Source of the DNA: Arthrobacter sp. PM3 | GTDB lineage: Bacteria > Actinomycetota > Actinomycetes > Actinomycetales > Micrococcaceae | NCBI RefSeq assembly: GCF_003352915.1 | Contig: NZ_CP022314.1 | Location: 1,770,917-1,834,916 of the forward strand | Direction: 5' to 3' | DNA: 64,000 nt | In this document: positions 1 through 64,000 of the stretch, piece after piece | How positions within the stretch are numbered: position 1 is the first letter of the stretch | Layout: the number at the start of each line of letters is the position of its first letter | Made by a program: the position numbers and the translations under genes | The notes under the pieces: model-generated | Told to the model about the DNA's origin: nothing | Databases searched by the model: none | The model's input: the letters and a program-made list of their open reading frames with translations, nothing else

Positions 1-335
1 AGGCTCGCATCCAGCGCCCGGCGGATGTGCAGCGCCGAGAGTTTGGACTCATTGGGCCGGTCCGTCATGGTGCCGAACAGCTTGGTGGCCAGCACCGTGC
101 GCTCACGGCGCTCGCCGCCTTGGGCAAACCAGCGCCCGAGTATTTCCTCGGTCCAGCCGCGGTGGCTCGAGCCGCCGTACACGTTGGCGGTATCGACGAA
201 GTTGATGCCGGCGGCCTGCGCGGTGTCCAAAATGGCGAAGGCATCCGCCTCCTCGGTCTGCTGGCCAAAGTTCATCGTGCCCAGGCACAGCCGCGAGACC
301 GTCAGGCCGGAGCGGCCCAAATGCGTATAGCGCAC
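1..335 (-). CDS. Aldo/keto reductase, N-terminal part (cut by window edge)
   Basis: NAD(P)H-dependent oxidoreductase of the aldo/keto reductase superfamily; the C-terminal two thirds lie outside the window. The GTG start at 335 has a GGAGAGGAG ribosome binding site just upstream. The translation begins VRYTHLGRSGLTVSRLCLG, the usual first beta strand and cofactor loop. The catalytic tetrad residues in view are the Asp of FVDTA, the Tyr of NVYGG and the Lys of LATKLFG. The closest general type is the YajO/YhdN-like group, whose substrates are usually unknown. The reading frame is not a clean track ORF because it has no stop inside the window. Confidence 0.85.
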   Translation of the reverse strand, partial: MRYTHLGRSGLTVSRLCLGTMNFGQQTEEADAFAILDTAQAAGINFVDTANVYGGSSHRGWTEEILGRWFAQGGERRERTVLATKLFGTMTDRPNESKLSALHIRRALDAS

Positions 336-435
336 GAAGCGCTCCTCTCCGCCCTGACCTCCTCTGCCCTGACGTGTAGCGGGTTCCCCTCCGAAGCCGG
401 TCCGGCACGCGCCGGACCGGCTAGGGAAGCTGGTA

Positions 436-645
436 TCAGCGCTCCAGGCGGAACCCGAGCTTGATGGTGACCTGCCAGTCGGCGACCTGGCCGTTTTCGA
501 GGTGGCCGCGGATTTCCTTCACCTCGAACCAGTCGAGGTTCCGCAGGGTCTTGGCGGCCTCTGCAATGCCGTTCCGGACGGCGGCATCGATGCCCTCGCT
601 CGAGGTCCCGACAATTTCAGAAATGCTGTAAGTGTGATTAGACAA
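436..645 (-). CDS. Dodecin family flavin-binding protein
   Basis: Small 69-residue protein of the dodecin family, which forms hollow dodecamers that store or buffer riboflavin, FMN or related flavins in the cytoplasm. The full-length match includes the N-terminal strand HTYSISEIVGTS, the helix SEGIDAAVRNGIAEA with the typical AxxxGI pattern, and the strand LDWFEVKEIRGHLENG, which carries the Trp that stacks on flavin. It ends VTIKLGFRLER as in characterised dodecins. It is monocistronic, and a GAGGAGCGAAG ribosome binding site precedes the ATG. Confidence 0.93.
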   Translation of the reverse strand: MSNHTYSISEIVGTSSEGIDAAVRNGIAEAAKTLRNLDWFEVKEIRGHLENGQVADWQVTIKLGFRLER

Positions 646-697
646 CTTCGCTCCTCGTGATCGCCATCGATGCCCGGCTGCGGGCCGTTCCTGCAGA

Positions 698-1627
698 CTA
701 GCCGACGGAACCCGGCCGGACTAGGGGTGTGGAAGCGGGAAGCCCGGGGAGCGGGCCCGGCAGCGGACGTTTGGCCTGCCGGGGCGCGGGTTCGGCGCGC
801 GGCCGGATCCGGCTCACCATCCAAGGCAACATGTAGTGCGCCACCCATGCCAGGTCGCCGGCCCGGTTTTCCCGCCAGTTGCCGGGCGGCATCGGCCGCG
901 GCTCAAGCGGCAAAAGCCGGTGGGGCACGCTAAGGGTGTCCAGGACCATGGTGGCGATTGTGTGGTGCCCCAGGGGCGAAAAATGGAGACGGTCCGGATC
1001 CCACATCCGGGGATCGCTCAGCTGCCGCAGGGCCCACAGATCGGCGATGACACTGTTGTGCCGCCCGGCGATGACGCGGATATGTTCATTGAACACCGCG
1101 ACCTTGCCCCGCATGTGCCCAAAGACGGGGGTTTCGCCCCAGTCCGGTCCCGTAAACAAGACCACAGTGGCCCCGGTAGCCGAGAGCGCAGCCACGGCAT
1201 CGTCCAGGGTGGCGGCCATCCGGTCGGGATCGCCGCGGTGGAACACGATATCGTTGCCGCCGGCCGAGAGGGTGACGAGGTCCGGTTTGAGGCTCAGTGC
1301 CGGCCCGAGCTGCTGGTCGAAGATGTCGCGCATGACCAGTCCGCTGATGGCCAGATTGGCGTAGCCGAACCCGCCGTGCCCATCGCCGAGTTCTTCGGCC
1401 ACGCGGTCCGCCCAGCCCCGCATGCCGCCCGGGCTCAGGGGCTCCGGGTCTCCGACGCCGGCTGTGAAGGAATCTCCCAGGGCGACGTAGCGGCTCCATG
1501 CTTGTGCATTCCGGCCGTCTGATTGCCCACGTGCGGCCCCCTGGCTCCGCACGTCCCGCGCCCCCGGGGCGGGGTTGGTGGAGCCGGTATGGCCGGCGTC
1601 CGGCTCGAGGAACCTAGCGGCGTTCAC
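698..1627 (-). CDS. SGNH/GDSL-type hydrolase
   Basis: Esterase/lipase-like SGNH hydrolase of 309 residues. Block I is RYVALGDSFTAGVGD (nucleophile Ser). Block II Gly lies in FGYANLAISG, block III Asn in TLSAGGNDIVF, and the C-terminal Asp-x-x-His pair in WDPDRLHFSPLGH. No signal peptide is evident, so it is probably cytoplasmic. The first 45 residues before block I are low-complexity, and the GTG at 1627 has a weak ribosome binding site, so the true start may be further in. The physiological substrate cannot be read from sequence. The 5' end lies next to a hairpin and the divergent CsoR-type gene. Confidence 0.85.
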   Translation of the reverse strand: MNAARFLEPDAGHTGSTNPAPGARDVRSQGAARGQSDGRNAQAWSRYVALGDSFTAGVGDPEPLSPGGMRGWADRVAEELGDGHGGFGYANLAISGLVMRDIFDQQLGPALSLKPDLVTLSAGGNDIVFHRGDPDRMAATLDDAVAALSATGATVVLFTGPDWGETPVFGHMRGKVAVFNEHIRVIAGRHNSVIADLWALRQLSDPRMWDPDRLHFSPLGHHTIATMVLDTLSVPHRLLPLEPRPMPPGNWRENRAGDLAWVAHYMLPWMVSRIRPRAEPAPRQAKRPLPGPLPGLPASTPLVRPGSVG

Positions 1628-1655
1628 ATCACCAGCAATACGCCGATAATCTATG

Positions 1656-2040
<385 letters not shown>

Positions 2041-2097
2041 GCCGCGCAAGGTTACGGGCCGGCGCATGGCCAGCCCGCGCAGGTTTCCGGACCCCCG

Positions 2098-2859
2098 TCA
2101 GGCGGTAGCTTCGCCCAGGACGTAGGTCTTCAGGTCATCAAGGGTCTGCTGCATATGTGCGTCCATGGCGTCCCTGGCCCGGTGCGGGTCCCTTGAGGCC
2201 AGGGCGTCCACGATGTTCTGGTGGTGCCTGATGGCATGTTCCTGGATGTCCGGCACCTTGGAGGTTTCCGTCCGCCGCTTTTCCAGGATGCGGTGCAGCG
2301 GCTCGAACAAGACGGCGACGAACACGTTCTCCGAAGCCTGCAGGATGAGGTCGTGGAAGGCGAGGTCCGCCTCGACGAAGGCCGCGAGGTCGCTTTCCTT
2401 GTGCGCCGCCCGCATCTTTTCGACGTCCGCGCGGAGGGCCCGGATGTCCGGATCCGCCATCCGCGTCGCGGCCAGTTCGCAGGCGCCGGTTTCCAGCATC
2501 CGGCGAAGCTCGATGAGCTGAATGGCGGCGGCGGCATCGTCCGTGCCTTCCGAGGCCGCCCGCAGCACGGCGTCCAGCGAGCCCCAGCGGCTGACGGGGT
2601 TGACGAACGTTCCGCGGCCGCGCTCCACGCTCAGGATCCGCTGGGCCTCAAGGGTCTTCATGGCCTCGCGCACGGTCATCCGGCTGACCTCGTGCCGGGA
2701 GCTCAGTTCCAGTTCGCCAGGGACGCTCGCGCCGGGCGGGAATTCGCCGGCAATGATCCGGTCCAGCAGTTCGTCGGCCACTACGCCGACCAGCGATTTC
2801 CTAGCCAATTCTCCCCGTCCAGCGACCTGCTTTGCCTGATGCTCTTCCCTGTTGGCCAA
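2098..2859 (-). CDS. FadR-subfamily GntR transcriptional regulator
   Basis: GntR-type repressor. The winged helix (about residues 22-90) contains GEFPPGASVPGELELS and SRMTVREAMKTLEAQRILSV. An all-helical FCD effector domain follows (about 110-240), with the metal/ligand-binding pattern DLAFHDLILQASEN and a later IRHHQNIVDAL. It is transcribed away from the sugar-acid operon and very probably represses it, using a sugar acid or pathway intermediate as inducer. The longest frame begins with TTG at 2859. A second TTG at 2808 lies just after GGGGAGAA, so the true N-terminus may be 17 residues shorter. Confidence 0.9.
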   Translation of the reverse strand: MANREEHQAKQVAGRGELARKSLVGVVADELLDRIIAGEFPPGASVPGELELSSRHEVSRMTVREAMKTLEAQRILSVERGRGTFVNPVSRWGSLDAVLRAASEGTDDAAAAIQLIELRRMLETGACELAATRMADPDIRALRADVEKMRAAHKESDLAAFVEADLAFHDLILQASENVFVAVLFEPLHRILEKRRTETSKVPDIQEHAIRHHQNIVDALASRDPHRARDAMDAHMQQTLDDLKTYVLGEATA

Positions 2860-2907
2860 GTCTACTTGCGCGTCGTTGTGCCATATGCCACACTAGCATT
2901 CAGATGC

Positions 2908-2924
2908 AAGATGTCTGACATCTT
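2908..2924. promoter_or_regulatory. Palindromic operator for the GntR/FadR regulator
   Basis: AAGATGTCTGACATCTT is a perfect 17-bp palindrome (8-bp arms, one central base) in the 132-bp gap between the divergent regulator and kinase genes. The core TGTCTGACA matches the usual FadR-subfamily GntR operator style. It lies 67 bases before the kinase start. A 7-bp hairpin (GCGGCTC 2936-2942, GAGCCGC 2948-2954) follows in the leader. Confidence 0.75.
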
Positions 2925-2991
2925 ACATTTTGGCCGCGGCTCCGGCAGAGCCGCAGCTCTTCACCGATACATCCACACAACGGAGTGCATA

Positions 2992-4521
2992 GTGACCCTC
3001 GAAGCAGACGTGCTGGCCGCCTTCCCCGCGGAAGTACAGATCCCCGCCCGGCTAGTGGCAGACAGCGTGGCGGCCTCGTCCGAGGCGTCTCCCCGCGTCC
3101 TGGTTGTGCTCGACGACGATCCCACCGGCACCCAGTCCGTGGCGGATCTCGCGGTCCTCACCCGCTGGGACGTCGCGGATTTCACCTGGGCTTTCACCCA
3201 CATCCGCGAGAACCAGACCAAGCCGGCGGTCTACGTGCTCACCAACACCCGCAGCCTGGACCCGGCTGAAGCCGCGGCCCGCAACGAGGAAATCGTGCGC
3301 AACGCGCTGGCCGCCGCAGCAGGCAACGTGCGGTTGGGCTTCGTCAGCCGCAGCGACTCCACCCTTCGCGGCCACTACCCGCTGGAACCTGACGTCATCG
3401 CCGCCACCGTGGCCGCCGAAACCGGCGAGGCCACCGACGGCGTCGTGATCGTTCCGGCCTTCCCGGACGCCGGGCGGGTCACCATCGGCGGCGTCCACTA
3501 CATGCGCGGCACCGGGGACGACGCCGGCAGGCTCACCCCCGTGGCAGAGACCGAATTCGCCAAGGACGCAAGCTTCGGCTTCGCCAACTCCGAGATGGCC
3601 AAGTACGTGGAGGAGAAGTCGCAGGGCCGGTTCCCCGCCGGCGACGTGATCGTCCTGGACCTGAACATCATCCGCGCCGGCGCCTCCGCCCAGGACCCGG
3701 CCATCTCCGCCAAGGCCATCGCCGACGCCATCGAGTCCGCCACCAACTCCACCCCGATCGTGGCGGACATCGTGACCGAGAACGACTTCCGCGCCCTGGC
3801 GCTCGGCCTCGAGGAAGCAGAACGCCGCGGCAAGAAGCTGCTCTACCGCGTGGGGCCGCCGTTTGTCCGCGGCCGCATCGGCCAGGAAATCCGGACGGCC
3901 CTCACCTCCGAGGAAGCCTACGAAGGCAACACGCCCTCCACGGCCGGCGGCCTGATCGTGGTCGGCTCGCACGTGGGCCTCACCACCCGCCAACTCAACG
4001 TCCTCACGGCGGAGCACAGCTCGGCGCGCATCATCGAGATCGATGTCGAGAAACTTGTTGCCGAAACCCACACAGCCGAAAACCACACAGCCGCCGGGAC
4101 CGACACCGAAGCTGACGCCTACATCGGAACCGTTGTGTCCGACGTCGTCGAGGCCCTTCACGGCGGCGACGTGATCGTCCACACGAGCCGCCTGCTCATC
4201 AAGACCGACGACGCCGCCGAAAGCCTGCGGATCGCCCGCACCGTCTCCGCCGCCGTCGTCGCTGTTGTGAACCGGACGCTGAAGACCTTCCCGCCCCGCT
4301 TCGTGATCGCTAAGGGCGGCATCACGTCCTCGGACGTCGCCGCGCACGGCCTGGAAATCCGCCACGCGATCGTCCGCGGACCCATGCTGCCGGGCATCGT
4401 CAGCCTGTGGGAGCCGGTGGACGGCCCGGCGAAGGGCATCCCGTACATCGTGTTCGCCGGCAACGTCGGCGATGACGAGTCCCTCGCCCAGGTCACCCGC
4501 AAGCTCAGCAACACCTTCTAA
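2992..4521 (+). CDS. otnK: Four-carbon acid sugar kinase (DUF1537, OtnK/DenK type)
   Basis: ATP-dependent kinase of the DUF1537 family, which phosphorylates 3-keto-tetronates (oxidised threonate/erythronate) or tetronates at C4. The 509 residues match the family size. The N-terminal substrate domain contains VLDDDPTGTQSVADL and later SRSDSTLRGHYPLE, both family hallmarks. The C-terminal ATP-binding domain contains IAKGGITSSDVA and PGIVSLWE. The GTG at 2992 was chosen because GGAG sits 6 bases upstream and the family N-terminus follows; the open frame runs far upstream only as a shadow of the regulator gene. It is first in a four-gene operon. Confidence 0.9.
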   Translation: MTLEADVLAAFPAEVQIPARLVADSVAASSEASPRVLVVLDDDPTGTQSVADLAVLTRWDVADFTWAFTHIRENQTKPAVYVLTNTRSLDPAEAAARNEEIVRNALAAAAGNVRLGFVSRSDSTLRGHYPLEPDVIAATVAAETGEATDGVVIVPAFPDAGRVTIGGVHYMRGTGDDAGRLTPVAETEFAKDASFGFANSEMAKYVEEKSQGRFPAGDVIVLDLNIIRAGASAQDPAISAKAIADAIESATNSTPIVADIVTENDFRALALGLEEAERRGKKLLYRVGPPFVRGRIGQEIRTALTSEEAYEGNTPSTAGGLIVVGSHVGLTTRQLNVLTAEHSSARIIEIDVEKLVAETHTAENHTAAGTDTEADAYIGTVVSDVVEALHGGDVIVHTSRLLIKTDDAAESLRIARTVSAAVVAVVNRTLKTFPPRFVIAKGGITSSDVAAHGLEIRHAIVRGPMLPGIVSLWEPVDGPAKGIPYIVFAGNVGDDESLAQVTRKLSNTF

Positions 4522-4559
4522 GCCTCCCGCCCCACCTTTCGATTTCACTGGAGAACACC

Positions 4560-5459
4560 ATGACCACCGATTACCAAGTCACCGTTCTGGGCCTGGGCGC
4601 CATGGGACTGCCCATGGCGGCGCGCCTCGCCACCCGGCTGACCGTCCACGGCTTCGACATCGCCGAGGCGCGGCTGGCGCTCGCCGCGGACGCCGGCGTC
4701 CGCACTTTCGGCTCCGCCCGTGAGGCCGCCGAAGGCGCCGACGCACTGCTGCTGGCAGTGCGCAACGGCGAGCAGCTGGACGACGTGCTCTTCGGCGAAA
4801 ACGGCGTGGCCTCCGTGCTGAAGCCCGGCGCCGTCGTGATCCTCGGCAGCACTGTGGGCACCGACGCCATTCCGGCCACCGTTGCCCGTCTCGCCGAATA
4901 CGGCGTTGCCCTGGTGGACGCACCCCTGTCCGGCGGCCCCAAGCGCGCCGGTGAAGGCGACCTCCTGATCGTTGTGGGCGCCGAGCCGGTGGCCCTCAAG
5001 ACCGCCCGCCCCGTCCTGGAGCTCCTGGCCTCCACCCTGACGATCGTGGGGGACAAGCCCGGCGACGGCCAGGCCCTCAAGACCGTCAACCAGCTGCTCT
5101 GCGGCGTCCACATCGCCGCCGCCGCCGAGGCCATGGCGCTGGCCGACGCCCTCGGCCTGGACCAGGCCAAGACCCTCGCGGCCCTCGAGGCCGGCGCAGC
5201 GGGCTCCTTCATGCTCTCCAACCGCGGCCCGCGCATCCTCGAGGCCTACACTGAAAACGGGGCCGAAGTCCTCAGCCGCCTGGACATCTTCGTCAAGGAC
5301 ATGGGGATCGTCGGCAAGGCGACCCGCGCGGCCGGCCTGGCCGCCCCCGTCGCCGCCGCAGCAGAGCAGCTCTACCTCCTCGGCCAGGCCCAGGGCCTCG
5401 CCGCCGCTGATGACTCCGCCGTCATCAAGGTTGTCGCACCGACCAAGCGCACCGCCTGA
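4560..5459 (+). CDS. ltnD: NAD(P)-dependent beta-hydroxyacid dehydrogenase (LtnD-like)
   Basis: 299-residue member of the 3-hydroxyisobutyrate dehydrogenase family. The Rossmann fold begins VTVLGLGAMGLPMAARLA. The substrate loop VDAPLSGGPKRAGEGDLLIVVG and the helix GDGQALKTVNQLLCG, carrying the catalytic Lys, are both present. Next to a DUF1537 kinase, the likely reaction is oxidation of threonate or a related tetronate to the 2- or 3-keto acid that the kinase then phosphorylates. ATG at 4560 follows CTGGAGAACACC, 38 bases after the kinase stop, so co-transcription is expected. Confidence 0.88.
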   Translation: MTTDYQVTVLGLGAMGLPMAARLATRLTVHGFDIAEARLALAADAGVRTFGSAREAAEGADALLLAVRNGEQLDDVLFGENGVASVLKPGAVVILGSTVGTDAIPATVARLAEYGVALVDAPLSGGPKRAGEGDLLIVVGAEPVALKTARPVLELLASTLTIVGDKPGDGQALKTVNQLLCGVHIAAAAEAMALADALGLDQAKTLAALEAGAAGSFMLSNRGPRILEAYTENGAEVLSRLDIFVKDMGIVGKATRAAGLAAPVAAAAEQLYLLGQAQGLAAADDSAVIKVVAPTKRTA

Positions 5460-5476
5460 CCCTTAGCCCCCCGACG

Positions 5477-5510
5477 CCGTCGACGGCGGTCCCCCCTCCG
5501 CCGTCGACGG
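5477..5510. repeat. Intercistronic 13-bp hairpin
   Basis: CCGTCGACGGCGG (5477-5489) and CCGCCGTCGACGG (5498-5510) form a perfect 13-bp stem with an 8-base loop between the dehydrogenase and permease genes. A smaller stem (TCGACG 5526-5531, CGTCGA 5539-5544) follows. No T-run follows, so this is not a classical terminator. It could stabilise the upstream mRNA segment or attenuate permease expression. Confidence 0.6.
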
Positions 5511-5575
5511 ACTCCTCGCCCCCTCTCGACGCCTGACTCGTCGAACGACCTTCCTGTCAAAGGAGACAAGCCTTC

Positions 5576-7042
5576 ATGACCCCCCTGCTCAACCCCCTGA
5601 TGGTGCGCGCCGCCGACGCGCCCGTCATCAAGCCCGCCGTGGAGCTGGGAACTCCGCTGCTGCTGACTATCGCGGTTGCCGGCGTCGCCCTGCTGCTGCT
5701 CATGATCATCCGCTTCAAGATCCAGGCCTTCGTGGCCCTGCTGACCGTCAGCATCCTGGTGGCCGTGGCGGCGCAGATCCCGCTCAAGGACGTTTTCACC
5801 GTGGTGGCCAACGGAGTGGGCAGCACCATGGGCAAGGTGGCCCTCCTGATCGCCCTCGGCGCCATCCTGGGCCGCATGATCGAAGTCTCCGGCGGCGTGC
5901 AGTCGCTCGCTGACCACTTCACCGCCAAGCTTGGTGCGACGCGGGTGGCCGTGGCCCTCACCGCCGTCGGCTTCCTTGTCGCGATTCCCGTCTTCTTCGA
6001 AGTCGGCATCATCGTCCTCGTGCCGATCGTCTACGCCTTCGCCAAGATCGCAAAAGTCCACCCGGTCAAGTTCGGCCTCCCCATGGCCGGCATCATGCTG
6101 GCCATCCACGTGGCCGTGCCGCCGCACCCGGGCATCGTGGCCGGCGCCGGTGTACTCGGCGCCGACATCGGACTGATCGCCCTGATCTCGCTGACGATCT
6201 GCGTGCCGCTGGGCTTCCTGTCCTACTGGGTCGCGTCCATCATGAACCGCAAGGACTACGACCTGCTGCCCTCCGTCAAGGCCCAGGTGGACGAGTTCGG
6301 CTCCAAGTCCCTGGTCCGCGTGGGCCATGAGGGCCCCGGCAGCAAGGCCATGGCCCCGCCCCGGCCCGGACTGATCATCTTCCTCATCGCCACCCCGATC
6401 GTGCTGATCCTCCTCGGCACCGTTGGCACCCTCGTGATCGACAAGAACAACTTCTGGTACGGCGTCGCCGCCTTCGTCGGCAACCCCGTCTTCGCGCTCC
6501 TCGTCGCCGTGGCGCTCTGCTTCTTCCTGCTGGCCGTCCGCCGCGGGTGGTCGCTGACGGACACCGGCGAAATCTTCGAAGGCGCCCTGCCTCCGATCGC
6601 TTCCATCCTCATGGTTGTTGCCGCCGGCGGCGTCTTCGGCAGCGTTCTGCAGGTCAGCGGAATCGGCAAGGCACTCTCCGAGTCCCTCGACACGCTCGGC
6701 GTGCCGCTGCTGCTGCTCGGCTTCATCATCTCGCTGGCCCTCCGCGCCGCCCAGGGCTCGGCCACCGTCGCGATTGTCACCACGGCCGGCCTGCTGTCCT
6801 CCGCTGTCGCCGGCGGCGGTTACACCCCGGCCCAGATTGCCGTGATCGTGATCGCGATCGGCTTCGGCGCGCTGGGGCTTTCGCACGTGACGGACGCCGG
6901 CTTCTGGGTCGTGGTGCGCTACTACGGCCTGACGGTCGCCGACGGCCTGCGCACCTGGACGGTACTCACCACGGTCCTCGGGCTCGCCGGTTTCGCCCTG
7001 ACGTTCGCGGCCTGGATCCTGGTGGGAGGCCTGAGCGCCTGA
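5576..7042 (+). CDS. GntP-family sugar-acid:proton symporter
   Basis: 488-residue polytopic inner-membrane permease of the gluconate transporter family, with about 12-14 hydrophobic segments. Recognisable segments are GKVALLIALGAILGRMIEVSG near residue 90, the PVFFEVGIIVLVPIVY helix, the AVPPHPGIVAGAGVLGADIG loop, and a C-terminal RAAQGSATVAIVTTAGLL. It follows the dehydrogenase gene by 116 bp and ends in an ATGA overlap with the aldolase. By context it imports the tetronate or aldonate degraded by this operon and would be the counterpart of YgbN. Confidence 0.92.
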   Translation: MTPLLNPLMVRAADAPVIKPAVELGTPLLLTIAVAGVALLLLMIIRFKIQAFVALLTVSILVAVAAQIPLKDVFTVVANGVGSTMGKVALLIALGAILGRMIEVSGGVQSLADHFTAKLGATRVAVALTAVGFLVAIPVFFEVGIIVLVPIVYAFAKIAKVHPVKFGLPMAGIMLAIHVAVPPHPGIVAGAGVLGADIGLIALISLTICVPLGFLSYWVASIMNRKDYDLLPSVKAQVDEFGSKSLVRVGHEGPGSKAMAPPRPGLIIFLIATPIVLILLGTVGTLVIDKNNFWYGVAAFVGNPVFALLVAVALCFFLLAVRRGWSLTDTGEIFEGALPPIASILMVVAAGGVFGSVLQVSGIGKALSESLDTLGVPLLLLGFIISLALRAAQGSATVAIVTTAGLLSSAVAGGGYTPAQIAVIVIAIGFGALGLSHVTDAGFWVVVRYYGLTVADGLRTWTVLTTVLGLAGFALTFAAWILVGGLSA

Positions 7043-7926
7043 TGCGTGCCCGACTCGACACCCTGGTCAGTGCCGCCCTGCAGCAGGGCTCGGCGGTGCC
7101 CGCGTTCACCTGCTACGACTTCACCACCGCACTCGCCGTGGTGGCGGCGGCCGAGGAATCCGGGCGGGGCGCCATCCTGCTTGTCGCGCCCAAGACGGCG
7201 GCCACGCCGAACGGGCTGCGGCTGATCGCCGCCCTCCGCGGACTTGCCGATGCCGCCGCCGTGCCCGTCGCGGTGCAACTGGACCATGCCGCCGACCCGA
7301 AGGTGATCGCCGACGCCGTCAGCGCCGGGGCCGACTCGGTGCTGGTCGACGGCTCCGCGCTGCCGTACGAGGACAACATTGCCCTGGTCCGGAGCGTCCG
7401 TGAAGACCTGGCGGCACAGGGGCACGACGTGGTGATCGAGGCCGAACTCGGCGGACTCGCCGGGGACGAGGACCGGGCCTTCGAGGCCGACGGCGCCGGC
7501 CACGCCCCGGGCAGTTTGGAGCCGGACGCGGCAGCCGGCCTCACGGACTCCGGCCAGGTGGAGGACTTCGTGGCCCGCACCGGTGCTCAGTTGCTGGCCG
7601 TGGCCGTGGGCAATGTCCATGGAAAGTACAAGGGCGAGCCCCGGCTGCGCTGGGACGTGCTGCAGGACATCGCCGTGCGGACCCGGATCCCGCTGGTCCT
7701 GCACGGCGCCTCCGGCATTCCGGCGGAGGAACTGGTCAAGGCCGCCGCGATGAACGTCGGCAAGGTCAACTTCAACACCGAACTGCGCACCGGCGTCCTG
7801 ACGGTCCTCGAGGAGCAGACCGCCGCCCACCGGGCCGACGGCGAGAACCTGCAGGCGCTCCTGGGCCTGTGGGACGGCTCCGCCCGGACGTTCGCGGCCA
7901 CCGCCCTGGCGACGCTCTCGCGCTAA
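7042..7926 (+). CDS. Class II (Zn-dependent) ketose-bisphosphate aldolase
   Basis: 294-residue aldolase of the FbaA/GatY/KbaY family. Visible hallmarks are PAFTCYDFTT near the N-terminus, the catalytic and metal-binding VQLDHAAD, VVIEAELGGLAGDED, the metal-binding His in VGNVHGKY, LVLHGASGIP, and the phosphate-binding VGKVNFNTELR. It starts inside the permease stop codon, so the two are translationally coupled. In characterised ygb-type operons this position is held by OtnC, a class II aldolase-fold decarboxylase of the FucA/AraD type, so a retro-aldol step here implies a variant pathway. The substrate is unknown. Confidence 0.87.
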   Translation: MRARLDTLVSAALQQGSAVPAFTCYDFTTALAVVAAAEESGRGAILLVAPKTAATPNGLRLIAALRGLADAAAVPVAVQLDHAADPKVIADAVSAGADSVLVDGSALPYEDNIALVRSVREDLAAQGHDVVIEAELGGLAGDEDRAFEADGAGHAPGSLEPDAAAGLTDSGQVEDFVARTGAQLLAVAVGNVHGKYKGEPRLRWDVLQDIAVRTRIPLVLHGASGIPAEELVKAAAMNVGKVNFNTELRTGVLTVLEEQTAAHRADGENLQALLGLWDGSARTFAATALATLSR

Positions 7927-7955
7927 GCGCCCACACGGGAGGCTAGGATCAGACC

Positions 7956-8348
7956 ATGATCCTGGCCTCCCTCGGGTTCGCCCTCGCGGCGGCCCTGCTG
8001 CACGTCTACATCTTCACGATGGAGGCCATCACCTGGACACGGCCCGCCACGTGGAAGCGGTTCGGCATCGCGTCGCAGGCAGATGCCGATACCACGCGTC
8101 CGCTGGCCTACAACCAGGGCTTCTACAATCTGTTCCTCGCCGCTGGCGCCCTGGCCGGCACCGGGGCCGTTGCGCTGGGCCACCCTGCCGTGGGCTGGAC
8201 GCTGGTCTTCTACGCCTGCGGCTCCATGCTCCTGGCCTCGATCGTCCTCGCCCTGAGCGGCGGGAAGTACCTCCGTGCCGCGGCCACGCAGGGCACGACG
8301 CCGCTGCTCGCCGTCGTCCTCGGAACACTGGGGCTGCTCACCGCCTGA
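7956..8348 (+). CDS. DUF1304 integral membrane protein
   Basis: 130-residue protein with four hydrophobic segments (about residues 3-22, 48-72, 76-98 and 110-128). The family pattern HVYIFTMEAITWTRPATWKRF and AYNQGFYNLFLA is intact. DUF1304 proteins are short membrane proteins of unknown function, widespread in actinobacteria and proteobacteria. GGGAGG lies 13 bases before the ATG. It sits 29 bp after the aldolase gene but is probably not functionally tied to it. Confidence 0.9.
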   Translation: MILASLGFALAAALLHVYIFTMEAITWTRPATWKRFGIASQADADTTRPLAYNQGFYNLFLAAGALAGTGAVALGHPAVGWTLVFYACGSMLLASIVLALSGGKYLRAAATQGTTPLLAVVLGTLGLLTA

Positions 8349-8438
8349 CTGCCGCGTCCCGCCCCGGACCGCCCCGGCGTCCCGCGGCGGAGACCCGGGC
8401 CGTAGTACCCCTCGCCGTCGGCCGCCCGAAGGCCGACA

Positions 8439-9815
8439 ATGGAGGCAACACAGCAGGCCTTCCCAGGGGGCGCCATGGTTCCACAGCAGCGGACAGCCGG
8501 CGGGCCGGCCCCGACGCCGGACCGCGACCCGGTGATCGACCTTGCCCGGTTCTTCTGCCTGACCCTGGTGGTGGTCGGGCATATCCTGATGGTCAGCCCG
8601 GTCCTGCACCCCGACGGGACCGTGACCAGCGAAAACACCCTGGGCAACCAGCATTGGTTTGAGCCCGTCGTCTGGGTCCTCCAGATCATGCCGCTGTTCT
8701 TCGTGGCCGGCGGGATCACCGGCCTGCAGTCCTGGCGGCGGCTCCGCGCCCGCGGCGGCACCGCCTCGGACTTCATGCAGATCCGGCTGCTTCGCCTGAT
8801 CCGCCCGGCCGCGGTCCTGCTGGCCGTGATGTTCACCGGCCTGTCCCTGGCCCTGCTCAGAGGCGTTGACCCGCAGGTGATCCAGCTGCTCACCAGCGGT
8901 GCGGGGATGCCGCTGTGGTTCCTGGCCGCGTACCTCGCAGCGCAGCTGAACCTTCCGTGGCTGGCGGCGTTGCACGGGCGCGCTCCCTGGCTGACCCTGG
9001 CCGGCCTGATCTCCCTCGTGGTGGCCGTCGACTGCCTGCGGGGGATTCTCCCGGAACTGGCTTACCTGAATATGGTGTTCGTCTGGTGCGCCGTGCAGCA
9101 GCTCGGATTCATCGTGGCCGACAACCCGGCGTTCAGGCCCGGCCGCCCCGCGCTGCTTGGCATCGTCGTGGCCAGCAACATGCTGTTGGGCTTGCTCGTC
9201 CTGCTGGGGCTCTATTCCGGCAACATGCTGGTAAACCTCAATCCGCCCAATCTGACGCTGGTGCTCCTGGGCATCTCGCAGGCCGCGGCCCTCCAGTTCC
9301 TGCGTCCCTGGCTGTCCAGGATCGCATCCCTGGCCCGGGTGCGCCGGTTTGTGGGCGTGGCCGGGCGGCGGTCCATGACCGTCTATCTGTGGCACTTGCC
9401 CCTGCTGGCGGCGATGTCGGGAGTGCTGCTGCTGACGGACTTTCCCCAGCCTGCCGGAGGCACGGCGGGCTGGTGGTGGGGGCGACCCCTGGTGCTGCTG
9501 GCCGTCATCGCGCTGCTGATGCCGATAGTGGCACTGTTCGGCCGGCTGGAAGACCGGCCGACGGCGCCCGGCCCGGCCCCTGGCCGCCCGGCGGCCGCGG
9601 TGCTGCTGGCCGCCGTCGCCGTCTTCGTCCCGGCGGTCAATGCGGCGCTCAACGGTCTCACGTTGGGGTTGCTGGGCGGCGGCGCTGCCTGCTTCGCCCT
9701 CGCGGTCGTGCTGCTGGGCCGCGTGCCTGCCCGGCTCACGACCCCGGCCGGCCGGACCGGCGGATCAGAACCGCCATTGCCACACCCGCCATTAAGTGCC
9801 AATGTCGAACCATGA
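8439..9815 (+). CDS. Membrane acyltransferase, acyltransferase-3 (OafA-like) family
   Basis: Integral membrane O-acyltransferase of up to 458 residues with about ten transmembrane segments. The N-terminal helix carries DPVIDLARFFCLTLVVVGH, where the family usually has the catalytic His. RLLRLIRPAAVLL follows, and SMTVYLWHLPLL lies near the C-terminal part. Such proteins acetylate or succinylate surface polysaccharide, lipids or antibiotics. An inverted repeat, GTCGGCC (8417-8423) with GGCCGAC (8431-8437), directly precedes the ATG at 8439 and would bury its ribosome binding site. The internal ATG at 8475 after CAGGGGGCG is therefore an equally good start. Confidence 0.88.
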   Translation: MEATQQAFPGGAMVPQQRTAGGPAPTPDRDPVIDLARFFCLTLVVVGHILMVSPVLHPDGTVTSENTLGNQHWFEPVVWVLQIMPLFFVAGGITGLQSWRRLRARGGTASDFMQIRLLRLIRPAAVLLAVMFTGLSLALLRGVDPQVIQLLTSGAGMPLWFLAAYLAAQLNLPWLAALHGRAPWLTLAGLISLVVAVDCLRGILPELAYLNMVFVWCAVQQLGFIVADNPAFRPGRPALLGIVVASNMLLGLLVLLGLYSGNMLVNLNPPNLTLVLLGISQAAALQFLRPWLSRIASLARVRRFVGVAGRRSMTVYLWHLPLLAAMSGVLLLTDFPQPAGGTAGWWWGRPLVLLAVIALLMPIVALFGRLEDRPTAPGPAPGRPAAAVLLAAVAVFVPAVNAALNGLTLGLLGGGAACFALAVVLLGRVPARLTTPAGRTGGSEPPLPHPPLSANVEP

Positions 9816-10156
9816 CGGAGAACTCGGCAGCCACGGAAGACACCTTCAGCCCGGACGTCGCCACCACCCGCAACGACGAGCTGCACCGCTATGAACTCCA
9901 CGCCGGCGGCAAGCTCGCCGTCCAGGTGCGCTTCATTGACAGGCCGGGCCATATCGACTTCATCCACACGGACACGGCCCCGCAGTTCCAGGGCCAGGGG
10001 CTCGCCAAGGTGCTGGCGCACTTCGCCCTCGACGACGTCGTCGCCTCCGGCAAGCGGATCATCCCGAATTGCCCGTTCATGTACCGCTACCTGCGCCGGC
10101 ACGAGGCGTACCACCAGTACGTGGACTGGCCGGAAAGGGTACCCGAGGGAGCTTAG
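9812..10156 (+). CDS. GNAT-fold N-acetyltransferase (YjdJ-like)
   Basis: 114-residue single-domain acetyltransferase. It contains the acetyl-CoA pyrophosphate loop QFQGQGLAKVLAHFALDD and ends in CPFMYRYLRRHEAYHQYV, typical of the small YjdJ/GTLF3-like GNAT group. The upstream strand GHIDFIHTDTAP matches. The open frame extends far upstream only because it shadows the acyltransferase. ATG at 9812 forms an ATGA overlap with the acyltransferase stop, so the two are translationally coupled. The acceptor is unknown. Confidence 0.85.
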   Translation: MTENSAATEDTFSPDVATTRNDELHRYELHAGGKLAVQVRFIDRPGHIDFIHTDTAPQFQGQGLAKVLAHFALDDVVASGKRIIPNCPFMYRYLRRHEAYHQYVDWPERVPEGA

Positions 10157-10251
10157 CCGCCTGCCCCGGCTTGTGAGCAGGGCAACAACCTCGTAAGGTT
10201 TGAGCAGAGTTATGCAGCTGGCTCTTGGACAGGCCCCTTTGGAGAACCCCC

Positions 10252-11016
10252 ATGAACCATAAACTGCGTGTGCTTGTCCGTGTGGACGTCGATCCCGGAC
10301 ATGTAACTCTCGAAATCAGCGGCTGCGTGACCCCGTCGGATTCCGCTGCCCTCCTGCATATTGTGCGCCGCGCCTGCCGGCTCGGTGCGGGGGTCGAGGT
10401 GGTGATCGACCTCCACGGTGCGTCCCACCTTGACCCGGAAATCCTGCTGGAGCTGCGCCGGTTGGTGGCCGCCGGACCCGTGCCCGCAGTCGGGGAGACC
10501 GGCACCGGCGAACCCGGCACCGGGGAATCCGCTCCGGCAGTGCCGCTCCGCCTCACCCTCGACGAGCCGGCCGATCTGCCGATCTGCCTCCTGCACGTGG
10601 GTGCCGAAGCCGAAGTCCTCGCCGGACTCGAAACCGGGTTCCCCGCGGCACCCCTCGGCGACGGCGGGACCGGCGGCGCACTGCTCGATCTTGGCCCCGA
10701 CGCCGGGCTGGCAGATGCCAACAGCCCGCTGCCCGCGGAAACCGGCAGCGTCAACGACCTTGACCTTGTCAATGGGCTGGCGCTCTCGGAGTACTTCGAG
10801 GGCACACTGGATCCGGGCGCCACGGTCAAGGCCCTGTCCGACACGGCGCTTTGCCAGCTCGCGGACGCCCTGTACCGGCACCTGGACACCAGCAACCCGT
10901 CCTTCGGGGCGCACACCTGGTACGAGCTCGCAGCCGAAGAGCTGCAGTACCGCCACCTGACGGAGGAAACCGGTCCGGACGAGGACCAGATTGCGCCGGA
11001 CACGGCCCTGGCCTGA
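10252..11016 (+). CDS. Hypothetical protein with a STAS-like N-terminal segment
   Basis: 254-residue acidic protein, not assigned to a characterised family. ATG 10252 follows GGAGAA and was preferred over the in-frame ATG 27 bases upstream. Residues about 5-70 (VTLEISGCVTPSDSAALLHIVRRAC then VEVVIDLHGASHLD) resemble a STAS/anti-sigma antagonist fold. A Gly/Thr/Glu-rich linker (about 80-100) follows. The C-terminal 60 residues form a helical segment with WYELAAEELQYRHL. A regulatory role is only a guess from the STAS-like part. It is monocistronic. Confidence 0.7.
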   Translation: MNHKLRVLVRVDVDPGHVTLEISGCVTPSDSAALLHIVRRACRLGAGVEVVIDLHGASHLDPEILLELRRLVAAGPVPAVGETGTGEPGTGESAPAVPLRLTLDEPADLPICLLHVGAEAEVLAGLETGFPAAPLGDGGTGGALLDLGPDAGLADANSPLPAETGSVNDLDLVNGLALSEYFEGTLDPGATVKALSDTALCQLADALYRHLDTSNPSFGAHTWYELAAEELQYRHLTEETGPDEDQIAPDTALA

Positions 11017-11041
11017 GCGCGAGCGGGGCTAGGCTGTCGCT

Positions 11042-11824
11042 ATGAACCCACAGACAGCCTCCCCGGCGGGCAGCACCGCCCTCGTCACCGGCGCAACAGC
11101 CGGCCTCGGCGCCGAGTTCGCCCGCCAGCTGGCAGAACAGGGCCACCGCGTCGTGCTCGTGGCGCGCGACGCCGGCCGCCTCGCGGCCACCGCGGCGGAA
11201 CTGGAAAACCGTTACGGGGCCGCGGCAGAGACGATCGCCGCGGACCTGACCGACGACGCCGGGGTAGCCGCCGTCGTCGCGCGCCTCTCGGATCCTGCGC
11301 GGCCCGTGGAAATCCTGGTCAACAACGCGGGAATCGGGCTGCTGCGGTCCTTCGAGGACAACGGCATCGCCGACGAGAAGAAGCACCTGAAGCTCCACGT
11401 TGAGACGGCCATGGAACTCAGCCATGCCGCCCTGCAGGGCATGCTCGCGCGGAAGTCCGGCAGGATCATCAACGTCGCCAGCGTGGCGGCGTTCCTGCCC
11501 CGCGGAACCTATTCGGCCGCGAAAGCCTGGCTGCTGAGCTTCTCGCGCTGGGCCAACATGGCCTACGCGGCGCGCGGGGTGCAGGTGACGGCCGTCTGCC
11601 CGGGCTTCACGCACACCGAGTTCCACGACCGAATGGGCATGGACAAAACCGTGGCGCCGCGCTGGATGTGGCTCGATGCCCGTCAGGTGGTCAGCGAGGG
11701 ACTGGCTGACAACGCCAAAGGCAAGGCCGTCTCGGTCCCGAGCAGGCGCTACAAGATCCTGACCTCGGTGTCCCGGGTACTCCCGCCGCGGCTCGTCGCC
11801 GGCCCGCCGCGGCGGGCCAAGTAG
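11042..11824 (+). CDS. Short-chain dehydrogenase/reductase
   Basis: Classical SDR of 260 residues. The cofactor motif is ALVTGATAGLGAEFARQLA, with Arg in LVARDAGRL suggesting NADP preference. The structural NNAG lies in ILVNNAGIG, and the catalytic Ser-Tyr-Lys set in INVASVAAFLPRGTYSAAKAW. It belongs to the YqjQ/DltE-like group of SDRs with unknown substrates. The spacing of 25 bp to the preceding gene is compatible with co-transcription, but the functions show no link. Confidence 0.92.
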   Translation: MNPQTASPAGSTALVTGATAGLGAEFARQLAEQGHRVVLVARDAGRLAATAAELENRYGAAAETIAADLTDDAGVAAVVARLSDPARPVEILVNNAGIGLLRSFEDNGIADEKKHLKLHVETAMELSHAALQGMLARKSGRIINVASVAAFLPRGTYSAAKAWLLSFSRWANMAYAARGVQVTAVCPGFTHTEFHDRMGMDKTVAPRWMWLDARQVVSEGLADNAKGKAVSVPSRRYKILTSVSRVLPPRLVAGPPRRAK

Positions 11825-11836
11825 GCGCCGGGTACA

Positions 11837-12892
11837 TCAGGGGACGGTTGGGCGCCTGCGCCTGATGAGCGCCACCACGAGGATGCCGACGGCGGCGCCC
11901 ACCAGGGTCTCGACGGCGCGTTCGGTGACCAGCACGCCGGGGTCGGCCGGCGCGGCGAGTTGCCCGATCAGCAGGATCACGGGCGTGAAGGAGACCATAG
12001 CGAGGCCGTAGTGCCGGGTCATGAACAGCTCCGTGCTGAACTGCAGGACGATTACCAGGCAGGAAAGGACCGCAGCCTGGTGTCCGGGGAAGGCCTGCAG
12101 CGGGGACCCCGGCCAGGGGAACAAGACGGCGGCAACCACCACGAGCCCCAGGAGCGTGCCGACAATCCGGTGGATGCCGCGGTACACGCTGCTGGGCAGG
12201 TCCGCCCCGGCCAGCGGAACCGCCGCCGCGGCCATGGCCCAATGCGGGTGTCCGCTGCCGCTGAGCACGCCGATGGTTCCCGCAACCCCGACGGCGGCCA
12301 TGTAGCGGACCGCATGAAGCCACGCCGCCCGGCGGCGTGCGCCCCGCAAGACCGGAGTCTCCCGGCGCCGGCCGCGGTGCCAGGTGCGGCCACGGAACCA
12401 GCCGCCAAACCCGACCATGATCGAAAACGCCGCCGATCCGGCGGCGATCAGGATGGCCGCATGCCAGGGAACAGCGGCGGGAACGGACGCGCACGCGCCC
12501 AGCGCGAGGATCCCGAAGAAGGGCCCGGCAGGTTTCAGGGTGGCCTTGTCCGCGAACAGCGACCCCGCACCGGCGAACAGGACCTCTGTGATCACCAGCG
12601 CCCACGAGTGGATGTGCTGGACGGCAAGGAAGACGCCGATTCCGACGCCGGCGAGCAGCAGGAGCGCTGCCTGGCCCTGGTGACGGAGCCGGAGCTGGTG
12701 CGGCTCGGTGCGGCCGTACATGCCCGTCAGGGCGCCGAAGACCGCATAGCCGATCAGCTCCGGCCGCCCGGCCGCCAGCAGCACCAGAGACGGCACGGCC
12801 ACGCCGATCGCCACCCGCCACGCAGAGACGTGGTCCTTGTTCGCCGGCGCCAGGCTGTGCAGCGAACGGACGTGGCGCAGCAGGGTGGTCAC
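11837..12892 (-). CDS. FUSC-family inner-membrane protein
   Basis: 351-residue membrane protein of the FUSC (fusaric acid/aromatic acid exporter-like) superfamily. Two blocks of hydrophobic helices (about residues 25-150 and 190-340) are joined by a basic loop, GWFRGRTWHRGRRRE. The C-terminal block contains YRGIHRIVGTLLG and TERAVETLVGAAVGI, both typical of FUSC repeats. Family members export aromatic acids or related toxins; the substrate here is unknown. The start is GTG at 12892, preceded by GAGAGA. Confidence 0.85.
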   Translation of the reverse strand: MTTLLRHVRSLHSLAPANKDHVSAWRVAIGVAVPSLVLLAAGRPELIGYAVFGALTGMYGRTEPHQLRLRHQGQAALLLLAGVGIGVFLAVQHIHSWALVITEVLFAGAGSLFADKATLKPAGPFFGILALGACASVPAAVPWHAAILIAAGSAAFSIMVGFGGWFRGRTWHRGRRRETPVLRGARRRAAWLHAVRYMAAVGVAGTIGVLSGSGHPHWAMAAAAVPLAGADLPSSVYRGIHRIVGTLLGLVVVAAVLFPWPGSPLQAFPGHQAAVLSCLVIVLQFSTELFMTRHYGLAMVSFTPVILLIGQLAAPADPGVLVTERAVETLVGAAVGILVVALIRRRRPTVP

Positions 12893-12951
12893 AACTGTCT
12901 CTCGGCTTTCTCCGGATTACCCGGCGGCTGAGGGTGGCGCGGGCACGCTTA

Positions 12952-13001
12952 AGGCCTGCCCCGTATGCATCCCCCAATGGGTAAGCATACGGAACAGGCC
13001 T
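12952..13001. repeat. Large imperfect hairpin between MFS and FUSC genes
   Basis: AGGCCTG (12952-12958) pairs with CAGGCCT (12995-13001), and CCGTATGC (12961-12968) with GCATACGG (12985-12992). A 2x2 internal loop separates the two stems and the terminal loop is 16 bases. It lies 62 bases after the MFS stop and 59 bases before the FUSC start, both on the minus strand. There is no T-run, so it could be a weak terminator or an operator. Confidence 0.5.
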
Positions 13002-13063
13002 CACAGGGCGGGGCTGGGGGCTACGAAGTGTGAACTACCGTTGCCTGGCCGGAACGGGCAGGA

Positions 13064-14665
13064 TCAGGCCCCGGCCGGAACTTTCCCGGCGTCCCCGCGG
13101 TGTGCGGTGGCGTCCCCCGGCGCCGCGACCATCGGCATGTCCATGTGCTCGAGGTCGATCAGCGGGTTCTCGTCCTGGGTCTTGACCAGTTCGCGGGCCT
13201 CGGCCTCGGTGTCCACGCTCGGCATGGAGCCAGGCAGCGGCATCTGGGCGGATTCCTTGAGGAAGTAGATCGCCACTGCACCGATCGCCGAGGTGGCCAT
13301 CAGGTAGTACGCCGGCATCATGTCATTGCCGGTGGCCGAGATGAGGGCCGCGACGATGAACGGAGTGGTGCCGCCGAAGATGGCCACGGAGAAGTTGTAT
13401 GCGATGCCCATGGCGCCGTAACGGCTGGCGGTCGGGAACTGGGCCGGCAGGGCCGAGGCCAGGTTGGCCACGTAGAACGTCACCGGGAAAGCGATCAGGG
13501 CAAGGCCGGCCAGCGTGGACCAGATTTCGCCGATACCGATCAGCAGGAACGCGGGCGTGGCCAGGACCACCGTGCTGATGGCACCGATCCACAGCACGGG
13601 GCGGCGGCCGATCCGGTCCGAGAGCTTGCCGGTCAGCGGGATGCACAGGCTCATGATGACCAGCACGGGGATGGTCAGCAGGGTGCCGTGCAGTTCGTCG
13701 TAGCCCTTGGATTCGGTCAGGTACGTGGGCATGTAGGAGGTCAGTGCGTAGCCGGCGGTGTTGGCTGCGGCGACCAGGATCATGGCGACGATGATGGAGC
13801 GCCAGTAGGCCTTCACGATGCCCACCGGGCCCTTGGAAGCGGCGGCGTCCGAGGCGGTTGCCTCCTTGGCGAGGTTCTCCTGGGCGTCCAGGGTGGCCTG
13901 GAACTGCGGGGACTCCTCGATCTTGCTCCTGAAGTACACGGCGATCAGGCCGAGCGGGCCGGCGATGAGGAACGGAATCCTCCAGCCCCACTGCTCCATC
14001 GAGTCCTGGCCGAGGGTCAGCTGCAGTACCGAAACGAGGGCTGCGCCCAGGGCGAAGCCGAGGTAGCTGCCCATATCCAGGAAGCTGGCGAAGAATCCGC
14101 GCCGCTTGTCCGGGGCGTACTCGCTCACGAAGGTCGTGGCACCGGCATACTCGCCGCCGGTGGAGAAGCCCTGGATGACTTTGAACAAGACCAGCAGGAC
14201 GGCGGCCCAGATGCCGATCTGTGCGTAACCGGGCAGGAGGCCGACGGCGAACGTGCTGGCGGCCATGATCATCAGGGTTGCGGCGAGCACCTTCTGCCTG
14301 CCGACCTTGTCGCCGAGCCAGCCGAACACGACGCCGCCGAGGGGGCGGGCGATGAAGGTGGCGGCGAAGGTGCCGAGCAGGAAGAGGGTCTGGACGGACT
14401 TGTCCGCCTCGGGCAGGAACACCGGTCCCATGGTGGTGATCAGGTAGCCGAACACGCCGACGTCGTACCACTCCATGGTGTTACCCACGATGGTGCCGCC
14501 GAGCGCCTTCTTGAGCATGGGCTGGTCGACAACGTTGACGTCGGACTCGCGCAGCCGACGGCGGCGCAGCTTTGGTTTCTTCGCACCCTTGGATGCGACT
14601 TGGTTAGTTCCGCTGGCGTTCAAAACGCCTGCTGAAGAGTCGGTCGTGCTTCGGTCTGTGGGCAT
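13064..14665 (-). CDS. MHS-family MFS transporter (ProP-like)
   Basis: 533-residue major facilitator of the metabolite:H+ symporter type (proline/betaine or alpha-ketoglutarate carriers). Family motifs are NTMEWYDVGVFGYL in helix 1, GWLGDKVGRQKVL (loop 2-3), QGFSTGGEYAGATTFVSEYAP (helix 5 region) and GKLSDRIGRRPVL (loop 8-9). The C-terminus carries an acidic tail of about 50 residues without predicted membrane segments, longer than in most relatives. The ATG at 14665 was chosen over 14689 because CAGGAG lies 9 bases upstream of it. An osmolyte or carboxylate substrate is likely but not determined. Confidence 0.9.
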   Translation of the reverse strand: MPTDRSTTDSSAGVLNASGTNQVASKGAKKPKLRRRRLRESDVNVVDQPMLKKALGGTIVGNTMEWYDVGVFGYLITTMGPVFLPEADKSVQTLFLLGTFAATFIARPLGGVVFGWLGDKVGRQKVLAATLMIMAASTFAVGLLPGYAQIGIWAAVLLVLFKVIQGFSTGGEYAGATTFVSEYAPDKRRGFFASFLDMGSYLGFALGAALVSVLQLTLGQDSMEQWGWRIPFLIAGPLGLIAVYFRSKIEESPQFQATLDAQENLAKEATASDAAASKGPVGIVKAYWRSIIVAMILVAAANTAGYALTSYMPTYLTESKGYDELHGTLLTIPVLVIMSLCIPLTGKLSDRIGRRPVLWIGAISTVVLATPAFLLIGIGEIWSTLAGLALIAFPVTFYVANLASALPAQFPTASRYGAMGIAYNFSVAIFGGTTPFIVAALISATGNDMMPAYYLMATSAIGAVAIYFLKESAQMPLPGSMPSVDTEAEARELVKTQDENPLIDLEHMDMPMVAAPGDATAHRGDAGKVPAGA

Positions 14666-15073
14666 TTGGGCAACTCCTGTGGAGGTCATTTGCTTGCGAC
14701 TTGTAGCTGCCCCGCTCCGGGCAGGCTATCAATTTTACGGGATTTCTCTGGCGTTTCCGAGTTCGGTGCCGTATGATCCCGCATTTCCGGCGTGATTTCG
14801 GCGCAATTCACCCAATTCTTTTGCCCCGTTTTCCCGCGCTATTACTGGGAAGCGCCGCTGTGCGGGGCAGGGCCGCCAAATTTTTTCTCCAGCGACCCGT
14901 TCCTGCGGGCGTTTCGGGCAGGATCCGGGCTGAGTTGAGGGTCCGAACGAAGGCCCGAATGAAGGTCCGAAGGCGCGTCCGCCGACGGTCGCTACAGACA
15001 TCTCAACCCGGCAGTCCTACGATTGATGAACACTTCATTTCACAGCGGTAATTCTCAGCGGAAAGGAAGAGCA
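14666..15073. other. Intergenic region with a short 12-bp tandem repeat
   Basis: No convincing gene is present. For the MFS gene a -10-like TAAAAT reads on the minus strand at 14737-14732. A 12-bp tandem repeat, GGTCCGAACGAA then GGCCCGAATGAA then GGTCCGAAGG, occupies 14940-14973; read on the minus strand it gives a spurious repeated Ser-Phe-Gly-Pro frame. A ribosome binding site, GGAAAGGAAGAG, closes the region ahead of the next gene. Confidence 0.5.
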
Positions 15074-15328
15074 ATGCCGGATCATCAGTTCGGAGAAGAA
15101 ATCGAGCCCGAGGTCGCGAGCCATTTGGCGCAGTCCATGACGGAAGCGCCGGGCCCGGAAGGGCTGGACCGTGTGCCGCCTCCGGCGCAGGGGCAGCAAT
15201 GGCCAGACGGCAGCGGAAAACACCGTCATCCCAAGGACCGCGATACTGCCCGCGGGCGGCAGGGCCAGCAGGTGGCTGCAGCGGCGATCCACCGGCAGAG
15301 CCGCCCGCAGATGCCGCACCACGATTAG
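15074..15328 (+). CDS. Small hydrophilic hypothetical protein
   Basis: 84-residue, highly charged, Pro/Gln/His-rich protein with no hydrophobic segment and no recognised domain; probably disordered. ATG 15074 is preceded by GGAAAGGAAGAG at good spacing, the main reason to accept it. Its stop overlaps the ligD stop by 4 bases in convergent orientation. The N-terminal EEIEPEVASHLAQSMTEAP looks helical. It could be a small stress protein, but no function is supported. Confidence 0.55.
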   Translation: MPDHQFGEEIEPEVASHLAQSMTEAPGPEGLDRVPPPAQGQQWPDGSGKHRHPKDRDTARGRQGQQVAAAAIHRQSRPQMPHHD

Positions 15329-17904
15329 GGGCCGGCGGCAGGGCCGCCAGCGGATTCGACCACCACGTCGGCTGGCGTCTTATCCAGACGCCAGCCGCGC
15401 CACACCGGGTGCCTGAGCTTCCCGCCGCCCGTCCAGTCCCCGTAAGTGACCTCGCCGACGAGTTTCGCCCGCACCCAGTGGGCGTCTGCGGCGTCAGCGT
15501 CCGGCACGTCCTGGAACGGTGAGGTCTTCCGCGACAGGGCATCGAGCTGTTGCCGCAGTTCCTTCAGTTCGCGGGCGCTGAAGCCGCTTCCCACGCGCCC
15601 CACGTACCGGAGTTTTGAGCCGTCCGGGATTCCCAGGAGCAGCGAGCCGACGGTGTCCCGGCGCTCGCCTTTGCCCGGGCGCCAACCGCCGACCACCACC
15701 TCCTGGGTCCGCTCGACCTTGAGCTTGAGCCAGGACTTGCTGCGCTGGCCCACATAGCGGCCGTCCGTGCGCTTGGCCAGGACTCCCTCCAGCCCGAGTT
15801 CCGCGGCGCTTTCGAGCACGTACGCGATGTCGGTGCTTTGCGTGAGGCCTGCGACCACTCCCGACAGTTCCACCGGGGCGCCGGTCGGGCGGAAGAACTG
15901 CTCGAGCCGCAGCCGGCGCTCGCACAGCGGCAGCGGCCGCAGGTCCTGGCGCGCGTCGAGGAGGAGATCGAAGAGCATCAGCCGCACCGGCGTCGCCGCC
16001 TGCGCCTTCGCGACGTCGGCAGGCTTGGTCAGTTTCATCCGGCCCTGCAGCAGGCCGAAATCCGGTCGGCCGGAGGGTCCGACGGCGATGATCTCACCGT
16101 CGGCGACAAAGTCCTGGCCCGGCCACAGTGCCCGGTCCGTCAGTTCCGGGTAGCTTGCGGACATGTCGATTCCGTTGCGGCTGATGAGCCGGATTCTTGC
16201 TGCATCGCCGATGACCAGTGCCCGGATGCCGTCCCACTTGAGTTCGATCTGCCAGTCCTTGTCCGCGAGGTCCGCGGCGGTCCCGGCGCTGGCCAGCATC
16301 GGGCTGAACCCGGAGGGATCGGGCGGAGGGCCCGGTGAAGGACCTGGTGCCGGGTCCGGGGCAGCCGCGGCGGCGCTGGAGGGGCCCCCGGAAGCCGCCT
16401 GGCCGGCGTCGTGGTCGCCTCCTGCCGCCCGGTGCCCGCTGCCCGCGCCCGCCGGGTCCATGAGGTGGATGAGCCACTGGTCATCGGCCTTCCCGGTGTG
16501 GATAAGGGCGAACCGGCGGCTGCCGCCGAGGCCGCCGCCTTCGGCGCCGGTCAGCGTGGCGATGATCTCCTTGCCGGCAATCCACTTCTCGCATTCGTAG
16601 TAACCGTGGTCCCAGATGCTGACCGTCCCGGCTCCGTACTGGCCCTGGGGAATGACGCCCTCGAAAGTGCCGTAGTCCAGCGGGTGGTCCTCGGTCTGCA
16701 CTGCGAGGTGGTTCGTGGACTTGCTGGTCGGGACGCCCTTGGGCAGCGCCCAGGACACCAGCACGCCGTCGCGCTCCAGCCGGAAATCGAAGTGCAGCCG
16801 CCGGGCGTGGTGTTCCTGGATGACGAAGGACTCGCGGAGCGTTCCGTTACCGGTGTCTGTGTCGGCGCCGCTGCGCCCCGCCGTGAACGGCTCCGGGGTG
16901 GCGGCGGCATCCCGCTTGTCACGGTAGGAATCCAGCCGCGGATCGGTGTCGGCCCGGCCGCCGGAGACCGTGGCGAACGGGTCCTTGCCGGACTGCACCC
17001 GTTTCATGACCTCGTGGAAATCCAGCTGGCGAAGGGACGGGGAGCTGAGCTCGCGCCAGGTCCGAGGAGCGGCGACGGTGGGCCGCGGCCGGCCGCGCAG
17101 CGAGTAGGGCGCGATGGTGGTCTTCGCGGCGCTGTTCTGGCTCCAGTCGACCAGGACCTTTCCGGTGCGCAGGGTTTTCTTCATGTCGCTGACCACCAGT
17201 TCCGGGTGGTCAGCCTCCAGGGCCCGGGCCAGTTCGTGGGCGAAGTCGGAGATCTGCTCCGAGGTGCGGGTCCCGTCCAGTGCGGCGTACAGGTGGATGC
17301 CCTTGCTCCCGCTGGTCACCGGCACGGGATCCAGGCCCACGTCCTGCAGGATGGTGCGGGCCAGTCCCGCCACCGCGACGCACTCCGCGAGCCCGGCCCC
17401 GTCGCCGGGATCGAGGTCCAGGACCATCCGGTCCGGCGGCAGGGCGTTGCCGTGCGAATCCACCCGCCACTGGGGGACATGGATTTCCAGGGCGGCGATC
17501 TGCGCGAGCCAGGCGAGGGTGGCAGCGTCATTGACCAGCGGGTACTGGTTGGTGTGCTCCTTGTGCCTGATGGCCGCCCGGGCAATCCAACCGGGCGCCG
17601 ATTCGTCCAGGTTCTTCTGGAAGAAGACCTGCCCGGGCGCCTCGGCCGTGCCCACACCGTGGACCCAGCGCTTCCTCGTGGCGGGCCGGTTCCGGACGGC
17701 CGGGATGAGCACGGGCGCCACGGCGGCGTAATAGGCCAGGACATCAGCCTTGGTGGTGCCGGTTTCCGGGTACATGACCTTATCCAGGTTGGTCACGACG
17801 AGTTCGCGGCCCCCGACCCGGACCCGCTGCCTGCCGCTGGCAGGGTCTGAGCTGTCCGGCCCGGTGCCCGGCGGGGTGTCCCGTGGGGGCCTTTGTTCAG
17901 CCAA
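15325..17904 (-). CDS. ligD: Multidomain NHEJ DNA ligase D
   Basis: 859-residue ATP-dependent DNA repair ligase in the mycobacterial domain order. The polymerase/primase domain (about residues 25-310) has the metal-binding MVLDLDPGDG and VTSGSKGIHLY. The 3'-phosphoesterase domain (about 350-500) has EHHARRLHFDFRLERDG and HPLDYGTFEGVIP. The ligase domain (about 540-850) has the adenylated Lys in ELKWDGIRALV and later EGVLAKRTDGRY. An Ala/Pro/Gly-rich linker of about 40 residues precedes the ligase domain. The start is TTG at 17904 with GGAGG 9 bases upstream. It is divergent from ku with only 40 bp between starts, so the two genes probably share regulation. Confidence 0.97.
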   Translation of the reverse strand: MAEQRPPRDTPPGTGPDSSDPASGRQRVRVGGRELVVTNLDKVMYPETGTTKADVLAYYAAVAPVLIPAVRNRPATRKRWVHGVGTAEAPGQVFFQKNLDESAPGWIARAAIRHKEHTNQYPLVNDAATLAWLAQIAALEIHVPQWRVDSHGNALPPDRMVLDLDPGDGAGLAECVAVAGLARTILQDVGLDPVPVTSGSKGIHLYAALDGTRTSEQISDFAHELARALEADHPELVVSDMKKTLRTGKVLVDWSQNSAAKTTIAPYSLRGRPRPTVAAPRTWRELSSPSLRQLDFHEVMKRVQSGKDPFATVSGGRADTDPRLDSYRDKRDAAATPEPFTAGRSGADTDTGNGTLRESFVIQEHHARRLHFDFRLERDGVLVSWALPKGVPTSKSTNHLAVQTEDHPLDYGTFEGVIPQGQYGAGTVSIWDHGYYECEKWIAGKEIIATLTGAEGGGLGGSRRFALIHTGKADDQWLIHLMDPAGAGSGHRAAGGDHDAGQAASGGPSSAAAAAPDPAPGPSPGPPPDPSGFSPMLASAGTAADLADKDWQIELKWDGIRALVIGDAARIRLISRNGIDMSASYPELTDRALWPGQDFVADGEIIAVGPSGRPDFGLLQGRMKLTKPADVAKAQAATPVRLMLFDLLLDARQDLRPLPLCERRLRLEQFFRPTGAPVELSGVVAGLTQSTDIAYVLESAAELGLEGVLAKRTDGRYVGQRSKSWLKLKVERTQEVVVGGWRPGKGERRDTVGSLLLGIPDGSKLRYVGRVGSGFSARELKELRQQLDALSRKTSPFQDVPDADAADAHWVRAKLVGEVTYGDWTGGGKLRHPVWRGWRLDKTPADVVVESAGGPAAGP

Positions 17905-17944
17905 CGGTCTTCACCTCCGATCCGCTCTGGTGTTCACTTGTCCC

Positions 17945-19030
17945 ATGAGAGCCATCTGGAAGGGCGCGATCGCATTCGGGCTGGTCAACGTGCCAGTGAA
18001 GGTCTACAGCGCCACCGAGGACCACGACATCAGCCTGCATCAGGTCCACAACGCCGACGGCGGACGGATCCGCTACCAGCGCCGCTGCGAGGTCTGCAGC
18101 AAGATCATCGACTACGAGGACATCGAGAAGGCGTACGAGGACGACGGCCGCACCGTGATGCTGACCCGGGAGGAACTGAAGTCGATCCCGGCAGAAAACA
18201 GCCACGAGATCGACGTCGTGCAGTTCGTGCCCGCGGACCAGCTGGATCCCATCATGTTCGAGAAGAGCTACTACCTGGAACCGGACTCCAAGTCGCCCAA
18301 GGCCTACATGCTGCTGCGCCGGGCCCTGGAAGATACGGACCGTGTGGCGATCGTCCAGTTCGCGCTGCGTGAGAAGACCAGGCTGGGCGCGCTGCGGATC
18401 CGCGGTGACATCCTGATGCTCCAGTCCCTGCTGTGGGCCGACGAGGTCCGCGAAGCCAGCTTCCCGGCCCTGGAAACCACGATCCGTATCTCGGCCCAGG
18501 AGCGCGAAATGTCCGCCGCCCTGGTGGATTCGATGGCCGCGGATTTCGAACCCGAACAGTTCACCGATGACTACCAGGTCCAGTTGCGCCAGCTTATCGA
18601 CGCGAAGCTGGAGAAGGGCGAGTCCCTGGACACCGAAGAGACCTTCGGTGCCGCCGCGGCCGAGGCCGGCACCGGTGAAGTGATCGACCTGATGGAGGCC
18701 CTCAAGCGGAGCCTCGAAAAGAAGCGCGGGGCCGGGGCGGCCGAGGGTGACGGGGCGAAGGCCGGGGCCGCCAAGCCGGCTGCCAAGGCGCCTACCCGGA
18801 AGACAGCCGCCACCAAGGCTGCCGGGGCCGATGCGGCCGATGACGCGCCCGGAGCAGGCGGCGCCGAAGGGGATAGCGCCGGTGAGGGGAAAGCCGCCGC
18901 GGGTAAGGCGGCGCGGTCCGGGAAGGCAGCCCCCAAAACCGCAGCCGCCAAGTCCACTGCCTCCAAAACTGCCGCGGCCAAACCCGTTGCGTCTAAGACG
19001 ACGGCGGCGCGGGCGCGCAAGGGCGCCTGA
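17945..19030 (+). CDS. ku: Ku homodimer DNA-end binding protein
   Basis: 361-residue bacterial Ku that threads onto double-strand break ends and recruits LigD. It begins MRAIWKGAIAFGLVNVPVKVYSATED, the family signature. CEVCSKIIDYEDIEKAYE and YYLEPDSKSPKAYMLLRRAL follow. The Ku core ends near residue 255. The last 100 residues are a Lys/Ala-rich low-complexity tail (repeated AAAK/TAAK units), like the extended tails known to bind DNA in some actinobacterial Ku proteins. No clear Shine-Dalgarno site precedes the ATG, so the message may be leaderless or have a very short leader. Confidence 0.97.
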   Translation: MRAIWKGAIAFGLVNVPVKVYSATEDHDISLHQVHNADGGRIRYQRRCEVCSKIIDYEDIEKAYEDDGRTVMLTREELKSIPAENSHEIDVVQFVPADQLDPIMFEKSYYLEPDSKSPKAYMLLRRALEDTDRVAIVQFALREKTRLGALRIRGDILMLQSLLWADEVREASFPALETTIRISAQEREMSAALVDSMAADFEPEQFTDDYQVQLRQLIDAKLEKGESLDTEETFGAAAAEAGTGEVIDLMEALKRSLEKKRGAGAAEGDGAKAGAAKPAAKAPTRKTAATKAAGADAADDAPGAGGAEGDSAGEGKAAAGKAARSGKAAPKTAAAKSTASKTAAAKPVASKTTAARARKGA

Positions 19031-19062
19031 GGCCGGGGGCAGGGACGCCTCGGCCATCGGGG

Positions 19063-19350
19063 TCAGGAGTTCCGCAATGCGGAGATGAGCTCGCTCTTCT
19101 TCTTGGCCGAGTAGCCCTTGAGGCCGATCTCTTTGGCGCGTGCCTTCAGCTGCGGAACCGTCCAGTCCTCGTAGTCTCCGGCTTTCCCGCCCTTGTGGCC
19201 CACGGCCGAGCGGCCGCGCTTGGCGGCTGCATTGGAGATCCGGGCGGCCTTCTGCTTCGAGGCGCCGTCGTCGAGCAGCTTCTCGTAAAGTTCGGGATCC
19301 TTGATGCTGGGGCTTTCGGAGCCGCGGGGTTCATCCTTTTTCGTAGGCAA
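19063..19350 (-). CDS. Small Rho_N/SAP-like domain protein (DUF7218-like)
   Basis: 95-residue basic protein convergent with ku, 32 bp apart. Residues 10-55 contain [31 protein letters not shown], a conserved helical block. The C-terminal [31 protein letters not shown] is a Rho_N/SAP-like helix-extended-loop-helix motif that often binds nucleic acid. Its family commonly occurs near ku or ligD in actinobacteria (recalled, not searched). A role in DNA repair is inferred only from the motif and location. GGAGACAGC precedes the ATG. Confidence 0.8.
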
Positions 19351-19521
19351 TGCTGTCTCCTTTGACCGGAATCCAGGCCGGCGACCCGCGGACGGGCCGC
19401 CGCGGATTCCAAACTAGCGGCCCCGTGAGACCCTGACAAGCATTTACTAAGCTCCCTTACAAAGGTGCCGGACCCCGGACCTCCCGCGCTCGGCGGCGGA
19501 CATGACGCCCGGAAAACCGAA

Positions 19522-19605
19522 GGCCCGGCCGCCCCACGTCTGAACTGCTCAGTCGGGGGCGGCCGGGCCGTCGCGCTTCCGGTGCTTCCGGCTCAGCGCC
19601 GGAAG
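19522..19605 (-). terminator. Terminator hairpins of the fructose PTS operon
   Basis: A perfect 14-bp GC stem (GGCCCGGCCGCCCC at 19522-19535 with its complement at 19556-19569, loop 20 bases) is followed on the minus strand by TTCGGTTTTCC. Nearer the ptsH stop lies a second stem, CTTCCGGC (19585-19592) with GCCGGAAG (19598-19605). Together they fit a tandem intrinsic terminator for the leftward operon. Confidence 0.7.
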
Positions 19606-19611
19606 GCGGGA

Positions 19612-19893
19612 CTATTCGGCGTCGTGGTCCGTCTCAAGAATCTGCACGAGGCGGTCCAGGGCGGCGTCGGCGCCTTCACCGTCGGCACGCAACACCACAA
19701 CTTCGCCGTGCGATGCGCCCAGGCTCATCAAAGACAGGATGCTGGCGGCGTCCATGGCCTCGTCCTCCGGCTCGCCCAGGCGGGCGATCGTGATCTCGAG
19801 GTGGTCGAATTCGCCGGCAGCCTCGGCGAAGATGGCGGCCGGACGGGCGTGCAGCCCCACGCGGCTGGCAATGGTGGCGTTACGTTCGGTCAT
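19612..19893 (-). CDS. ptsH: HPr-type phosphocarrier protein
   Basis: 93-residue histidine phosphocarrier of the PTS. The active-site His lies in SRVGLHARPAAIFAEAA (phosphorylated by enzyme I on N1). A Ser at the position of the regulatory Ser46 lies in DAASILSLMSLGA. It is last in the fru operon, 66 bp after fruA, with its own AAGGAGCAGAA ribosome binding site. No ptsI is in the window. Position and single-domain form suggest it serves the fructose permease and possibly all PTS sugars. Confidence 0.95.
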   Translation of the reverse strand: MTERNATIASRVGLHARPAAIFAEAAGEFDHLEITIARLGEPEDEAMDAASILSLMSLGASHGEVVVLRADGEGADAALDRLVQILETDHDAE

Positions 19894-19959
19894 TTCTGCT
19901 CCTTGAAGTCAGCTTGGGTGTTTATCAGCTGTGAATATCTGCTTGGAAAGTCGTCTGGC

Positions 19960-22053
19960 TCAGGCGGCTACGGGAACCGATTCCACCGTATCAACCGGCT
20001 TCTTGACTGCCCAGCGCTTGAGTCCGATCACGGTGAAGGCGCTCACGACCGTGCCGGCCGCGATCGCGACGACGAACATCAGGAAGTTATCGATCGCGAA
20101 GAAGACGAAGATTCCGCCGTGCGGGGCCTTCGATCCCACTCCCGCTGCCATCGAGATGGCACCGGTCACGGCACCGCCGAGCATGGAGGCGGGGATGACG
20201 CGGAACGGGTCGGCGGCGGCGAACGGGATGGCGCCTTCTGAGATGAACGAGGCTCCCAGCAGCCAGGCGGCCTTGCCGTTTTCAAATTCCGCGAGGCTGA
20301 AGAGCTTCCTGTTCAGGACGGTCGCGGCCAGGGCCATGGCCAGCGGCGGGACCATTCCGGAGGCCATGACGGCGGCCATGATCTGGTAGGGCGCCTGGTT
20401 GGTCAGGGATGCGGCGCCCAGGCCGGCGACGGCGAAGGAGTAGGCAACCTTGTTGACCGGACCGCCGAGGTCGAAGCACATCATTAGGCCCAGGATGACG
20501 CCCAGGGCGATGGCGCTGGCGCCGGTCAGTCCGGACAGGAAGTTGTTCAGCCCGGTGGTGACCGCCGCGACGTAGCGGCCCAGGAACAAGAAGAGCAGGC
20601 CGGACGCGGCGATTGACGCGACGAGCGGGATGATGACCACCGGCATCAGGCCGCGCAGCCAGCGGGCCACGTGGAGCCTGCCGATCGCATGCGCCACATA
20701 ACCCGCGATCAGGCCGCCCACGATGCCGCCAAGGAAGCCGGCGCCCATGAAAACGGCAACGGCGCCCGAAACGAAGCCCGGGGCGATGCCCGGCCGGTCA
20801 GCGATGCCGTAGGCGATGTAGCCGGCCAGGGCAGGCACGAGGAAGCCCAGTGACAAGGCGCCGATCTTGAAGAACACAGCACCGAGGAACGCGCCCAGCG
20901 GTCCCCATGCCAGTTCCGGATACACGGTGGGCAGGTTGAAGAGGCTGTTGTCCGCCAGGATCTTGTCCGCGTAGGCGGTGATGTTGTAGCCGCCTAGCAG
21001 GAAGCCGAGGGCGATCAGCAGACCGCCGCCTGCCACGAACGGGATCATGTAGCTGACGCCCGTGAGCAGCGCCTTCTTCAGTTTCGTGCCGAGGTGTTCG
21101 CTCTTCTCCTCGGCCGCCAGTTCGGCCTGCTCCTCGCCGAAGTGGGGGACACGGTGGGCGTTCGGGTTGTCTGCGGCGGCGAGTGCCTCTGCGACCATCT
21201 TGTCCGGCTCGTCGATGCCGCGCTTAACCGGAGCATTGATCACCGGTTTGCCGGCGAAGCGCTCCTTGCCGCGCACATCCACGTCGACGGCGAAGATGAC
21301 GGCATCGGCGGCGGCGATCACGGCGGGGTCGAGCGCCTTGGCGCCCGAGGACCCCTGGGTTTCAACCTGCAGGTCCACGCCGACTTCCTTGGCCGCGGCG
21401 ACGAGGGAGTCGGCGGCCATGTAGGTGTGCGCGATGCCGGTGGGGCACGCGGTGACGGCGACGAGGCGCTTGGGCCCCTTGGCCTTCGCGGCGGCGCCTT
21501 CCCCGGCGTCGGCGGCTGCGCTTGTGCCCGCAACGGCGCCTGCGCCTGCGCCTGCTGCGGCGGCGGCCGGCGCGGCAGCAGCGTGGGGTGACGGCTTGTC
21601 CGCGAGGGCGGCCTCAACGAGCTCGACGATCTCCGCCTGGGAGGTCGCGGCGCGCAGGCTGGCCGTGAAGTCCTTCTTGATCAGGGACCGGGCCAGCTTC
21701 GACAGCAGCTTCAGGTGGTCCTGGTCTGCACCCTCAGGGGCGGCGATGAAGAAGATCAGGTCAGCGGGGCCGTCCTTGGCGCCGAAGTCCACCGGCTGGG
21801 ACAGCCGTGCCATGGCCAGCGTCGGTTCCGTCACCGCCGTCGAACGGCAGTGCGGGATCGCGATGCCGCCCGGCACACCGGTGGCGGTCTTGGACTCGCG
21901 GGCGAAGGCGTCGGCGAAGAGGCCTTCAACCTCGGTGGCGCGGCCGTTGGCGGCAACCCTGCCTGCCAGATGCCGGATCACGTCCTCGGGCGTGCTGCCC
22001 AGATTCTGGTCGAGCTCGACCAGTTCGTTAGTAATGAGCTGTGTCACTGTCAA
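19960..22053 (-). CDS. fruA: PTS fructose-specific enzyme II, fused EIIABC
   Basis: 697-residue membrane permease that imports fructose and phosphorylates it to fructose 1-phosphate. The EIIA domain (about residues 1-155) has the phosphorylated His in GIAIPHCRS near residue 67. A 35-residue Ala/Gly linker follows. The EIIB domain (about 190-300) has the active Cys in VAVTACPTGIAHTYMAA near residue 201. EIIC (about 330-690) has ten or so hydrophobic helices, including GLIAGYVAHAI and the substrate-loop SEGAIPFAAADP. The start overlaps the fruK stop by 4 bases. The order fruR-fruK-fruA-ptsH supports fructose rather than mannitol specificity. Confidence 0.96.
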   Translation of the reverse strand: MTVTQLITNELVELDQNLGSTPEDVIRHLAGRVAANGRATEVEGLFADAFARESKTATGVPGGIAIPHCRSTAVTEPTLAMARLSQPVDFGAKDGPADLIFFIAAPEGADQDHLKLLSKLARSLIKKDFTASLRAATSQAEIVELVEAALADKPSPHAAAAPAAAAAGAGAGAVAGTSAAADAGEGAAAKAKGPKRLVAVTACPTGIAHTYMAADSLVAAAKEVGVDLQVETQGSSGAKALDPAVIAAADAVIFAVDVDVRGKERFAGKPVINAPVKRGIDEPDKMVAEALAAADNPNAHRVPHFGEEQAELAAEEKSEHLGTKLKKALLTGVSYMIPFVAGGGLLIALGFLLGGYNITAYADKILADNSLFNLPTVYPELAWGPLGAFLGAVFFKIGALSLGFLVPALAGYIAYGIADRPGIAPGFVSGAVAVFMGAGFLGGIVGGLIAGYVAHAIGRLHVARWLRGLMPVVIIPLVASIAASGLLFLFLGRYVAAVTTGLNNFLSGLTGASAIALGVILGLMMCFDLGGPVNKVAYSFAVAGLGAASLTNQAPYQIMAAVMASGMVPPLAMALAATVLNRKLFSLAEFENGKAAWLLGASFISEGAIPFAAADPFRVIPASMLGGAVTGAISMAAGVGSKAPHGGIFVFFAIDNFLMFVVAIAAGTVVSAFTVIGLKRWAVKKPVDTVESVPVAA

Positions 22054-23036
22054 TCCTTCTTCAGGGCCGTGATGGTTACGGCATCAGGGGTGGTTTGGTT
22101 GACTGCCGGGACAGTGGAGCCAGGCAGGGAAGCGGCGGCGGCACCATGGGCCACCGCCTGACGGAGGCAATCAACCGGGGCGGCGCCCTGGCTGGAGGCG
22201 AGCAGATAGCCGGCCAGCGAGGAATCGCCGGCGCCGACAGTGCTGACCGCGGTGACCGGCGGATGCGTGGCCAGCCACGCGCCGTCGGCCGTCACAAGAA
22301 CGGCGCCCTTGGACCCCAAGGTGGCCAGTACGGCACCCACTCCGGAGCGCACGACGGCGGAGGCTGCTGCTGCTGCTGCCTCCGGGTCCGCTTCGAGCTC
22401 CTCGGCGGTTTTGTTCGTGGTGAAGCCGGCTGCCGCAGCCAGTTCCGCCAGTTCCTCGGCGTTGGGTTTCAGGAGGTCCGGCTTTCCCGAGGCGTCGCCG
22501 GAGACCGCTGCGGCGAGGGGTTCGCCGGAGGAGTCGACGGCGACGCGGGGTGCGGCCTCGCCGTCGAACATTGAACGCAGCCGCCGGGTGACGGTCGCGT
22601 AGAAGTCGGCCGGAACTCCGGGTGGGAGAGAGCCGGCCAGGACCACCCAGGCGGCACCGCGGGCGCGGTCCAGGAGCAGGCTGATCAGGGCCTCCTGCTG
22701 GTCCGCGCTCAGGACCGGTCCGGGTTCGTTGATTTTGGTGGTGACGCCGCCGGGCTCGGTGAGGGCCACGTTGCTGCGCAGCGGCTCGCCGATCGGAAGG
22801 GCCGCGAAGGGAACGTCCGTGTCCCGCAGCCCGGTGAGGACGGGGTCGGCCTCGGCGCCCGGGAGGACCGCGACGGTCTTCAGTCCCGAAGCGACGAGGG
22901 CGCGGGAAACGTTGACGCCCTTGCCGCCGGATTCCTGGCGGACGGAGACAGCCCGCTGGACTTCCCCGCGGAGGAGGGGGCCCGGCAGGGCCACGGTGCG
23001 GTCCAGGCTGGGGTTGGCGGTGAGGGTGACAATCAC
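22050..23036 (-). CDS. fruK: 1-phosphofructokinase (PfkB family)
   Basis: 328-residue sugar kinase that converts fructose 1-phosphate to fructose 1,6-bisphosphate. It begins MIVTLTANPSLDRTV, typical of FruK/LacC. GGKGVNVSRAL (PfkB signature 1) follows, with KPNAEELAELA in the middle. The catalytic Asp lies in STVGAGDSSLAGYL (signature 2, GAGDS). It overlaps fruR upstream and fruA downstream by 4 bases each, giving tight translational coupling. Confidence 0.95.
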   Translation of the reverse strand: MIVTLTANPSLDRTVALPGPLLRGEVQRAVSVRQESGGKGVNVSRALVASGLKTVAVLPGAEADPVLTGLRDTDVPFAALPIGEPLRSNVALTEPGGVTTKINEPGPVLSADQQEALISLLLDRARGAAWVVLAGSLPPGVPADFYATVTRRLRSMFDGEAAPRVAVDSSGEPLAAAVSGDASGKPDLLKPNAEELAELAAAAGFTTNKTAEELEADPEAAAAAASAVVRSGVGAVLATLGSKGAVLVTADGAWLATHPPVTAVSTVGAGDSSLAGYLLASSQGAAPVDCLRQAVAHGAAAASLPGSTVPAVNQTTPDAVTITALKKD

Positions 23037-23845
23037 GCGACCACCACCTCGACTCCGGCTTCCGCAAGGGCGTCGGCGAGTTCCCGGCTAGGTTGCTTGT
23101 CTGTGATCACGGTGTCCAGATCTTTCAACGAGGCGAACTGGACCAGCGTCTCCGCGTCCAGCTTGGAGGAATCAGCCAGCACCACGATGCGGCGCGCTGA
23201 TTGGACGAAGGCCGCTTTGACGGCGGCTTCTTCAGGATCGGGCGTGCTCAGCCCGAAGGCTGCATGGATGCCGTTGGTGCCGATGAAGGCGATGTCCGGA
23301 CGGATCCGGCGTGCGGCCTCCACAGTGGACTGGCCGACTGCGGCCTGGGTCAGCCCGCGGACTTTGCCGCCGAGCAGATGCAGGGCGATGCCGGGTTCGC
23401 CGGACAGCCGGGAGGCGATGGGCAGGGAATGGGTGATGACGACGAGTTCGGCGTCGGAGGCCGGGAGGTTTCCCGTCGCTGCGGCTCCGGCGGCCCGGGC
23501 AGACAGGAGTTCGGCCAGGGCTTCGGTGGTGGAGCCGGCGTCGATCAGGATGCTGCCGGTGAGGGCCTGGGGGATGAGGGCCAGGGCGGCTTCGGCGATC
23601 CGGGTCTTCTCGGGCTGCCGCTGGACGGTCCGCTCCAGGATGCTTTCTTCCGTGGTGCTGATCCGGTCCGGGGAGACCGCCCCGCCGTGCACCCGGCGGA
23701 CGCTGCCGGCGGCTTCCAGGGCGGCGAGATCCCGGCGGATGGTTTCGGTAGTGATGCTGAAACGCTCGGCCAGGTCCGTGACACTGGCCCGCCCGCTGGC
23801 GTAGATGAGCCCCACGATCAGCTGCTGGCGTTCTTCGGCGAACAC
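23033..23845 (-). CDS. fruR: DeoR-family repressor of the fructose operon
   Basis: 270-residue DeoR/GlpR-type regulator. The N-terminal winged helix shows ERQQLIVGLI and SVTDLAERFSITTETIRRDLAALEA. The C-terminal ISOCOT-fold sugar-phosphate sensor contains ILIDAGSTTEALAELL, VVITHSLPIA and FIGTNGIHAAFGLSTPDPEEAAVK. Fructose 1-phosphate is the expected inducer, by family. GTG at 23845 follows GGAGGGTAA. As the first gene it is autoregulated, with its promoter and inverted repeat just upstream. Confidence 0.92.
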   Translation of the reverse strand: MFAEERQQLIVGLIYASGRASVTDLAERFSITTETIRRDLAALEAAGSVRRVHGGAVSPDRISTTEESILERTVQRQPEKTRIAEAALALIPQALTGSILIDAGSTTEALAELLSARAAGAAATGNLPASDAELVVITHSLPIASRLSGEPGIALHLLGGKVRGLTQAAVGQSTVEAARRIRPDIAFIGTNGIHAAFGLSTPDPEEAAVKAAFVQSARRIVVLADSSKLDAETLVQFASLKDLDTVITDKQPSRELADALAEAGVEVVVA

Positions 23846-23933
23846 TTACCCTCCATTGCGTACTGCGTCTGTCCTGGTCCTGTGCCTTCCGAGACTCCCG
23901 TGACTCCCATCACATGAAGTGGAATTGTTTGAC

Positions 23934-23977
23934 TTTATCTTTGTTCATGTTGGTTTGTCAATGAAAACCAACATGAA
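23934..23977 (-). promoter_or_regulatory. fru promoter overlapped by a 13-bp inverted-repeat operator
   Basis: On the minus strand TTGACA (23961-23956) and GATAAA (23939-23934) are separated by 16 bases, a good sigma-70-type promoter. The -35 region lies inside the inverted repeat TTCATGTTGGTTT (23944-23956) with AAACCAACATGAA (23965-23977), spacer 8 bases. FruR bound here would block RNA polymerase. The leader to the fruR GTG is about 80 bases. Confidence 0.75.
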
Positions 23978-23989
23978 CGCAGAAGGGGT

Positions 23990-24200
23990 GTGGAGGGGGG
24001 GCCAGGGGGCGGTGGTGGCGGGTGGGGGGATGGGGATGCCCGGGTGCGGGTGCGGGTGAGGTTGGTGTTGGGGAGATGGGGGTGTCCGGGTGCGGGTGGG
24101 GTTGGTGTTGGGGAGATGGGGATGTCCGGGTGCGGGTGGGGTTGGTGCTGGAGAGGCGCGGATACCCGGGTGGAGTTGGAGCCGGGGAGATAGGGCGGAC
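23990..24200. repeat. G-rich 40-bp tandem minisatellite
   Basis: About four units begin near 24029, 24075, 24115 and 24155 (spacings 46, 40, 40). Each has the form GATGGGGATGTCCGGG followed by TGCGGGTGGGGTTGGTG. The plus strand is extremely G/T-rich with many GGG runs, so G-quadruplexes are possible. No real gene is supported; open frames here are by-products of the missing stop codons. Confidence 0.75.
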
Positions 24201-24300
24201 GGGTGCCTGGGTGGTGGGTGCCGGGATCGTTGATGCGGGTAGGGGTGGGCTCGGGCGTCACGGCGGGCAGTGGCTCTGGAGGGGTGCGAATGCCGGCCTG

Positions 24301-24975
24301 GGGAACATGCTCATTTTTGGAGCCGTTCCCCGTGGGGCATGCTCAGTCTTCGGCGCGAGGGGTGGGCATATAGGGAATATGTCCGCTGGTTGGCGGCGCG
24401 GCTGAGCATGCCCAGTCGCGGAATGGGGTCAAAAGGGGCATGTCCAGTCTTTGAGCGAGGCGAAGGGGGCATGTCCAGTCTTTGAGCGAGGCGAAGGGGA
24501 CATGTCCAGCCTCCGGGTGGGTCAAGGAGAAGTCTGGGGCGTGTTCCGTCCTCGGGCTGAGGTCAGGAAGGAGCATGTCCGGTCCTTGGGCGGGTTGAGG
24601 GGATGTCCGGTATTTCGCCGGGGTGCCCGTGTCGCATCGGGGAATTGGAAATCCCGGGTCCTTGGATGGCCGGGGTTGGGGCATGCTCATTTTTAGAGCC
24701 GTTCCCCGTGGGGCATGCTCAATCTTTGACTCGAGGAGTGGGCATATTGGGAATATGTCCGTTGGTTGGATGTGGGGTTGAGCATGCCCAGCCCCGGAGT
24801 GGGGCCGAAAGGAGCATGTCCCTGGCCTGTGGATGGCGTGGGGCATGTCCAGGCTCCGGGCGGGTCAAGGAGAAGTCTGGGGCGTGTTCCGTCCTCGGGG
24901 GAGGAGTATCAGTGGGACATGTCCAGTCCTTGGCGACGGCGCAGGAGGCGCTCGTGGGGCATGTCCATTGGCGGC
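24301..24975. repeat. Repeat array 1: phased GGGCATGTCC near-palindromes
   Basis: About 20 copies of a RGGCATGYCC-like decamer occupy this gene-free stretch. Their CATG (or CATA/TATG) cores lie at 24306, 24338, 24367, 24378, 24407, 24439, 24470, 24501 and onward, mostly 29-32 bp apart. A block of about 145 bp (24304-24448) is repeated at 24680-24824 with no gaps (offset exactly 376) and high identity. The 29-bp steps break any reading frame, so coding is unlikely. A second array of the same type lies near 43 kb. Confidence 0.85.
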
Positions 24976-25078
24976 GCGGGTCGGGGCCGGGCGGGATGGC
25001 GGAAGCCGGGCCAGGCCTCGGGGTCCGGCCCGGCTTCCGGGTCATTGGGTTCCGCGCCGCGAAGGGCGTGCGCGGTGA

Positions 25079-25342
25079 TCAGATGCCGGCGTCGCGGCTT
25101 TCATTGCGGGTGATGGTCTCGCCCGTGTTCGGGTCCACAACCGTGCGGCTTTCGCTCACCCGGCGGGTGCGGCCGCGTCCGGGGGCGGCGAGGACCAGGG
25201 AGGCGATCAGCCCGATAACGCCCACCACCATCAGGATGTAGCCGATCATCGTCAGGTCGACATTGGGGATCAGGCCAGGGGTGACGGCCCAGGCGAGGAT
25301 GGCGCCGATGGCGATGAGGAGGATTGCGGAACCGATTCTCAT
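25079..25342 (-). CDS. Small membrane protein, DUF6458-like
   Basis: 87-residue protein with two transmembrane helices, MRIGSAILLIAIGAILAWAV (residues 1-20) and MIGYILMVVGVIGLIASLVL (about 32-52). A basic, soluble tail follows with the pattern VDPNTGETITR. This matches the small actinobacterial DUF6458-type membrane proteins of unknown function. ATG 25342 was chosen because AAGGAG precedes it by 7 bases and the family starts there; the open frame reaches 25375. A CTAAGCATG motif lies 40 bp upstream. Confidence 0.8.
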   Translation of the reverse strand: MRIGSAILLIAIGAILAWAVTPGLIPNVDLTMIGYILMVVGVIGLIASLVLAAPGRGRTRRVSESRTVVDPNTGETITRNESRDAGI

Positions 25343-25582
25343 AACGTGCTCCTTGAGGTCCTTGGGGCTGCTCAATGATGCTAAGCATGCTGTCTAGCGT
25401 CACGCTACAGCCCCTCACCTGCGGTTTCAATGAATCACCGTTCGCCCCGCCGGGAAATTTTCTGCGCCCGTACCTTCAGGTCGGCCGCGGCGAAAAGCTG
25501 AAGGCCCGGCGCGGGTGCCGGCGACTCCGGCGCTCGTGCAGGGAGTCGACGGTACGGGGCGGGCGCTGGATAGGCTGGCCCC

Positions 25583-26200
25583 ATGGAGACGGTTGTCTGG
25601 TCAAAACCCGAACAAGAGCGCCCCGGCACGCCGCTGCTGGTGATGCTGCACGGCTACGGCACGGACGAGACGCGCATGTCCAAGCTGTTCGGTTCCCTGC
25701 CGCCGGAGTTCAGCTGCGCCGCGTTGCGCGGGCCCAAAGACATCGGAGACCACTACGGATGGTTCCTGCTGGATTACTTCCTCACCCATGACTTTGCCGA
25801 CGTTATTGCCTCCACGAACGCGGTGTTCACCTGGATCGAGTCGGTCAAGGCCAAACACAGCAGCGTCAGCCTCCTCGGGTTTTCGCAGGGAATGGCCATG
25901 GCCAGCACACTCCTTCGGCTCCGGCCCGAGCAGTTCCGCGCGGTGGTCGGGCTCTCCGGGTTCGTGCTGGAGAACGAGCTGCTCGCCATGAGCGAATCCT
26001 TCACCTTCCCGCCGCCGTTCTTCTGGGGCCGAGACCGGGACGACGTGGTCATCAACGACGCCGCCACCGAACACACCGAGGAATGGCTGCACCGGAACAC
26101 CCAGCTCACGGCCCGGACCTACCCGGGGATGGGCCACTCGATATCGAAAGCCGAACTCGCGGACGTCAGCGTCTTCCTGCGCCACTACGTCCTGCGTTGA
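25583..26200 (+). CDS. Phospholipase/carboxylesterase-family alpha/beta hydrolase
   Basis: 205-residue serine hydrolase of the carboxylesterase/phospholipase (abhydrolase_2, YpfH-like) family. The oxyanion strand is LLVMLHGYGTDE, the nucleophile Ser lies in LLGFSQGMAMA (near residue 107), the acid Asp probably in WGRDRDDVVI, and the His in YPGMGHSIS. It is cytoplasmic with no signal peptide. Substrates in this group are short acyl esters; none can be assigned. Monocistronic. Confidence 0.9.
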   Translation: METVVWSKPEQERPGTPLLVMLHGYGTDETRMSKLFGSLPPEFSCAALRGPKDIGDHYGWFLLDYFLTHDFADVIASTNAVFTWIESVKAKHSSVSLLGFSQGMAMASTLLRLRPEQFRAVVGLSGFVLENELLAMSESFTFPPPFFWGRDRDDVVINDAATEHTEEWLHRNTQLTARTYPGMGHSISKAELADVSVFLRHYVLR

Positions 26201-26287
26201 CACTTGGCCGGCGCGCCGCCAACGGTGCCGCGGGCCACACCGCGGACCCACCCCGGGCACGCCGGATCTTCCACTTGCATGCCAAAT

Positions 26288-26303
26288 TTGTAAGCGTTTA
26301 CAA
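26288..26303. promoter_or_regulatory. LacI-type operator upstream of the LacI gene
   Basis: TTGTAAGCGTTTACAA is a 16-bp palindrome with 7 of 8 matching arm positions and the central CG typical of LacI/GalR operators. It lies 58 bases before the regulator's GTG start, so autoregulation and control of the maltose-type genes downstream are likely. Confidence 0.75.
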
Positions 26304-26361
26304 TCGACCTCGGCCATCTATACCGGGCCCACTACTTCAGGGGGAAGAAAGGGCTGAGCCC

Positions 26362-27411
26362 GTGCCGCAGGCCAAGATCACGCGCGTGACCATCCAGGAC
26401 GTCGCCGCGCTCTCCGGACTCTCCATCTGCACTGTGTCCCGCGCCCTCCGCCAGCTGCCCAACGTCTCGGAACAAGCCCAGGCCCGGGTCAACGACGCGG
26501 CGGCCAAGCTCGGCTACAAAGCCTCGTCCGCGGCCTCCCGCCTTGCCGGCGGCAGCACCGGCTCAGTCGCCATCATCGCCCCCACCGCCACGGCGTGGTT
26601 CTTCGCCCAGGCGGTGGAGGCGGCCGAGGAAGTGTTCGCCGACGCCGGCTACGACACGGTCCTGATCAGCCTCCGCAACCGGCAGAGCGTGCACCGGAAG
26701 CTCTTTGACGACCTCGAGGGACTGTCGCAGCGCGTGGACGGGGTACTCCTGCTCAACGTCGCCCTCAGCGAGACCGAAATGGCCGGGCTCGCCGCATCCG
26801 GACTGGCCGTGGCAAGTGTCGGCATGCACGGGGTGCCGTGGGACAACGTAGGCATCGACAACGAGGCGGCAGCGCGCGCGGCAACGAACCACCTGCTGGA
26901 ACTGGGCCACTGGGACCTCGCCATCCTCGCCGGGAACGAGACCGGGACCCCGTCCCTCGTAACCGCGGCCGAGCGGCGCCGGGGCTTCGAACTCGCCCTG
27001 GCGGAGCACGATCTCACCGTCGACCCGGACCTGGTGCTCGACGCCGGCTCCAGCATCGAAGGCGGCCGGCTGGCCATGATGGAGCTGGCAGAAAACCGCA
27101 GAATGCCCTCCGCAATCTTCGCCGGCTGCGACGAAACAGCCTTCGGAGCGCTCATGGCCCTGCGGGAGCTCGGTTTGTCAGCACCGAAAAACGTGTCCAT
27201 CATAGGAATAGACGATCATCAGATGAGCTGGTTCCTGGGGCTGACCACCATCGCCCAGCCTGTGGCCGACCAAGGCGCCTTCGCCGCCAACCTGCTGATT
27301 GAAAGACTCCACCGCTCCGGCCTGCCGAACCCGCCGTTCGCGGGTCCGCCGTCGGACCATGTGCTGGACACGAAACTCGTGGAGCGCAAGAGCACGCGCC
27401 GGCGCCGGTGA
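26362..27411 (+). CDS. LacI-family transcriptional regulator
   Basis: 349-residue repressor. The N-terminal helix-turn-helix reads VTIQDVAALSGLSICTVSRAL with the hinge KASSAASRLAGG near residue 60. The periplasmic-binding-like effector domain contains NVGIDNEAAARAATNHLLELGH and IFAGCDETAFGALMALRELG, then IIGIDDHQMS and LTTIAQP. The GTG at 26362 was chosen because the conserved HTH starts 8 residues later. It precedes the beta-phosphoglucomutase and GH65 genes, so alpha-glucan disaccharides or their metabolites are the likely inducers. Confidence 0.9.
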   Translation: MPQAKITRVTIQDVAALSGLSICTVSRALRQLPNVSEQAQARVNDAAAKLGYKASSAASRLAGGSTGSVAIIAPTATAWFFAQAVEAAEEVFADAGYDTVLISLRNRQSVHRKLFDDLEGLSQRVDGVLLLNVALSETEMAGLAASGLAVASVGMHGVPWDNVGIDNEAAARAATNHLLELGHWDLAILAGNETGTPSLVTAAERRRGFELALAEHDLTVDPDLVLDAGSSIEGGRLAMMELAENRRMPSAIFAGCDETAFGALMALRELGLSAPKNVSIIGIDDHQMSWFLGLTTIAQPVADQGAFAANLLIERLHRSGLPNPPFAGPPSDHVLDTKLVERKSTRRRR

Positions 27412-27609
27412 GACAGGCGGCACCACGCGCCCGTGCCCGGCGGCGCAGCGCAACAGGAGCAGCGCACCTATACCAGCGCAGCCCCGACATAAACAGCACA
27501 CACCCCGGCCGCCGTCGTGCGCCTGTACACCGGTTGAACCGGCTGAGCCGGCCGACCCAACCCCGCCCCGAACCTAACCGACCTGCCCCGCCTGAAAGGA
27601 CTTTGACCC

Positions 27610-28353
27610 GTGATTGCAGTTCCTGACACCTCCGGCCTCGCCGGCGCGCTCTCCGGCGCCTCCGCCATCCTCTTCGACCTCGACGGCGTGCTGACGCCCA
27701 CCGCCGTGGTGCACGAGCGCGCTTGGCAGGAACTCTTCGACGGCTTCCTGTCCACCGTCCCCGGCGCCGCGCCCTACCGTGAGAGCGACTACTTCGACCA
27801 CATCGACGGCAAGCCGCGGTTCGACGGCGTCCGGGACTTCCTCGCCTCACGCGGCATTGTGCTGGAGGAAGGGCCGCTGGACGATGACCCCGCCCACAAC
27901 ACCGTCCACGGCCTCGGCAACCGCAAGAACAAGGTGTTCAACGACATCGTCGAGGCCGGCGGCGTCCAGCCGTACGAAGGCTCGCTCCGCCTTGTTGAAA
28001 CTGCGCTGGCCCGCGGGCTCAAGCTCGCGGTGGTCTCGTCCTCCCGCAATGCTCCGGCGGTGCTCAAGGCCGCCGGGCTGTCGGACTACTTCCCGGTGGT
28101 GGTCGACGGCGTCGTCGCCGTCACTGAGGGCCTGCCCGGCAAACCCAGCCCGGCCACGTACGAATACGCGGCAAGCCTCCTGGGCGTGCCCAGCCAGGAC
28201 TGCGTGGTGGTCGAAGACGCCGTCTCCGGCGTCCAGGCCGGTAATGCGGGGTCCTTCCGGTCCGTGATCGGCGTTGACCGCGGAGCGGGCCGGCAGACGC
28301 TGCTGGAGGCCGGCGCCACGGTAGTGGTCAACGACCTCGCCGAGCTGCTCTAG
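27610..28353 (+). CDS. Beta-phosphoglucomutase (HAD superfamily)
   Basis: 247-residue HAD phosphomutase that turns beta-glucose 1-phosphate into glucose 6-phosphate. All catalytic motifs are intact: the nucleophile and acid/base Asps in ILFDLDGVLTPT, Ser/Asn in VVSSSRNAPAVL, Lys in GKPSPATYEYAA, and the Mg-binding Glu-Asp in VVVEDAVSGVQAG. The GTG start has GAAAGGA upstream. It lies 61 bp before the GH65 gene; GH65 phosphorylase releases exactly its substrate, so the pair forms a phosphorolytic disaccharide pathway. Confidence 0.92.
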   Translation: MIAVPDTSGLAGALSGASAILFDLDGVLTPTAVVHERAWQELFDGFLSTVPGAAPYRESDYFDHIDGKPRFDGVRDFLASRGIVLEEGPLDDDPAHNTVHGLGNRKNKVFNDIVEAGGVQPYEGSLRLVETALARGLKLAVVSSSRNAPAVLKAAGLSDYFPVVVDGVVAVTEGLPGKPSPATYEYAASLLGVPSQDCVVVEDAVSGVQAGNAGSFRSVIGVDRGAGRQTLLEAGATVVVNDLAELL

Positions 28354-28414
28354 CCAGCGCCCAACCCGCCCCGCAATCCAGCCCGTTCACGCCCTTCGAA
28401 GGAACCCATAGACC

Positions 28415-30745
28415 ATGGCCCTCATCACCTCCGACCGCGCCCGGTTCCCCAACGACCCCTGGCAGCTGGTCGAGACCGTCCACCTTCCCGGCAACGCCGG
28501 AACCCTGGAGACCCTGTTCAGCCTCGGCAACGGGCACTTGGGGATCCGCGGCGCGCACTGGGCCGCCGCTGACGCCGAACTTCCCGGCAGCTTCATCAAC
28601 GGGTTCCACGAGACCTGGGACATCAAACACGCGGAGAACGCCTACGGCTTCGCCCGCACGGGACAGCGGATCCTCTACGTCCCCGACGCCAACAACTTCA
28701 CCGTGATCATCGACGGCGAACCGCTGACGCTCGAGGAATCGACCGTGCTGGACTACCGCCGCTCGGTGGACTTCGCCACGGGTGTCTACGAGTGCCGGAT
28801 CACGTGGCAGTGCCGCTCCGGCGCCACCGTGACAACCACCGAACGCCGGGCGGTCGGCTACGAATCCCGCGGCGCGCTCGGCATTTCCCTGGAAGTCGCG
28901 GCGGACCGCGACGTCTACGCGGACGTCACCTCCTCCGTCATCAACCGCCAGGACCAACCGGTGGAGGACCACTCCGCCCACGATCCCCGGCGCGCGGGCC
29001 GGCACGCCGGGCGAGTGCTGCTGCCGGTGAGGCTCGACGGCGGCGACGGCTCCCTGCGCCTGTCCTGGGAGGCCGCCGAATCCAAGCAGCGGCTCGGGAT
29101 GGCGGTGGACCATTGGACCTCGGCCGGGGTGCAGCCGTTCGACACCCACGTGGACCAGGACGACAGCAGCGTCCGCTACGTGCTCGCCGTCAGCGCCGGC
29201 CAGCCGTTCGTGCTCGAAAAAAGCGTCAGCTACGCCGTGGGCCAGGCCGCCGAGGACCTCGCAGACAGCGCCGAAGCCGGCCTCAAGCCGGTCGCCGAGA
29301 TCTTCGCGCAGAGCGAAGCCCACTACAGCGCGTACTGGAAGACCAGCGACATCGTCGTGTCCGGCCAGCCCGAACTGCAGCAGGGCATCCGCTGGAACCT
29401 GTTCCAGCTGGCGCAGGCCACGGCCTGCGCCGATGTGGCCGGAATCCCTGCCAAGGGGGTGTCCGGCTCCGGCTATGACGGCCACTACTTCTGGGACCAG
29501 GAGGTGTACCTGCTGCCGTACCTGACCTACACGAGCCCGGGCAACGCCCGCCAGGTCCTGGAGTTCCGCCACGACCTCCTGCCCGAGGCCAAGATCCGGG
29601 CCAAGGAGCTCAGCGTCGACGGCGCCCTGTTCCCGTGGCGGACCATCAACGGGCTGGAGGCCAGTGCCTACTACGCGGCCGGCACGGCCCAGTTCCACAT
29701 CGCCGCCGCGATCGCGTTCGCCACGAACCGGTACATCTGGGCCAGCGGGGACGCCGAATTCCAGGACACGCTCGGCGCCGACCTGCTGATTGAGACGGCC
29801 CGGATGTGGGTGTCTCTGGGCTTCTTCGGCAAGGACGGGCTCTTCCACATCCACGGTGTCACCGGCCCGGACGAGTACACCGCAGTGGTCAACGACAACC
29901 TCTACACCAATGTCATGGCCCGGTTTAACCTCCGTGCCGCCGCCGGCCTGAACCACCCCGCCGTGGGCGAGGCGGAACGCCAGCTCTGGGAGCAGGCCGC
30001 GAACCGCATGCACATGCCCTACGACGAGGACCTCCAGGTCCACTCGCAGGACAACGACTTCATGACCCTGGAACCCTGGGACTGGACCACGCCCCGGTCC
30101 AAGTACCCGCTGCTGCTGAACTTCCACCCGCTCGTGATCTACCGGCACCAGGTCCTGAAGCAGGCCGACACGGTGCTGGCCATGTTCCTGCAGTGGCAGG
30201 ACTTCACGCCCGAGGAAAAGCGCCGCGCCTTTGACTTCTACGACCCCATCACCACCGGCGACTCCACCCTGTCCGCCTGCGTCCAGGGCATCATGGCCGC
30301 CGAGGTCGGCTACGGCCAGGCCGCGCTGGACCACTTCACGCACGCCCTGTTCATCGACCTCGACGACACCCACGGCAACACGATCGACGGCGTGCACATC
30401 GCCTCCACCGGCGGGGTGTGGAGCTCGCTGGTCAGCGGCTTCGCCGGGCTGCGGGACCAGGGCGCCGTGCCGTACTTCGACCCGCGCCTGCCGGCCGGAT
30501 GGGACGGGCTCGACTTCCACCTGAAAATCCAAGGCCGGCTCCTGCACGTCGGGCTGGAACAGGGATCCATCAGCCTGACCGTCCGCGAAGGCGCCCCGCT
30601 GGAGGTCGACGTGCGCGGGGAACTGCTGACGGTCGACGCCGGTCCGGTGCGGGTTCCGCTGGCCCCGGTGGCAACACCGGAGCCCACCATCTTCCCCAGC
30701 GGACTCCCGACGGCGTCGATCCCGGTGGTGCGCCCGGGCATCTGA
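28415..30745 (+). CDS. GH65 disaccharide phosphorylase (maltose phosphorylase-like)
   Basis: 776-residue glycoside hydrolase family 65 enzyme that phosphorolyses an alpha-glucosidic disaccharide (maltose, trehalose, kojibiose or nigerose) to beta-glucose 1-phosphate. The N-terminal beta-sandwich shows LFSLGNGHLGIRG. The (alpha/alpha)6 barrel contains GYDGHYFWDQEVYLLP and the catalytic acid Glu in HGVTGPDEYT (near residue 487). The end shows STGGVWSSLVSGFAGL and a small C-terminal sheet. ATG follows AAGGAACC. Pairing with beta-phosphoglucomutase supports phosphorolysis rather than hydrolysis; the precise sugar is undetermined. Confidence 0.92.
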   Translation: MALITSDRARFPNDPWQLVETVHLPGNAGTLETLFSLGNGHLGIRGAHWAAADAELPGSFINGFHETWDIKHAENAYGFARTGQRILYVPDANNFTVIIDGEPLTLEESTVLDYRRSVDFATGVYECRITWQCRSGATVTTTERRAVGYESRGALGISLEVAADRDVYADVTSSVINRQDQPVEDHSAHDPRRAGRHAGRVLLPVRLDGGDGSLRLSWEAAESKQRLGMAVDHWTSAGVQPFDTHVDQDDSSVRYVLAVSAGQPFVLEKSVSYAVGQAAEDLADSAEAGLKPVAEIFAQSEAHYSAYWKTSDIVVSGQPELQQGIRWNLFQLAQATACADVAGIPAKGVSGSGYDGHYFWDQEVYLLPYLTYTSPGNARQVLEFRHDLLPEAKIRAKELSVDGALFPWRTINGLEASAYYAAGTAQFHIAAAIAFATNRYIWASGDAEFQDTLGADLLIETARMWVSLGFFGKDGLFHIHGVTGPDEYTAVVNDNLYTNVMARFNLRAAAGLNHPAVGEAERQLWEQAANRMHMPYDEDLQVHSQDNDFMTLEPWDWTTPRSKYPLLLNFHPLVIYRHQVLKQADTVLAMFLQWQDFTPEEKRRAFDFYDPITTGDSTLSACVQGIMAAEVGYGQAALDHFTHALFIDLDDTHGNTIDGVHIASTGGVWSSLVSGFAGLRDQGAVPYFDPRLPAGWDGLDFHLKIQGRLLHVGLEQGSISLTVREGAPLEVDVRGELLTVDAGPVRVPLAPVATPEPTIFPSGLPTASIPVVRPGI

Positions 30746-30752
30746 ACCGCTG

Positions 30753-32093
30753 CTATGTTCCGACGAGGCCGTCGCTGAACGGCTCCTCCGCGCCGCCGGC
30801 GAGGGGATGGGCGAGCTCGTCGGCCGGCATCCGGGCGGCGATCATCGCGACGACCGCCATCACCGGGCACACGGTCCCGGCCACGAGGAAGATCAGCCAC
30901 AGCGGCAGCACCTCGGCGGCCGGGCCGGCCAGGGCCATGGAGACCGGCATGAGGGCGAGCGACACAAAGAAGTCCAGGCTGGAGACGCGGCCAAGCAGGT
31001 GCGGCGGCACGCGGCGCTGCAGCAGGGTCCCCCAGATCACCATGCCCACCCCGCCGGTGGCGCCGAAGACGAACAATGCTGCCGCCACGGCCCAGAAGCT
31101 GTCCATGAAGCCGACGGCGGCGAGCGGCACGCTGCCGGCGCCCCAGCACACCATCATGACGGTCAGGTACCGGCGCGGGAGCGGAAACGACGCCGTCGCC
31201 AGTGAGGCCGCGGCGCCGCCGGCGCCCATGATGGCCAGCAGGAAGCCGAACATGCGTGCGTCCCCGCCCAGCTGGTCCCGGACCACGAACGGGACCAGGA
31301 CCTCGATAGGGCCAATCAGGAACAGCACGGAAATGCACGCCCACAACAGGGTCCAGAGCAGCCAGGGCGTGCGGACCGTGTAGCCGACGCCTTCCCGGAG
31401 ATCGTGCAGCACGGAGGTCCCGGCGCGCGCCGGGGTGGAGGAGTTGTCCCCGGCACTCCCGGCAGCAGCAGCGGCCGCCGCGCCGTCCGATGAAACGGGC
31501 ACGGGCTGGCGGCGGAGGAAGTTCAGGATGCAGAAGGCCAACAGGTGGCAGGCCGCAACGCCGGTGACGGCGTACGCGGGGGATAGGGACGCGACCAGGA
31601 CACCCGCGACGGCGGGACCGGCGGCCTGCTGCAGCAGCGGCCGCATGGTCCCCTCCAGCCCGTTGGCCGCCAGGAGGTCCTCGGCCGGCAGGATCCGCGG
31701 CAGGATGGCGGAGTAGGCGGGAAAGAAGAACGCGGCCCCGACGCCCAGCACGAACGCCCCGACGGCAAGGTGCCAAAGCTGCAGCAACCCCGTCACCGCC
31801 AGTCCGCTGATCGTGGCAATGACGGCGAGGTTGGCGCCCTCAACCGCGATGATCAGGAGCCGCTGGGGGACACGGTCCGCGGCTATGCCGCCGACCAGCA
31901 GGAAAACCACCAGCCCGACGCTGCCGGCCGCGGCCACAAGCGAGAGCTCCAGCGGTCCGCCGCCAAGGTGGATCACTTCGTAGACCATGGCCACGGCCCA
32001 CATCCCGGAGCCGAAAATGGAGATGGCCAGCGCCGCGATCAGCACGCGGTACTCCCGGTGCGCGAAGGGGCGGAGGGCTCGCAGGGCGGGCAT
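30753..32093 (-). CDS. MFS transporter (drug-exporter type)
   Basis: 446-residue 12-helix major facilitator. The loop motifs are LVGGIAADRVPQRLLI (motif A region after helix 2) and FPAYSAILPRILPAEDLLAANGLEG, typical of the MFS_3/enterobactin-exporter-like group. A Ser/Ala linker splits the two halves near residue 210. Its stop lies 7 bp from the GH65 stop in convergent orientation, so it is not part of that operon. An export role is likely from family; the substrate is unknown. Confidence 0.88.
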   Translation of the reverse strand: MPALRALRPFAHREYRVLIAALAISIFGSGMWAVAMVYEVIHLGGGPLELSLVAAAGSVGLVVFLLVGGIAADRVPQRLLIIAVEGANLAVIATISGLAVTGLLQLWHLAVGAFVLGVGAAFFFPAYSAILPRILPAEDLLAANGLEGTMRPLLQQAAGPAVAGVLVASLSPAYAVTGVAACHLLAFCILNFLRRQPVPVSSDGAAAAAAAGSAGDNSSTPARAGTSVLHDLREGVGYTVRTPWLLWTLLWACISVLFLIGPIEVLVPFVVRDQLGGDARMFGFLLAIMGAGGAAASLATASFPLPRRYLTVMMVCWGAGSVPLAAVGFMDSFWAVAAALFVFGATGGVGMVIWGTLLQRRVPPHLLGRVSSLDFFVSLALMPVSMALAGPAAEVLPLWLIFLVAGTVCPVMAVVAMIAARMPADELAHPLAGGAEEPFSDGLVGT

Positions 32094-32231
32094 GCGCCCA
32101 GTCTAATGGCCGGTCCGGTGGCGGCCCCCGGGCGGGACGGCGCCCGGCCGGCTGCGGTGCGCACTGAGCATGTCCGGGCCGTGCCCTAGTGTTAAGTGAA
32201 CTTACTTTCCCGGTTCCGACGAGAGGCGATC

Positions 32232-33137
32232 ATGCCCAAGCGCAGCAACCCGGCCATCAAAATTGCGCAGGAAACAGCCCACGGCGCGATGTTCGACGCC
32301 GCCGGCCGGCCCCGGCCAGGCCTCCACAACGTGCTCCTGCGCGCCGTCGAAGTCCAGCGGCCGCTTGTCCTGGCCAACATCCGCAGGCTCCAGCGACGGC
32401 ACCCGGATGCCAGCGCGGCCCAGCTGGCCGCCATCATGGAACGCGACTACCTGCTGGCCGTCACCGGCGGCGGCGCGCTGGTGGGCGGGGCGGCCGTCAT
32501 CCCCGGCGTCGGAACGGCAGCGGCACTCGGACTCTCAGCCGCCGCGGCCGTCGGGTTCCTCGAAGCCACCGCACTGTATTCAACGTCGCTGGCCGAACTG
32601 CACGGCGTGCGGATGGTGGATCCGGACCGGGCCAGCACCCTGGTCATGGCGATCATGCTCGGCGAGGAAGGCACCGAGCTGCTGAGCTCGCTGAGCGGAC
32701 AGATCGCCGGCCGGGGCAAGGGCCCCACCCAGGCCTGGACCGCGGTCTTCACCCGCAGGGTCCCCCTTGCCGGGTTCGGCGCGGTGCGGGCGAAGATCCA
32801 GACAATGTTCCTGCGCTCCCTCATGAAGAAGCAGGGCACGGCCTGGCTGGGCCGTGCCCTGCCCCTGGGCATCGGCGCCGTCGTCGGCGGCGTCGGAAAC
32901 CAGCTGATGGGCCGCGCCGTGATCGCTAACGCCAAGGAAGCCTTCGGGCCGCTGCCGGACACGATTCCCGGCGAGCTGCAGGCTCTCGCGGACACCACCG
33001 GGCCGGCCGCGCTCTACGGCACCGCGCCGGTTGATGTTCCTGGGCCGGATGATGCCCGCGGTACGCCGCCGGACGGCGGCGCCCCGAAAGCACAAGGTAA
33101 AGGCAAAGCGAAGGACGGTGGCACGTTTTGGATCTGA
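32232..33137 (+). CDS. Hypothetical protein with central hydrophobic segment, possibly EcsC-like
   Basis: 301-residue protein of no certain family. ATG 32232 follows GAGAGG. An amphipathic N-terminus (LHNVLLRAVEVQRPLVLANI) precedes a Gly/Ala-rich hydrophobic stretch, VTGGGALVGGAAVIPGVGTA (about residues 78-110). A second hydrophobic stretch lies near 215-235 and a disordered Pro/Gly/Lys tail at the end. The pattern vaguely recalls EcsC-family proteins, but no diagnostic motif is visible. Its stop overlaps the pxpA start by 10 bases, so the two are likely co-translated. Confidence 0.7.
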   Translation: MPKRSNPAIKIAQETAHGAMFDAAGRPRPGLHNVLLRAVEVQRPLVLANIRRLQRRHPDASAAQLAAIMERDYLLAVTGGGALVGGAAVIPGVGTAAALGLSAAAAVGFLEATALYSTSLAELHGVRMVDPDRASTLVMAIMLGEEGTELLSSLSGQIAGRGKGPTQAWTAVFTRRVPLAGFGAVRAKIQTMFLRSLMKKQGTAWLGRALPLGIGAVVGGVGNQLMGRAVIANAKEAFGPLPDTIPGELQALADTTGPAALYGTAPVDVPGPDDARGTPPDGGAPKAQGKGKAKDGGTFWI

Positions 33138-33877
33138 ACGCTGACCTGGGGGACTCCTTCGGGACCTGGACCATGGGCGACGACGCCGCCATGTTCCCGC
33201 TCGTCACAAGCGCCAGCGTGGCCTGCGGGCTGCACGCCGGCGACCCGGTGACCATGCTGGACACCTGCCGGGCCGCCTACGAACTCGACGTCCGGGTGGG
33301 GGCGCACATCGGTTATCCGGACCTGGCCGGGTTCGGCCTTCGCGGGCTGGACATGACCTTCGACGACCTTTTCGGCGCGGTGCTCTATCAGCTCGGCGCA
33401 CTCGACGGCGTCGCCCACGCGGTCGGCGCCTCGGTGGACTACGTCAAGATGCACGGGGCGCTCTACGACCGCACCGTGCGCGACGCCGAACAGTCGTCCG
33501 CCGTGATCGCCGCCATCCAGGCCTACGATCCCGGTCTGCCCGTCCTCGGCTTCCCGGGCTCGGCCCTGCTGGGCATCGCCAAGGAGGCCGGCCACCCCGT
33601 GTTCTCAGAAGCCTTTGCCGACCGCGCGTACCTGCCGGACGGCACGCTCGTGCCGCGCTCGCAGGACGGTGCCGTGCTGCACGACGCCGGCGAGGTCGCC
33701 CGCCGGGCGGTGCGCCTGGCGACGGCGGGTGAAGTCGAGGCGGTCGACGGCACCGTGCTCCGGGTCCAGCCGCAGTCGCTGTGCCTGCGCGGGGACACCC
33801 CCGAAGCCGTTGCCACGGCCGCCGCGGTGCGCGCGGCCTTGGCGGACGCCGGCGTCGAACTGGAGAGTTTCGCCTGA
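33128..33877 (+). CDS. pxpA: 5-oxoprolinase subunit A (LamB/YcsF family)
   Basis: 249-residue LamB/YcsF protein. It begins with the signature MDLNADLGDSFGTWTMGDDA, then ASVACGLHAGDP and VRVGAHIGYPDLAGFGLR. VDYVKMHGALYDRT and the FADRAYLPDGTLVPR loop follow. PxpA works with PxpB and PxpC to cleave 5-oxoproline with ATP. No pxpB or pxpC adjoins, unusual because the three are normally clustered. The start is TTG inside the preceding gene. Confidence 0.9.
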   Translation: MDLNADLGDSFGTWTMGDDAAMFPLVTSASVACGLHAGDPVTMLDTCRAAYELDVRVGAHIGYPDLAGFGLRGLDMTFDDLFGAVLYQLGALDGVAHAVGASVDYVKMHGALYDRTVRDAEQSSAVIAAIQAYDPGLPVLGFPGSALLGIAKEAGHPVFSEAFADRAYLPDGTLVPRSQDGAVLHDAGEVARRAVRLATAGEVEAVDGTVLRVQPQSLCLRGDTPEAVATAAAVRAALADAGVELESFA

Positions 33878-33887
33878 TCCGCGGGTG

Positions 33888-35216
33888 CTAGCCGAACAGC
33901 AGGTTCGCCACGGTGAAAATGGCCAGCCCGGCCAGGGCGCCCACCACGGTGCCGTTGATCCGGATGAACTGCAGGTCCTTGCCCACCTGCAGCTCGATCT
34001 TCTGCGAGGTTTCCTCGGCGTCCCAGCGGGCCACGGTGTCGGTGATGACCCCGGCGATGTCCGAGCGGTAGGTCCTGACGAGGTAGCCCGCGGCGTCCCC
34101 GATCCAGGCGTTCACCTTGCCGGCGAGTTCCGGATCGACTACGAGCCGGGTGCCGAAGTCATGCACGGCCGCCTTGAACTTCACGCTCAGCTCGCTGTGG
34201 GGATCGTCGACGGCGGTGAGCAGCGCCGACTTGATGGTGCCCCAGGTCCGGGAGGCGAGCTCCCGGACCTCCGGGTCGCCGAGGACCTGCGCCTTGATGC
34301 CCTCGGCCCGGGCGATCATGACGGGATCGTGCTGCAGGTCCTGCGCCAGGTCCTTGAGGTACTTATCGATCGACACACGGACCTGGTGGTGCTGATCGGA
34401 CTGCACCGCGCGGGTGAACTTCAGGATCTCCACGTACACCTTGTCGCCCACGAGCCCGTCCACGAACGAGGGCACCCAGGTCGGGGAGCGGTCGGTGACC
34501 AGCCGGTTGACGGTCGCCTGGTTGTCCCGTACCCAGTCCACGGCGCGGTCAACGAGCATGTCCACCAGGGCGTGGTGGTGTCCGTCGTCGAAGATCCGCT
34601 CAGCGATCCGGCCCACCGGCGGTCCCCACGGCGGCGTGAGCAGGTGCTTGCGGACCATGGACTCGATCACGGCCTGGACGTCGTCGTCGTTGAGGACCTT
34701 GAACGCGCCGCGGATGACGGCGGCGCCCTCCTTGGCGACGCGGTCCGGGCCGCCGGGGCTGGACAGCCAGGTGCCGGCCTTGCGGGCGATGTCCGCGGAC
34801 GCCAGCTTCTCCTGGACCACCTGTTCGGAGAGGAAGTTGGTCTCCACGAATTCACCCAGCGAGGCGCCAATCTGGTCCTTGCGGCGCGGGATGATCGCAG
34901 TGTGCGGGATTTTGATTCCCATGGGGTACTTGAACAGGGCCGTGACGGCGAACCAGTCGGCGAGGGCACCCACCATGCCGCCTTCGGCCGCGGCACGGAC
35001 GTATTCGAACCACGGGTACTGCTTTTGCAGGGCGAACGCGACGATGAAGATCACGGCCATGACGATCAGCAGCGACAACGACAGCAGCTTCATCCGGCGC
35101 AGGGCGAGGGCCTTGTCGGCATCGCTGGACGCCGCCTGCGCGCGGCCGTCCGGCCGGCCGCCGCCGGGACGAGTTGCGGCACCGGTCAGGGAAGTTGGCT
35201 CAGTGTTCACCTGCAT
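33888..35216 (-). CDS. DUF445 membrane protein
   Basis: 442-residue DUF445 (YjiN-like) protein. A membrane helix near residues 45-65 (LLSLSLLIVMAVIFIVAFAL) is followed by the family signature AEGGMVGALADWFAVTALFKYPMGIKIPHTAIIP. A long helical domain with repeated amphipathic segments follows. The C-terminal helix GTVVGALAGLAIFTVANLLF anchors the other end. Function is unknown; related proteins are membrane-tethered. Convergent with pxpA, 10 bp apart. Confidence 0.9.
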   Translation of the reverse strand: MQVNTEPTSLTGAATRPGGGRPDGRAQAASSDADKALALRRMKLLSLSLLIVMAVIFIVAFALQKQYPWFEYVRAAAEGGMVGALADWFAVTALFKYPMGIKIPHTAIIPRRKDQIGASLGEFVETNFLSEQVVQEKLASADIARKAGTWLSSPGGPDRVAKEGAAVIRGAFKVLNDDDVQAVIESMVRKHLLTPPWGPPVGRIAERIFDDGHHHALVDMLVDRAVDWVRDNQATVNRLVTDRSPTWVPSFVDGLVGDKVYVEILKFTRAVQSDQHHQVRVSIDKYLKDLAQDLQHDPVMIARAEGIKAQVLGDPEVRELASRTWGTIKSALLTAVDDPHSELSVKFKAAVHDFGTRLVVDPELAGKVNAWIGDAAGYLVRTYRSDIAGVITDTVARWDAEETSQKIELQVGKDLQFIRINGTVVGALAGLAIFTVANLLFG

Positions 35217-35266
35217 GAGCCAAGCCTAGTCCCGCCGGGGGACCGGCCGTGGTCTAACGTGGCACC

Positions 35267-36166
35267 ATGACCACTGTCGAGACCGCCGCCGCCCGCCCCC
35301 TGGTCTACGCCCACCGGGGTTCCAGCGAGGCGTTCGCCGAGCACACCCGGGCCGCGTACCTGCAGGCAATCGCCGACGGCGCCGACGGCGTGGAGTGCGA
35401 TGTCCACCTGACCCGGGACCAGCACGTGGTCCTGCTGCACGATGCCACCTTGGACCGGACCTCGGACGGCACCGGGCAGGTCGCGGACCGGACCCTGGAC
35501 GAGCTCCGGCGCCTGGATTTCTCCGCCTGGAAGGGCGCCCGGATCCCGGATGCCTACGGTGCCGGGTCCGAGCAGTTCCTGACCCTGCCGGACCTGCTGG
35601 ACATCCTCCGTGCGGCGGGCCGCGGGATTGGCCTGGCGATTGAGCTCAAGCACCCCAGCCCGTTCCAGCTCGGGCTCGAGGACCGGGTCCTGGAGGTCCT
35701 GCGCAATGAGGGCTGGGACCCGCGCACCTCCATGCTGGACAACATCCGGGTGTCCTTCATGAGCTTCAGCCCCGACTCCGTAAGGCACCTGCTCGGATCG
35801 GTGCCGGGGGAGGCCGTCTGCCAGCTGGTCGACGACGTCAACGTGGCGGGTATCCGTGAGGAACTGGGCCTGGGGGCACTGACCGGAGGTGCCCTGGCCA
35901 ACGTCATGAAAGCCGCCCTGGCTGAGGGCGAGCGGATCCTGGACGCGGGCGAGGCGGGCATGGCCGGCCCCGGCATCGGGTACGTCCGCGCGCATGCCGA
36001 CACCGTGCAGCGCTGGCTCGGCTCGGGACGGAAGTTCCGGGTGTGGACTGTCGACGCCGACGAGGATGTCAGGCTGTGCCGGGACCTGGGGATCCACGAG
36101 ATCACCACGAACGTTCCCGCCCGGGTGCTGTCCCAGCTCATGGCTGACAGCCAATCCTTGCGGTAG
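35267..36166 (+). CDS. Glycerophosphodiester phosphodiesterase family protein
   Basis: 299-residue TIM-barrel phosphodiesterase. The motif HRGSSEAFAEHT and GADGVECDVHLTRDQHVVLLHDATLDRTSDG carry the catalytic His pair and Glu/Asp metal ligands. LAIELKHPSP and the C-terminal FRVWTVDADEDVRLCRDLG and ITTNVPA complete the fold. It hydrolyses glycerophosphodiesters to sn-glycerol 3-phosphate and an alcohol. No signal peptide, so a cytoplasmic form. Divergent from DUF445 with a 50-bp gap. Confidence 0.93.
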   Translation: MTTVETAAARPLVYAHRGSSEAFAEHTRAAYLQAIADGADGVECDVHLTRDQHVVLLHDATLDRTSDGTGQVADRTLDELRRLDFSAWKGARIPDAYGAGSEQFLTLPDLLDILRAAGRGIGLAIELKHPSPFQLGLEDRVLEVLRNEGWDPRTSMLDNIRVSFMSFSPDSVRHLLGSVPGEAVCQLVDDVNVAGIREELGLGALTGGALANVMKAALAEGERILDAGEAGMAGPGIGYVRAHADTVQRWLGSGRKFRVWTVDADEDVRLCRDLGIHEITTNVPARVLSQLMADSQSLR

Positions 36167-36214
36167 GCGTCCGGCGGTTTACGGCCTGCAGGGCCGCTGT
36201 GGTTGAGTGGTTGC

Positions 36215-36523
36215 ATGCCATTTCGCTGGTCCGGCCGGGCCTCCCAGACGCTGTCCGCGGCGGCGATGAGCGCGCTGTTGTTCGCCAGCGCCGCCAAGCA
36301 CTTCCGCGAGCCCGAGTATTTCCACCCGGTGGTGCCCGACATCCTCTGCCGTGACGATACCGGCGAACGGCCGAACGGCCCGCTGGCCGTCCTGTCCCGG
36401 GAGGAATGGGTGGCGGCCAGCGGCCTCCTGGAAGCAGCCGCCGCCGTCGGGCTCCTGATCCCGGCCGCCCGGCACCTCATCGCGTCGGGCCGAGCCCTGA
36501 CGCGGCGGGACAGGCGGCTGTGA
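36215..36523 (+). CDS. Small membrane protein, DoxX-like
   Basis: 102-residue protein with two hydrophobic segments, LSAAAMSALLFASAAKHF and VAASGLLEAAAAVGLLIPAA. The latter resembles a half of a DoxX-like four-helix bundle, with the family-like HFREPEYFHPVVPD between. Its start is either ATG 36215 or TTG 36203; neither has a good ribosome binding site. The stop overlaps azlC by a GTGA, so it is probably co-expressed with the transporter. Function unknown. Confidence 0.7.
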   Translation: MPFRWSGRASQTLSAAAMSALLFASAAKHFREPEYFHPVVPDILCRDDTGERPNGPLAVLSREEWVAASGLLEAAAAVGLLIPAARHLIASGRALTRRDRRL

Positions 36524-37293
36524 AACTCCTGCAGTCACCCGCGGTGCGGATCGGCCTGTCGATCAGCATTGCCACCGGGTTGTACGGCGTCTCCTTCGGC
36601 GCGCTGTCCGTGACCTCCGGCCTTGATTTCTGGCAGACCATGGCCCTGAGCCTGCTGCTGTTCAGCGGCGGCTCGCAGTTCGCCTTCATCGGCGTGGTGG
36701 CCGGCGGCGGATCCGGTGTCGCCGCGATGGGTGCCGCCACGCTGCTGGGCATGCGCAACGGGATCTACGGCATGCAGATCAACGCCCTGCTGCAGCCGCG
36801 TGGGTGGCACAGGTTCGCCGCCGCGCAGCTGACCATCGACGAGTCGACCGCCACCAGCACAGGGCAGACGGATCCCGCCGAGCAGCGGCGCGGCTTTTGG
36901 ACCACCGGCATCGGCGTGTTCGTCCTCTGGAACTTGTTCACGGCCCTCGGCGCCCTGGCGGGAGGGGCGCTCGGGGACCCGAAACAGTGGGGGCTTGACG
37001 GCGCCGCCGTCGCAGCATTCCTTGGCCTGCTGTGGCCGCGGCTGAAAGGAAGGGAACCGATGGCCATCGCGGCGGTCTGCGCGCTCGCCACCGTGCTGGC
37101 CGTGCCGTATGTGCCGCCGGGAGTGCCGATCCTCGTCGCCGCCGTCGTGGCCGCCGGAATCGGCTGGTTCAGCCACGGGCGCAGCGACGAGGGCCTGGAA
37201 CCCGACGTCGATCCGTACGCGGAGCATCACGCGCACGGCCGCCGCGACCACCCGGAGGAGAACCCCGGCGACCGCACCGGAGGGACCGCATGA
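36520..37293 (+). CDS. azlC: AzlC-family branched-chain amino acid exporter, large subunit
   Basis: 257-residue membrane protein. It contains the AzlC pattern GLYGVSFGALSVTSGLDFWQ, LLFSGGSQFAFIGVVAGGGSG and AATLLGMRNGIYGMQ, with about seven helices. A His/Glu-rich soluble tail follows (about residues 225-257). The GTG at 36520 overlaps the stop of the preceding gene. Together with AzlD it exports branched-chain amino acids or analogues. Confidence 0.9.
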   Translation: MKLLQSPAVRIGLSISIATGLYGVSFGALSVTSGLDFWQTMALSLLLFSGGSQFAFIGVVAGGGSGVAAMGAATLLGMRNGIYGMQINALLQPRGWHRFAAAQLTIDESTATSTGQTDPAEQRRGFWTTGIGVFVLWNLFTALGALAGGALGDPKQWGLDGAAVAAFLGLLWPRLKGREPMAIAAVCALATVLAVPYVPPGVPILVAAVVAAGIGWFSHGRSDEGLEPDVDPYAEHHAHGRRDHPEENPGDRTGGTA

Positions 37294-37601
37294 ACCTGTG
37301 GATGTGGCTGCTGCTCTCCTGCCTGCTGGCGTATGCCTGGAAGCTGCTCGGCTACCTGGTGCCCTCCAGCCTGCTCCGCAACCCGCGGATGTCCAGGATC
37401 GCCGGGACCATGACGATCGGCCTGCTGGCCTCCCTGACGGTGGTGAACGCCGTCGCCTCGGGCCAGTCGCTGGTGCTGGATGCCCGGCTGGGCGCGTTGG
37501 CCGCGGCGGGGGTCGCCCTCTGGTTCCGGGCGCCGTTCCTGGTGGTGGTGATCGCGGGAGCCGCCGCGGCCGCCGGGCTGCGGCTGCTGGGCTGGAATTG
37601 A
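37290..37601 (+). CDS. azlD: AzlD-family branched-chain amino acid exporter, small subunit
   Basis: 103-residue membrane protein with three to four hydrophobic segments. It begins MNLWMWLLLSCLLAYAWKLLG, with LVPSSLLRNPRMSRIAGTM and the C-terminal FLVVVIAGAAAAAGLRLLG typical of AzlD. ATGA overlap with azlC, so the two are coupled. It is the essential partner of AzlC in export. Confidence 0.9.
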   Translation: MNLWMWLLLSCLLAYAWKLLGYLVPSSLLRNPRMSRIAGTMTIGLLASLTVVNAVASGQSLVLDARLGALAAAGVALWFRAPFLVVVIAGAAAAAGLRLLGWN

Positions 37602-37677
37602 GCCGCGGGCGGAACCTGGCCCGTGCCGACGGCACATGGGCCACCGCCCGGCTAGTTCACAGCGGCCGCGGTGGGAA

Positions 37678-37691
37678 CGGTCTTTAGTCCC
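37678..37691 (+). promoter_or_regulatory. DosR-like box upstream of the ANTAR operon
   Basis: CGGTCTTTAGTCCC matches 12 of 14 positions of the mycobacterial DosR core GGGACTWWAGTCCC (consensus recalled). It lies 35 bases before the ATG of the 79-residue gene, a suitable distance for an activator site. Confidence 0.45.
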
Positions 37692-37726
37692 TACTTGCCG
37701 CACGGATCGCATGGGAGCATTCGAAC

Positions 37727-37966
37727 ATGACTGATCACGACGATCTGGGCGCCGAGGAGTCACGCAAGGAGCACCGCACCAAGCCGCACGAGTCGCTTGC
37801 ATCCTCCGGGGCTGAGTCCACGAGGGAACTGCGCGATGTGGCCCGCCGCCGTCGTGAAGCCGAGGAGAAGCTGCAGCACCACCTTCTCGAAGCCAAGGAA
37901 AAGCCGGTCGAGGAACACCACCATCCTGCCGCCCCGGAAACCGAAGAGAAACCGGTCGGGGACTAG
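37727..37966 (+). CDS. Small charged hypothetical protein
   Basis: 79-residue, highly charged protein (RRRREAEEKLQHHLLEAKEK) predicted to be a single long helix with a disordered acidic end. No domain recognised. It starts at an ATG 4 bases after CGAAC and ends with its stop overlapping the GTG start of the GAF-ANTAR gene by one base. The tight coupling suggests an accessory role to that regulator, but nothing more is visible. Confidence 0.7.
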   Translation: MTDHDDLGAEESRKEHRTKPHESLASSGAESTRELRDVARRRREAEEKLQHHLLEAKEKPVEEHHHPAAPETEEKPVGD

Positions 37967-38739
37967 TGCCCGGCGCCCGGCTGTCGGAGCACCTTCAGGA
38001 CCTGGTGCTGGAAAACGCCAGCGTCGACGAGTTCCTGCAGGAGCTGTCCGGCGCAATCGCAGAGTTCGGGGCCGCCGCGGCAGGCTGCGCGATGCACAGT
38101 TCGGTGCGCCTGATCCGCAACCGGCAGCCGGCCGTCCTGGCGGGCAGCGACCCCGCGGCGCTGGCGCTGGAGCAGTTCCAGGACCGCGCGGGCGGTCCCG
38201 CGTTGGCCGCCCTGGCCACCGGCCGGGCAGCCCTGCTGGGCAGCGGCACCGCGGTGGGCACCGGCGTGACGGCGGTCGGCGCCACGGGTGGCAGCCCCGA
38301 GCCGCGGCTGGACCGCTACCGGCGAACCGCCGCCCGCTGGGGCATCCGGAGCGCGCTGAGCGTGCCCGTCGCCCTGGATCAGGGCGCCGAGGCAGCCCTG
38401 ACATATCTTGCCGCCGACCCGGACGCGTTCGACGGCGGCGTGGCCGCCAGTTGCGAGGCGTTTGCCGCCACGGCCGGAAAATCCATGCGCCTGGCCGTGC
38501 GCCTGGGCTCGGTCCAGGAGCTCAACGAAGACCTGCTCCAAGCCATGAAGTCGCGGACCACCATCAACCTTGCGTCCGGCATCCTCATGGCCCAGAGCCG
38601 GTGCTCGCAGGCCGAGGCGTTCGCGCTGCTCAGCAAGGTTTCGAACAACCGCAACATCAAGCTGCGGCTCGTGGCCGAGGAAATCCTGCACAAGTTCGAG
38701 TCCGGGCCCTACACCACCGACTTCGGCACCCGGGCCTGA
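37966..38739 (+). CDS. GAF-ANTAR RNA-binding antiterminator
   Basis: 257-residue regulator. The N-terminal two thirds form a GAF sensor domain (ACALEQFQ-like segments, then RWGIRSALSVPVALDQGAEAALTYLA). The C-terminal ANTAR domain (about residues 190-250) shows NEDLLQAMKSRTTINLASGILMAQ and CSQAEAFALLSKVSNNRNIKLRLVAEEIL. ANTAR proteins bind paired hairpins in nascent RNA and prevent termination. The ligand of the GAF domain is unknown. The GTG start overlaps the previous stop. Confidence 0.9.
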   Translation: MPGARLSEHLQDLVLENASVDEFLQELSGAIAEFGAAAAGCAMHSSVRLIRNRQPAVLAGSDPAALALEQFQDRAGGPALAALATGRAALLGSGTAVGTGVTAVGATGGSPEPRLDRYRRTAARWGIRSALSVPVALDQGAEAALTYLAADPDAFDGGVAASCEAFAATAGKSMRLAVRLGSVQELNEDLLQAMKSRTTINLASGILMAQSRCSQAEAFALLSKVSNNRNIKLRLVAEEILHKFESGPYTTDFGTRA

Positions 38740-38757
38740 CGGCCGACCGCCGGACGG

Positions 38758-39684
38758 TCAGCCGGCGTCGACCCTCACAATGATCTTCCCGCGGGTATGA
38801 CCCTCCATGTTCAGCCGGAAGGCGCCGGCCGCGTCCGCCAGCGGAAACGTCCGCGCCACTTCGACCTTGAGCCCGTGCTCGTCCACCAAACGCGCCAGGC
38901 GATCGAGGTCGGCCGCGACAGGGTTCACCCACATCCACGTGCCGCCGTGTTCCTCCACCGAACTGTCCGCGATGGACGCGTGCCGGCCGCCCTCCGCGAG
39001 GACCGCCAATGTGGTGTCAAGGTTGCCGCCCACGAAGTCCGCCACGACGTCCGCACCGGCGGGGGCCACGGCCCTGACCCGTTCCGCCAGGCCCTCCCCG
39101 TAGCTGACCGGCTCGGCCCCGAGTGCCCGGAGGAAATCGTGGTTCTTCTCCGAGGCGGTGGCAATCACGCGGGCGCCGAACGCCACGGCGAGCTGGATCC
39201 CGAGGGAACCCACGCCGCCGGCGCCGCCGTGGATCAGTACTGTGTCTGACGCCTTGATGCCCAGCCGGGTGAGGACCTGGTACGCGGTGAGCCCGGCGAG
39301 CGGAAGCCCGGCGGAGCCGTCCCAGTCCAGGGTTGCCGGCTTCCGGGCCAGGAGCCGTTCTGGCAGGGCGATGTACTCGGCGAAGCTTCCGCCGTGGACG
39401 AAGTCCTTCCGGCCGTAGGCAATGACTTCATCGCCGGGCCGGAAGTTCGGGGCGTCGATTCCCGCCGACTCCACGACGCCGGCGACATCCCAGCCCGGGA
39501 TGACGGGGAATTGAAGATCCATCATGGAATCGAGGTAGCCGGCCATGATCTTCCAGTCCACCGGGTTCACGGACGCCGCCTTGACCTTCACCAGGACCAT
39601 GCCGGGCCCGACTTTCGGCAGGGGCTGCTCCGTCAGTTCGAGGACATCAGGACTTCCATACTGGCTGTAGCTGATCGCTTTCAT
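38758..39684 (-). CDS. NADP-dependent quinone oxidoreductase (MDR superfamily)
   Basis: 308-residue zinc-free medium-chain reductase. It begins MKAISYSQYGSPDVLELTE, followed by VKAASVNPVDWKIMAGYL and the VIPGWDVAGVVESAG block. The nucleotide-binding motif is VLIHGGAGGVGSLGIQLA. The C-terminal ARTFPLADAAGAFRLNMEGHTRGKIIV is typical. It reduces quinones or enones with NADPH; substrate unknown. An AAGG precedes the ATG. Confidence 0.92.
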   Translation of the reverse strand: MKAISYSQYGSPDVLELTEQPLPKVGPGMVLVKVKAASVNPVDWKIMAGYLDSMMDLQFPVIPGWDVAGVVESAGIDAPNFRPGDEVIAYGRKDFVHGGSFAEYIALPERLLARKPATLDWDGSAGLPLAGLTAYQVLTRLGIKASDTVLIHGGAGGVGSLGIQLAVAFGARVIATASEKNHDFLRALGAEPVSYGEGLAERVRAVAPAGADVVADFVGGNLDTTLAVLAEGGRHASIADSSVEEHGGTWMWVNPVAADLDRLARLVDEHGLKVEVARTFPLADAAGAFRLNMEGHTRGKIIVRVDAG

Positions 39685-39713
39685 GCCTTAGGGCAACCCC
39701 CGGGCTCCCGGCC

Positions 39714-39757
39714 GTATTCCGGCGGTGACTTCTTTTTGGCGGTCGTATTCCGGCGGT
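39714..39757. repeat. 13-bp direct repeat at the DUF1232 gene end
   Basis: GTATTCCGGCGGT occurs at 39714-39726 and again at 39745-39757, 31 bp apart, the second copy touching the stop codon of the DUF1232 gene. It may be a small duplication of the 3' end or a binding-site pair. Confidence 0.4.
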
Positions 39758-40173
39758 CAGGCGGGCGTTCCGAGGCCGGCGAGCTTCAGGATGACGGCCA
39801 GGCCTTCCGCGGTGCCGGGCCAGTGGCGCCGGACGGCGTCGGCGCCGGCGCTGGCGACCACCGAGCGCAGCACGAGCGCCACGATCACAACGTCATCGGC
39901 GTAGCCGATCACCGGAATGAAGTCCGGAACGAGGTCGATCGGTGAGGCGAGATAGACCAGGAGCAGCACCAGCAGGACCCGGACCCCGACCGCCACGGTC
40001 TTGTCAGCCAGCAGGTGGCGGATGAGCCGCAACAGGTCCGGGAGCAGCCGCAGGGCGTCCTTCATGGTGACGGTATCGGGGTGCCGGCGGGCATAGGCCC
40101 ACAGCAGGACCAGCAGGATCGCGTAGACCACCAGCAGGCCGCCGATGACCCCGGCGAGGGTTTCCCATCCCAT
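39757..40173 (-). CDS. DUF1232/YkvA-family membrane protein
   Basis: 138-residue protein. An N-terminal membrane helix (ETLAGVIGGLLVVYAILLVLL) is followed by the DUF1232 core ADKTVAVGVRVLLVLLLVYLASPIDLVPDFIPVIGYADDVVIVALVLRS, whose SPIDLVPDFIPVIGYADD loop is diagnostic. Function unknown; family members are small inner-membrane proteins. Confidence 0.92.
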   Translation of the reverse strand: MGWETLAGVIGGLLVVYAILLVLLWAYARRHPDTVTMKDALRLLPDLLRLIRHLLADKTVAVGVRVLLVLLLVYLASPIDLVPDFIPVIGYADDVVIVALVLRSVVASAGADAVRRHWPGTAEGLAVILKLAGLGTPA

Positions 40174-40190
40174 GGGCCCGAATTTACCCG

Positions 40191-40823
40191 CTACCCCAAT
40201 ACGGCGTCGAACGCGGTGCCCGGCAGCGGAGCCTGCGGCGGCAGTGCCCGGTCCGGGCGTTCCGTGCGGATGGCGTCTTCGACCAGCGCCACGGGGCGAC
40301 GCCAGGCATCGGAGCCCGGTTCCATGGTGTCCACGACGCCGATCAGCATGGCCAGGAGGCGGATCATGTCCGTCATCGAGATGTCGCTGCGCAGCGTGCC
40401 CTGGCCCTGCCCGCGGCCCAGCAGGACGGCGATGGATTCAATCAGGCCGCCGGTGATTCCGGTCAGCAGCCCCCGCCGGCCCGCGACCGCACCCAGGAGG
40501 TTCGCTTCCTCGCTGGCGACGCGCATGGTGGCATCGATGACCCGGAAAAGGCCGGTGGCGGCGTCGGGGTCGGCCAGGGCCTGGTCGATGGCCGGGTCCA
40601 CCTGGAGCCGGAGCTGCCGGTTCAGGGCGGCGAGCACCAGGTCTTCCTTGTCGGCGAAGTTCCGGAAGAGGGTGGCCGGCCCCACCCCGGCGGTGAGCGC
40701 GATGGTCTGCAGCGGCACTTCGGGGCCGTGCTCGCGGAAGCATTCGCGGGCCGCGGAGATGATCTTGTCCACGTTGCGCGCGGCGTCTGCACGGAGCGGC
40801 CTGCGGTCTACTGCCCGGTTCAT
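40191..40823 (-). CDS. TetR-family transcriptional regulator
   Basis: 210-residue regulator. The N-terminal HTH reads AARNVDKIISAARECFREHGPEVPLQTIALTAGVGPATLFRNFADKEDLVLAAL, the standard TetR pattern. The helical ligand domain (about 80-200) has no recognisable ligand signature. It is followed by the DUF1232 gene, 17 bp apart in the same direction, and may control it or distant genes. Confidence 0.92.
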   Translation of the reverse strand: MNRAVDRRPLRADAARNVDKIISAARECFREHGPEVPLQTIALTAGVGPATLFRNFADKEDLVLAALNRQLRLQVDPAIDQALADPDAATGLFRVIDATMRVASEEANLLGAVAGRRGLLTGITGGLIESIAVLLGRGQGQGTLRSDISMTDMIRLLAMLIGVVDTMEPGSDAWRRPVALVEDAIRTERPDRALPPQAPLPGTAFDAVLG

Positions 40824-40933
40824 TTGCCTAGGTTAGCAACGCGCGGGCCCGGCGCAGCTGTTACCGCCGGGTAGTCCTTTATGTGACGATTCCGGGCGCC
40901 CATTCCGGTGCCGGAGGGTGCGGAGGCCTGCCC

Positions 40934-41638
40934 TCAACCGGCTTCCAGGACGAAGAAGATGAAGGACAGGAACGCTGTCCGTTCGCCGCTGAGGATGCGC
41001 GGCGGAAGGAGTTCGTGCGGTGTGTCCGGAGCCGGTTCCGGTTCGCTCACGGCGGCCACTCGGTAACCTGCCGACGTGAAGGCGCTGATCATCGCGTGAA
41101 GGGGCCGGTGCCAGAAGGTCAGCACCGCAGGCTCACCGTCGAATTCATAATCCTCCGAGTACTGCCGGACGGCGAAGTAGTCCTCGGTTGGCTGGGTGAC
41201 CACGCTGACCGTGGGGTGGTTGACCGACAGAATCAGGCGCCCGCCGGGCTTCAGCACGCGCCGCAGTTCGGCAAGCGGCGCTGACCAGTCCTGCAGATAG
41301 TGCAGGACCAGGGACGAGACGACGTCGTCGAAGGAGCCATCGGCGAAGGGCAGCGGCTTGCTCAGGTCTGCCACGTGCAGGTCCGCGGCCGGGCCCAAGC
41401 GCTGCCGTGCCAATTCGAGCATCGCGGGACTGGCATCGAAGCCCGTCATGATCGCGCCTTTAGCGCTCAAGGCCGCGGACAGCGGCCCGGAGCCGCACCC
41501 TGCGTCCAGGACCCGGCGGCCGTCGACGTCGCCGGCGAGGCCAATCATCGCCGGGCGCTCGTAGTAGGCGTTGAGGAGGCTGGACTCGTTCTCCGCCGAG
41601 TAGCTCTCGGCGAAACTGTCATAGTGGTCAGGCTTCAC
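40934..41638 (-). CDS. Class I SAM-dependent methyltransferase
   Basis: 234-residue methyltransferase. Motif I is RVLDAGCGSGPLSAALSAKGAIMTGFDASPAML, motif II area LHVADLSKPLPFADGSFDDVVSSLVLHYL, and motif III LKPGGRLILSVNHP. It resembles UbiE/Coq5-like enzymes of unknown small-molecule substrate. The start is GTG at 41638. Monocistronic. Confidence 0.92.
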   Translation of the reverse strand: MKPDHYDSFAESYSAENESSLLNAYYERPAMIGLAGDVDGRRVLDAGCGSGPLSAALSAKGAIMTGFDASPAMLELARQRLGPAADLHVADLSKPLPFADGSFDDVVSSLVLHYLQDWSAPLAELRRVLKPGGRLILSVNHPTVSVVTQPTEDYFAVRQYSEDYEFDGEPAVLTFWHRPLHAMISAFTSAGYRVAAVSEPEPAPDTPHELLPPRILSGERTAFLSFIFFVLEAG

Positions 41639-41774
41639 GGAACCTCGCTCACGGTTGGGACGGCCACGGCTGGAACTGTCAGCTCGAGCCTAACAACGCC
41701 GCCCGTGAAAGACTGGTGCGGGACGGCCCGACAATTCCGACTGCCGGTCCGGACCCAGTGAAAGGAACCAGCAC

Positions 41775-42101
41775 ATGCTCGTCGCATTCTCCGTAGCACC
41801 CTCCGGCGATCCCGCCAACGGCCAGGCGCCCGGCGACGCTTCGGTCCATGACGCCGTCGCGGCTGCCGTGCGGATCGTCCGGGAGTCCGGGCTGCCCAAC
41901 CGGACGAGTTCCATGTTCACCGAGATTGAGGGCGAGTGGGACGAAGTCATGGACGTCGTCAAGCGGGCCACCGACGCGGTGGGCGCCTACGGTTCCCGCG
42001 TCTCACTGGTCCTCAAAGCGGACATCCGCCCCGGGTACAGCGGCGAGCTCACGGGCAAGGTGGAGCGGCTGGAAAACGCGCTCGGCGGACAGGAACAGTA
42101 G
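41775..42101 (+). CDS. Thiamine-binding MTH1187/YkoF-type protein
   Basis: 108-residue protein of the MTH1187 (DUF77) family, which forms tetramers and binds thiamine or related pyrimidines. It begins MLVAFSVAPSGD, then VAAAVRIVRESGLPNRTSSMFTEIEGEWDEVMDVVKRA, the diagnostic pattern. AAAGGA lies 11 bases before the ATG. No thiamine gene adjoins. Likely role: thiamine salvage or buffering. Confidence 0.9.
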   Translation: MLVAFSVAPSGDPANGQAPGDASVHDAVAAAVRIVRESGLPNRTSSMFTEIEGEWDEVMDVVKRATDAVGAYGSRVSLVLKADIRPGYSGELTGKVERLENALGGQEQ

Positions 42102-42173
42102 GGCACCAGGCCCTGGGCTGGCACCGGCTCCGGGAGTCTACCGCCGGGCCCGGACGGCTGGAACACTGGGGGC

Positions 42174-42851
42174 ATGATCGAGCATCAGCCCGCTCCCGGC
42201 TGGGTGGCCGTGGAGAACTTCCTGTCCGACGTCGTGGTCCGTCCGGGCCCTGAACTCCAACGCGCGGTGACCACCGCCCTTGAGGCGGGCATGCCGCCCA
42301 TCGAGGTGGCTCCCAACGCCGGCAAGCTCCTGAAACTTCTGGTCCAGCTCTCCGGCGCCCGCCGGGTTCTGGAGATCGGCACCCTGGCCGGCTTCAGCAC
42401 CATTTGGATGGCCCAGGGACTGCCCGACGACGGCCGCCTCGTCACGTGCGAGTACCTGCCCCGGCACGCCCGCGTGGCGCGCGCCAACATTGACGACGCC
42501 GGTCTGGGCCACAAGGTCGACATCAGGGTGGGCGCGGCACTGGACACCCTGCGCGAGCTGGAACGCGAGCCGGGGCCGCCCTTCGATTTCGTGTTCATCG
42601 ACGCCGACAAGGAAAACAACCCCCACTACCTGGACTGGGCCATCCGGCTGGGCCGGCCGGGCACAGCGATCGTGATGGACAACGTCGTCTGGGAGGGGGC
42701 CGTACTGGACGCGACCATGGACACCGTGAACGCGCCCGGCATCATCAGCGCGCTACGGATGCTCGGCGACCACCCCCGGCTCGACGGCACCGTCATGCAG
42801 ACCGTGGGCTCGAAAGGCTGGGACGGCTTCGCCCTGGCGATCGTCCGCTAG
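42174..42851 (+). CDS. SAM-dependent O-methyltransferase (caffeoyl-CoA/catechol type)
   Basis: 225-residue O-methyltransferase of the class I group. Motif I is RRVLEIGTLAGFSTIWMAQGLP, motif II VTCEYLPRHARVARANIDDAGL, and the metal-binding FDFVFIDADKENNPHYLDWAIRLG. This matches divalent-metal O-methyltransferases that methylate catechols or hydroxyl groups. No obvious pathway partner adjoins. Confidence 0.9.
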   Translation: MIEHQPAPGWVAVENFLSDVVVRPGPELQRAVTTALEAGMPPIEVAPNAGKLLKLLVQLSGARRVLEIGTLAGFSTIWMAQGLPDDGRLVTCEYLPRHARVARANIDDAGLGHKVDIRVGAALDTLRELEREPGPPFDFVFIDADKENNPHYLDWAIRLGRPGTAIVMDNVVWEGAVLDATMDTVNAPGIISALRMLGDHPRLDGTVMQTVGSKGWDGFALAIVR

Positions 42852-42879
42852 CGCGGGAGCGGCCGGCCCGGTGCGACCG

Positions 42880-43280
42880 GCCGGGTGCGACCGGCCCGGT
42901 GCCACCGGCCCGCCCAGTGGGCATGTCCCCCGCCGACCGGCTGGCCCGCGGAGCATGCCCATTTTTCAAGCCGCGGATTGGGCATAGTGGCACCATGCCC
43001 AGTGCCCGCGTCACCGGGAGGGCATGTCCAGTGGCGTCGGTTCGTGCGACTGGGCATGTCCGGTGCCCGCGGCACGGAGAGAGCATGTCCGGTGGTCGCA
43101 GGTCATGCGGGTGGGTATGTCCAATGGCTGGGGCCTCGGGAGGGCATGTCCAGTGGTCGCGACACCGGGAGGGCATGCTCAGTGGCCGCGGTTCGTGCGA
43201 CTGGGCATGTCCGGTGGCCGCGGCACGGGGAGGGCATGTCCAGTGGTCGCGGTTCGTGAGACTGGGCGTGCCCACCGGAG
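42880..43280. repeat. Repeat array 2: phased GGGCATGTCC near-palindromes
   Basis: About 12 copies of the decamer GGGCATGTCC or a one-base variant. The CATG cores lie at 42922, 42954, 42994, 43023, 43055, 43084, 43116 (TATG), 43145, 43174, 43206, 43235 and 43267 (CGTG). Nearly all steps are exactly 29 or 32 bp. A CATA half-site at 42983 follows the 42954 core by 29 bp. The same relative offsets (+29, +40, +69, +101) occur in array 1 from 24338. Steps of 29 and 32 change the reading frame, so overlapping open frames are spurious. Confidence 0.9.
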
Positions 43281-43282
43281 TG

Positions 43283-43296
43283 CTAAGTATGCTTAG
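43283..43296. promoter_or_regulatory. CTAAGTATGCTTAG palindrome upstream of acyl-CoA dehydrogenase gene
   Basis: Near-perfect inverted repeat with arms CTAAG and CTTAG, 78 bases before the ATG of the acyl-CoA dehydrogenase gene. Related CTAAGCATG strings lie upstream of the DUF6458-like gene (25381), the small Rho_N-like gene (19437-19453, reversed) and the stress-protein operon (63116). It may be a shared promoter or operator element. Confidence 0.4.
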
Positions 43297-43374
43297 ATTG
43301 CTAGGCAGCGGCGCCGCCCGCCGCCGGATCCGCCCAGCAGAACCGCCGAACCCAAAGGAACACAGGCAGCCGAA

Positions 43375-44496
43375 ATGAACGGGACCCCCGCCTCCCACCA
43401 CGTCATCCCTGCCAGGATCAGCCCTGTGAGAATCAGCTCATCGGCCGCCGAGCTCGACGCCATCAGGCCTCTGCTGTCCGAGGCGCAGGCTGCTATCGGC
43501 GATGTCCCGGCCCTGCTTGACCTCGCCAAAACAGTGGCGGCGACGGCGCCGAAACCGGGGGAGGGGCGGACCGCTTTCCTCTGGGAGATTCTGGCCTCCG
43601 TGGCCGCCGTCGACGTCGCTGCCGGCCGGGTGCTGGAGCCGCACCTGGACGCCGCCGCGATCCTGGCGCAGGCGGCGGGCCTGGCCGCGGACGAGGGCCG
43701 GGACTGCCCGGACTTTGCCGGGATCCACTTTGACGGCGCCTGGGGCGTCTTCGCCGCGGAGGCACCCGGCCTGCGGCTTGAGGCGAAGGAAACGGGGGGA
43801 TGCTTCGAGCTCCGCGGCGCCAAACCCTGGTGCTCGCTGGCCGCGCATCTGGACCATGCGGTGCTGACCGCCCACGTCGGGGACAGCGGCCGCGCCGCGT
43901 TCGCCGTCGACCTCCACGCCGACGGCGTGAGCTTTTCGGACCCGGCGTGGACCAGCCGCGGCCTGCGCGAAATCCCCAGCGGCACGGTGCACTTCGACGG
44001 AGTCCAGGCGGTGCCGCTGGGCGGCTCCGGCTGGTACTTCCAGCGTCCGGGCTTCGCGTGGGGCGGCATGGGCGTGGCCGCCTGCTGGCTGGGCGGCGGC
44101 GTCGCGGTGGCGCGCAGCTTTGCCGCATCGCTGCAGAAGGCCGCCGACGGCGGACGTGAGCCGGACCAGATCGCGCTGGCCCACCTCGGCGAAATCGACC
44201 GCACCCTGACGGCCCTGACCGGGTATCTCGCGCGGACCGCCGCACGGATAGACGCGGGGGAGCTGTCCGACGGCGGCGCATGGCGCGAGGCGCTGCGCGT
44301 CCGCGGCGGCGTGGCCACGGCCGTTGAACGCATCCAGGCGCTCGTGAGCCAGAACCTGGGTCCGGCCCCGCTGGCCTTCGATGAGGCCTACGGGAAACGC
44401 ATGGCTGACCTCGCCCTGTATATCCGCCAGCATCACGCCATGCGCGACGACGCACAACTGGGCACCCTGCTACTGGCAGGAAACACCCCATGGTGA
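43375..44496 (+). CDS. Acyl-CoA dehydrogenase-like flavoprotein
   Basis: 373-residue member of the acyl-CoA dehydrogenase superfamily. The middle beta domain shows RLEAKETGGCFELRGAKPWCSLAAHLDHAVLTA. The C-terminal helical domain shows LGEIDRTLTALTGYLARTAA and AFDEAYGKRMADLALYIRQHHAMRDD. It is shorter than typical fatty acid enzymes, and the catalytic Glu position is unclear. It is first in an operon with the PIG-L/NodS fusion and GT2 genes (7-bp overlap with the next), so the substrate is probably an intermediate of that unknown pathway rather than a fatty acid. An in-frame GTG at 43426 is an alternative start. Confidence 0.8.
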   Translation: MNGTPASHHVIPARISPVRISSSAAELDAIRPLLSEAQAAIGDVPALLDLAKTVAATAPKPGEGRTAFLWEILASVAAVDVAAGRVLEPHLDAAAILAQAAGLAADEGRDCPDFAGIHFDGAWGVFAAEAPGLRLEAKETGGCFELRGAKPWCSLAAHLDHAVLTAHVGDSGRAAFAVDLHADGVSFSDPAWTSRGLREIPSGTVHFDGVQAVPLGGSGWYFQRPGFAWGGMGVAACWLGGGVAVARSFAASLQKAADGGREPDQIALAHLGEIDRTLTALTGYLARTAARIDAGELSDGGAWREALRVRGGVATAVERIQALVSQNLGPAPLAFDEAYGKRMADLALYIRQHHAMRDDAQLGTLLLAGNTPW

Positions 44497-46058
44497 GCTT
44501 CACCCACCACGACGCCGGAACCAGCGAGGCCGCATGGGCCGCCGGCGGTGTGGCCGAGCTGCCGGAACTCCCGCTGGACGACGCCGGGCTCGCCGGCCGG
44601 GCGTTCATTGTCCTGGCCGCCCACCCCGACGACGAATCGCTCGGCGCCGGCGGGCTGCTTGCCCGGCTGCATGCCGTCGGCGCCGTCGTCCGGGTGCTGT
44701 TATGCACGGCGGGGGAGGCCTCGCACCCCTTCTCGCCAACAACCACGCCGGACCGGCTCGCCGCTGTCCGGGTCCGGGAATTCGGCAGCGCCATGGCGCA
44801 CCTGTCCGGAGGCGGGGGCGCGGCCGGGAACGGGGCGCGGACGACGAGCAGAGACGTCGAGTGGCGGTGCCTGGGCCTGCCCGACGGGCAGCTCGCCGAC
44901 CACCGGGACCAGATCCGCGCCGCAGTCCGCGAGGCCGCCGCCGGGTGTGGCCGCGCGCCCGGGGAAGTCGTTCTTGTGGCGCCGTACCGCTCGGACGGGC
45001 ACTCCGACCACGACGTCCTCGGTGCCGTTGCCGCCGAGCTCAGCGCCGCGGCAGGCCACGCCCTCCTCGAATACCCCATCTGGTACTGGCTGTGGGCCGC
45101 GCCGGACGAGCCGGCTGACCCTGCCGGGGCCCCTTGGCGCGGCTGGTTCCGGCTGCCGCTGCGCCCCGCCGAGCAACAGGCCAAGGCTGCGGCCATGGCG
45201 GCACATGTATCCCAGGTGCAGCCGCTGTCCGGCCAGCCGGGCGACGAAGTGCTCCTGCCGCCGGACTTCCTGGCGCACTTCACGCGGCCGTGGGAGACGT
45301 TCGCCTGGCACCCGACCCCCGCCCCGGAGAGGAAATCCCCGGAGAGGAAATCTCTGGACGGGGATGCCCCAGAAACCGATGCGCCGGAAACGGATGCCCC
45401 GGACCCCGTACCGGCAACCTCCTCCACACACCCCTATGCTGCCAGCGACGCCGAGCGTCTCTTCAACGCCGTACACGCCCGGGACGAGGATCCCTGGCAG
45501 TACACCTCCAGCTGGTACGAGCACCGCAAGCGATCCCTTACGCTGGCCGCGCTGCCCCGCAGCAGCTACACGTCCGGACTGGAGATCGGCTGCTCGATCG
45601 GAACGCTGAGTGCGGAGCTTGCGCCGCGGTGCGGACGCTTCCTGGCCGTCGATGCCAGCGGCACGGCCCTGGACCGCGCCGCCCGGCGGCTCGCCGGCCT
45701 GTCCGGGGCGCAGACACGCCACCTGACCGTCCCGGACGAGTGGCCGGACGGGACATTCGACCTGATCGTGGTCTCGGAAGTGGGCTACTACCTCTCGCCG
45801 GCAGAACTCGCCCGGCTGCTCGGCCGGATCAAGGCAGCGCTCGTGCCCGGCGGAACCCTCCTGCTGTGCCACTGGCGGCACCCCGTTTCCGGCTGGGAAC
45901 TCGACGGCGACGCGGTGCACGCCGCCGCCCGGCAGCAGCTGGGCTGGACCAGCCGCGGGGTCTACCAGGAAACCGACTTTGTCCTCGAGGTGCTTCTTGC
46001 CCCGGACCCCGCGCCGGAGCCCGCGCCGGAGCCTGGCGCCCGCGAACGGAGGCGGTGA
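44490..46058 (+). CDS. Fused PIG-L deacetylase and NodS-like methyltransferase
   Basis: 522-residue bifunctional enzyme. The N-terminal PIG-L/LmbE domain (about residues 30-235) has the Zn-binding AAHPDDESLGAGG and SDGHSDHDVLG. The C-terminal domain (about 315-505) is a SAM methyltransferase of the NodS type, with DPWQYTSSWYEHRKRSLTLAAL before motif I (LEIGCSIGTLSAELA) and SEVGYYLSPAEL. A linker of short repeats (PERKS twice, APETD twice) joins them. De-N-acetylation of an amino sugar followed by N-methylation is the plausible joint reaction. It overlaps both neighbours. Confidence 0.88.
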   Translation: MVSFTHHDAGTSEAAWAAGGVAELPELPLDDAGLAGRAFIVLAAHPDDESLGAGGLLARLHAVGAVVRVLLCTAGEASHPFSPTTTPDRLAAVRVREFGSAMAHLSGGGGAAGNGARTTSRDVEWRCLGLPDGQLADHRDQIRAAVREAAAGCGRAPGEVVLVAPYRSDGHSDHDVLGAVAAELSAAAGHALLEYPIWYWLWAAPDEPADPAGAPWRGWFRLPLRPAEQQAKAAAMAAHVSQVQPLSGQPGDEVLLPPDFLAHFTRPWETFAWHPTPAPERKSPERKSLDGDAPETDAPETDAPDPVPATSSTHPYAASDAERLFNAVHARDEDPWQYTSSWYEHRKRSLTLAALPRSSYTSGLEIGCSIGTLSAELAPRCGRFLAVDASGTALDRAARRLAGLSGAQTRHLTVPDEWPDGTFDLIVVSEVGYYLSPAELARLLGRIKAALVPGGTLLLCHWRHPVSGWELDGDAVHAAARQQLGWTSRGVYQETDFVLEVLLAPDPAPEPAPEPGARERRR

Positions 46059-46063
46059 GCGGG

Positions 46064-46891
46064 ATGGCGGCGCTGCCGCTGCCACGCGGGCACCGCATCG
46101 AGAGGGTCGCCGTCGTCGTGCCCGCCCACAACGAGGAAGCCCACCTTGAACAGGCGCTGCGGGCCGTGCAGCGGGCCGCGGATGCCCTGGACCCGGCCCG
46201 TTCCGGCGTCGACGTCCGGGTAACCGTGGTGCTGGACAGCTGCACGGACGGCTCCGCGGTCATTGCGGCCCGCTACGCCGCGGTGGACCCGCGGTTCAGC
46301 GTCCTGGAAGTCGCCTACCGCAGCGCCGGCGCCAGCCGGGCCGCCGGTGTCCGGGCCGCGGGCATCGGTATGCCCCGGCGGCGGCCGCCAGGGCAGCGGA
46401 GGACTCCGGCCCCCTGGGAAGGCCGGACCTGGCTGGCCAACACCGACGCCGATTCCCGGGTCCCGGAAAACTGGCTGGTCCGCCAGCTTGAGTTCGCCGA
46501 GGCCGGGGCCGACGCGGTGCTGGGATCCGTGGAACCGGACCCGGCCGGCATGGACCCCGAGCTGCTGCGGCGCTGGCGCGAACGGCACCCGTTCCACGAA
46601 GACCACCCCCACATCTACGGCGCGAATTTCGGGGTCCGGGCCTCCGCCTACCTGGCCGCCGGAGGGTTCGAGCGGATCACGTCCGAAGAGGACCGGGCCC
46701 TCGTCCACAACCTCCGGAGCCGCGCTTTCACGGTCACGGCCACGGACAGCACCCGGGTCGTGACCTCCGGCCGGACCCACGCGCGGGCGCCGCACGGCTT
46801 CGGCACCTACCTGCGAAGCCTGGGCAGGCTGGCGCGGCCGGCCGACAGTTCATTGACGCCCGGACCCGGCCGCTCCACACTGATGGAGTGA
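46064..46891 (+). CDS. Family 2 glycosyltransferase
   Basis: 275-residue GT-A glycosyltransferase. It begins RVAVVVPAHNEEAHLEQALRA; VTVVLDSCTDGSAVIAARY and the metal-binding DxD in WLANTDADSRVP follow. YGANFGVRASAYLAAGGF and SEEDRALVHNLRS contain the acceptor loop and catalytic acid region. No membrane helix. ATG 46064 follows GGAGG by 11 bases; an in-frame GTG at 46055 overlapping the previous stop is an alternative. Operon context suggests it adds a sugar to the product made by the upstream fusion enzyme. Confidence 0.87.
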   Translation: MAALPLPRGHRIERVAVVVPAHNEEAHLEQALRAVQRAADALDPARSGVDVRVTVVLDSCTDGSAVIAARYAAVDPRFSVLEVAYRSAGASRAAGVRAAGIGMPRRRPPGQRRTPAPWEGRTWLANTDADSRVPENWLVRQLEFAEAGADAVLGSVEPDPAGMDPELLRRWRERHPFHEDHPHIYGANFGVRASAYLAAGGFERITSEEDRALVHNLRSRAFTVTATDSTRVVTSGRTHARAPHGFGTYLRSLGRLARPADSSLTPGPGRSTLME

Positions 46892-47163
46892 CCGACGCTG
46901 CGAATGAACACCGCATTGATGGAAACCGCATTGATGAACCCGGCATCAATGAAGGCCGCATTGATGAAAGCGGCATGGATCAAGTCGTTGACCGCCTCTC
47001 GACCCGCTTCCCGCACGTTCCCCGGATCCACATCGCCGGGATTGTCGGAGAGGAATTCGAGGCCCTGAACGCGGGCCGGATCCGGACGTTTATCCCCACC
47101 CTGGTTGAGCGCGGCGCCCGGGTGCGGCTCCAGGGGGAGTTCGGCGTCCGGGCCGCCGAGTAG
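46888..47163 (+). CDS. Small three-helix-bundle (DUF3562-like) protein with tandem N-terminal repeat
   Basis: 91-residue protein starting GTG inside the GT2 stop. Residues 8-30 are encoded by five 15-bp tandem units (46911-46985, e.g. CCGCATTGATGAAAG) giving repeated RIDE-like pentapeptides. The rest, MDQVVDRLSTRFPHVPRIHIAGIVGEEF then AGRIRTFIPTLVERGARVRL, matches the short three-helix bundle dimerisation family common in actinobacteria. Function unknown; relatives occur near stress genes. Confidence 0.75.
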   Translation: MTDAANEHRIDGNRIDEPGINEGRIDESGMDQVVDRLSTRFPHVPRIHIAGIVGEEFEALNAGRIRTFIPTLVERGARVRLQGEFGVRAAE

Positions 47164-47277
47164 GGCCGGACCCCGGCGGCCGCGAATTCGCCGGAATGCG
47201 TCCAGTTCGCCAGGAAGCTTCCGGCGATCCGGGGCCTTTCCGGCGAGTTCGACGGCGGATCCCGATCCGGGGGCAGT

Positions 47278-47291
47278 GGACCTTTGGCCCT
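47278..47291 (-). promoter_or_regulatory. Candidate DosR-like box upstream of the CtpF-like ATPase gene
   Basis: GGACCTTTGGCCCT aligns with the other boxes in the island over a central TTTGG (10 of 14 positions shared with the PEP synthase box when read on the minus strand). It lies 92 bases before the ATPase start. This is the weakest of the four boxes. Confidence 0.3.
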
Positions 47292-47383
47292 TACCGGCCC
47301 CGTCGGCCGGCAGCATGCTCGATTCATGAGGTCCCTGAGCAGGGCCGGCGGCCGGCAGTGCCCGTGAGGGGCGGTGCGGGGGC

Positions 47384-50068
47384 GTGACTCCGGCCGCGGG
47401 GCAGGACTCGCTGTCAGCCGTTGCCGGCCTCAGCGCCGAGGAAGCTGCCCGGCGGCTGAAGGAAGTCGGCGCCAACAAACTCCCTGAACCCCGCCCGGTC
47501 CCGGGCTGGCGGCGGCTCCTGGCCGAGCTGACTCACTTCTTCGCGATCATGCTGTGGGTCGCGGCCGGATTGGCCTTCGTCGCCGGAATGCCGCAGCTGG
47601 CGATCGCCATCATGGTGGTGATCGTGGTCAACGGGGTCTTCGCCTACATCCAGCAGGCGCGGGCCCAGCACGCCGCCGCCAAGCTCCGCGAACTGCTCCC
47701 CGCCCTGGTCTCGGTGCGCCGGGACGGCCGCGTCATCAAGGTCCACTCCTCCGAACTCGTGCCGGACGACGTCGTGGTCCTGGTAGCCGGCGACCGCGTC
47801 CCGGCGGATGTCCGCCTGGCCCTTGCCACCAGCTGCGAGGTGGACGAGTCGATGCTCACGGGCGAGAGCGAGGCGGTCGCCAAGACCCCGGGGGACACGG
47901 CTTTTGGCGGGACGTTCCTGGTCAACGGCCATGCCGAGGGAGTGGTCTCGGTGACCGGGGACCGGACCAGGCTCGCCGAGATCGCCGCCCTGACCGGCAA
48001 GGTCGAACCCCCGCCCAGCCCGCTGGCGCAGGAACTGCAAAGAATCGTCCGCATCACCGCCACCATGGCCCTGGGCATCGGCGCCCTGTTCTTCGTGCTC
48101 TCTCTCCTTGTCGGCATCTCCTGGCGCGATGCCTTCCTGTTCGCGATCGGCGTGGCCGTCGCGCTGGTCCCGGAGGGCCTGCTGCCCACGGTCACGCTCT
48201 CCCTGGCCGTCGGCGCGCAGCGGATGGCCAAACGCAACGCCCTGGTGCGCAACCTCCAGGCCGTGGAAACCCTCGGCTCCACGACCTTCATCTGCACGGA
48301 CAAGACCGGCACCCTCACACAGAACCGGATGAACGTCGTCGAAGTCTGGACCCCGGCCGGGCTCCTGGCCATCGACGGGCAGGGCTACAACCCCGAGGCC
48401 GTCATCACGGGCAGCGGCATGGCGGAGGCCGGCCGGCTCAGCCTGGCGGCACGTGCCGCCTCGGTGGGGCGCGCCGTCCTCCACGAGGGCCGCTGGATAG
48501 CCGAAGGCGACCCAATGGAGGCTGCCATCGACGCGCTCGCCAGCCGCCTCGCCGCCGGAACCGGCGGGGCCGATCCCCGGGAACAGCCGACGCCGTCGCA
48601 CCGGTTCGCGTTCGACCCCCGCCGGTTGCGGGAGTCGGCCATCGTCGGCACCACCCTGTACATGAAAGGTGCCCCGGAGTCGGTGATCCCCCTGTGCGCG
48701 GGAACCGGCAACGGCGCCGGCACCGGACGGGGCGCGGGGCCGGGCGCGGGGCCGGGCACGGAGCAGGCGCTGGCCATGGTCGATGAGATGGCCTCGCACG
48801 GCCTGCGGGTACTCGCCGTCGCCCGGCGCAGCCTGCCGGGACCGCCGGGCACCGCGTTCAAGCTGGAGGAGGCGGAGACCGGGCTGACGCTGCTGGGCCT
48901 GATGGGCCTGCACGATCCTCCGCGGGCCGAGGTGAAGGTGGCGCTCGCGGCCGCCCGTGACGCCGGGATCAAGGTGGCCATGGTGACCGGCGACCACGCC
49001 TTCACGGCCGCCGCCATCGCCCGGGAGACCGGGCTGCTCGGCGCCACGGAAACCGTGCTGCAAGGACCCGACCTGCCCGCGGACGACGCCGTCCTGACGG
49101 CCCTGCTGGACCGTGACGGGGTGGTGGTCAGCCGGGTGACGCCGGAACAGAAACTGCGGGTGGCCCGGCTGCTGCAGGCGCGCGGGCATGTCTTGGCCAT
49201 GACGGGCGACGGCGTCAATGACGGCCCGGCGCTGCAGCAAGCCGATATCGGGGTTGCGATGGGCCTGAGCGGCACCGACGTCGCCCGTGAGGCCGCGGAC
49301 CTCGTGCTGCTCGACGACGACTTCGCCACCATCATTGCCGCCGTGGAGCAGGGCCGCGCCACCTACGCGAACATCCGCCGCTTCCTGACTTACCACCTGA
49401 CCGACAACGTCGCCGAACTCACGCCCTTCGTCATCTGGGCCCTGTCCGGCGGCCACTTCCCGCTGGCGCTGGGCGTGCTGCAGATCCTGGCCCTGGACAT
49501 CGGCACCGACCTGCTGCCCGCCCTGGCCCTGGGCAGCGAGGCGCCCAGCAAGGGCACGCTCAAGCGGCCGCCCGAGCGCCGGCACCTGATGGACCGCGCC
49601 CTGATGTTCCGGGTGTTCGGGCTGCTGGGACCGGTGGAAGCCGTGATGGAAATGACCGCGTACACGGTGGTCCTACTCGGTGCGGGGTGGCGGCCCGGCG
49701 CGGAACTGCCGGTCGCAGATGTGCTCATGGCGGCCTCCGGCGCCGCCTTCACCACCGTTGTCCTGGCCCAGCTGGCAAACGCGTTCGCCTGCCGCAGCGC
49801 CACCGTGCCGCCCTGGCGGCTGGGCTGGTTCACCAACAGGCTGCTGGTGTGGGCCGTGCTGGCCGAGCTCGGGCTGCTGTGCGTGTTCCTGTTCGTCGGG
49901 CCGGTGGCGGCGCTGCTGGGTCACGCCCCGCCGACGCCGGGCGGGCTGGCGGTGGCGATGGCCGCGGTCCCCGCCGTCCTGCTCGCCGACTGGCTGTACA
50001 AGATCGTCCGGCACCGCCGGACCGGGTCCCCCGCCGGCAGCGGTGCCACGCGGGTCCAAAGCCCCTGA
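47384..50068 (+). CDS. P2-type cation-transporting ATPase (CtpF-like)
   Basis: 894-residue P-type ATPase. The N-terminal cation-ATPase segment contains GLSAEEAARRLKEVGANKLPE. The actuator domain has DESMLTGES. The phosphorylated Asp lies in FICTDKTGTLTQNR near residue 305, and the P-domain has MTGDGVNDGPALQQADIGVAM. A PEGLLP transmembrane motif, not CPC, places it among Ca/Na/Mn-type pumps rather than heavy-metal pumps. The N domain holds a Gly/Ala/Thr-rich insertion (about residues 440-460). The start is GTG. The closest known functional type is mycobacterial CtpF, a DosR-regulated pump (family knowledge). Confidence 0.92.
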   Translation: MTPAAGQDSLSAVAGLSAEEAARRLKEVGANKLPEPRPVPGWRRLLAELTHFFAIMLWVAAGLAFVAGMPQLAIAIMVVIVVNGVFAYIQQARAQHAAAKLRELLPALVSVRRDGRVIKVHSSELVPDDVVVLVAGDRVPADVRLALATSCEVDESMLTGESEAVAKTPGDTAFGGTFLVNGHAEGVVSVTGDRTRLAEIAALTGKVEPPPSPLAQELQRIVRITATMALGIGALFFVLSLLVGISWRDAFLFAIGVAVALVPEGLLPTVTLSLAVGAQRMAKRNALVRNLQAVETLGSTTFICTDKTGTLTQNRMNVVEVWTPAGLLAIDGQGYNPEAVITGSGMAEAGRLSLAARAASVGRAVLHEGRWIAEGDPMEAAIDALASRLAAGTGGADPREQPTPSHRFAFDPRRLRESAIVGTTLYMKGAPESVIPLCAGTGNGAGTGRGAGPGAGPGTEQALAMVDEMASHGLRVLAVARRSLPGPPGTAFKLEEAETGLTLLGLMGLHDPPRAEVKVALAAARDAGIKVAMVTGDHAFTAAAIARETGLLGATETVLQGPDLPADDAVLTALLDRDGVVVSRVTPEQKLRVARLLQARGHVLAMTGDGVNDGPALQQADIGVAMGLSGTDVAREAADLVLLDDDFATIIAAVEQGRATYANIRRFLTYHLTDNVAELTPFVIWALSGGHFPLALGVLQILALDIGTDLLPALALGSEAPSKGTLKRPPERRHLMDRALMFRVFGLLGPVEAVMEMTAYTVVLLGAGWRPGAELPVADVLMAASGAAFTTVVLAQLANAFACRSATVPPWRLGWFTNRLLVWAVLAELGLLCVFLFVGPVAALLGHAPPTPGGLAVAMAAVPAVLLADWLYKIVRHRRTGSPAGSGATRVQSP
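50052..50065 (+). promoter_or_regulatory. DosR-like box upstream of PEP synthase
   Basis: GGGTCCAAAGCCCC, within CGCGGGTCCAAAGCCCC, overlaps the very end of the ATPase gene, 61 bases before ppsA. In the gene's sense it is nearly identical to the box upstream of the universal stress protein gene (CGCGGGACCAAAGCCCC), differing at one position in 17. Confidence 0.55.
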
Positions 50069-50126
50069 CCGCGGGAGGCGCGTCCCGCGCACGATGGGTC
50101 CATCAACAACACACAGGAGCCCCGAC

Positions 50127-52574
50127 ATGCCTGAATCCCCCGTGATGCGGTTTGACGAGATCGGCATGGGCGACGTCCCTGCGGTCGGCGGAAAGAACGC
50201 CTCGCTCGGCGAGCTCATCCGCGCCCTGCAGACCGAGGGGGTCCGGGTCCCCGACGGGTTCGCCACCACAGCCGCCGCGTACCGGACCTTCATCGCCGCC
50301 AACGGGATCGAGGCCGCCATGCGCTCGCGCATTGCGGCCTACCGGTCCGGGGGCGCCACGCTGCGGGCCACCGGGGAGGCCGTCCGGGAACTGTTCCTGG
50401 CCAGCGAGTTCCCCGACGACATCGCCGCGTCCATCCGCACGCACTACCGGGAGCTGGGGGAGCGGGCGGGCGTGGACCGGCTCTCGGTCGCCGTCCGCAG
50501 CAGCGCCACCGCCGAGGACCTGCCGGACGCCAGCTTTGCCGGCCAGCAGGAGACGTTCCTGAACATCGCCGGCGAGCGGGAACTCCTGGACGCCTGCCGC
50601 CGCTGCTACGCCTCCCTGTTCACAGACCGGGCCATCAGCTACCGCGAGGTCAAAGGATTCGACCACATGGACGTCGCCCTCTCGATCGGTGTCCAGCGGA
50701 TGGTGCGCTCCGACGTCGGCGCCTCCGGGGTGATGTTCTCCATCGACACCGATTCGGGCTTCCCCCGGGCCGCCGTGATCAGTGCGGCCTGGGGCCTCGG
50801 CGAAACCGTGGTCCAGGGCACCATCAACCCGGACAAATACCTGGTCTTCAAGCCGCTCCTCACCGAATCCGCGGCCGCGCAGGGCATCGCCCCGATCATC
50901 GAGAAAGCCCTCGGCTCCAAGGCCCGCAAGATGGTCTACAGCCGCGGCGGGAGCGCCCGCACCCGGATGGTGGACACCTCGGAGGCCGAACGCCGGGCGT
51001 TCGTGCTGGACGACGCCGAGATCCTGGCCCTCGCCCGCTGGGCCGTCAGCGTCGAAAACCACTACGGCCGGCCCATGGACATGGAATGGGCCCGCGACGG
51101 CGAAACCGGGGAGCTCTTCATGGTCCAGGCCCGGCCCGAGACCGTCCAGTCACGCCGGACCGGCCCGCACTTCACCATCCACCACCTCCTGGAACAGGGG
51201 ACGGTGCTGGCCGCCGGCGCGGCGGTCGGGGACTCGATCGCGCACGGCACGGTGTGCGTCATCCGGACCACGGCGGACATCGCGGCGTTCCGCGACGGCG
51301 CCATCCTGGTGACCGAAATGACCGACCCCGACTGGGTGCCCATCATGAAACGGGCCGCCGGGATCGTCACCGACCACGGCGGCCCGACCAGCCACGCGGC
51401 GATCGTCAGCCGCGAACTGGGCGTGCCCGCCGTCGTCGGAACCGGCAACGCCACGGCCGTCCTGGCCGAGGGCCGAGCCGTGACGATCTCCTGCGCCGAG
51501 GGCGACGCGGGCCGCGTCTACGACGGCACCCTGGCCTTCGAAACCGAGGACGTGGACCTCGGCGGGCTGCCCGAAACACGCACCGCCGTCATGGTCAACA
51601 TCGCCAGCCCGGCCGCTGCCTTCCAGTGGTGGCGGCTGCCGGCCGACGGCGTCGGGCTCGCCCGGATGGAATTCATCATCAGCAGCCTGATCCGCGTCCA
51701 CCCCATGGCCCTGGTCCACCCGGAACGGGTCACCGACCCGGCCGAGGCGCGGCAGATCCGGGAGCTGGCGCAGGGGTACGCGGACCCCACAGGCTACTTC
51801 GTGGACGCGCTGTCGCTGGGCATCGCCAAGATCGCCGCGCCGTACTATCCCCGCCCGGTCATTGTCCGGCTCAGCGACTTCAAGACCAACGAGTACGCCC
51901 ACCTGCTCGGCGGGCCCGCGTTTGAGGAGCCGGAGGAGAACCCCATGCTGGGCTTCCGCGGCGCCTCGCGCTACTACGACGACCGCTACCGCGAGGGATT
52001 CGCGCTCGAATGCGCCGCGCTCCGGCGCGTCCGCGAAAAGCTCGGGTTCACGAACGTCATTGTGATGGTGCCGTTTTGCCGCACGCCCCGGGAAGCGGAC
52101 AAGGTCCTTGCCGTCATGGCTGAGCACGGCCTGGTCCGCGGCAGGAACGGGCTGCAGGTCTACATGATGTGTGAAATCCCGTCCAACGTGGTCCTGGCCG
52201 AGAAGTTCGCCACGCGCTTCGACGGTTTCTCGATCGGCTCCAACGACCTCACCCAGCTGGTCCTGGGCGTGGACCGTGACTCCGGTACGCTCGCGGCGCT
52301 CTTCGACGAGCGGGACGAGGCAGTGATGGCCATGATCAGCGAGGCCATCCGGAAGGCGCACGCCGGCGGCATCAAGATCGGCATTTGCGGGCAGGGCCCC
52401 AGCAACCATCCGGAGTTCGCGGCGTTCCTGGTCCGGGAAGGGATCGACTCGATCTCCCTGAACCCGGACAGCTACCTCAAGACCGTGCCGCGGATCGCGG
52501 AAGCGGAACAGTCAGTGGCCGCCACGGAAGCGTCAGCCGGATCAGGTGCGGCGAAGCCGGCGTCAGCCCGGTAG
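50127..52574 (+). CDS. ppsA: Phosphoenolpyruvate synthase (pyruvate, water dikinase)
   Basis: 815-residue gluconeogenic enzyme that makes PEP from pyruvate and ATP. The N-terminal ATP-grasp domain shows VGGKNASLGELI and VAVRSSATAEDLPDASFAGQQETFLN. The phosphohistidine domain carries the catalytic His in HGGPTSHAAIVSRELGVPAVVG (near residue 422). The C-terminal TIM barrel shows GFRGASRYY and the active Cys in GIKIGICGQGPS (near residue 754). ATG follows CAGGAGCC. Overlaps the convergent P1B ATPase gene by 12 bases. Confidence 0.96.
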   Translation: MPESPVMRFDEIGMGDVPAVGGKNASLGELIRALQTEGVRVPDGFATTAAAYRTFIAANGIEAAMRSRIAAYRSGGATLRATGEAVRELFLASEFPDDIAASIRTHYRELGERAGVDRLSVAVRSSATAEDLPDASFAGQQETFLNIAGERELLDACRRCYASLFTDRAISYREVKGFDHMDVALSIGVQRMVRSDVGASGVMFSIDTDSGFPRAAVISAAWGLGETVVQGTINPDKYLVFKPLLTESAAAQGIAPIIEKALGSKARKMVYSRGGSARTRMVDTSEAERRAFVLDDAEILALARWAVSVENHYGRPMDMEWARDGETGELFMVQARPETVQSRRTGPHFTIHHLLEQGTVLAAGAAVGDSIAHGTVCVIRTTADIAAFRDGAILVTEMTDPDWVPIMKRAAGIVTDHGGPTSHAAIVSRELGVPAVVGTGNATAVLAEGRAVTISCAEGDAGRVYDGTLAFETEDVDLGGLPETRTAVMVNIASPAAAFQWWRLPADGVGLARMEFIISSLIRVHPMALVHPERVTDPAEARQIRELAQGYADPTGYFVDALSLGIAKIAAPYYPRPVIVRLSDFKTNEYAHLLGGPAFEEPEENPMLGFRGASRYYDDRYREGFALECAALRRVREKLGFTNVIVMVPFCRTPREADKVLAVMAEHGLVRGRNGLQVYMMCEIPSNVVLAEKFATRFDGFSIGSNDLTQLVLGVDRDSGTLAALFDERDEAVMAMISEAIRKAHAGGIKIGICGQGPSNHPEFAAFLVREGIDSISLNPDSYLKTVPRIAEAEQSVAATEASAGSGAAKPASAR

Positions 52575-54509
52575 CGGCGCCCGCCGGGCACCTTCCCGGG
52601 CCGGTGCCGCGCGGCCTGCGCCGTGGCGCCCGGGGCCAAGGGCCCGCAGGGCGTTGAGGATGGTGGCGAGGTCCACGAGCTCCTGGGTCAGGGCGCCGGC
52701 GATGGCCGGCACGTAGCCTGCGGCGGCGGCGATCATGAGGACCACGCTGAGCGTGATGCCGATCCAGATGCTCTGCAGGGCCACCTGCACCGTGCGTTGC
52801 CCGATCCGCACGGCCGATGCCACCTTGGAGAGGTCATCGAGGATGATCACGACGTCGGCCGACTCGCCGGCCGCCGTCGAGCCGCGGGCCCCCATCGCGA
52901 TGCCGACGTCGGCGACCGCCAGGACGGGGGCGTCATTGACGCCGTCGCCGACCATCATGACCGGGCGGTCCGGCAGCGACCGGACGGCCTCGACCTTATC
53001 CGGCGGGAGGCACTCGGCACGGACATCGGTCAGCCCGGCCTCGTCCGCGATGTGCCGGGCGGTGGCAAGGGCGTCGCCGGTCAGCATGATCGTCTGGCCC
53101 ACGCCCAGCTCTTTGAGCTCGCCGAGGGTGCGGCGGGTCTCCTGGCGGATGGGGTCGCTCATCACGAGGGAGCCGACGAATTCGCCGCCCGCGCCGACAT
53201 AGATGGCGAGCTCGCCGCTGGTCAGGTCCGTCTCGGCCACACCGGAGGCCCACTCCGCCACGAACGCGGGCTTGCCCACCACCACGTCCTGGCCGTCGAA
53301 CCGGGCGCGCACCCCATGGGTGGCGAATTCGGTGGCCTCGGTGGCGGCCGCAAACGGCAGGGCGCGGGAGCGGGCGGCATCCATGACCGAGGCCGCCAGG
53401 ACATGGGAGGAATACTGTTCGGCGGAGGCGGCCAGCTGCAACACCTGGTCCTCCGAGAGCTGCCCGGCGGCCCGGATGCCCACCAGGGCAGGCCGGCCGT
53501 AGGTCAGGGTTCCGGTCTTGTCGAACGCCACAGTCTTGATCCGGCCCAGCTGCTCCAGCACCCCGGCGTACTTGACGATGATGCCCGAACGCGCGGCCCG
53601 GCTCATGCCGCCCAGGAACGCCACCGGCGCAGCGATCAGCAGCGGGCACGGCGTGGCCACCACCAGGACCTCGGCGAAGCGTGCCGGGTTGCCGCTGATG
53701 ATCCAGCCCACCGCGCCGAGAATGTAAGCGAGGGCGGTGAACGGGACGGCGTAGCGGTCGGCCAGCCGGACCATGGGCGCCTTGCTGTCCGCCGCTTCCT
53801 TCACGAGGGCGACGATCCGACTGTACTGCGAGTCCTCCATACGTGCCGTGACCCGCATCCGGATCGCGGCCTCACCGTTCAGCGACCCGCTCATGAGGCC
53901 GTCCCCGGCGGTCCGTTCCACCGGCAGGCTTTCGCCGGTGAGGGAGGATTCGTCGAACGACCCCGACTCGGAGAGCAGGACGCCGTCCAGCGGGACCACC
54001 TCGCCGGGGCGGACCAGCAGGATGTCTCCGATTTCGACGTCGGTGGCCGCGATGTCCTCGTGCTGGCCGTCGGTTTGAGCGCCGCCGTTGGCGGCGGCTG
54101 TGTCGGTTCCGGCGGTGTCAGCTCCGGGGCCGGGGGTGCCGTTCCGCTCCCGGTGGGCGATCTGCGGGACGCGTTCCAGCAGGGCCGTCAGCTCGCCCTT
54201 GGCCCGGCCGGCAGCGTAGTCCTCGAGGGCCGTGCCGCCGGCGAGCATCAGCACGATGATCATGGAGGCGATGTACTCACCCACGAGCACGGTACTGATG
54301 ATCGCGGTGACGGCGAGGATGTCGATGCCCCATTGCCCACCGGCCAGCCGGCGCACCATCCCGACAGCGAGGTAGGCTGCCACGGCCAGGGCATAGACGC
54401 TCGCGGCGACCTGGGCGATGCCTTCCTGGCCCGCGGCCAGGAGGGCCAGCACCGCCAGGAGGGCAACGAGGGTCCCGGCCACGAGTGGATACCGGAGCAC
54501 GAATTTCAC
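52563..54509 (-). CDS. P1B-type heavy-metal ATPase
   Basis: 648-residue heavy-metal efflux or uptake ATPase without an N-terminal metal-binding domain. The CPC membrane motif lies in VVATPCPLLIAAPVAF (near residue 285), the phosphorylated Asp in VAFDKTGTLTYGR (near residue 328), and GDGVNDAPVLAVADVGIAM follows. The usual His-Pro of the nucleotide domain is His-Val here (YSSHVLAASV), a known variation in one actinobacterial subgroup. Metal specificity (Zn/Cd/Co or Cu) cannot be fixed from the motif set. The start is GTG. Confidence 0.92.
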   Translation of the reverse strand: MKFVLRYPLVAGTLVALLAVLALLAAGQEGIAQVAASVYALAVAAYLAVGMVRRLAGGQWGIDILAVTAIISTVLVGEYIASMIIVLMLAGGTALEDYAAGRAKGELTALLERVPQIAHRERNGTPGPGADTAGTDTAAANGGAQTDGQHEDIAATDVEIGDILLVRPGEVVPLDGVLLSESGSFDESSLTGESLPVERTAGDGLMSGSLNGEAAIRMRVTARMEDSQYSRIVALVKEAADSKAPMVRLADRYAVPFTALAYILGAVGWIISGNPARFAEVLVVATPCPLLIAAPVAFLGGMSRAARSGIIVKYAGVLEQLGRIKTVAFDKTGTLTYGRPALVGIRAAGQLSEDQVLQLAASAEQYSSHVLAASVMDAARSRALPFAAATEATEFATHGVRARFDGQDVVVGKPAFVAEWASGVAETDLTSGELAIYVGAGGEFVGSLVMSDPIRQETRRTLGELKELGVGQTIMLTGDALATARHIADEAGLTDVRAECLPPDKVEAVRSLPDRPVMMVGDGVNDAPVLAVADVGIAMGARGSTAAGESADVVIILDDLSKVASAVRIGQRTVQVALQSIWIGITLSVVLMIAAAAGYVPAIAGALTQELVDLATILNALRALGPGRHGAGRAAPAREGARRAPLPG

Positions 54510-54650
54510 GCAAGTCCCGCTTTCGGCGTCGTGTCATCGACTACTTGAATCCTACTGCGCTGCTCCCGCGGCCCCGGGGCCTGGAGGCCGACGCTTTGCC
54601 CGGGCCGAACGCCACTGTCGCCGCCCGCGGATGGCTGGTAGGACAGGGCC

Positions 54651-57600
54651 ATGACGGAGTCGCCCACAGTTGCCGCCGCGCTGGCGCCCGTCGACGCCGT
54701 GATCTTCGAACTCGACGGCGTCGTGACCGACACCGCCGAGCTGCGCGCAGCAGCCTGGAAGCAGCTCCTCGACGACGTCTTGCAGGACCCCCGGCTTCCC
54801 GCCGACGCCCTGCGCGCACCCGTCACGGACGACGAACTCGCCCGGTGCGTCGAGGGCCGGACCGGGGAGGACGGCGTGGCCACGTTCCTGGCCTCCCGCG
54901 GCGCCGCCATTGCCCGCGGCCTGCCCGCGGACAGTCCGTCGGAGTGGACGGCGTCCGGGCTCGCGCGCCGCCAGGACGCCATGTTCGAAGCCATGCTCGC
55001 CGGCGGCCCGGTCCCGGTCTTCCCCGGCACCGTCGCGCTCCTTGAACGGCTCCGGGCGGGCCGGATCCCGGTGGTCCTGGCCACCTCCAGCCGCAACGCC
55101 GCCGCCGTCCTGGCTGCGGCCGCACTCGGGGATGTCTTTGACCACGTCGTCGACGGGCAGACGGCCCTGGACCGTGACGTCGCCGGAATGCCGGCACCTG
55201 CCCTGGCCCTCGAGGCCGTCCGCCGGCTGGAGATCACCCCGGCCCGCGCCATGGTGATTGCCGCCGCGGCGTCCGGCGTCGAAGCCGGGCGGCGGGGCGG
55301 GTTCGGTCTCGTGGTGGGCCTCGACCGGGTCGGACGGCGGGCCGAGCTGGAAGCCGCGGGCGCCGACGTCGTGGTTGAAGACGTCAGCGAACTGGACATC
55401 GGGCTGGTCATCACGCACCCCTGGCTGCTGGTCTACGAGGGATTCGACCCGGCCCACGAAGGACACCGGGAGGCACTGACCACGCTCGGGAACGGTTACC
55501 TCGCCACCCGCGGCGCCGCACCCGAACACCGGGCAGGGGAGGTCCACTATCCGGGCACCTACCTGGCGGGCATTTACAGCACCCTCGCCAGCGTCGTCCA
55601 GGGCGAGGAGACGGTGGACGAGCACATGGTCAACATCCCGGACTGGCTGCCGCTGGACGTCAGGGTGGGCGGCGCCGCGTGGTGGTCCGGCGGCGGCCTG
55701 ACGCTCCGGAGCGAGCGCCGCACCCTGGATCTCAAACGCGCCCTGTTGAGCCGGGAAGCGCTGCTGGAGGACGACGCCGGGCGGCAACTGCAGGTGCTCC
55801 AGCGCAGAATCGTCTCCATGGCCGAACCCCACCTGGCGGCGATGGAGACCACCCTGACCGCGCTCGGGTGGAGCGGGAACATCAGCGTCCGCAGCGGCTG
55901 CGACACGGCCGTCACCAACTCCAACGTGCCCGAGGACGCCCAGCTGGCCAACCGGCACCTGACAGCGGTGGCGGTGTCCGCCTCAGAGGACGGCCCGGGC
56001 ACTGCGGAACTGACGGTCCAGGTACGGACGCGCGGAAGCAGGATCGGGATCGCCCTGGCGCTGCGGACCCGGATTTCCGGCGGGGCGGAGCAAACCGGAC
56101 CCCGCGGGGTCCACGAACCTGGCGGCGGGATGCACGGCCACCGCTTCGAGCTGGCCGTTACGGACGGCGTCCCCGTCACGGTGACCAAGACGGCAGCCGT
56201 CGCCACCTCCCGGGACCACGCCATCGCCTCGCCTGTCTCTGCGGCGCTCGCCGTGCTGGCGCGGACACCCCGGGACTTCGGCACCTTGCTGGCCGAACAT
56301 GAGGCGGCGTGGAGCCTCCTGCTCGCGCCGTTCATCATCGACTCCGACGCCCCGTCCCAAGCCCAGCTGATCCTCAACCTGCACGTCTTCCACCTGCTGC
56401 AGACCCTCACCACCCACACGGCCGAGCTCGACGCCGGCGTCCCTGCCCGCGGGCTCCACGGCGAAGGCTACCGGGGGCACATCTTCTGGGATGAGCTGTT
56501 CGTCCTGCCCGTCCTGAACTCCCGGCTGCCCGCCGTCGCCCGCGAACTCATTGACTACCGCTGGCGGCGGCTGGGGACAGCGCGCGACGCCGCCCGCAAG
56601 GCCGGGCTGAGCGGCGCCCTCTTTCCCTGGCAGAGCGGCAGCGACGGCACCGAACAGACACCCAAATTCCTGTTCAACAGGCTCTCCGGGCACTGGGTGC
56701 CGGACTACTCCCACCTGCAGCGGCATGTGGGCCTCGCCGTGGCCTACAACGCCTGGCAGTACTTCGAAGCGACCCAGGACAGGGGATGGCTGACCCGGCA
56801 CGGGGCCGAGATCGTGGTGGATGTCGCCCGGCTGTTCGCCTCCCTCGCGGAGCACGACGCCGCCGAGGACCGGTTCCACATCCGGGGCGTCATGGGCCCC
56901 GACGAGTACCACACCGGCCCCCCTGGCAACCCCGGCGGAGGACTGGACGACAACGCCTACACCAACATCATGGCAGCCTGGGTATTCGACCAGGCGGTCT
57001 GGATCATGCATTCCGTCCGGGGCTTCGACATGGACGAGCTGCGCTCGCGGCTGGGCATCACGGCCGGGGAGGTCGCCGCCTGGGCCCACCTGAGCCGGCG
57101 CATGTTCGTGCCTTTCCACGACGGCGGCATCATCAGCCAGTTCGACGGCTATGGCGCGCTCCGGGAACTGGACTGGAAGCATTACCGCCGCGCGTACCGC
57201 AACATCGAACGGCTGGACCTGATCCTGGAAGCGGAGGGGGACAGCACCAACCATTACCGGCTCGCGAAACAGGCGGATGTCCTCATGCTCCTGTACGTCC
57301 TGGGCGAGGACCAGCTCCTGGGGTTCCTGCGCCGGATGGGGTACGCCGTCGACCGGGCGCAGATCGCGGCCACCGTGGACTACTACCTGGCCCGGACCGC
57401 GCACGGCTCCACCCTCAGCAGGGTGGCCCACGCCTCGGTGCTGGCACAGCGGGACCCGGAGCAGGCGTGGGCCACGTTCCGGGAAGCCCTGGACACGGAC
57501 CTGGACGACACCCAGGGCGGCACCACGAGTTCGGGCATCCACCTGGGCGCCATGGCCGGGTCGATCGACGTCGTCCAGCGCAGCTTCGCCGGGCTGCGGA

Positions 57601-57917
57601 TCACCCGGGACGCCCTGGACTTCACCCCGCGGCTGCCGGCGGAGCTGTCCCGGGTGGAGTTCCAGGTCCGCTACCGGGACCAGCTGCTGGCCGTGCACCT
57701 CGGCACGGACAGGCTGCGCGTGTCCGCCGCTCCGGGGGACGCCGCCCCCGTACTGGTGCGGGTCGGAGCGGAAAAGGTGCTGCTGCGGGCCGGCAAAGAG
57801 TATGAGTTCCTCTTCGGTCCCCGCCCGGCCGCTGACGGGCGACCGGCTGACGGGCGGCAGGTTGCGGCTACGTCGCTGGCGTGCCCCGATCCATGTGCAG
57901 CACCGCCGCGCCCGTGA
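54651..57917 (+). CDS. HAD-GH65 fusion protein with degenerate HAD domain
   Basis: 1088-residue fusion. The N-terminal HAD domain (about residues 1-235) resembles beta-phosphoglucomutase but shows Glu20 in place of the catalytic Asp ([11 protein letters not shown]), no Lys in the motif III region ([11 protein letters not shown]), and [13 protein letters not shown] in place of the Mg-binding VVVEDAVSG. It is therefore probably inactive. The GH65 domain (about 260-1050) keeps the catalytic Glu in [12 protein letters not shown] near residue 752 and [12 protein letters not shown] mycobacterial relative, OtsB1 (Rv2006), joins HAD and GH65 segments (recalled). The end overlaps the convergent dehydrogenase gene by 50 bases. 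Confidence 0.9.
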
Positions 57918-58887
57918 TCCGGTCCCCGGCCAGGTCCCGCAGGGCCTGGTCCGCCGCCTCGAACGGGTACGCCACCGTGGTGGGGCGCAACGGGATCTCG
58001 GCGGCGATGCGGAAGAATTCCTCGCCGTCGGCCCTGGTATTGGCCGTGACACTGCGCAGTTGGCGCTCCTGGAAGAGGTCGTCGCTGTAGCGCAGGGGCG
58101 GGATGTCGCTGAGGTGGATGCCCGCGACGGCGAGCGTCCCACCGCGGTCCAGGGCCCGGAGCGCCACCGGCACCAGGGTGCCGGCGGGCGCAAACAGGAT
58201 CGCGGCGTCCAGCGGGTCCGGCGGCTGGTCCTCGGCGCCGCCGGCGAACGTCGCGCCCAGCTCCATGGCCAGCCCGCGGGCCTCCGCGGACCGGGTCATG
58301 ACGTACACCCGGGCACCGCGGTAAAGGGCGATCTGGGCCGCCAGATGCGCGGAGCCGCCGAAGCCGTAGATGCCCAGCCGGCCGCCGATCGGCAGCTCGG
58401 CCCGGCTCAGCGCCCGGTAGCCGATGATTCCTGCGCACAAAAGCGGCGCCACCTGTTCGTCGCTGAAGACCTCCGGGAGCCGGTAGGCGAAGTTCTCGGC
58501 CACGGTGATGAGCTCGGCGTATCCGCCGTCGCGGTCCCAGCCGGTGAATGTGGGGGACAGACACAGGTTCTCCTGTCCGCGCAGGCAGAAGCGGCAGCTC
58601 CCGCAGGTGCCGCCCAGCCAGGCCACCCCCACCCGCTCGCCGAGGCCGAACCTGGCGGCCCCCGGGCCGAGCCCGATCACCTCGCCGACCACTTCGTGAC
58701 CCGGGATGGTCCCGGGGTGCCGCGGTTCAAGGTCGCCCTCGGCCAGGTGCAGGTCCGTGCGGCACACGCCGCAGACCCTGACCTTAAGCAGGATCTCTCC
58801 GCGCGCGGGCACGGGATCCGGGCAGTCGGCGGCCACGAGGGGCCCGCCGGACATGGGTCCGGGAACGCCTACCCGCCAGGCACGCAC
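57868..58887 (-). CDS. Zinc-dependent alcohol dehydrogenase
   Basis: 339-residue medium-chain Zn-alcohol dehydrogenase. The catalytic zinc ligands lie in [27 protein letters not shown] and, as Cys, [15 protein letters not shown]. The structural four-Cys lobe is [15 protein letters not shown]. The Rossmann motif is [16 protein letters not shown]. The GTG at 58887 was chosen for GGAGAAGGAGG just upstream; the open frame runs on into the USP gene. It is 58 bp after the USP stop and probably in one transcript with it. Confidence 0.92.
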
Positions 58888-58945
58888 TGCGGCCTCCTTC
58901 TCCTGGTAACTCCCTGGTTCGTCCGGTCCTGCTTCTCCGGCGCGG

Positions 58946-59896
58946 CTAACGGCTGACCAGCACGTTGCAGCGGGCCTTATGGAGCACGGCGGAGACCGTG
59001 TTGCCGGGCCCGGCCGCCGGGTTGTGGGTCCCAAGCACCAGCACATCGGCGTCCGCTGCGGCGGCGAGAAGCTCCCGGGCGGCCGCATGGCCCTCGCACA
59101 GCACACCGGAAACCTCCAGCCCTGAAGCCAGCCCGCGGGCCTCGTCAACGGCACGGTCCAGAAGTTCCTGACCGTGGAGCGCCCCGTGGCGGCCGTGGTC
59201 GTCCCGCGCCCCGCCATGCGGGTCCACGTGGACGAGCCGCAGCGGGCCGCCGAGGACGCCGGCCAGCCGGACGGCCCCGGCCAGGACTGCGGGGCTGCGG
59301 GGCGAGGCATCCACTCCCGCCACGACGGGGCCGCCGGGGATGCGCGGCCGGCGGATGATCATCACGGGGCAGTGCGCGGAGCCGGCGAGGTCAAGGCACA
59401 CCGAACCCGCCACCGGGCCCAGGACGGCGCCGAGCCCCCGGCTGCCGACCACCAGCAGTTGCGCGTCCAGGGCGGCCTCGCGCAGTACCGGCGCGGCCAG
59501 CCCGGCCTCGATGACGCCGTCGACCTCCGGGATGACGGGGACGGTGGGTTCGGGGTGTTCGGCGGGTTCCGGTTCGAGACCGGGCTCGACGCCGGGCACG
59601 GGTTTGGTGGTGGATGCGGGTCCGGTGCCGGCTGTTTCCAGGACGGCGCTGCGCGCCAGTTCGATACCTTCGGCAAGGATGGCTTCGGCAGAATGCCGGA
59701 GCCCGCTGCCGGCCACTCCCTTAACCGGGCCGAGATTCTTGGTGAAGACCGGCCACACCCAGGCGTGCACTACGCGCAGGTTGAGTCCGGTTGCAGCCGC
59801 ATAACCGGCGGCCCAGCGAACGGCGAGCTGCGCGGCTTCAGACCCGCCGTAGCCCACCGCCACGATGCCGCGTTGATGGCCTGCGGGTGCCGGCAT
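58946..59896 (-). CDS. Tandem universal stress protein
   Basis: 316-residue protein with two USP domains. The first has the ATP-binding loop [18 protein letters not shown] near residue 165, interrupted earlier by a Pro/Glu-rich insert ([19 protein letters not shown], about 105-125). The second ends [33 protein letters not shown] 59896 follows GGGAGGAATC. The size and architecture equal those of mycobacterial tandem USPs such as Rv1996, which is DosR-induced. It is first of a likely two-gene operon with the dehydrogenase. Confidence 0.9.
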
Positions 59897-59975
59897 GATT
59901 CCTCCCGGATCTGCGGACGCACCCCTTCGCCCGGCTATACGTGCAGCCCAGTAGACCGCTCCGGTCAGGCAATGG

Positions 59976-61091
59976 CTAGGGGCTTTGGTCCCGCGGGGCG
60001 GCCTGCTGCTCCCGCAGTTCGCGTCCGCGCCGGATGTCCTCTTCCTCCCGGGCCTGTTGCTTGTCGCTCTGTTTGGTGTCGCGGGGCGGCAGCTGGATGG
60101 TCTCTTCGGCCTCAATTCCGGCCTGCAGCTGGCGTCCGCGCTCTGTCTCGGCGTCGAACTCCGCACCGAACAGCAGCGACATGTTCAGGATCCACAGCCA
60201 CAGCAGCGAGATGATGACACCGCCAATGGCGCCGTACGTCTTGTTGTAGCTGGCGAAGTTGGCCACATAGAACGCAAAGGCCGCGGAAGCCAGCAGGAAG
60301 ATGACCAGGGCGATTGCGGAACCCAGGCTCATCCAGCGGAACTTGGGCTGCTTCACGTTGGGGGTGGCGTAGTAGAGGATGGCGATCGCGAGCACGACGA
60401 GGAGCAGGATCACGGGCCACTTGAGAATATTCCACGCCGTCAGGACGGCCCCGCCCAGGCCGATCGCATTGCCGACCGACTCGGCGACTGGCCCGCTCAG
60501 GACGAGCATGGCAGCCAGCACGAGGACGATCAGCATGGTAGCCAGGGTGACTGCGAGCATCGTGCCCCGCAGCTTGATAAACGGCCGGCCCTCGTCGGTT
60601 TCGTAGATCCTGTTCATGGCCCGGCCAAACGCACCGACATACCCTGAAGCGGACCAGAGGGCGGTGAGGATGCCGATCACCAGCGTGAGGCCGGCTGCCG
60701 AGGAGTGGCTGAGCTGCTCGATCGGCTGGCGGACGGCGTCCACTGTTTCAGCCGGCGCGAAGCCTTGGACGATCTCCAGAAGCGCGGAGGTGGTCTTCTG
60801 GGCTTGGCCAAAAATGCCCAGCAGGGATACGAGAGCCAACAGCGCCGGGAAAATTGAGAGGACCGAGTAATAGGTCAGGGCCGCGGCGAGGTCGGGGCAC
60901 TGGTCCTTGGTGAACTCCCTCAGGGTCTTCTTTGCAATGTATTTCCAGGACGGTTTCGTGACGTCGGCAGGGCTGTCCGGCTTCCGGGAATCGTCCGGAG
61001 CGGGCGCCATCCGGGCTTTGGCGGTGCTGCTCTCCGGTGTCTCGGCGTCGTTCTTCATGTCGTTTTCTGTCTGGGCCGGGTTTTGGGACAT
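59976..61091 (-). CDS. YihY/BrkB-family membrane protein
   Basis: 371-residue inner-membrane protein with six hydrophobic segments. The family pattern is DQCPDLAAALTYYSVLSIFPALLALVSLLG near residue 45, then WSASGYVGAFGRAMNRIYETDEGRPF and FASYNKTYGAIGGVIISLLWLWI. The C-terminal tail is acidic and basic without motif (about 330-371). Once thought to be RNase BN, the family is now of unclear membrane function. GGAAGAAA precedes the ATG. Confidence 0.92.
   Translation of the reverse strand: MSQNPAQTENDMKNDAETPESSTAKARMAPAPDDSRKPDSPADVTKPSWKYIAKKTLREFTKDQCPDLAAALTYYSVLSIFPALLALVSLLGIFGQAQKTTSALLEIVQGFAPAETVDAVRQPIEQLSHSSAAGLTLVIGILTALWSASGYVGAFGRAMNRIYETDEGRPFIKLRGTMLAVTLATMLIVLVLAAMLVLSGPVAESVGNAIGLGGAVLTAWNILKWPVILLLVVLAIAILYYATPNVKQPKFRWMSLGSAIALVIFLLASAAFAFYVANFASYNKTYGAIGGVIISLLWLWILNMSLLFGAEFDAETERGRQLQAGIEAEETIQLPPRDTKQSDKQQAREEEDIRRGRELREQQAAPRDQSP
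59979..59992 (-). promoter_or_regulatory. DosR-like box upstream of the universal stress protein gene
   Basis: GGGGCTTTGGTCCC matches 12 of 14 positions of the DosR core GGGACTWWAGTCCC (consensus recalled), overlaps the YihY stop region, and lies 82 bases upstream of the USP start. Read in the USP sense it is CGCGGGACCAAAGCCCC. Confidence 0.5.
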
Positions 61092-61176
61092 GGGATTTCT
61101 TCCTTCGTCGGGTTAAGCGCACCGGCCGGCCGCCCAAACGCGACTGCGCAGGACGGCCGGCCGGCTTCAAGCGGGA

Positions 61177-61764
61177 CTACACCTGCCGGACGTTGTCCCT
61201 GGCTTCGAGGGTGCGGTCCTTGACGTCCGCAACGGCGTCCTGACCCTCCGCCTTGACGTGCTCGGTAGCGTCTGCAGCCGTGGCCTTGACCTGTTCCACT
61301 GCCGCCTGGGCGGGTTCCTTGAGGCCCTCGGCCACGTGCTTCGCCGCCTCTGTCAGCTCCGTCGTAAGCGGTTCGGCCGCAGTCTTCAGTGCGTCCGCGG
61401 CTTCGCGTTCCTTCTCACTGGCCGGGAACAGGGAGGAGACCAGCAATCCGGCCCCAAAAGCGATGAGGCCTGCCGCGAGCGGGTTGCCCTGCGTCCTGGC
61501 CTTCACCTCAGCGGGCGCATGCCCGATCGCAGAGCCGGCGTCACCAACGTGCGCGCCGGCGCTGCCCGTGGCGTGGTCCGCTGCCCCCATGACCTTCTCT
61601 TTCGCGCCAAAGACGGCGTCCTTGACGTTTTCTTTGATTCTGTCAGTTTGCCGCTGGACGACGTGCGATGGGGTGACCTTGTCCGCCACGGCGTCCACAT
61701 TGGTGCCGAGCCGCGCGCGGGTTGCTTCGATATCTGCTCGGATGACATCCGGGTTTTCACTCAT
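61177..61764 (-). CDS. DUF3618 protein
   Basis: 195-residue protein. It begins MSENPDVIRADIEATRARLGTNVDAVADKV, the DUF3618 core, with NPLAAGLIAFGAGLLVSSLF, one membrane helix near residues 95-115. A C-terminal amphipathic helix of repeated Ala/Glu heptads (about 120-190) follows. GAGGAA precedes the ATG. It is third in the transcript below the 287-residue gene and the holin-like gene. Confidence 0.9.
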   Translation of the reverse strand: MSENPDVIRADIEATRARLGTNVDAVADKVTPSHVVQRQTDRIKENVKDAVFGAKEKVMGAADHATGSAGAHVGDAGSAIGHAPAEVKARTQGNPLAAGLIAFGAGLLVSSLFPASEKEREAADALKTAAEPLTTELTEAAKHVAEGLKEPAQAAVEQVKATAADATEHVKAEGQDAVADVKDRTLEARDNVRQV

Positions 61765-61782
61765 CGTATTTCCTCGCTGGGT

Positions 61783-62193
61783 CTAGGGGGTGGGCTTGAG
61801 CGTGGGCGGGATTTCCTGAAGGGTCGCGGCGGTCTGGGGCAGGCCCTTGACCGCTTTGAGTTCCCTGCGGCCGATCGAGGCCAGGACGGCGGCAGTGATG
61901 CCCCAGATCAGGGCGACGACGACGCCGGACCAGCCCAGTCCCATCAGGGTGCCGAGCGCCCACCAGAGCGCCAGGGACAGGAACAGGAGCGCGAAGTTGC
62001 CCGCGACACCTGCTCCGGCAAGCATTCCGCTGCCCTTGCCGGCCCGGGCGGCCGACTGCTTCAGTTCGACCTTGGCAAGCTCGACCTCCTGCCGCATCAG
62101 GGTGGACATGTCCCGGGTGACCTCGCCCAGGAGGTCGCCGAGGGAGGACGTTTCAGCCTTCGCTTGAGCGGTGGTCGGAGGGATTTCGCTCAT
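61783..62193 (-). CDS. Phage-holin-family (DUF1469) membrane protein
   Basis: 136-residue protein. The N-terminal GDLLGEVTRDMSTLMRQEVELAKVELK helix is the family mark. Two membrane helices follow (about 50-75 and 80-105: AGNFALLFLSLALWWALG and WSGVVVALIWGITAAVLASI). Despite the family name it is chromosomal and found with DUF3618 in actinobacteria; no lytic role is implied. ATGA overlap with the preceding gene. Confidence 0.9.
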   Translation of the reverse strand: MSEIPPTTAQAKAETSSLGDLLGEVTRDMSTLMRQEVELAKVELKQSAARAGKGSGMLAGAGVAGNFALLFLSLALWWALGTLMGLGWSGVVVALIWGITAAVLASIGRRELKAVKGLPQTAATLQEIPPTLKPTP

Positions 62194-63053
62194 CGGGGGC
62201 CGCCGTCGTAGGGGTCTTCACGCAGGGGATTGGGCGGATATGTGTCCGCGAAGCCCGCCGTCGTCGTTTCCGGAGCCGGCATCTGCACCGGTGGCGGCGG
62301 AACCGCATTCCCGGTGTCCGGCACCCGGCTGATCGGCGCCGACGGCATCCCGGCGGTCGGCGGAGCACCGGCCGGGGCGCCGGGGGTGGCCGTCGCGGCG
62401 CCCGGTTCGGGGGCTCCTGCGCTGAGGCTGCGGCTGAGCCGGCCGGCCAGGATGCCCGCTCCCGCAGCGAGCAGGAGGAAGGTCCCGGGCTTCTGCCGGG
62501 CGAAGGACTTCACCTCGCTCAGGAGCGAACCCGGATCCCGGCCGTCAAGCCATGTGGCTACGGCGGAGGACCGCTCAGCCGCCTGTCGCACGAGGTCGGT
62601 GGCGACCCCGGGCTGCTCGGAGGCCGCGGCCATGGAGTGCAGTTCGGCCGAGACGGAGCGCAGGCCCTCGGCCACCTTCTGCTGCTGCACGCCGGCCTGT
62701 TCAGTGAGGTCGGATTGTGCCTGGTGCAGGAGGTCCCGGGCGTTTGCCTTGGCCTCGGCGACCACGTGGGTGGCTTCGGCCTTGGCGGTCTCGGCCACGG
62801 TGTGGGCGGAGTCCCCCGCCTGCCGGGAGACCGCTGCTGCCTCGTCTTTGGCGGTGTCGGCCGTTGAGCCGTTTGTTGTCGGCGGCTGCAGCCCGGTCGC
62901 CGGGGCGCCCGTTATCGGCGCCTGCGACGGGGTCGCGCTGTAGATTTCCCCGCCTGCATCGGGAGGAAACGTCGATTCCTGGCGGAGGGGAGCCTGCCGG
63001 GCAGCGGCCGGGCTGCCGTAGCTTCCATCCTGGGGCCACTCGTGCTCTGTCAT
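62190..63053 (-). CDS. Amphipathic coiled-coil membrane-associated protein
   Basis: 287-residue protein. A disordered N-terminus is followed by long amphipathic helices rich in Ala, Glu and Lys (AKDEAAAVSRQAGDSAHTVA, then ATHVVAEAKANARDLLHQAQ). A membrane segment, KPGTFLLLAAGAGILAGRLS, lies near residue 195. A Pro-rich tail ends the protein. No enzyme motif. It is first of a three-gene envelope-stress-type operon with holin-like and DUF3618 proteins. AAAGAGAG precedes the ATG. Confidence 0.75.
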   Translation of the reverse strand: MTEHEWPQDGSYGSPAAARQAPLRQESTFPPDAGGEIYSATPSQAPITGAPATGLQPPTTNGSTADTAKDEAAAVSRQAGDSAHTVAETAKAEATHVVAEAKANARDLLHQAQSDLTEQAGVQQQKVAEGLRSVSAELHSMAAASEQPGVATDLVRQAAERSSAVATWLDGRDPGSLLSEVKSFARQKPGTFLLLAAGAGILAGRLSRSLSAGAPEPGAATATPGAPAGAPPTAGMPSAPISRVPDTGNAVPPPPVQMPAPETTTAGFADTYPPNPLREDPYDGGPR

Positions 63054-63113
63054 CTTCGCTCTCTTTCCAAGAAGATCTGCTGCTGATCAGACGCCAGCAT
63101 TGCTGGAGTTAAA

Positions 63114-63160
63114 TACTAAGCATGATTACTAATAAATAGTAAGCACACTTGCTTATTGAA
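63114..63160. promoter_or_regulatory. AT-rich divergent promoter region with inverted repeats
   Basis: This AT-rich stretch separates the leftward stress operon from the rightward synthase-like gene. It holds ACTAAGCATG (63115-63124), TTACTA-N5-TAGTAA (63126-63142) and TAAGCA-N4-TGCTTA (63140-63155), overlapping at their ends. The density of inverted repeats suggests operators for one or more regulators. Confidence 0.5.
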
Positions 63161-63229
63161 TTTGGTGCGGGCATGGGTTATTCGGCCGGTGAACTAGGGT
63201 TGAAACATGGAGAATGCGGGGGAGATCTG

Positions 63230-64000
63230 ATGGCGAAGCGGGGCAGGGGCCGCACTGCAGGGGGCGGTGCAGCAGCAACCAAAGCCGACGCGCCAGGGGT
63301 GGTGGAGCTCTCCAAGGGTTCCCGCCCGGCCGGTCCTGTGGCCGGGGTGTACTACATCGACACCGGCGACTGCGAACTGATCCCCGACCAGGACAACTCC
63401 GCCGGCTGGCTGCTGCGCATCAACGGCGTCATGAGCTCGCACATCGACCTCGACGACCCCTTGTTCCTCGACTTCGAGTACATGCGCTGGATCGCCGCCC
63501 TGGTCGAGTCGCGCTGGCCGCGCGAATTAAAGCCGAAGCTGCGCGCCCTGCACCTTGGCGGCGGGGCATGCTCGCTGGCCCGCTACTTCCACGCCGCGTA
63601 CCCGGACGCCCGGCAGGTTGTGGTCGAGCTCGACGGCAAGCTGGCCGAGTATGTACGCGGCTGGTTTGACCTGCCCAAGGCCCCGCTGCTGCGCCTGCGG
63701 GTGGGGGAGGCCCGCGAAGTCACCGAGAGCCTGACCCCGCAGACCCGGGATCTGATCATCCGCGACGTCTTCGCCGGCTCCCTGACCCCGCGGCCGCTCA
63801 CCACGCGGGAGTTCGCAGACCATGCCCGGCGTGTCCTCGCGCCGGGCGGGGTCTACGTGGTCAACTCCGGTGATGCTCCGGACCTCAGGAATGCCCGCGA
63901 AGACGCCGCCACCATCGCGGACGCGTTTGCGCACACCGTGATCATCGCGGACCCGGCCATGCTCAAGGGCCGGCGCTACGGCAACATGATCATCGCCGGC
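63230..64000 (+). CDS. Spermidine synthase-like protein, N-terminal part (cut by window edge)
   Basis: At least 257 residues of a Rossmann-fold protein resembling spermidine synthase or a fused methyltransferase-like variant. Motif I is LRALHLGGGACSLARYFHAAYPDARQVVVELDGKLAEYVR, followed by RLRVGEAREVTESLTPQTRDLIIRDVFAG and LAPGGVYVVNSGD. The catalytic Asp of true aminopropyltransferases is replaced in part (RDVFAGS). Hence a spermidine role is doubtful. GGGGGAG precedes ATG 63230. It contains one TTA Leu codon at 63527, rare at this GC content. Confidence 0.8.
   Translation, partial: MAKRGRGRTAGGGAAATKADAPGVVELSKGSRPAGPVAGVYYIDTGDCELIPDQDNSAGWLLRINGVMSSHIDLDDPLFLDFEYMRWIAALVESRWPRELKPKLRALHLGGGACSLARYFHAAYPDARQVVVELDGKLAEYVRGWFDLPKAPLLRLRVGEAREVTESLTPQTRDLIIRDVFAGSLTPRPLTTREFADHARRVLAPGGVYVVNSGDAPDLRNAREDAATIADAFAHTVIIADPAMLKGRRYGNMIIAG

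Follow-up and report, generated by a model that had tools for sequence, protein, structure and literature searches.

The window, as the whole analysed stretch of 64,000 nucleotides from Arthrobacter sp. PM3 is called here, contains an array of short near-palindromes between a methyltransferase gene and an acyl-CoA dehydrogenase gene (start 43375; Pfam Acyl-CoA_dh_M match, 36 bits). The original prediction described twelve core-like decamers at fixed steps, and all twelve lie exactly where these steps put them (42919, 42951, 42991, 43020, 43052, 43081, 43113, 43142, 43171, 43203, 43232, and 43264). The array ends 100 bp before the dehydrogenase gene, also as predicted. The sites are core-like rather than identical, with an exact GGGCATGTCC in only 6 of the 12. 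The site at 42991 had been taken for an ordinary core, but its sequence, CACCATGCCC, forms the right-hand half of the 21-bp dyad GGGCATAGTGGCACCATGCCC, the left half of which had been overlooked. The consecutive steps of 40 and 29 bp therefore represent the 69-bp core-to-core distance of a dyad element. The features of this array and of a second one in the window are as follows:

42919..43273, no strand: whole array, a dyad element with outward arms (seen against the orthologous site in relatives without an array)
42951..43029, no strand: 79-bp dyad element, a 21-bp dyad with a 19-bp spacer and a core on either side (strict pattern match)
42980..43000, no strand: central dyad, GGGCATAGTGGCACCATGCCC
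42919..42928, plus strand: left-arm core, GGGCATGTCC, 32 bp out, with polarity contrary to the rule
43020..43061, plus strand: right arm, cores at 43020 and 43052; the first outward step is 32 bp
43081..43122, plus strand: right arm, cores at 43081 (step 29) and 43113 (step 32; GGGTATGTCC, one mismatch)
43142..43180, plus strand: right arm, cores at 43142 (step 29) and 43171 (step 29, the sole break in the alternation; GGGCATGCTC)
43203..43273, plus strand: right arm, cores at 43203 (step 32), 43232 (step 29), and 43264 (step 32; GGGCGTGCCC, degenerate)
24303..24966, no strand: second window array, comprising 14 cores and including dyad elements at 24335-24413 and 24711-24789

The decamer GRRCATGYYC occurs 28 times in the 64-kb window, where 1.99 occurrences are expected (sd 1.28), and this number was reached in 0 of 100 shuffles. 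Nine of the matches fall in the array at 42919-43273, 14 in the array at 24303-24966, and 5 elsewhere. Two other repeats lie beside the arrays: a 14-bp GC-rich tandem repeat (GCGACCGGCCCGGT) at 42859-42912, between the methyltransferase gene and the first array, and a 40-bp tandem repeat at 24023-24155, beside the second array, which includes GGGGATGTCC, a degenerate sequence related to the core.

The spacers of the array were said not to vary. Their sequences do differ, and their length is either 19 or 22 bp; within the array, they show mutual similarity with periods of 61 and 90 bp. The placement of all sites on one DNA face did not hold either, as 29 bp corresponds to 2.76 turns and 32 bp to 3.05 turns (at 10.5 bp per turn), and the sites are not all co-facial. 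CRISPR had been dismissed on the grounds of constant spacers. The conclusion is sound, but the reason is not: the cores are 10 bp long and degenerate, and the variable spacers are of two lengths and mutually similar. A coding sequence was rejected as well, in agreement with the view that the region cannot be one protein. The four open reading frames that span the array had no Pfam match, and the 29-bp steps break the frame.

The arrangement is not confined to the window. In the whole genome, GGGCATGTCC was counted 80 + 76 times, compared with 4 + 4 when read backwards. Twenty additional stretches of the genome were read, and in many arrays two cores lie exactly 69 bp apart around the inverted repeat GGRCATA-N7-TATGYCC. 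A strict pattern was defined as RRRCATGYYY-N19-RRRCA-N11-TGYYY-N19-RRRCATGYYY, with the same pattern read backwards as the control. It is present in 53 copies in the genome, and the control in none. For the array analyses, 51 of the 53 elements were used, which make up 32 dyad-bearing intergenic arrays (16 with one element, 15 with two, and 1 with five). Some other core clusters have no strict dyad (e.g., stretches L068, L070, and L072). The consensus of 102 distinct elements starts with GRRCATGYYC, and a GTAG/CGTC tag is absent. Elements within one array may agree in up to 78 of 79 positions. The best identity between elements of different arrays in this genome is 52-65 of 79, and with at most 65 positions in common, recent dispersal is not seen.

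The cores are asymmetric (GRGCATGTCC versus GGACATGCYC), and their orientation depends on the nearest dyad. Counted in the outward sense, the cores to the left of the dyad number 45 versus 6 (21 unpolar, 2 palindromic) and those to the right 48 versus 13 (27 unpolar, 4 palindromic). The exceptions, 13 of the 61 polar right-hand cores and the left-arm core at 42919, count against the model proposed below. Of the 102 arms, 64 have another exact core at a distance of up to 49 bp, and 38 have none. The first step in these 64 arms is 32 bp in 35, 33 bp in 8, and 22 bp in 4; other steps (23 bp, etc.) are less frequent, and 29 bp does not occur. The 29 arms that start with a step other than 32 bp, and the 38 that have no other core, also count against this model. 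The order of the steps was counted from the 51 elements with exact cores and steps of 29 or 32 bp only, after the removal of stretch overlap. By this count, the dyad is followed by 32 in 35 of 35 cases (20 stretches), 32 by 29 in 17 and by 32 in 1, and 29 by 32 in 6 of 6. The window array keeps this rule apart from one 29-29 break and one left core of the wrong polarity; the break lies beyond an inexact core and is therefore outside the counts. In a relative, Arthrobacter sp. H-02-3 (G252), the dyad is followed by 32 in 14 of 15 cases, 32 by 29 in 7 versus 32 by 32 in 7, and 29 by 32 in 6 of 6, so the alternation is weaker there. The spacers of the 29-bp steps (34, after removing those at least 75% alike) are similar to the 109 dyad spacers, with an approximate consensus of A-N-Y-S-S-Y-N-G-N3-C. 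This shared consensus is weak, at less than 1 bit per column, and the 22-bp spacers (69) fit it less well.

The cores are better conserved than the spacers. Alignments were made for fifteen PM3 arrays and their H-02-3 counterparts at corresponding sites, of which 11 corresponded on both flanks and 4 on one; gaps were left out of the counts. Identity was 1000/1284 in core columns, 3421/5471 in spacer columns, and 8850/11627 in the flanks, which include coding parts; of 139 cores, 87 are paired with an intact core. Among the 15 pairs, the spacers were better conserved than the cores in one and equally conserved in another. The positions of arrays may also be shared. Between the 17 arrays of MA-N2 and those of the PM3 genome or H-02-3, four intergenic sites agree on both flanks (rpsA and three others), compared with fewer than one in a rough estimate for independent random placing. 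It could be supposed that the arrays are functionless minisatellites spread by slippage, which would suit the local homogenisation inside arrays. However, the same spacing and polarity recur in arrays whose spacers are dissimilar, and the higher conservation of the cores also speaks against this explanation, which is very improbable. Part of the phase may stem from shared ancestry and from tandem duplication of 61 bp. Ordered (cooperative) protein binding, as originally proposed, appears to be the best reading, with spacing, polarity, and core conservation all extending beyond the window array.

A palindromic dyad might act as DNA or as RNA. For this reason, the arms of the same dyad were compared to see whether they match more often than the arms of different elements. 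There was no such covariation in the PM3 genome (38 elements; z -1.5 for positions 20-28 and -1.75 for positions 10-28) or in H-02-3 (22 elements; z 1.0 and -1.7). It was present in MA-N2 (17 elements; z 4.3 and 3.2), in the wider group of MA-N2 (z 4.7), and in G119 (5 elements; z 2.1 and 3.4), and the pool of 66 elements showed a small excess (z 3.2 and 2.3). Since the arms do not covary in the PM3 genome, the dyads there are read as probable double-stranded protein sites and not as RNA. The covariation in MA-N2, G119, and the pooled set suits a hairpin in those genomes and counts against a pure protein-site reading; an RNA or single-strand hairpin may have a role in the MA-N2 group.

The rpsA locus is informative about terminators. 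In genomes without elements, a terminator-like hairpin was found in 22 of 22, in a gap of 82-198 bp (hairpins were judged by eye, and not all have a T run). Among the eight bearers, six have a strict element and one a near-element behind a similar hairpin, and one (G262) was unreadable. The repeat itself was therefore rejected as the terminator: at this one locus, as judged by eye, the hairpin is retained and the element is additional. The wider proposal that the dyad is a terminator or a 3' mRNA hairpin draws on the covariation in MA-N2 and its group and on the tight fit of elements in some MA-N2 convergent gaps, e.g., 9 and 7 bp. Against it are the lack of covariation in the PM3 genome and H-02-3, the hairpins at rpsA in all non-bearers and, in front of the element, in seven of the eight bearers, and the absence of an Rfam match anywhere in the window. 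An RNA-level element is thus quite improbable.

The placement of the arrays was compared with that of gene pairs in a control of ten 10-kb stretches and the window, with home-made gene calling. In three genomes, 69 arrays lie in 29 convergent, 34 tandem, and 6 divergent gaps, compared with 23, 82, and 21 control gene pairs. The convergent excess has p = 6e-4, a value to be read with the fact that orthologous sites are not independent, and it is the only bias that exceeds the control. The counts of convergent, tandem, and divergent gaps are 12, 16, and 3 in the PM3 genome; 10, 7, and 0 in MA-N2; and 7, 11, and 3 in H-02-3. One PM3 array without a called right neighbour (two half entries) was dropped, and farther neighbours were used in five entries in which a called open reading frame overlapped the array. 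In the sampled stretches, the noise in the GC skew was too high for placing the replication terminus.

Arrays in the PM3 genome are more often tandem than convergent, which leaves room for a promoter-side role. They might be the operators of a large regulon under a clade-specific regulator, and the palindromic sites, the array positions common to several genomes, the 34 of 69 arrays in tandem gaps, and the position of the window array 100 bp before a gene would all suit such a role. Nevertheless, divergent gaps hold only 6 of the 69 arrays, the arrays exceed the usual operator size, and the flanking genes are varied, with no evident common pathway (by eye). A regulon of this kind is accordingly rather unlikely. 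No DNA-binding gene shared among the flanks was noticed around the 32 arrays of the PM3 genome, the 17 of MA-N2, and the 21 of H-02-3, by blastp clusters and by eye.

The original prediction also suggested that the window array may affect the promoter of the acyl-CoA dehydrogenase gene. A special link of this kind finds no support: an array was present at none of the 57 orthologous loci from relatives (7.8-13.3 kb), and a palindrome in front of the gene, CTAAG-TATG-CTTAG (43279-43299), is intact beside the array. The interval between the methyltransferase and dehydrogenase genes was readable in 17 of the 18 closest element-bearing relatives and is short there; 16 of these 17 retain the palindrome arms (CTAAG-N4-CTTAG), with TATG or TGTG between them. 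This palindrome is perhaps an operator or promoter of the dehydrogenase gene. The array lies between it and the end of the methyltransferase gene; a gain in the lineage of PM3 is the most parsimonious explanation.

The distribution among genomes is patchy and nearly all-or-none among close species. A search of relatives for the decamer had been proposed as a check, but the bare decamer is not diagnostic alone, because genomes of other families also hold it (often at about the level of the reversed control and up to several times above it); in 118 relatives, it was commonly somewhat above this control. The strict spaced pattern did discriminate. Of 206 genomes of the genus, 57 contain it, including PM3, and none contains its backwards control. 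The pattern and its control were both absent from 318 genomes of other genera of the family and from 273 genomes of other families of the order, both sets being samples of larger groups. Bearers include A. oryzae DSM 25586, A. humicola, P. oxydans CC185, C9C5, and MA-N2. Fifty of the 57 bearers have 13-53 copies, and seven have 1-7. Pairs of cores with a 32-bp step, used as an independent pattern, were found in 44 of the 206 genomes, 42 of them among the 57; the other two are G057 (1 copy) and G227 (4 copies). In 15 of the 57 bearers, including MA-N2, the dyads are of a solitary type without the 32-bp step, and the arms are therefore not essential. Among 50 named relatives, 19 have elements: the 18 top-ranked ones (5-38 copies) and MA-N2 (20). 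On a tree of 31 genomes (rpsA and the acyl-CoA dehydrogenase gene), presence and absence require three changes, at least two of which are forced by well-supported branches, and a single clade of bearers was rejected (AU p 3.5e-10). The trait has thus been gained or lost more than once. A phage origin was rejected, as the strict element, the three-core pattern, and the 32-bp pair all gave no match in IMG/VR contigs; a 29-bp pair occurred in four contigs, in each of which the stretch examined has 2-4 cores, and was taken as chance.

Mobility without phages has to be considered as well. In the case of a REP- or MITE-like selfish repeat, a transposase encoded at another locus would copy the dyad element to new 3' ends, and the arms would arise via tandem duplication. 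The REP-like bias to convergent gaps, the gain at the window locus, the patchy distribution, and the near-identical copies inside arrays are consistent with this. On the other hand, elements of different arrays show no sign of recent dispersal, the cores are conserved above the spacers, and IMG/VR contigs lack the strict element. The Y1 transposase (PF01797), the only family searched for, was found in 0 of 51 genomes (19 named bearers, 31 non-bearers, and PM3), while the same search was positive in 5 of 14 control genomes. By eye, no transposase was noticed among the flanking genes except for three IS3-like fragments. A selfish repeat is unlikely on this evidence. The IS3-like fragments adjoin arrays at three loci of the PM3 genome (recognised by eye), as is reported for insertion sequences that target REPs (PMC1525189).

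The arrays are very likely protein-site arrays. In the proposed mechanism, they would offer double-stranded sites to one oligomeric, sequence-specific putative DNA-binding protein, whose half-sites, GRRCA/TGYYC, adjoin directly in each 10-bp core and are separated by a further 11 bp in the central dyad. Binding would begin at the symmetric 79-bp dyad element, in which the distances between site centres are 29, 11, and 29 bp. From there it would extend both ways, in alternating steps of 32 and 29 bp, over cores whose polarity is largely fixed; the 29-bp modules have the weak spacer consensus in common with the dyad element, and the 32-bp linkers less so. The resulting nucleoprotein patch would lie by preference between convergent genes and would most likely act as a boundary between adjacent transcription units (with respect to read-through, supercoiling, or domain insulation). 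Judged from sequence, this full model of nucleation at the dyad, outward spreading, and a boundary between transcription units has about an even chance of being correct, and the boundary role, taken on its own, is a tentative proposal that is somewhat less likely than not.

REP, BIME, and REPIN elements with RAYT transposases are dispersed intergenic palindromic repeats, mostly located in convergent or tandem gaps and sometimes clustered, in the sections of the literature considered here (PMC3733652, PMC3116915). The Arthrobacter arrays are likewise dispersed, intergenic, palindromic, and convergent-biased. They differ from what these sections describe in their symmetric 79-bp multi-site element and polar phased arms, in the absence of a GTAG/CGTC tag, and in the lack of hairpin covariation in the PM3 dyads. 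With PF01797 absent from all 51 genomes, membership in the REP-RAYT group fails, and the likeness in placement remains. In Geobacter metallireducens, multicopy sites present in tens of copies, which contain short tandem repeats and are often paired, have been proposed from sequence for a putative global regulator, according to an excerpt of that study (PMC2700814). Both systems have genome-wide multicopy sites and a putative regulator proposed from sequence. The motif and arrangement differ, and dyad-centred polar arms do not appear in the excerpted description of the Geobacter sites.

Two further comparisons can be made. Iteron- and centromere-like arrays at plasmid origins and partition sites consist of direct repeats at regular distances, on which oligomeric proteins nucleate. 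In contrast, the Arthrobacter arrays occupy about 30 chromosomal places per genome and have bidirectional dyad arms with alternating 32- and 29-bp steps, and a linked initiator or partition gene was not noticed among their flanks. The p53 response element has the half-site RRRCWWGYYY, which the Arthrobacter decamer fits; the bacterial host, the spacing, and the symmetry are different, and in our view the likeness is a coincidence of short palindromes. In the open-licence PMC literature, the matches listed for the decamer concerned mainly p53 work, and nothing relevant was among those listed for Arthrobacter repeats. Among these matches, the arrays are apparently undescribed in print.

The arrays may belong to an undescribed, dispensable chromosome-organising system, found only in Arthrobacter among the genomes searched, in which a putative protein would form bidirectional patches at about 30 dyads, and the site sets and the protein would be gained or lost together. 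On the present genomic evidence, the chance of this is put slightly below even. The signal is very regular and genome-wide, with no matches in the backwards control. The patchy distribution provides natural presence/absence pairs for tracing the cognate putative protein, such as C9C5 with and YD4 without elements or MA-N2 with and Paenarthrobacter without, and the function of intergenic palindromic repeats becomes testable in an actinobacterium without the Y1 transposase. There are also variants of the element. Three genomes (G124, G158, and G005) have few elements (6, 4, and 2, respectively), with outer cores that are all perfectly palindromic, GGACATGTCC, and these are possibly a third subtype. 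The four 32-bp pairs without a strict dyad in G227 are possibly a remnant or a variant.
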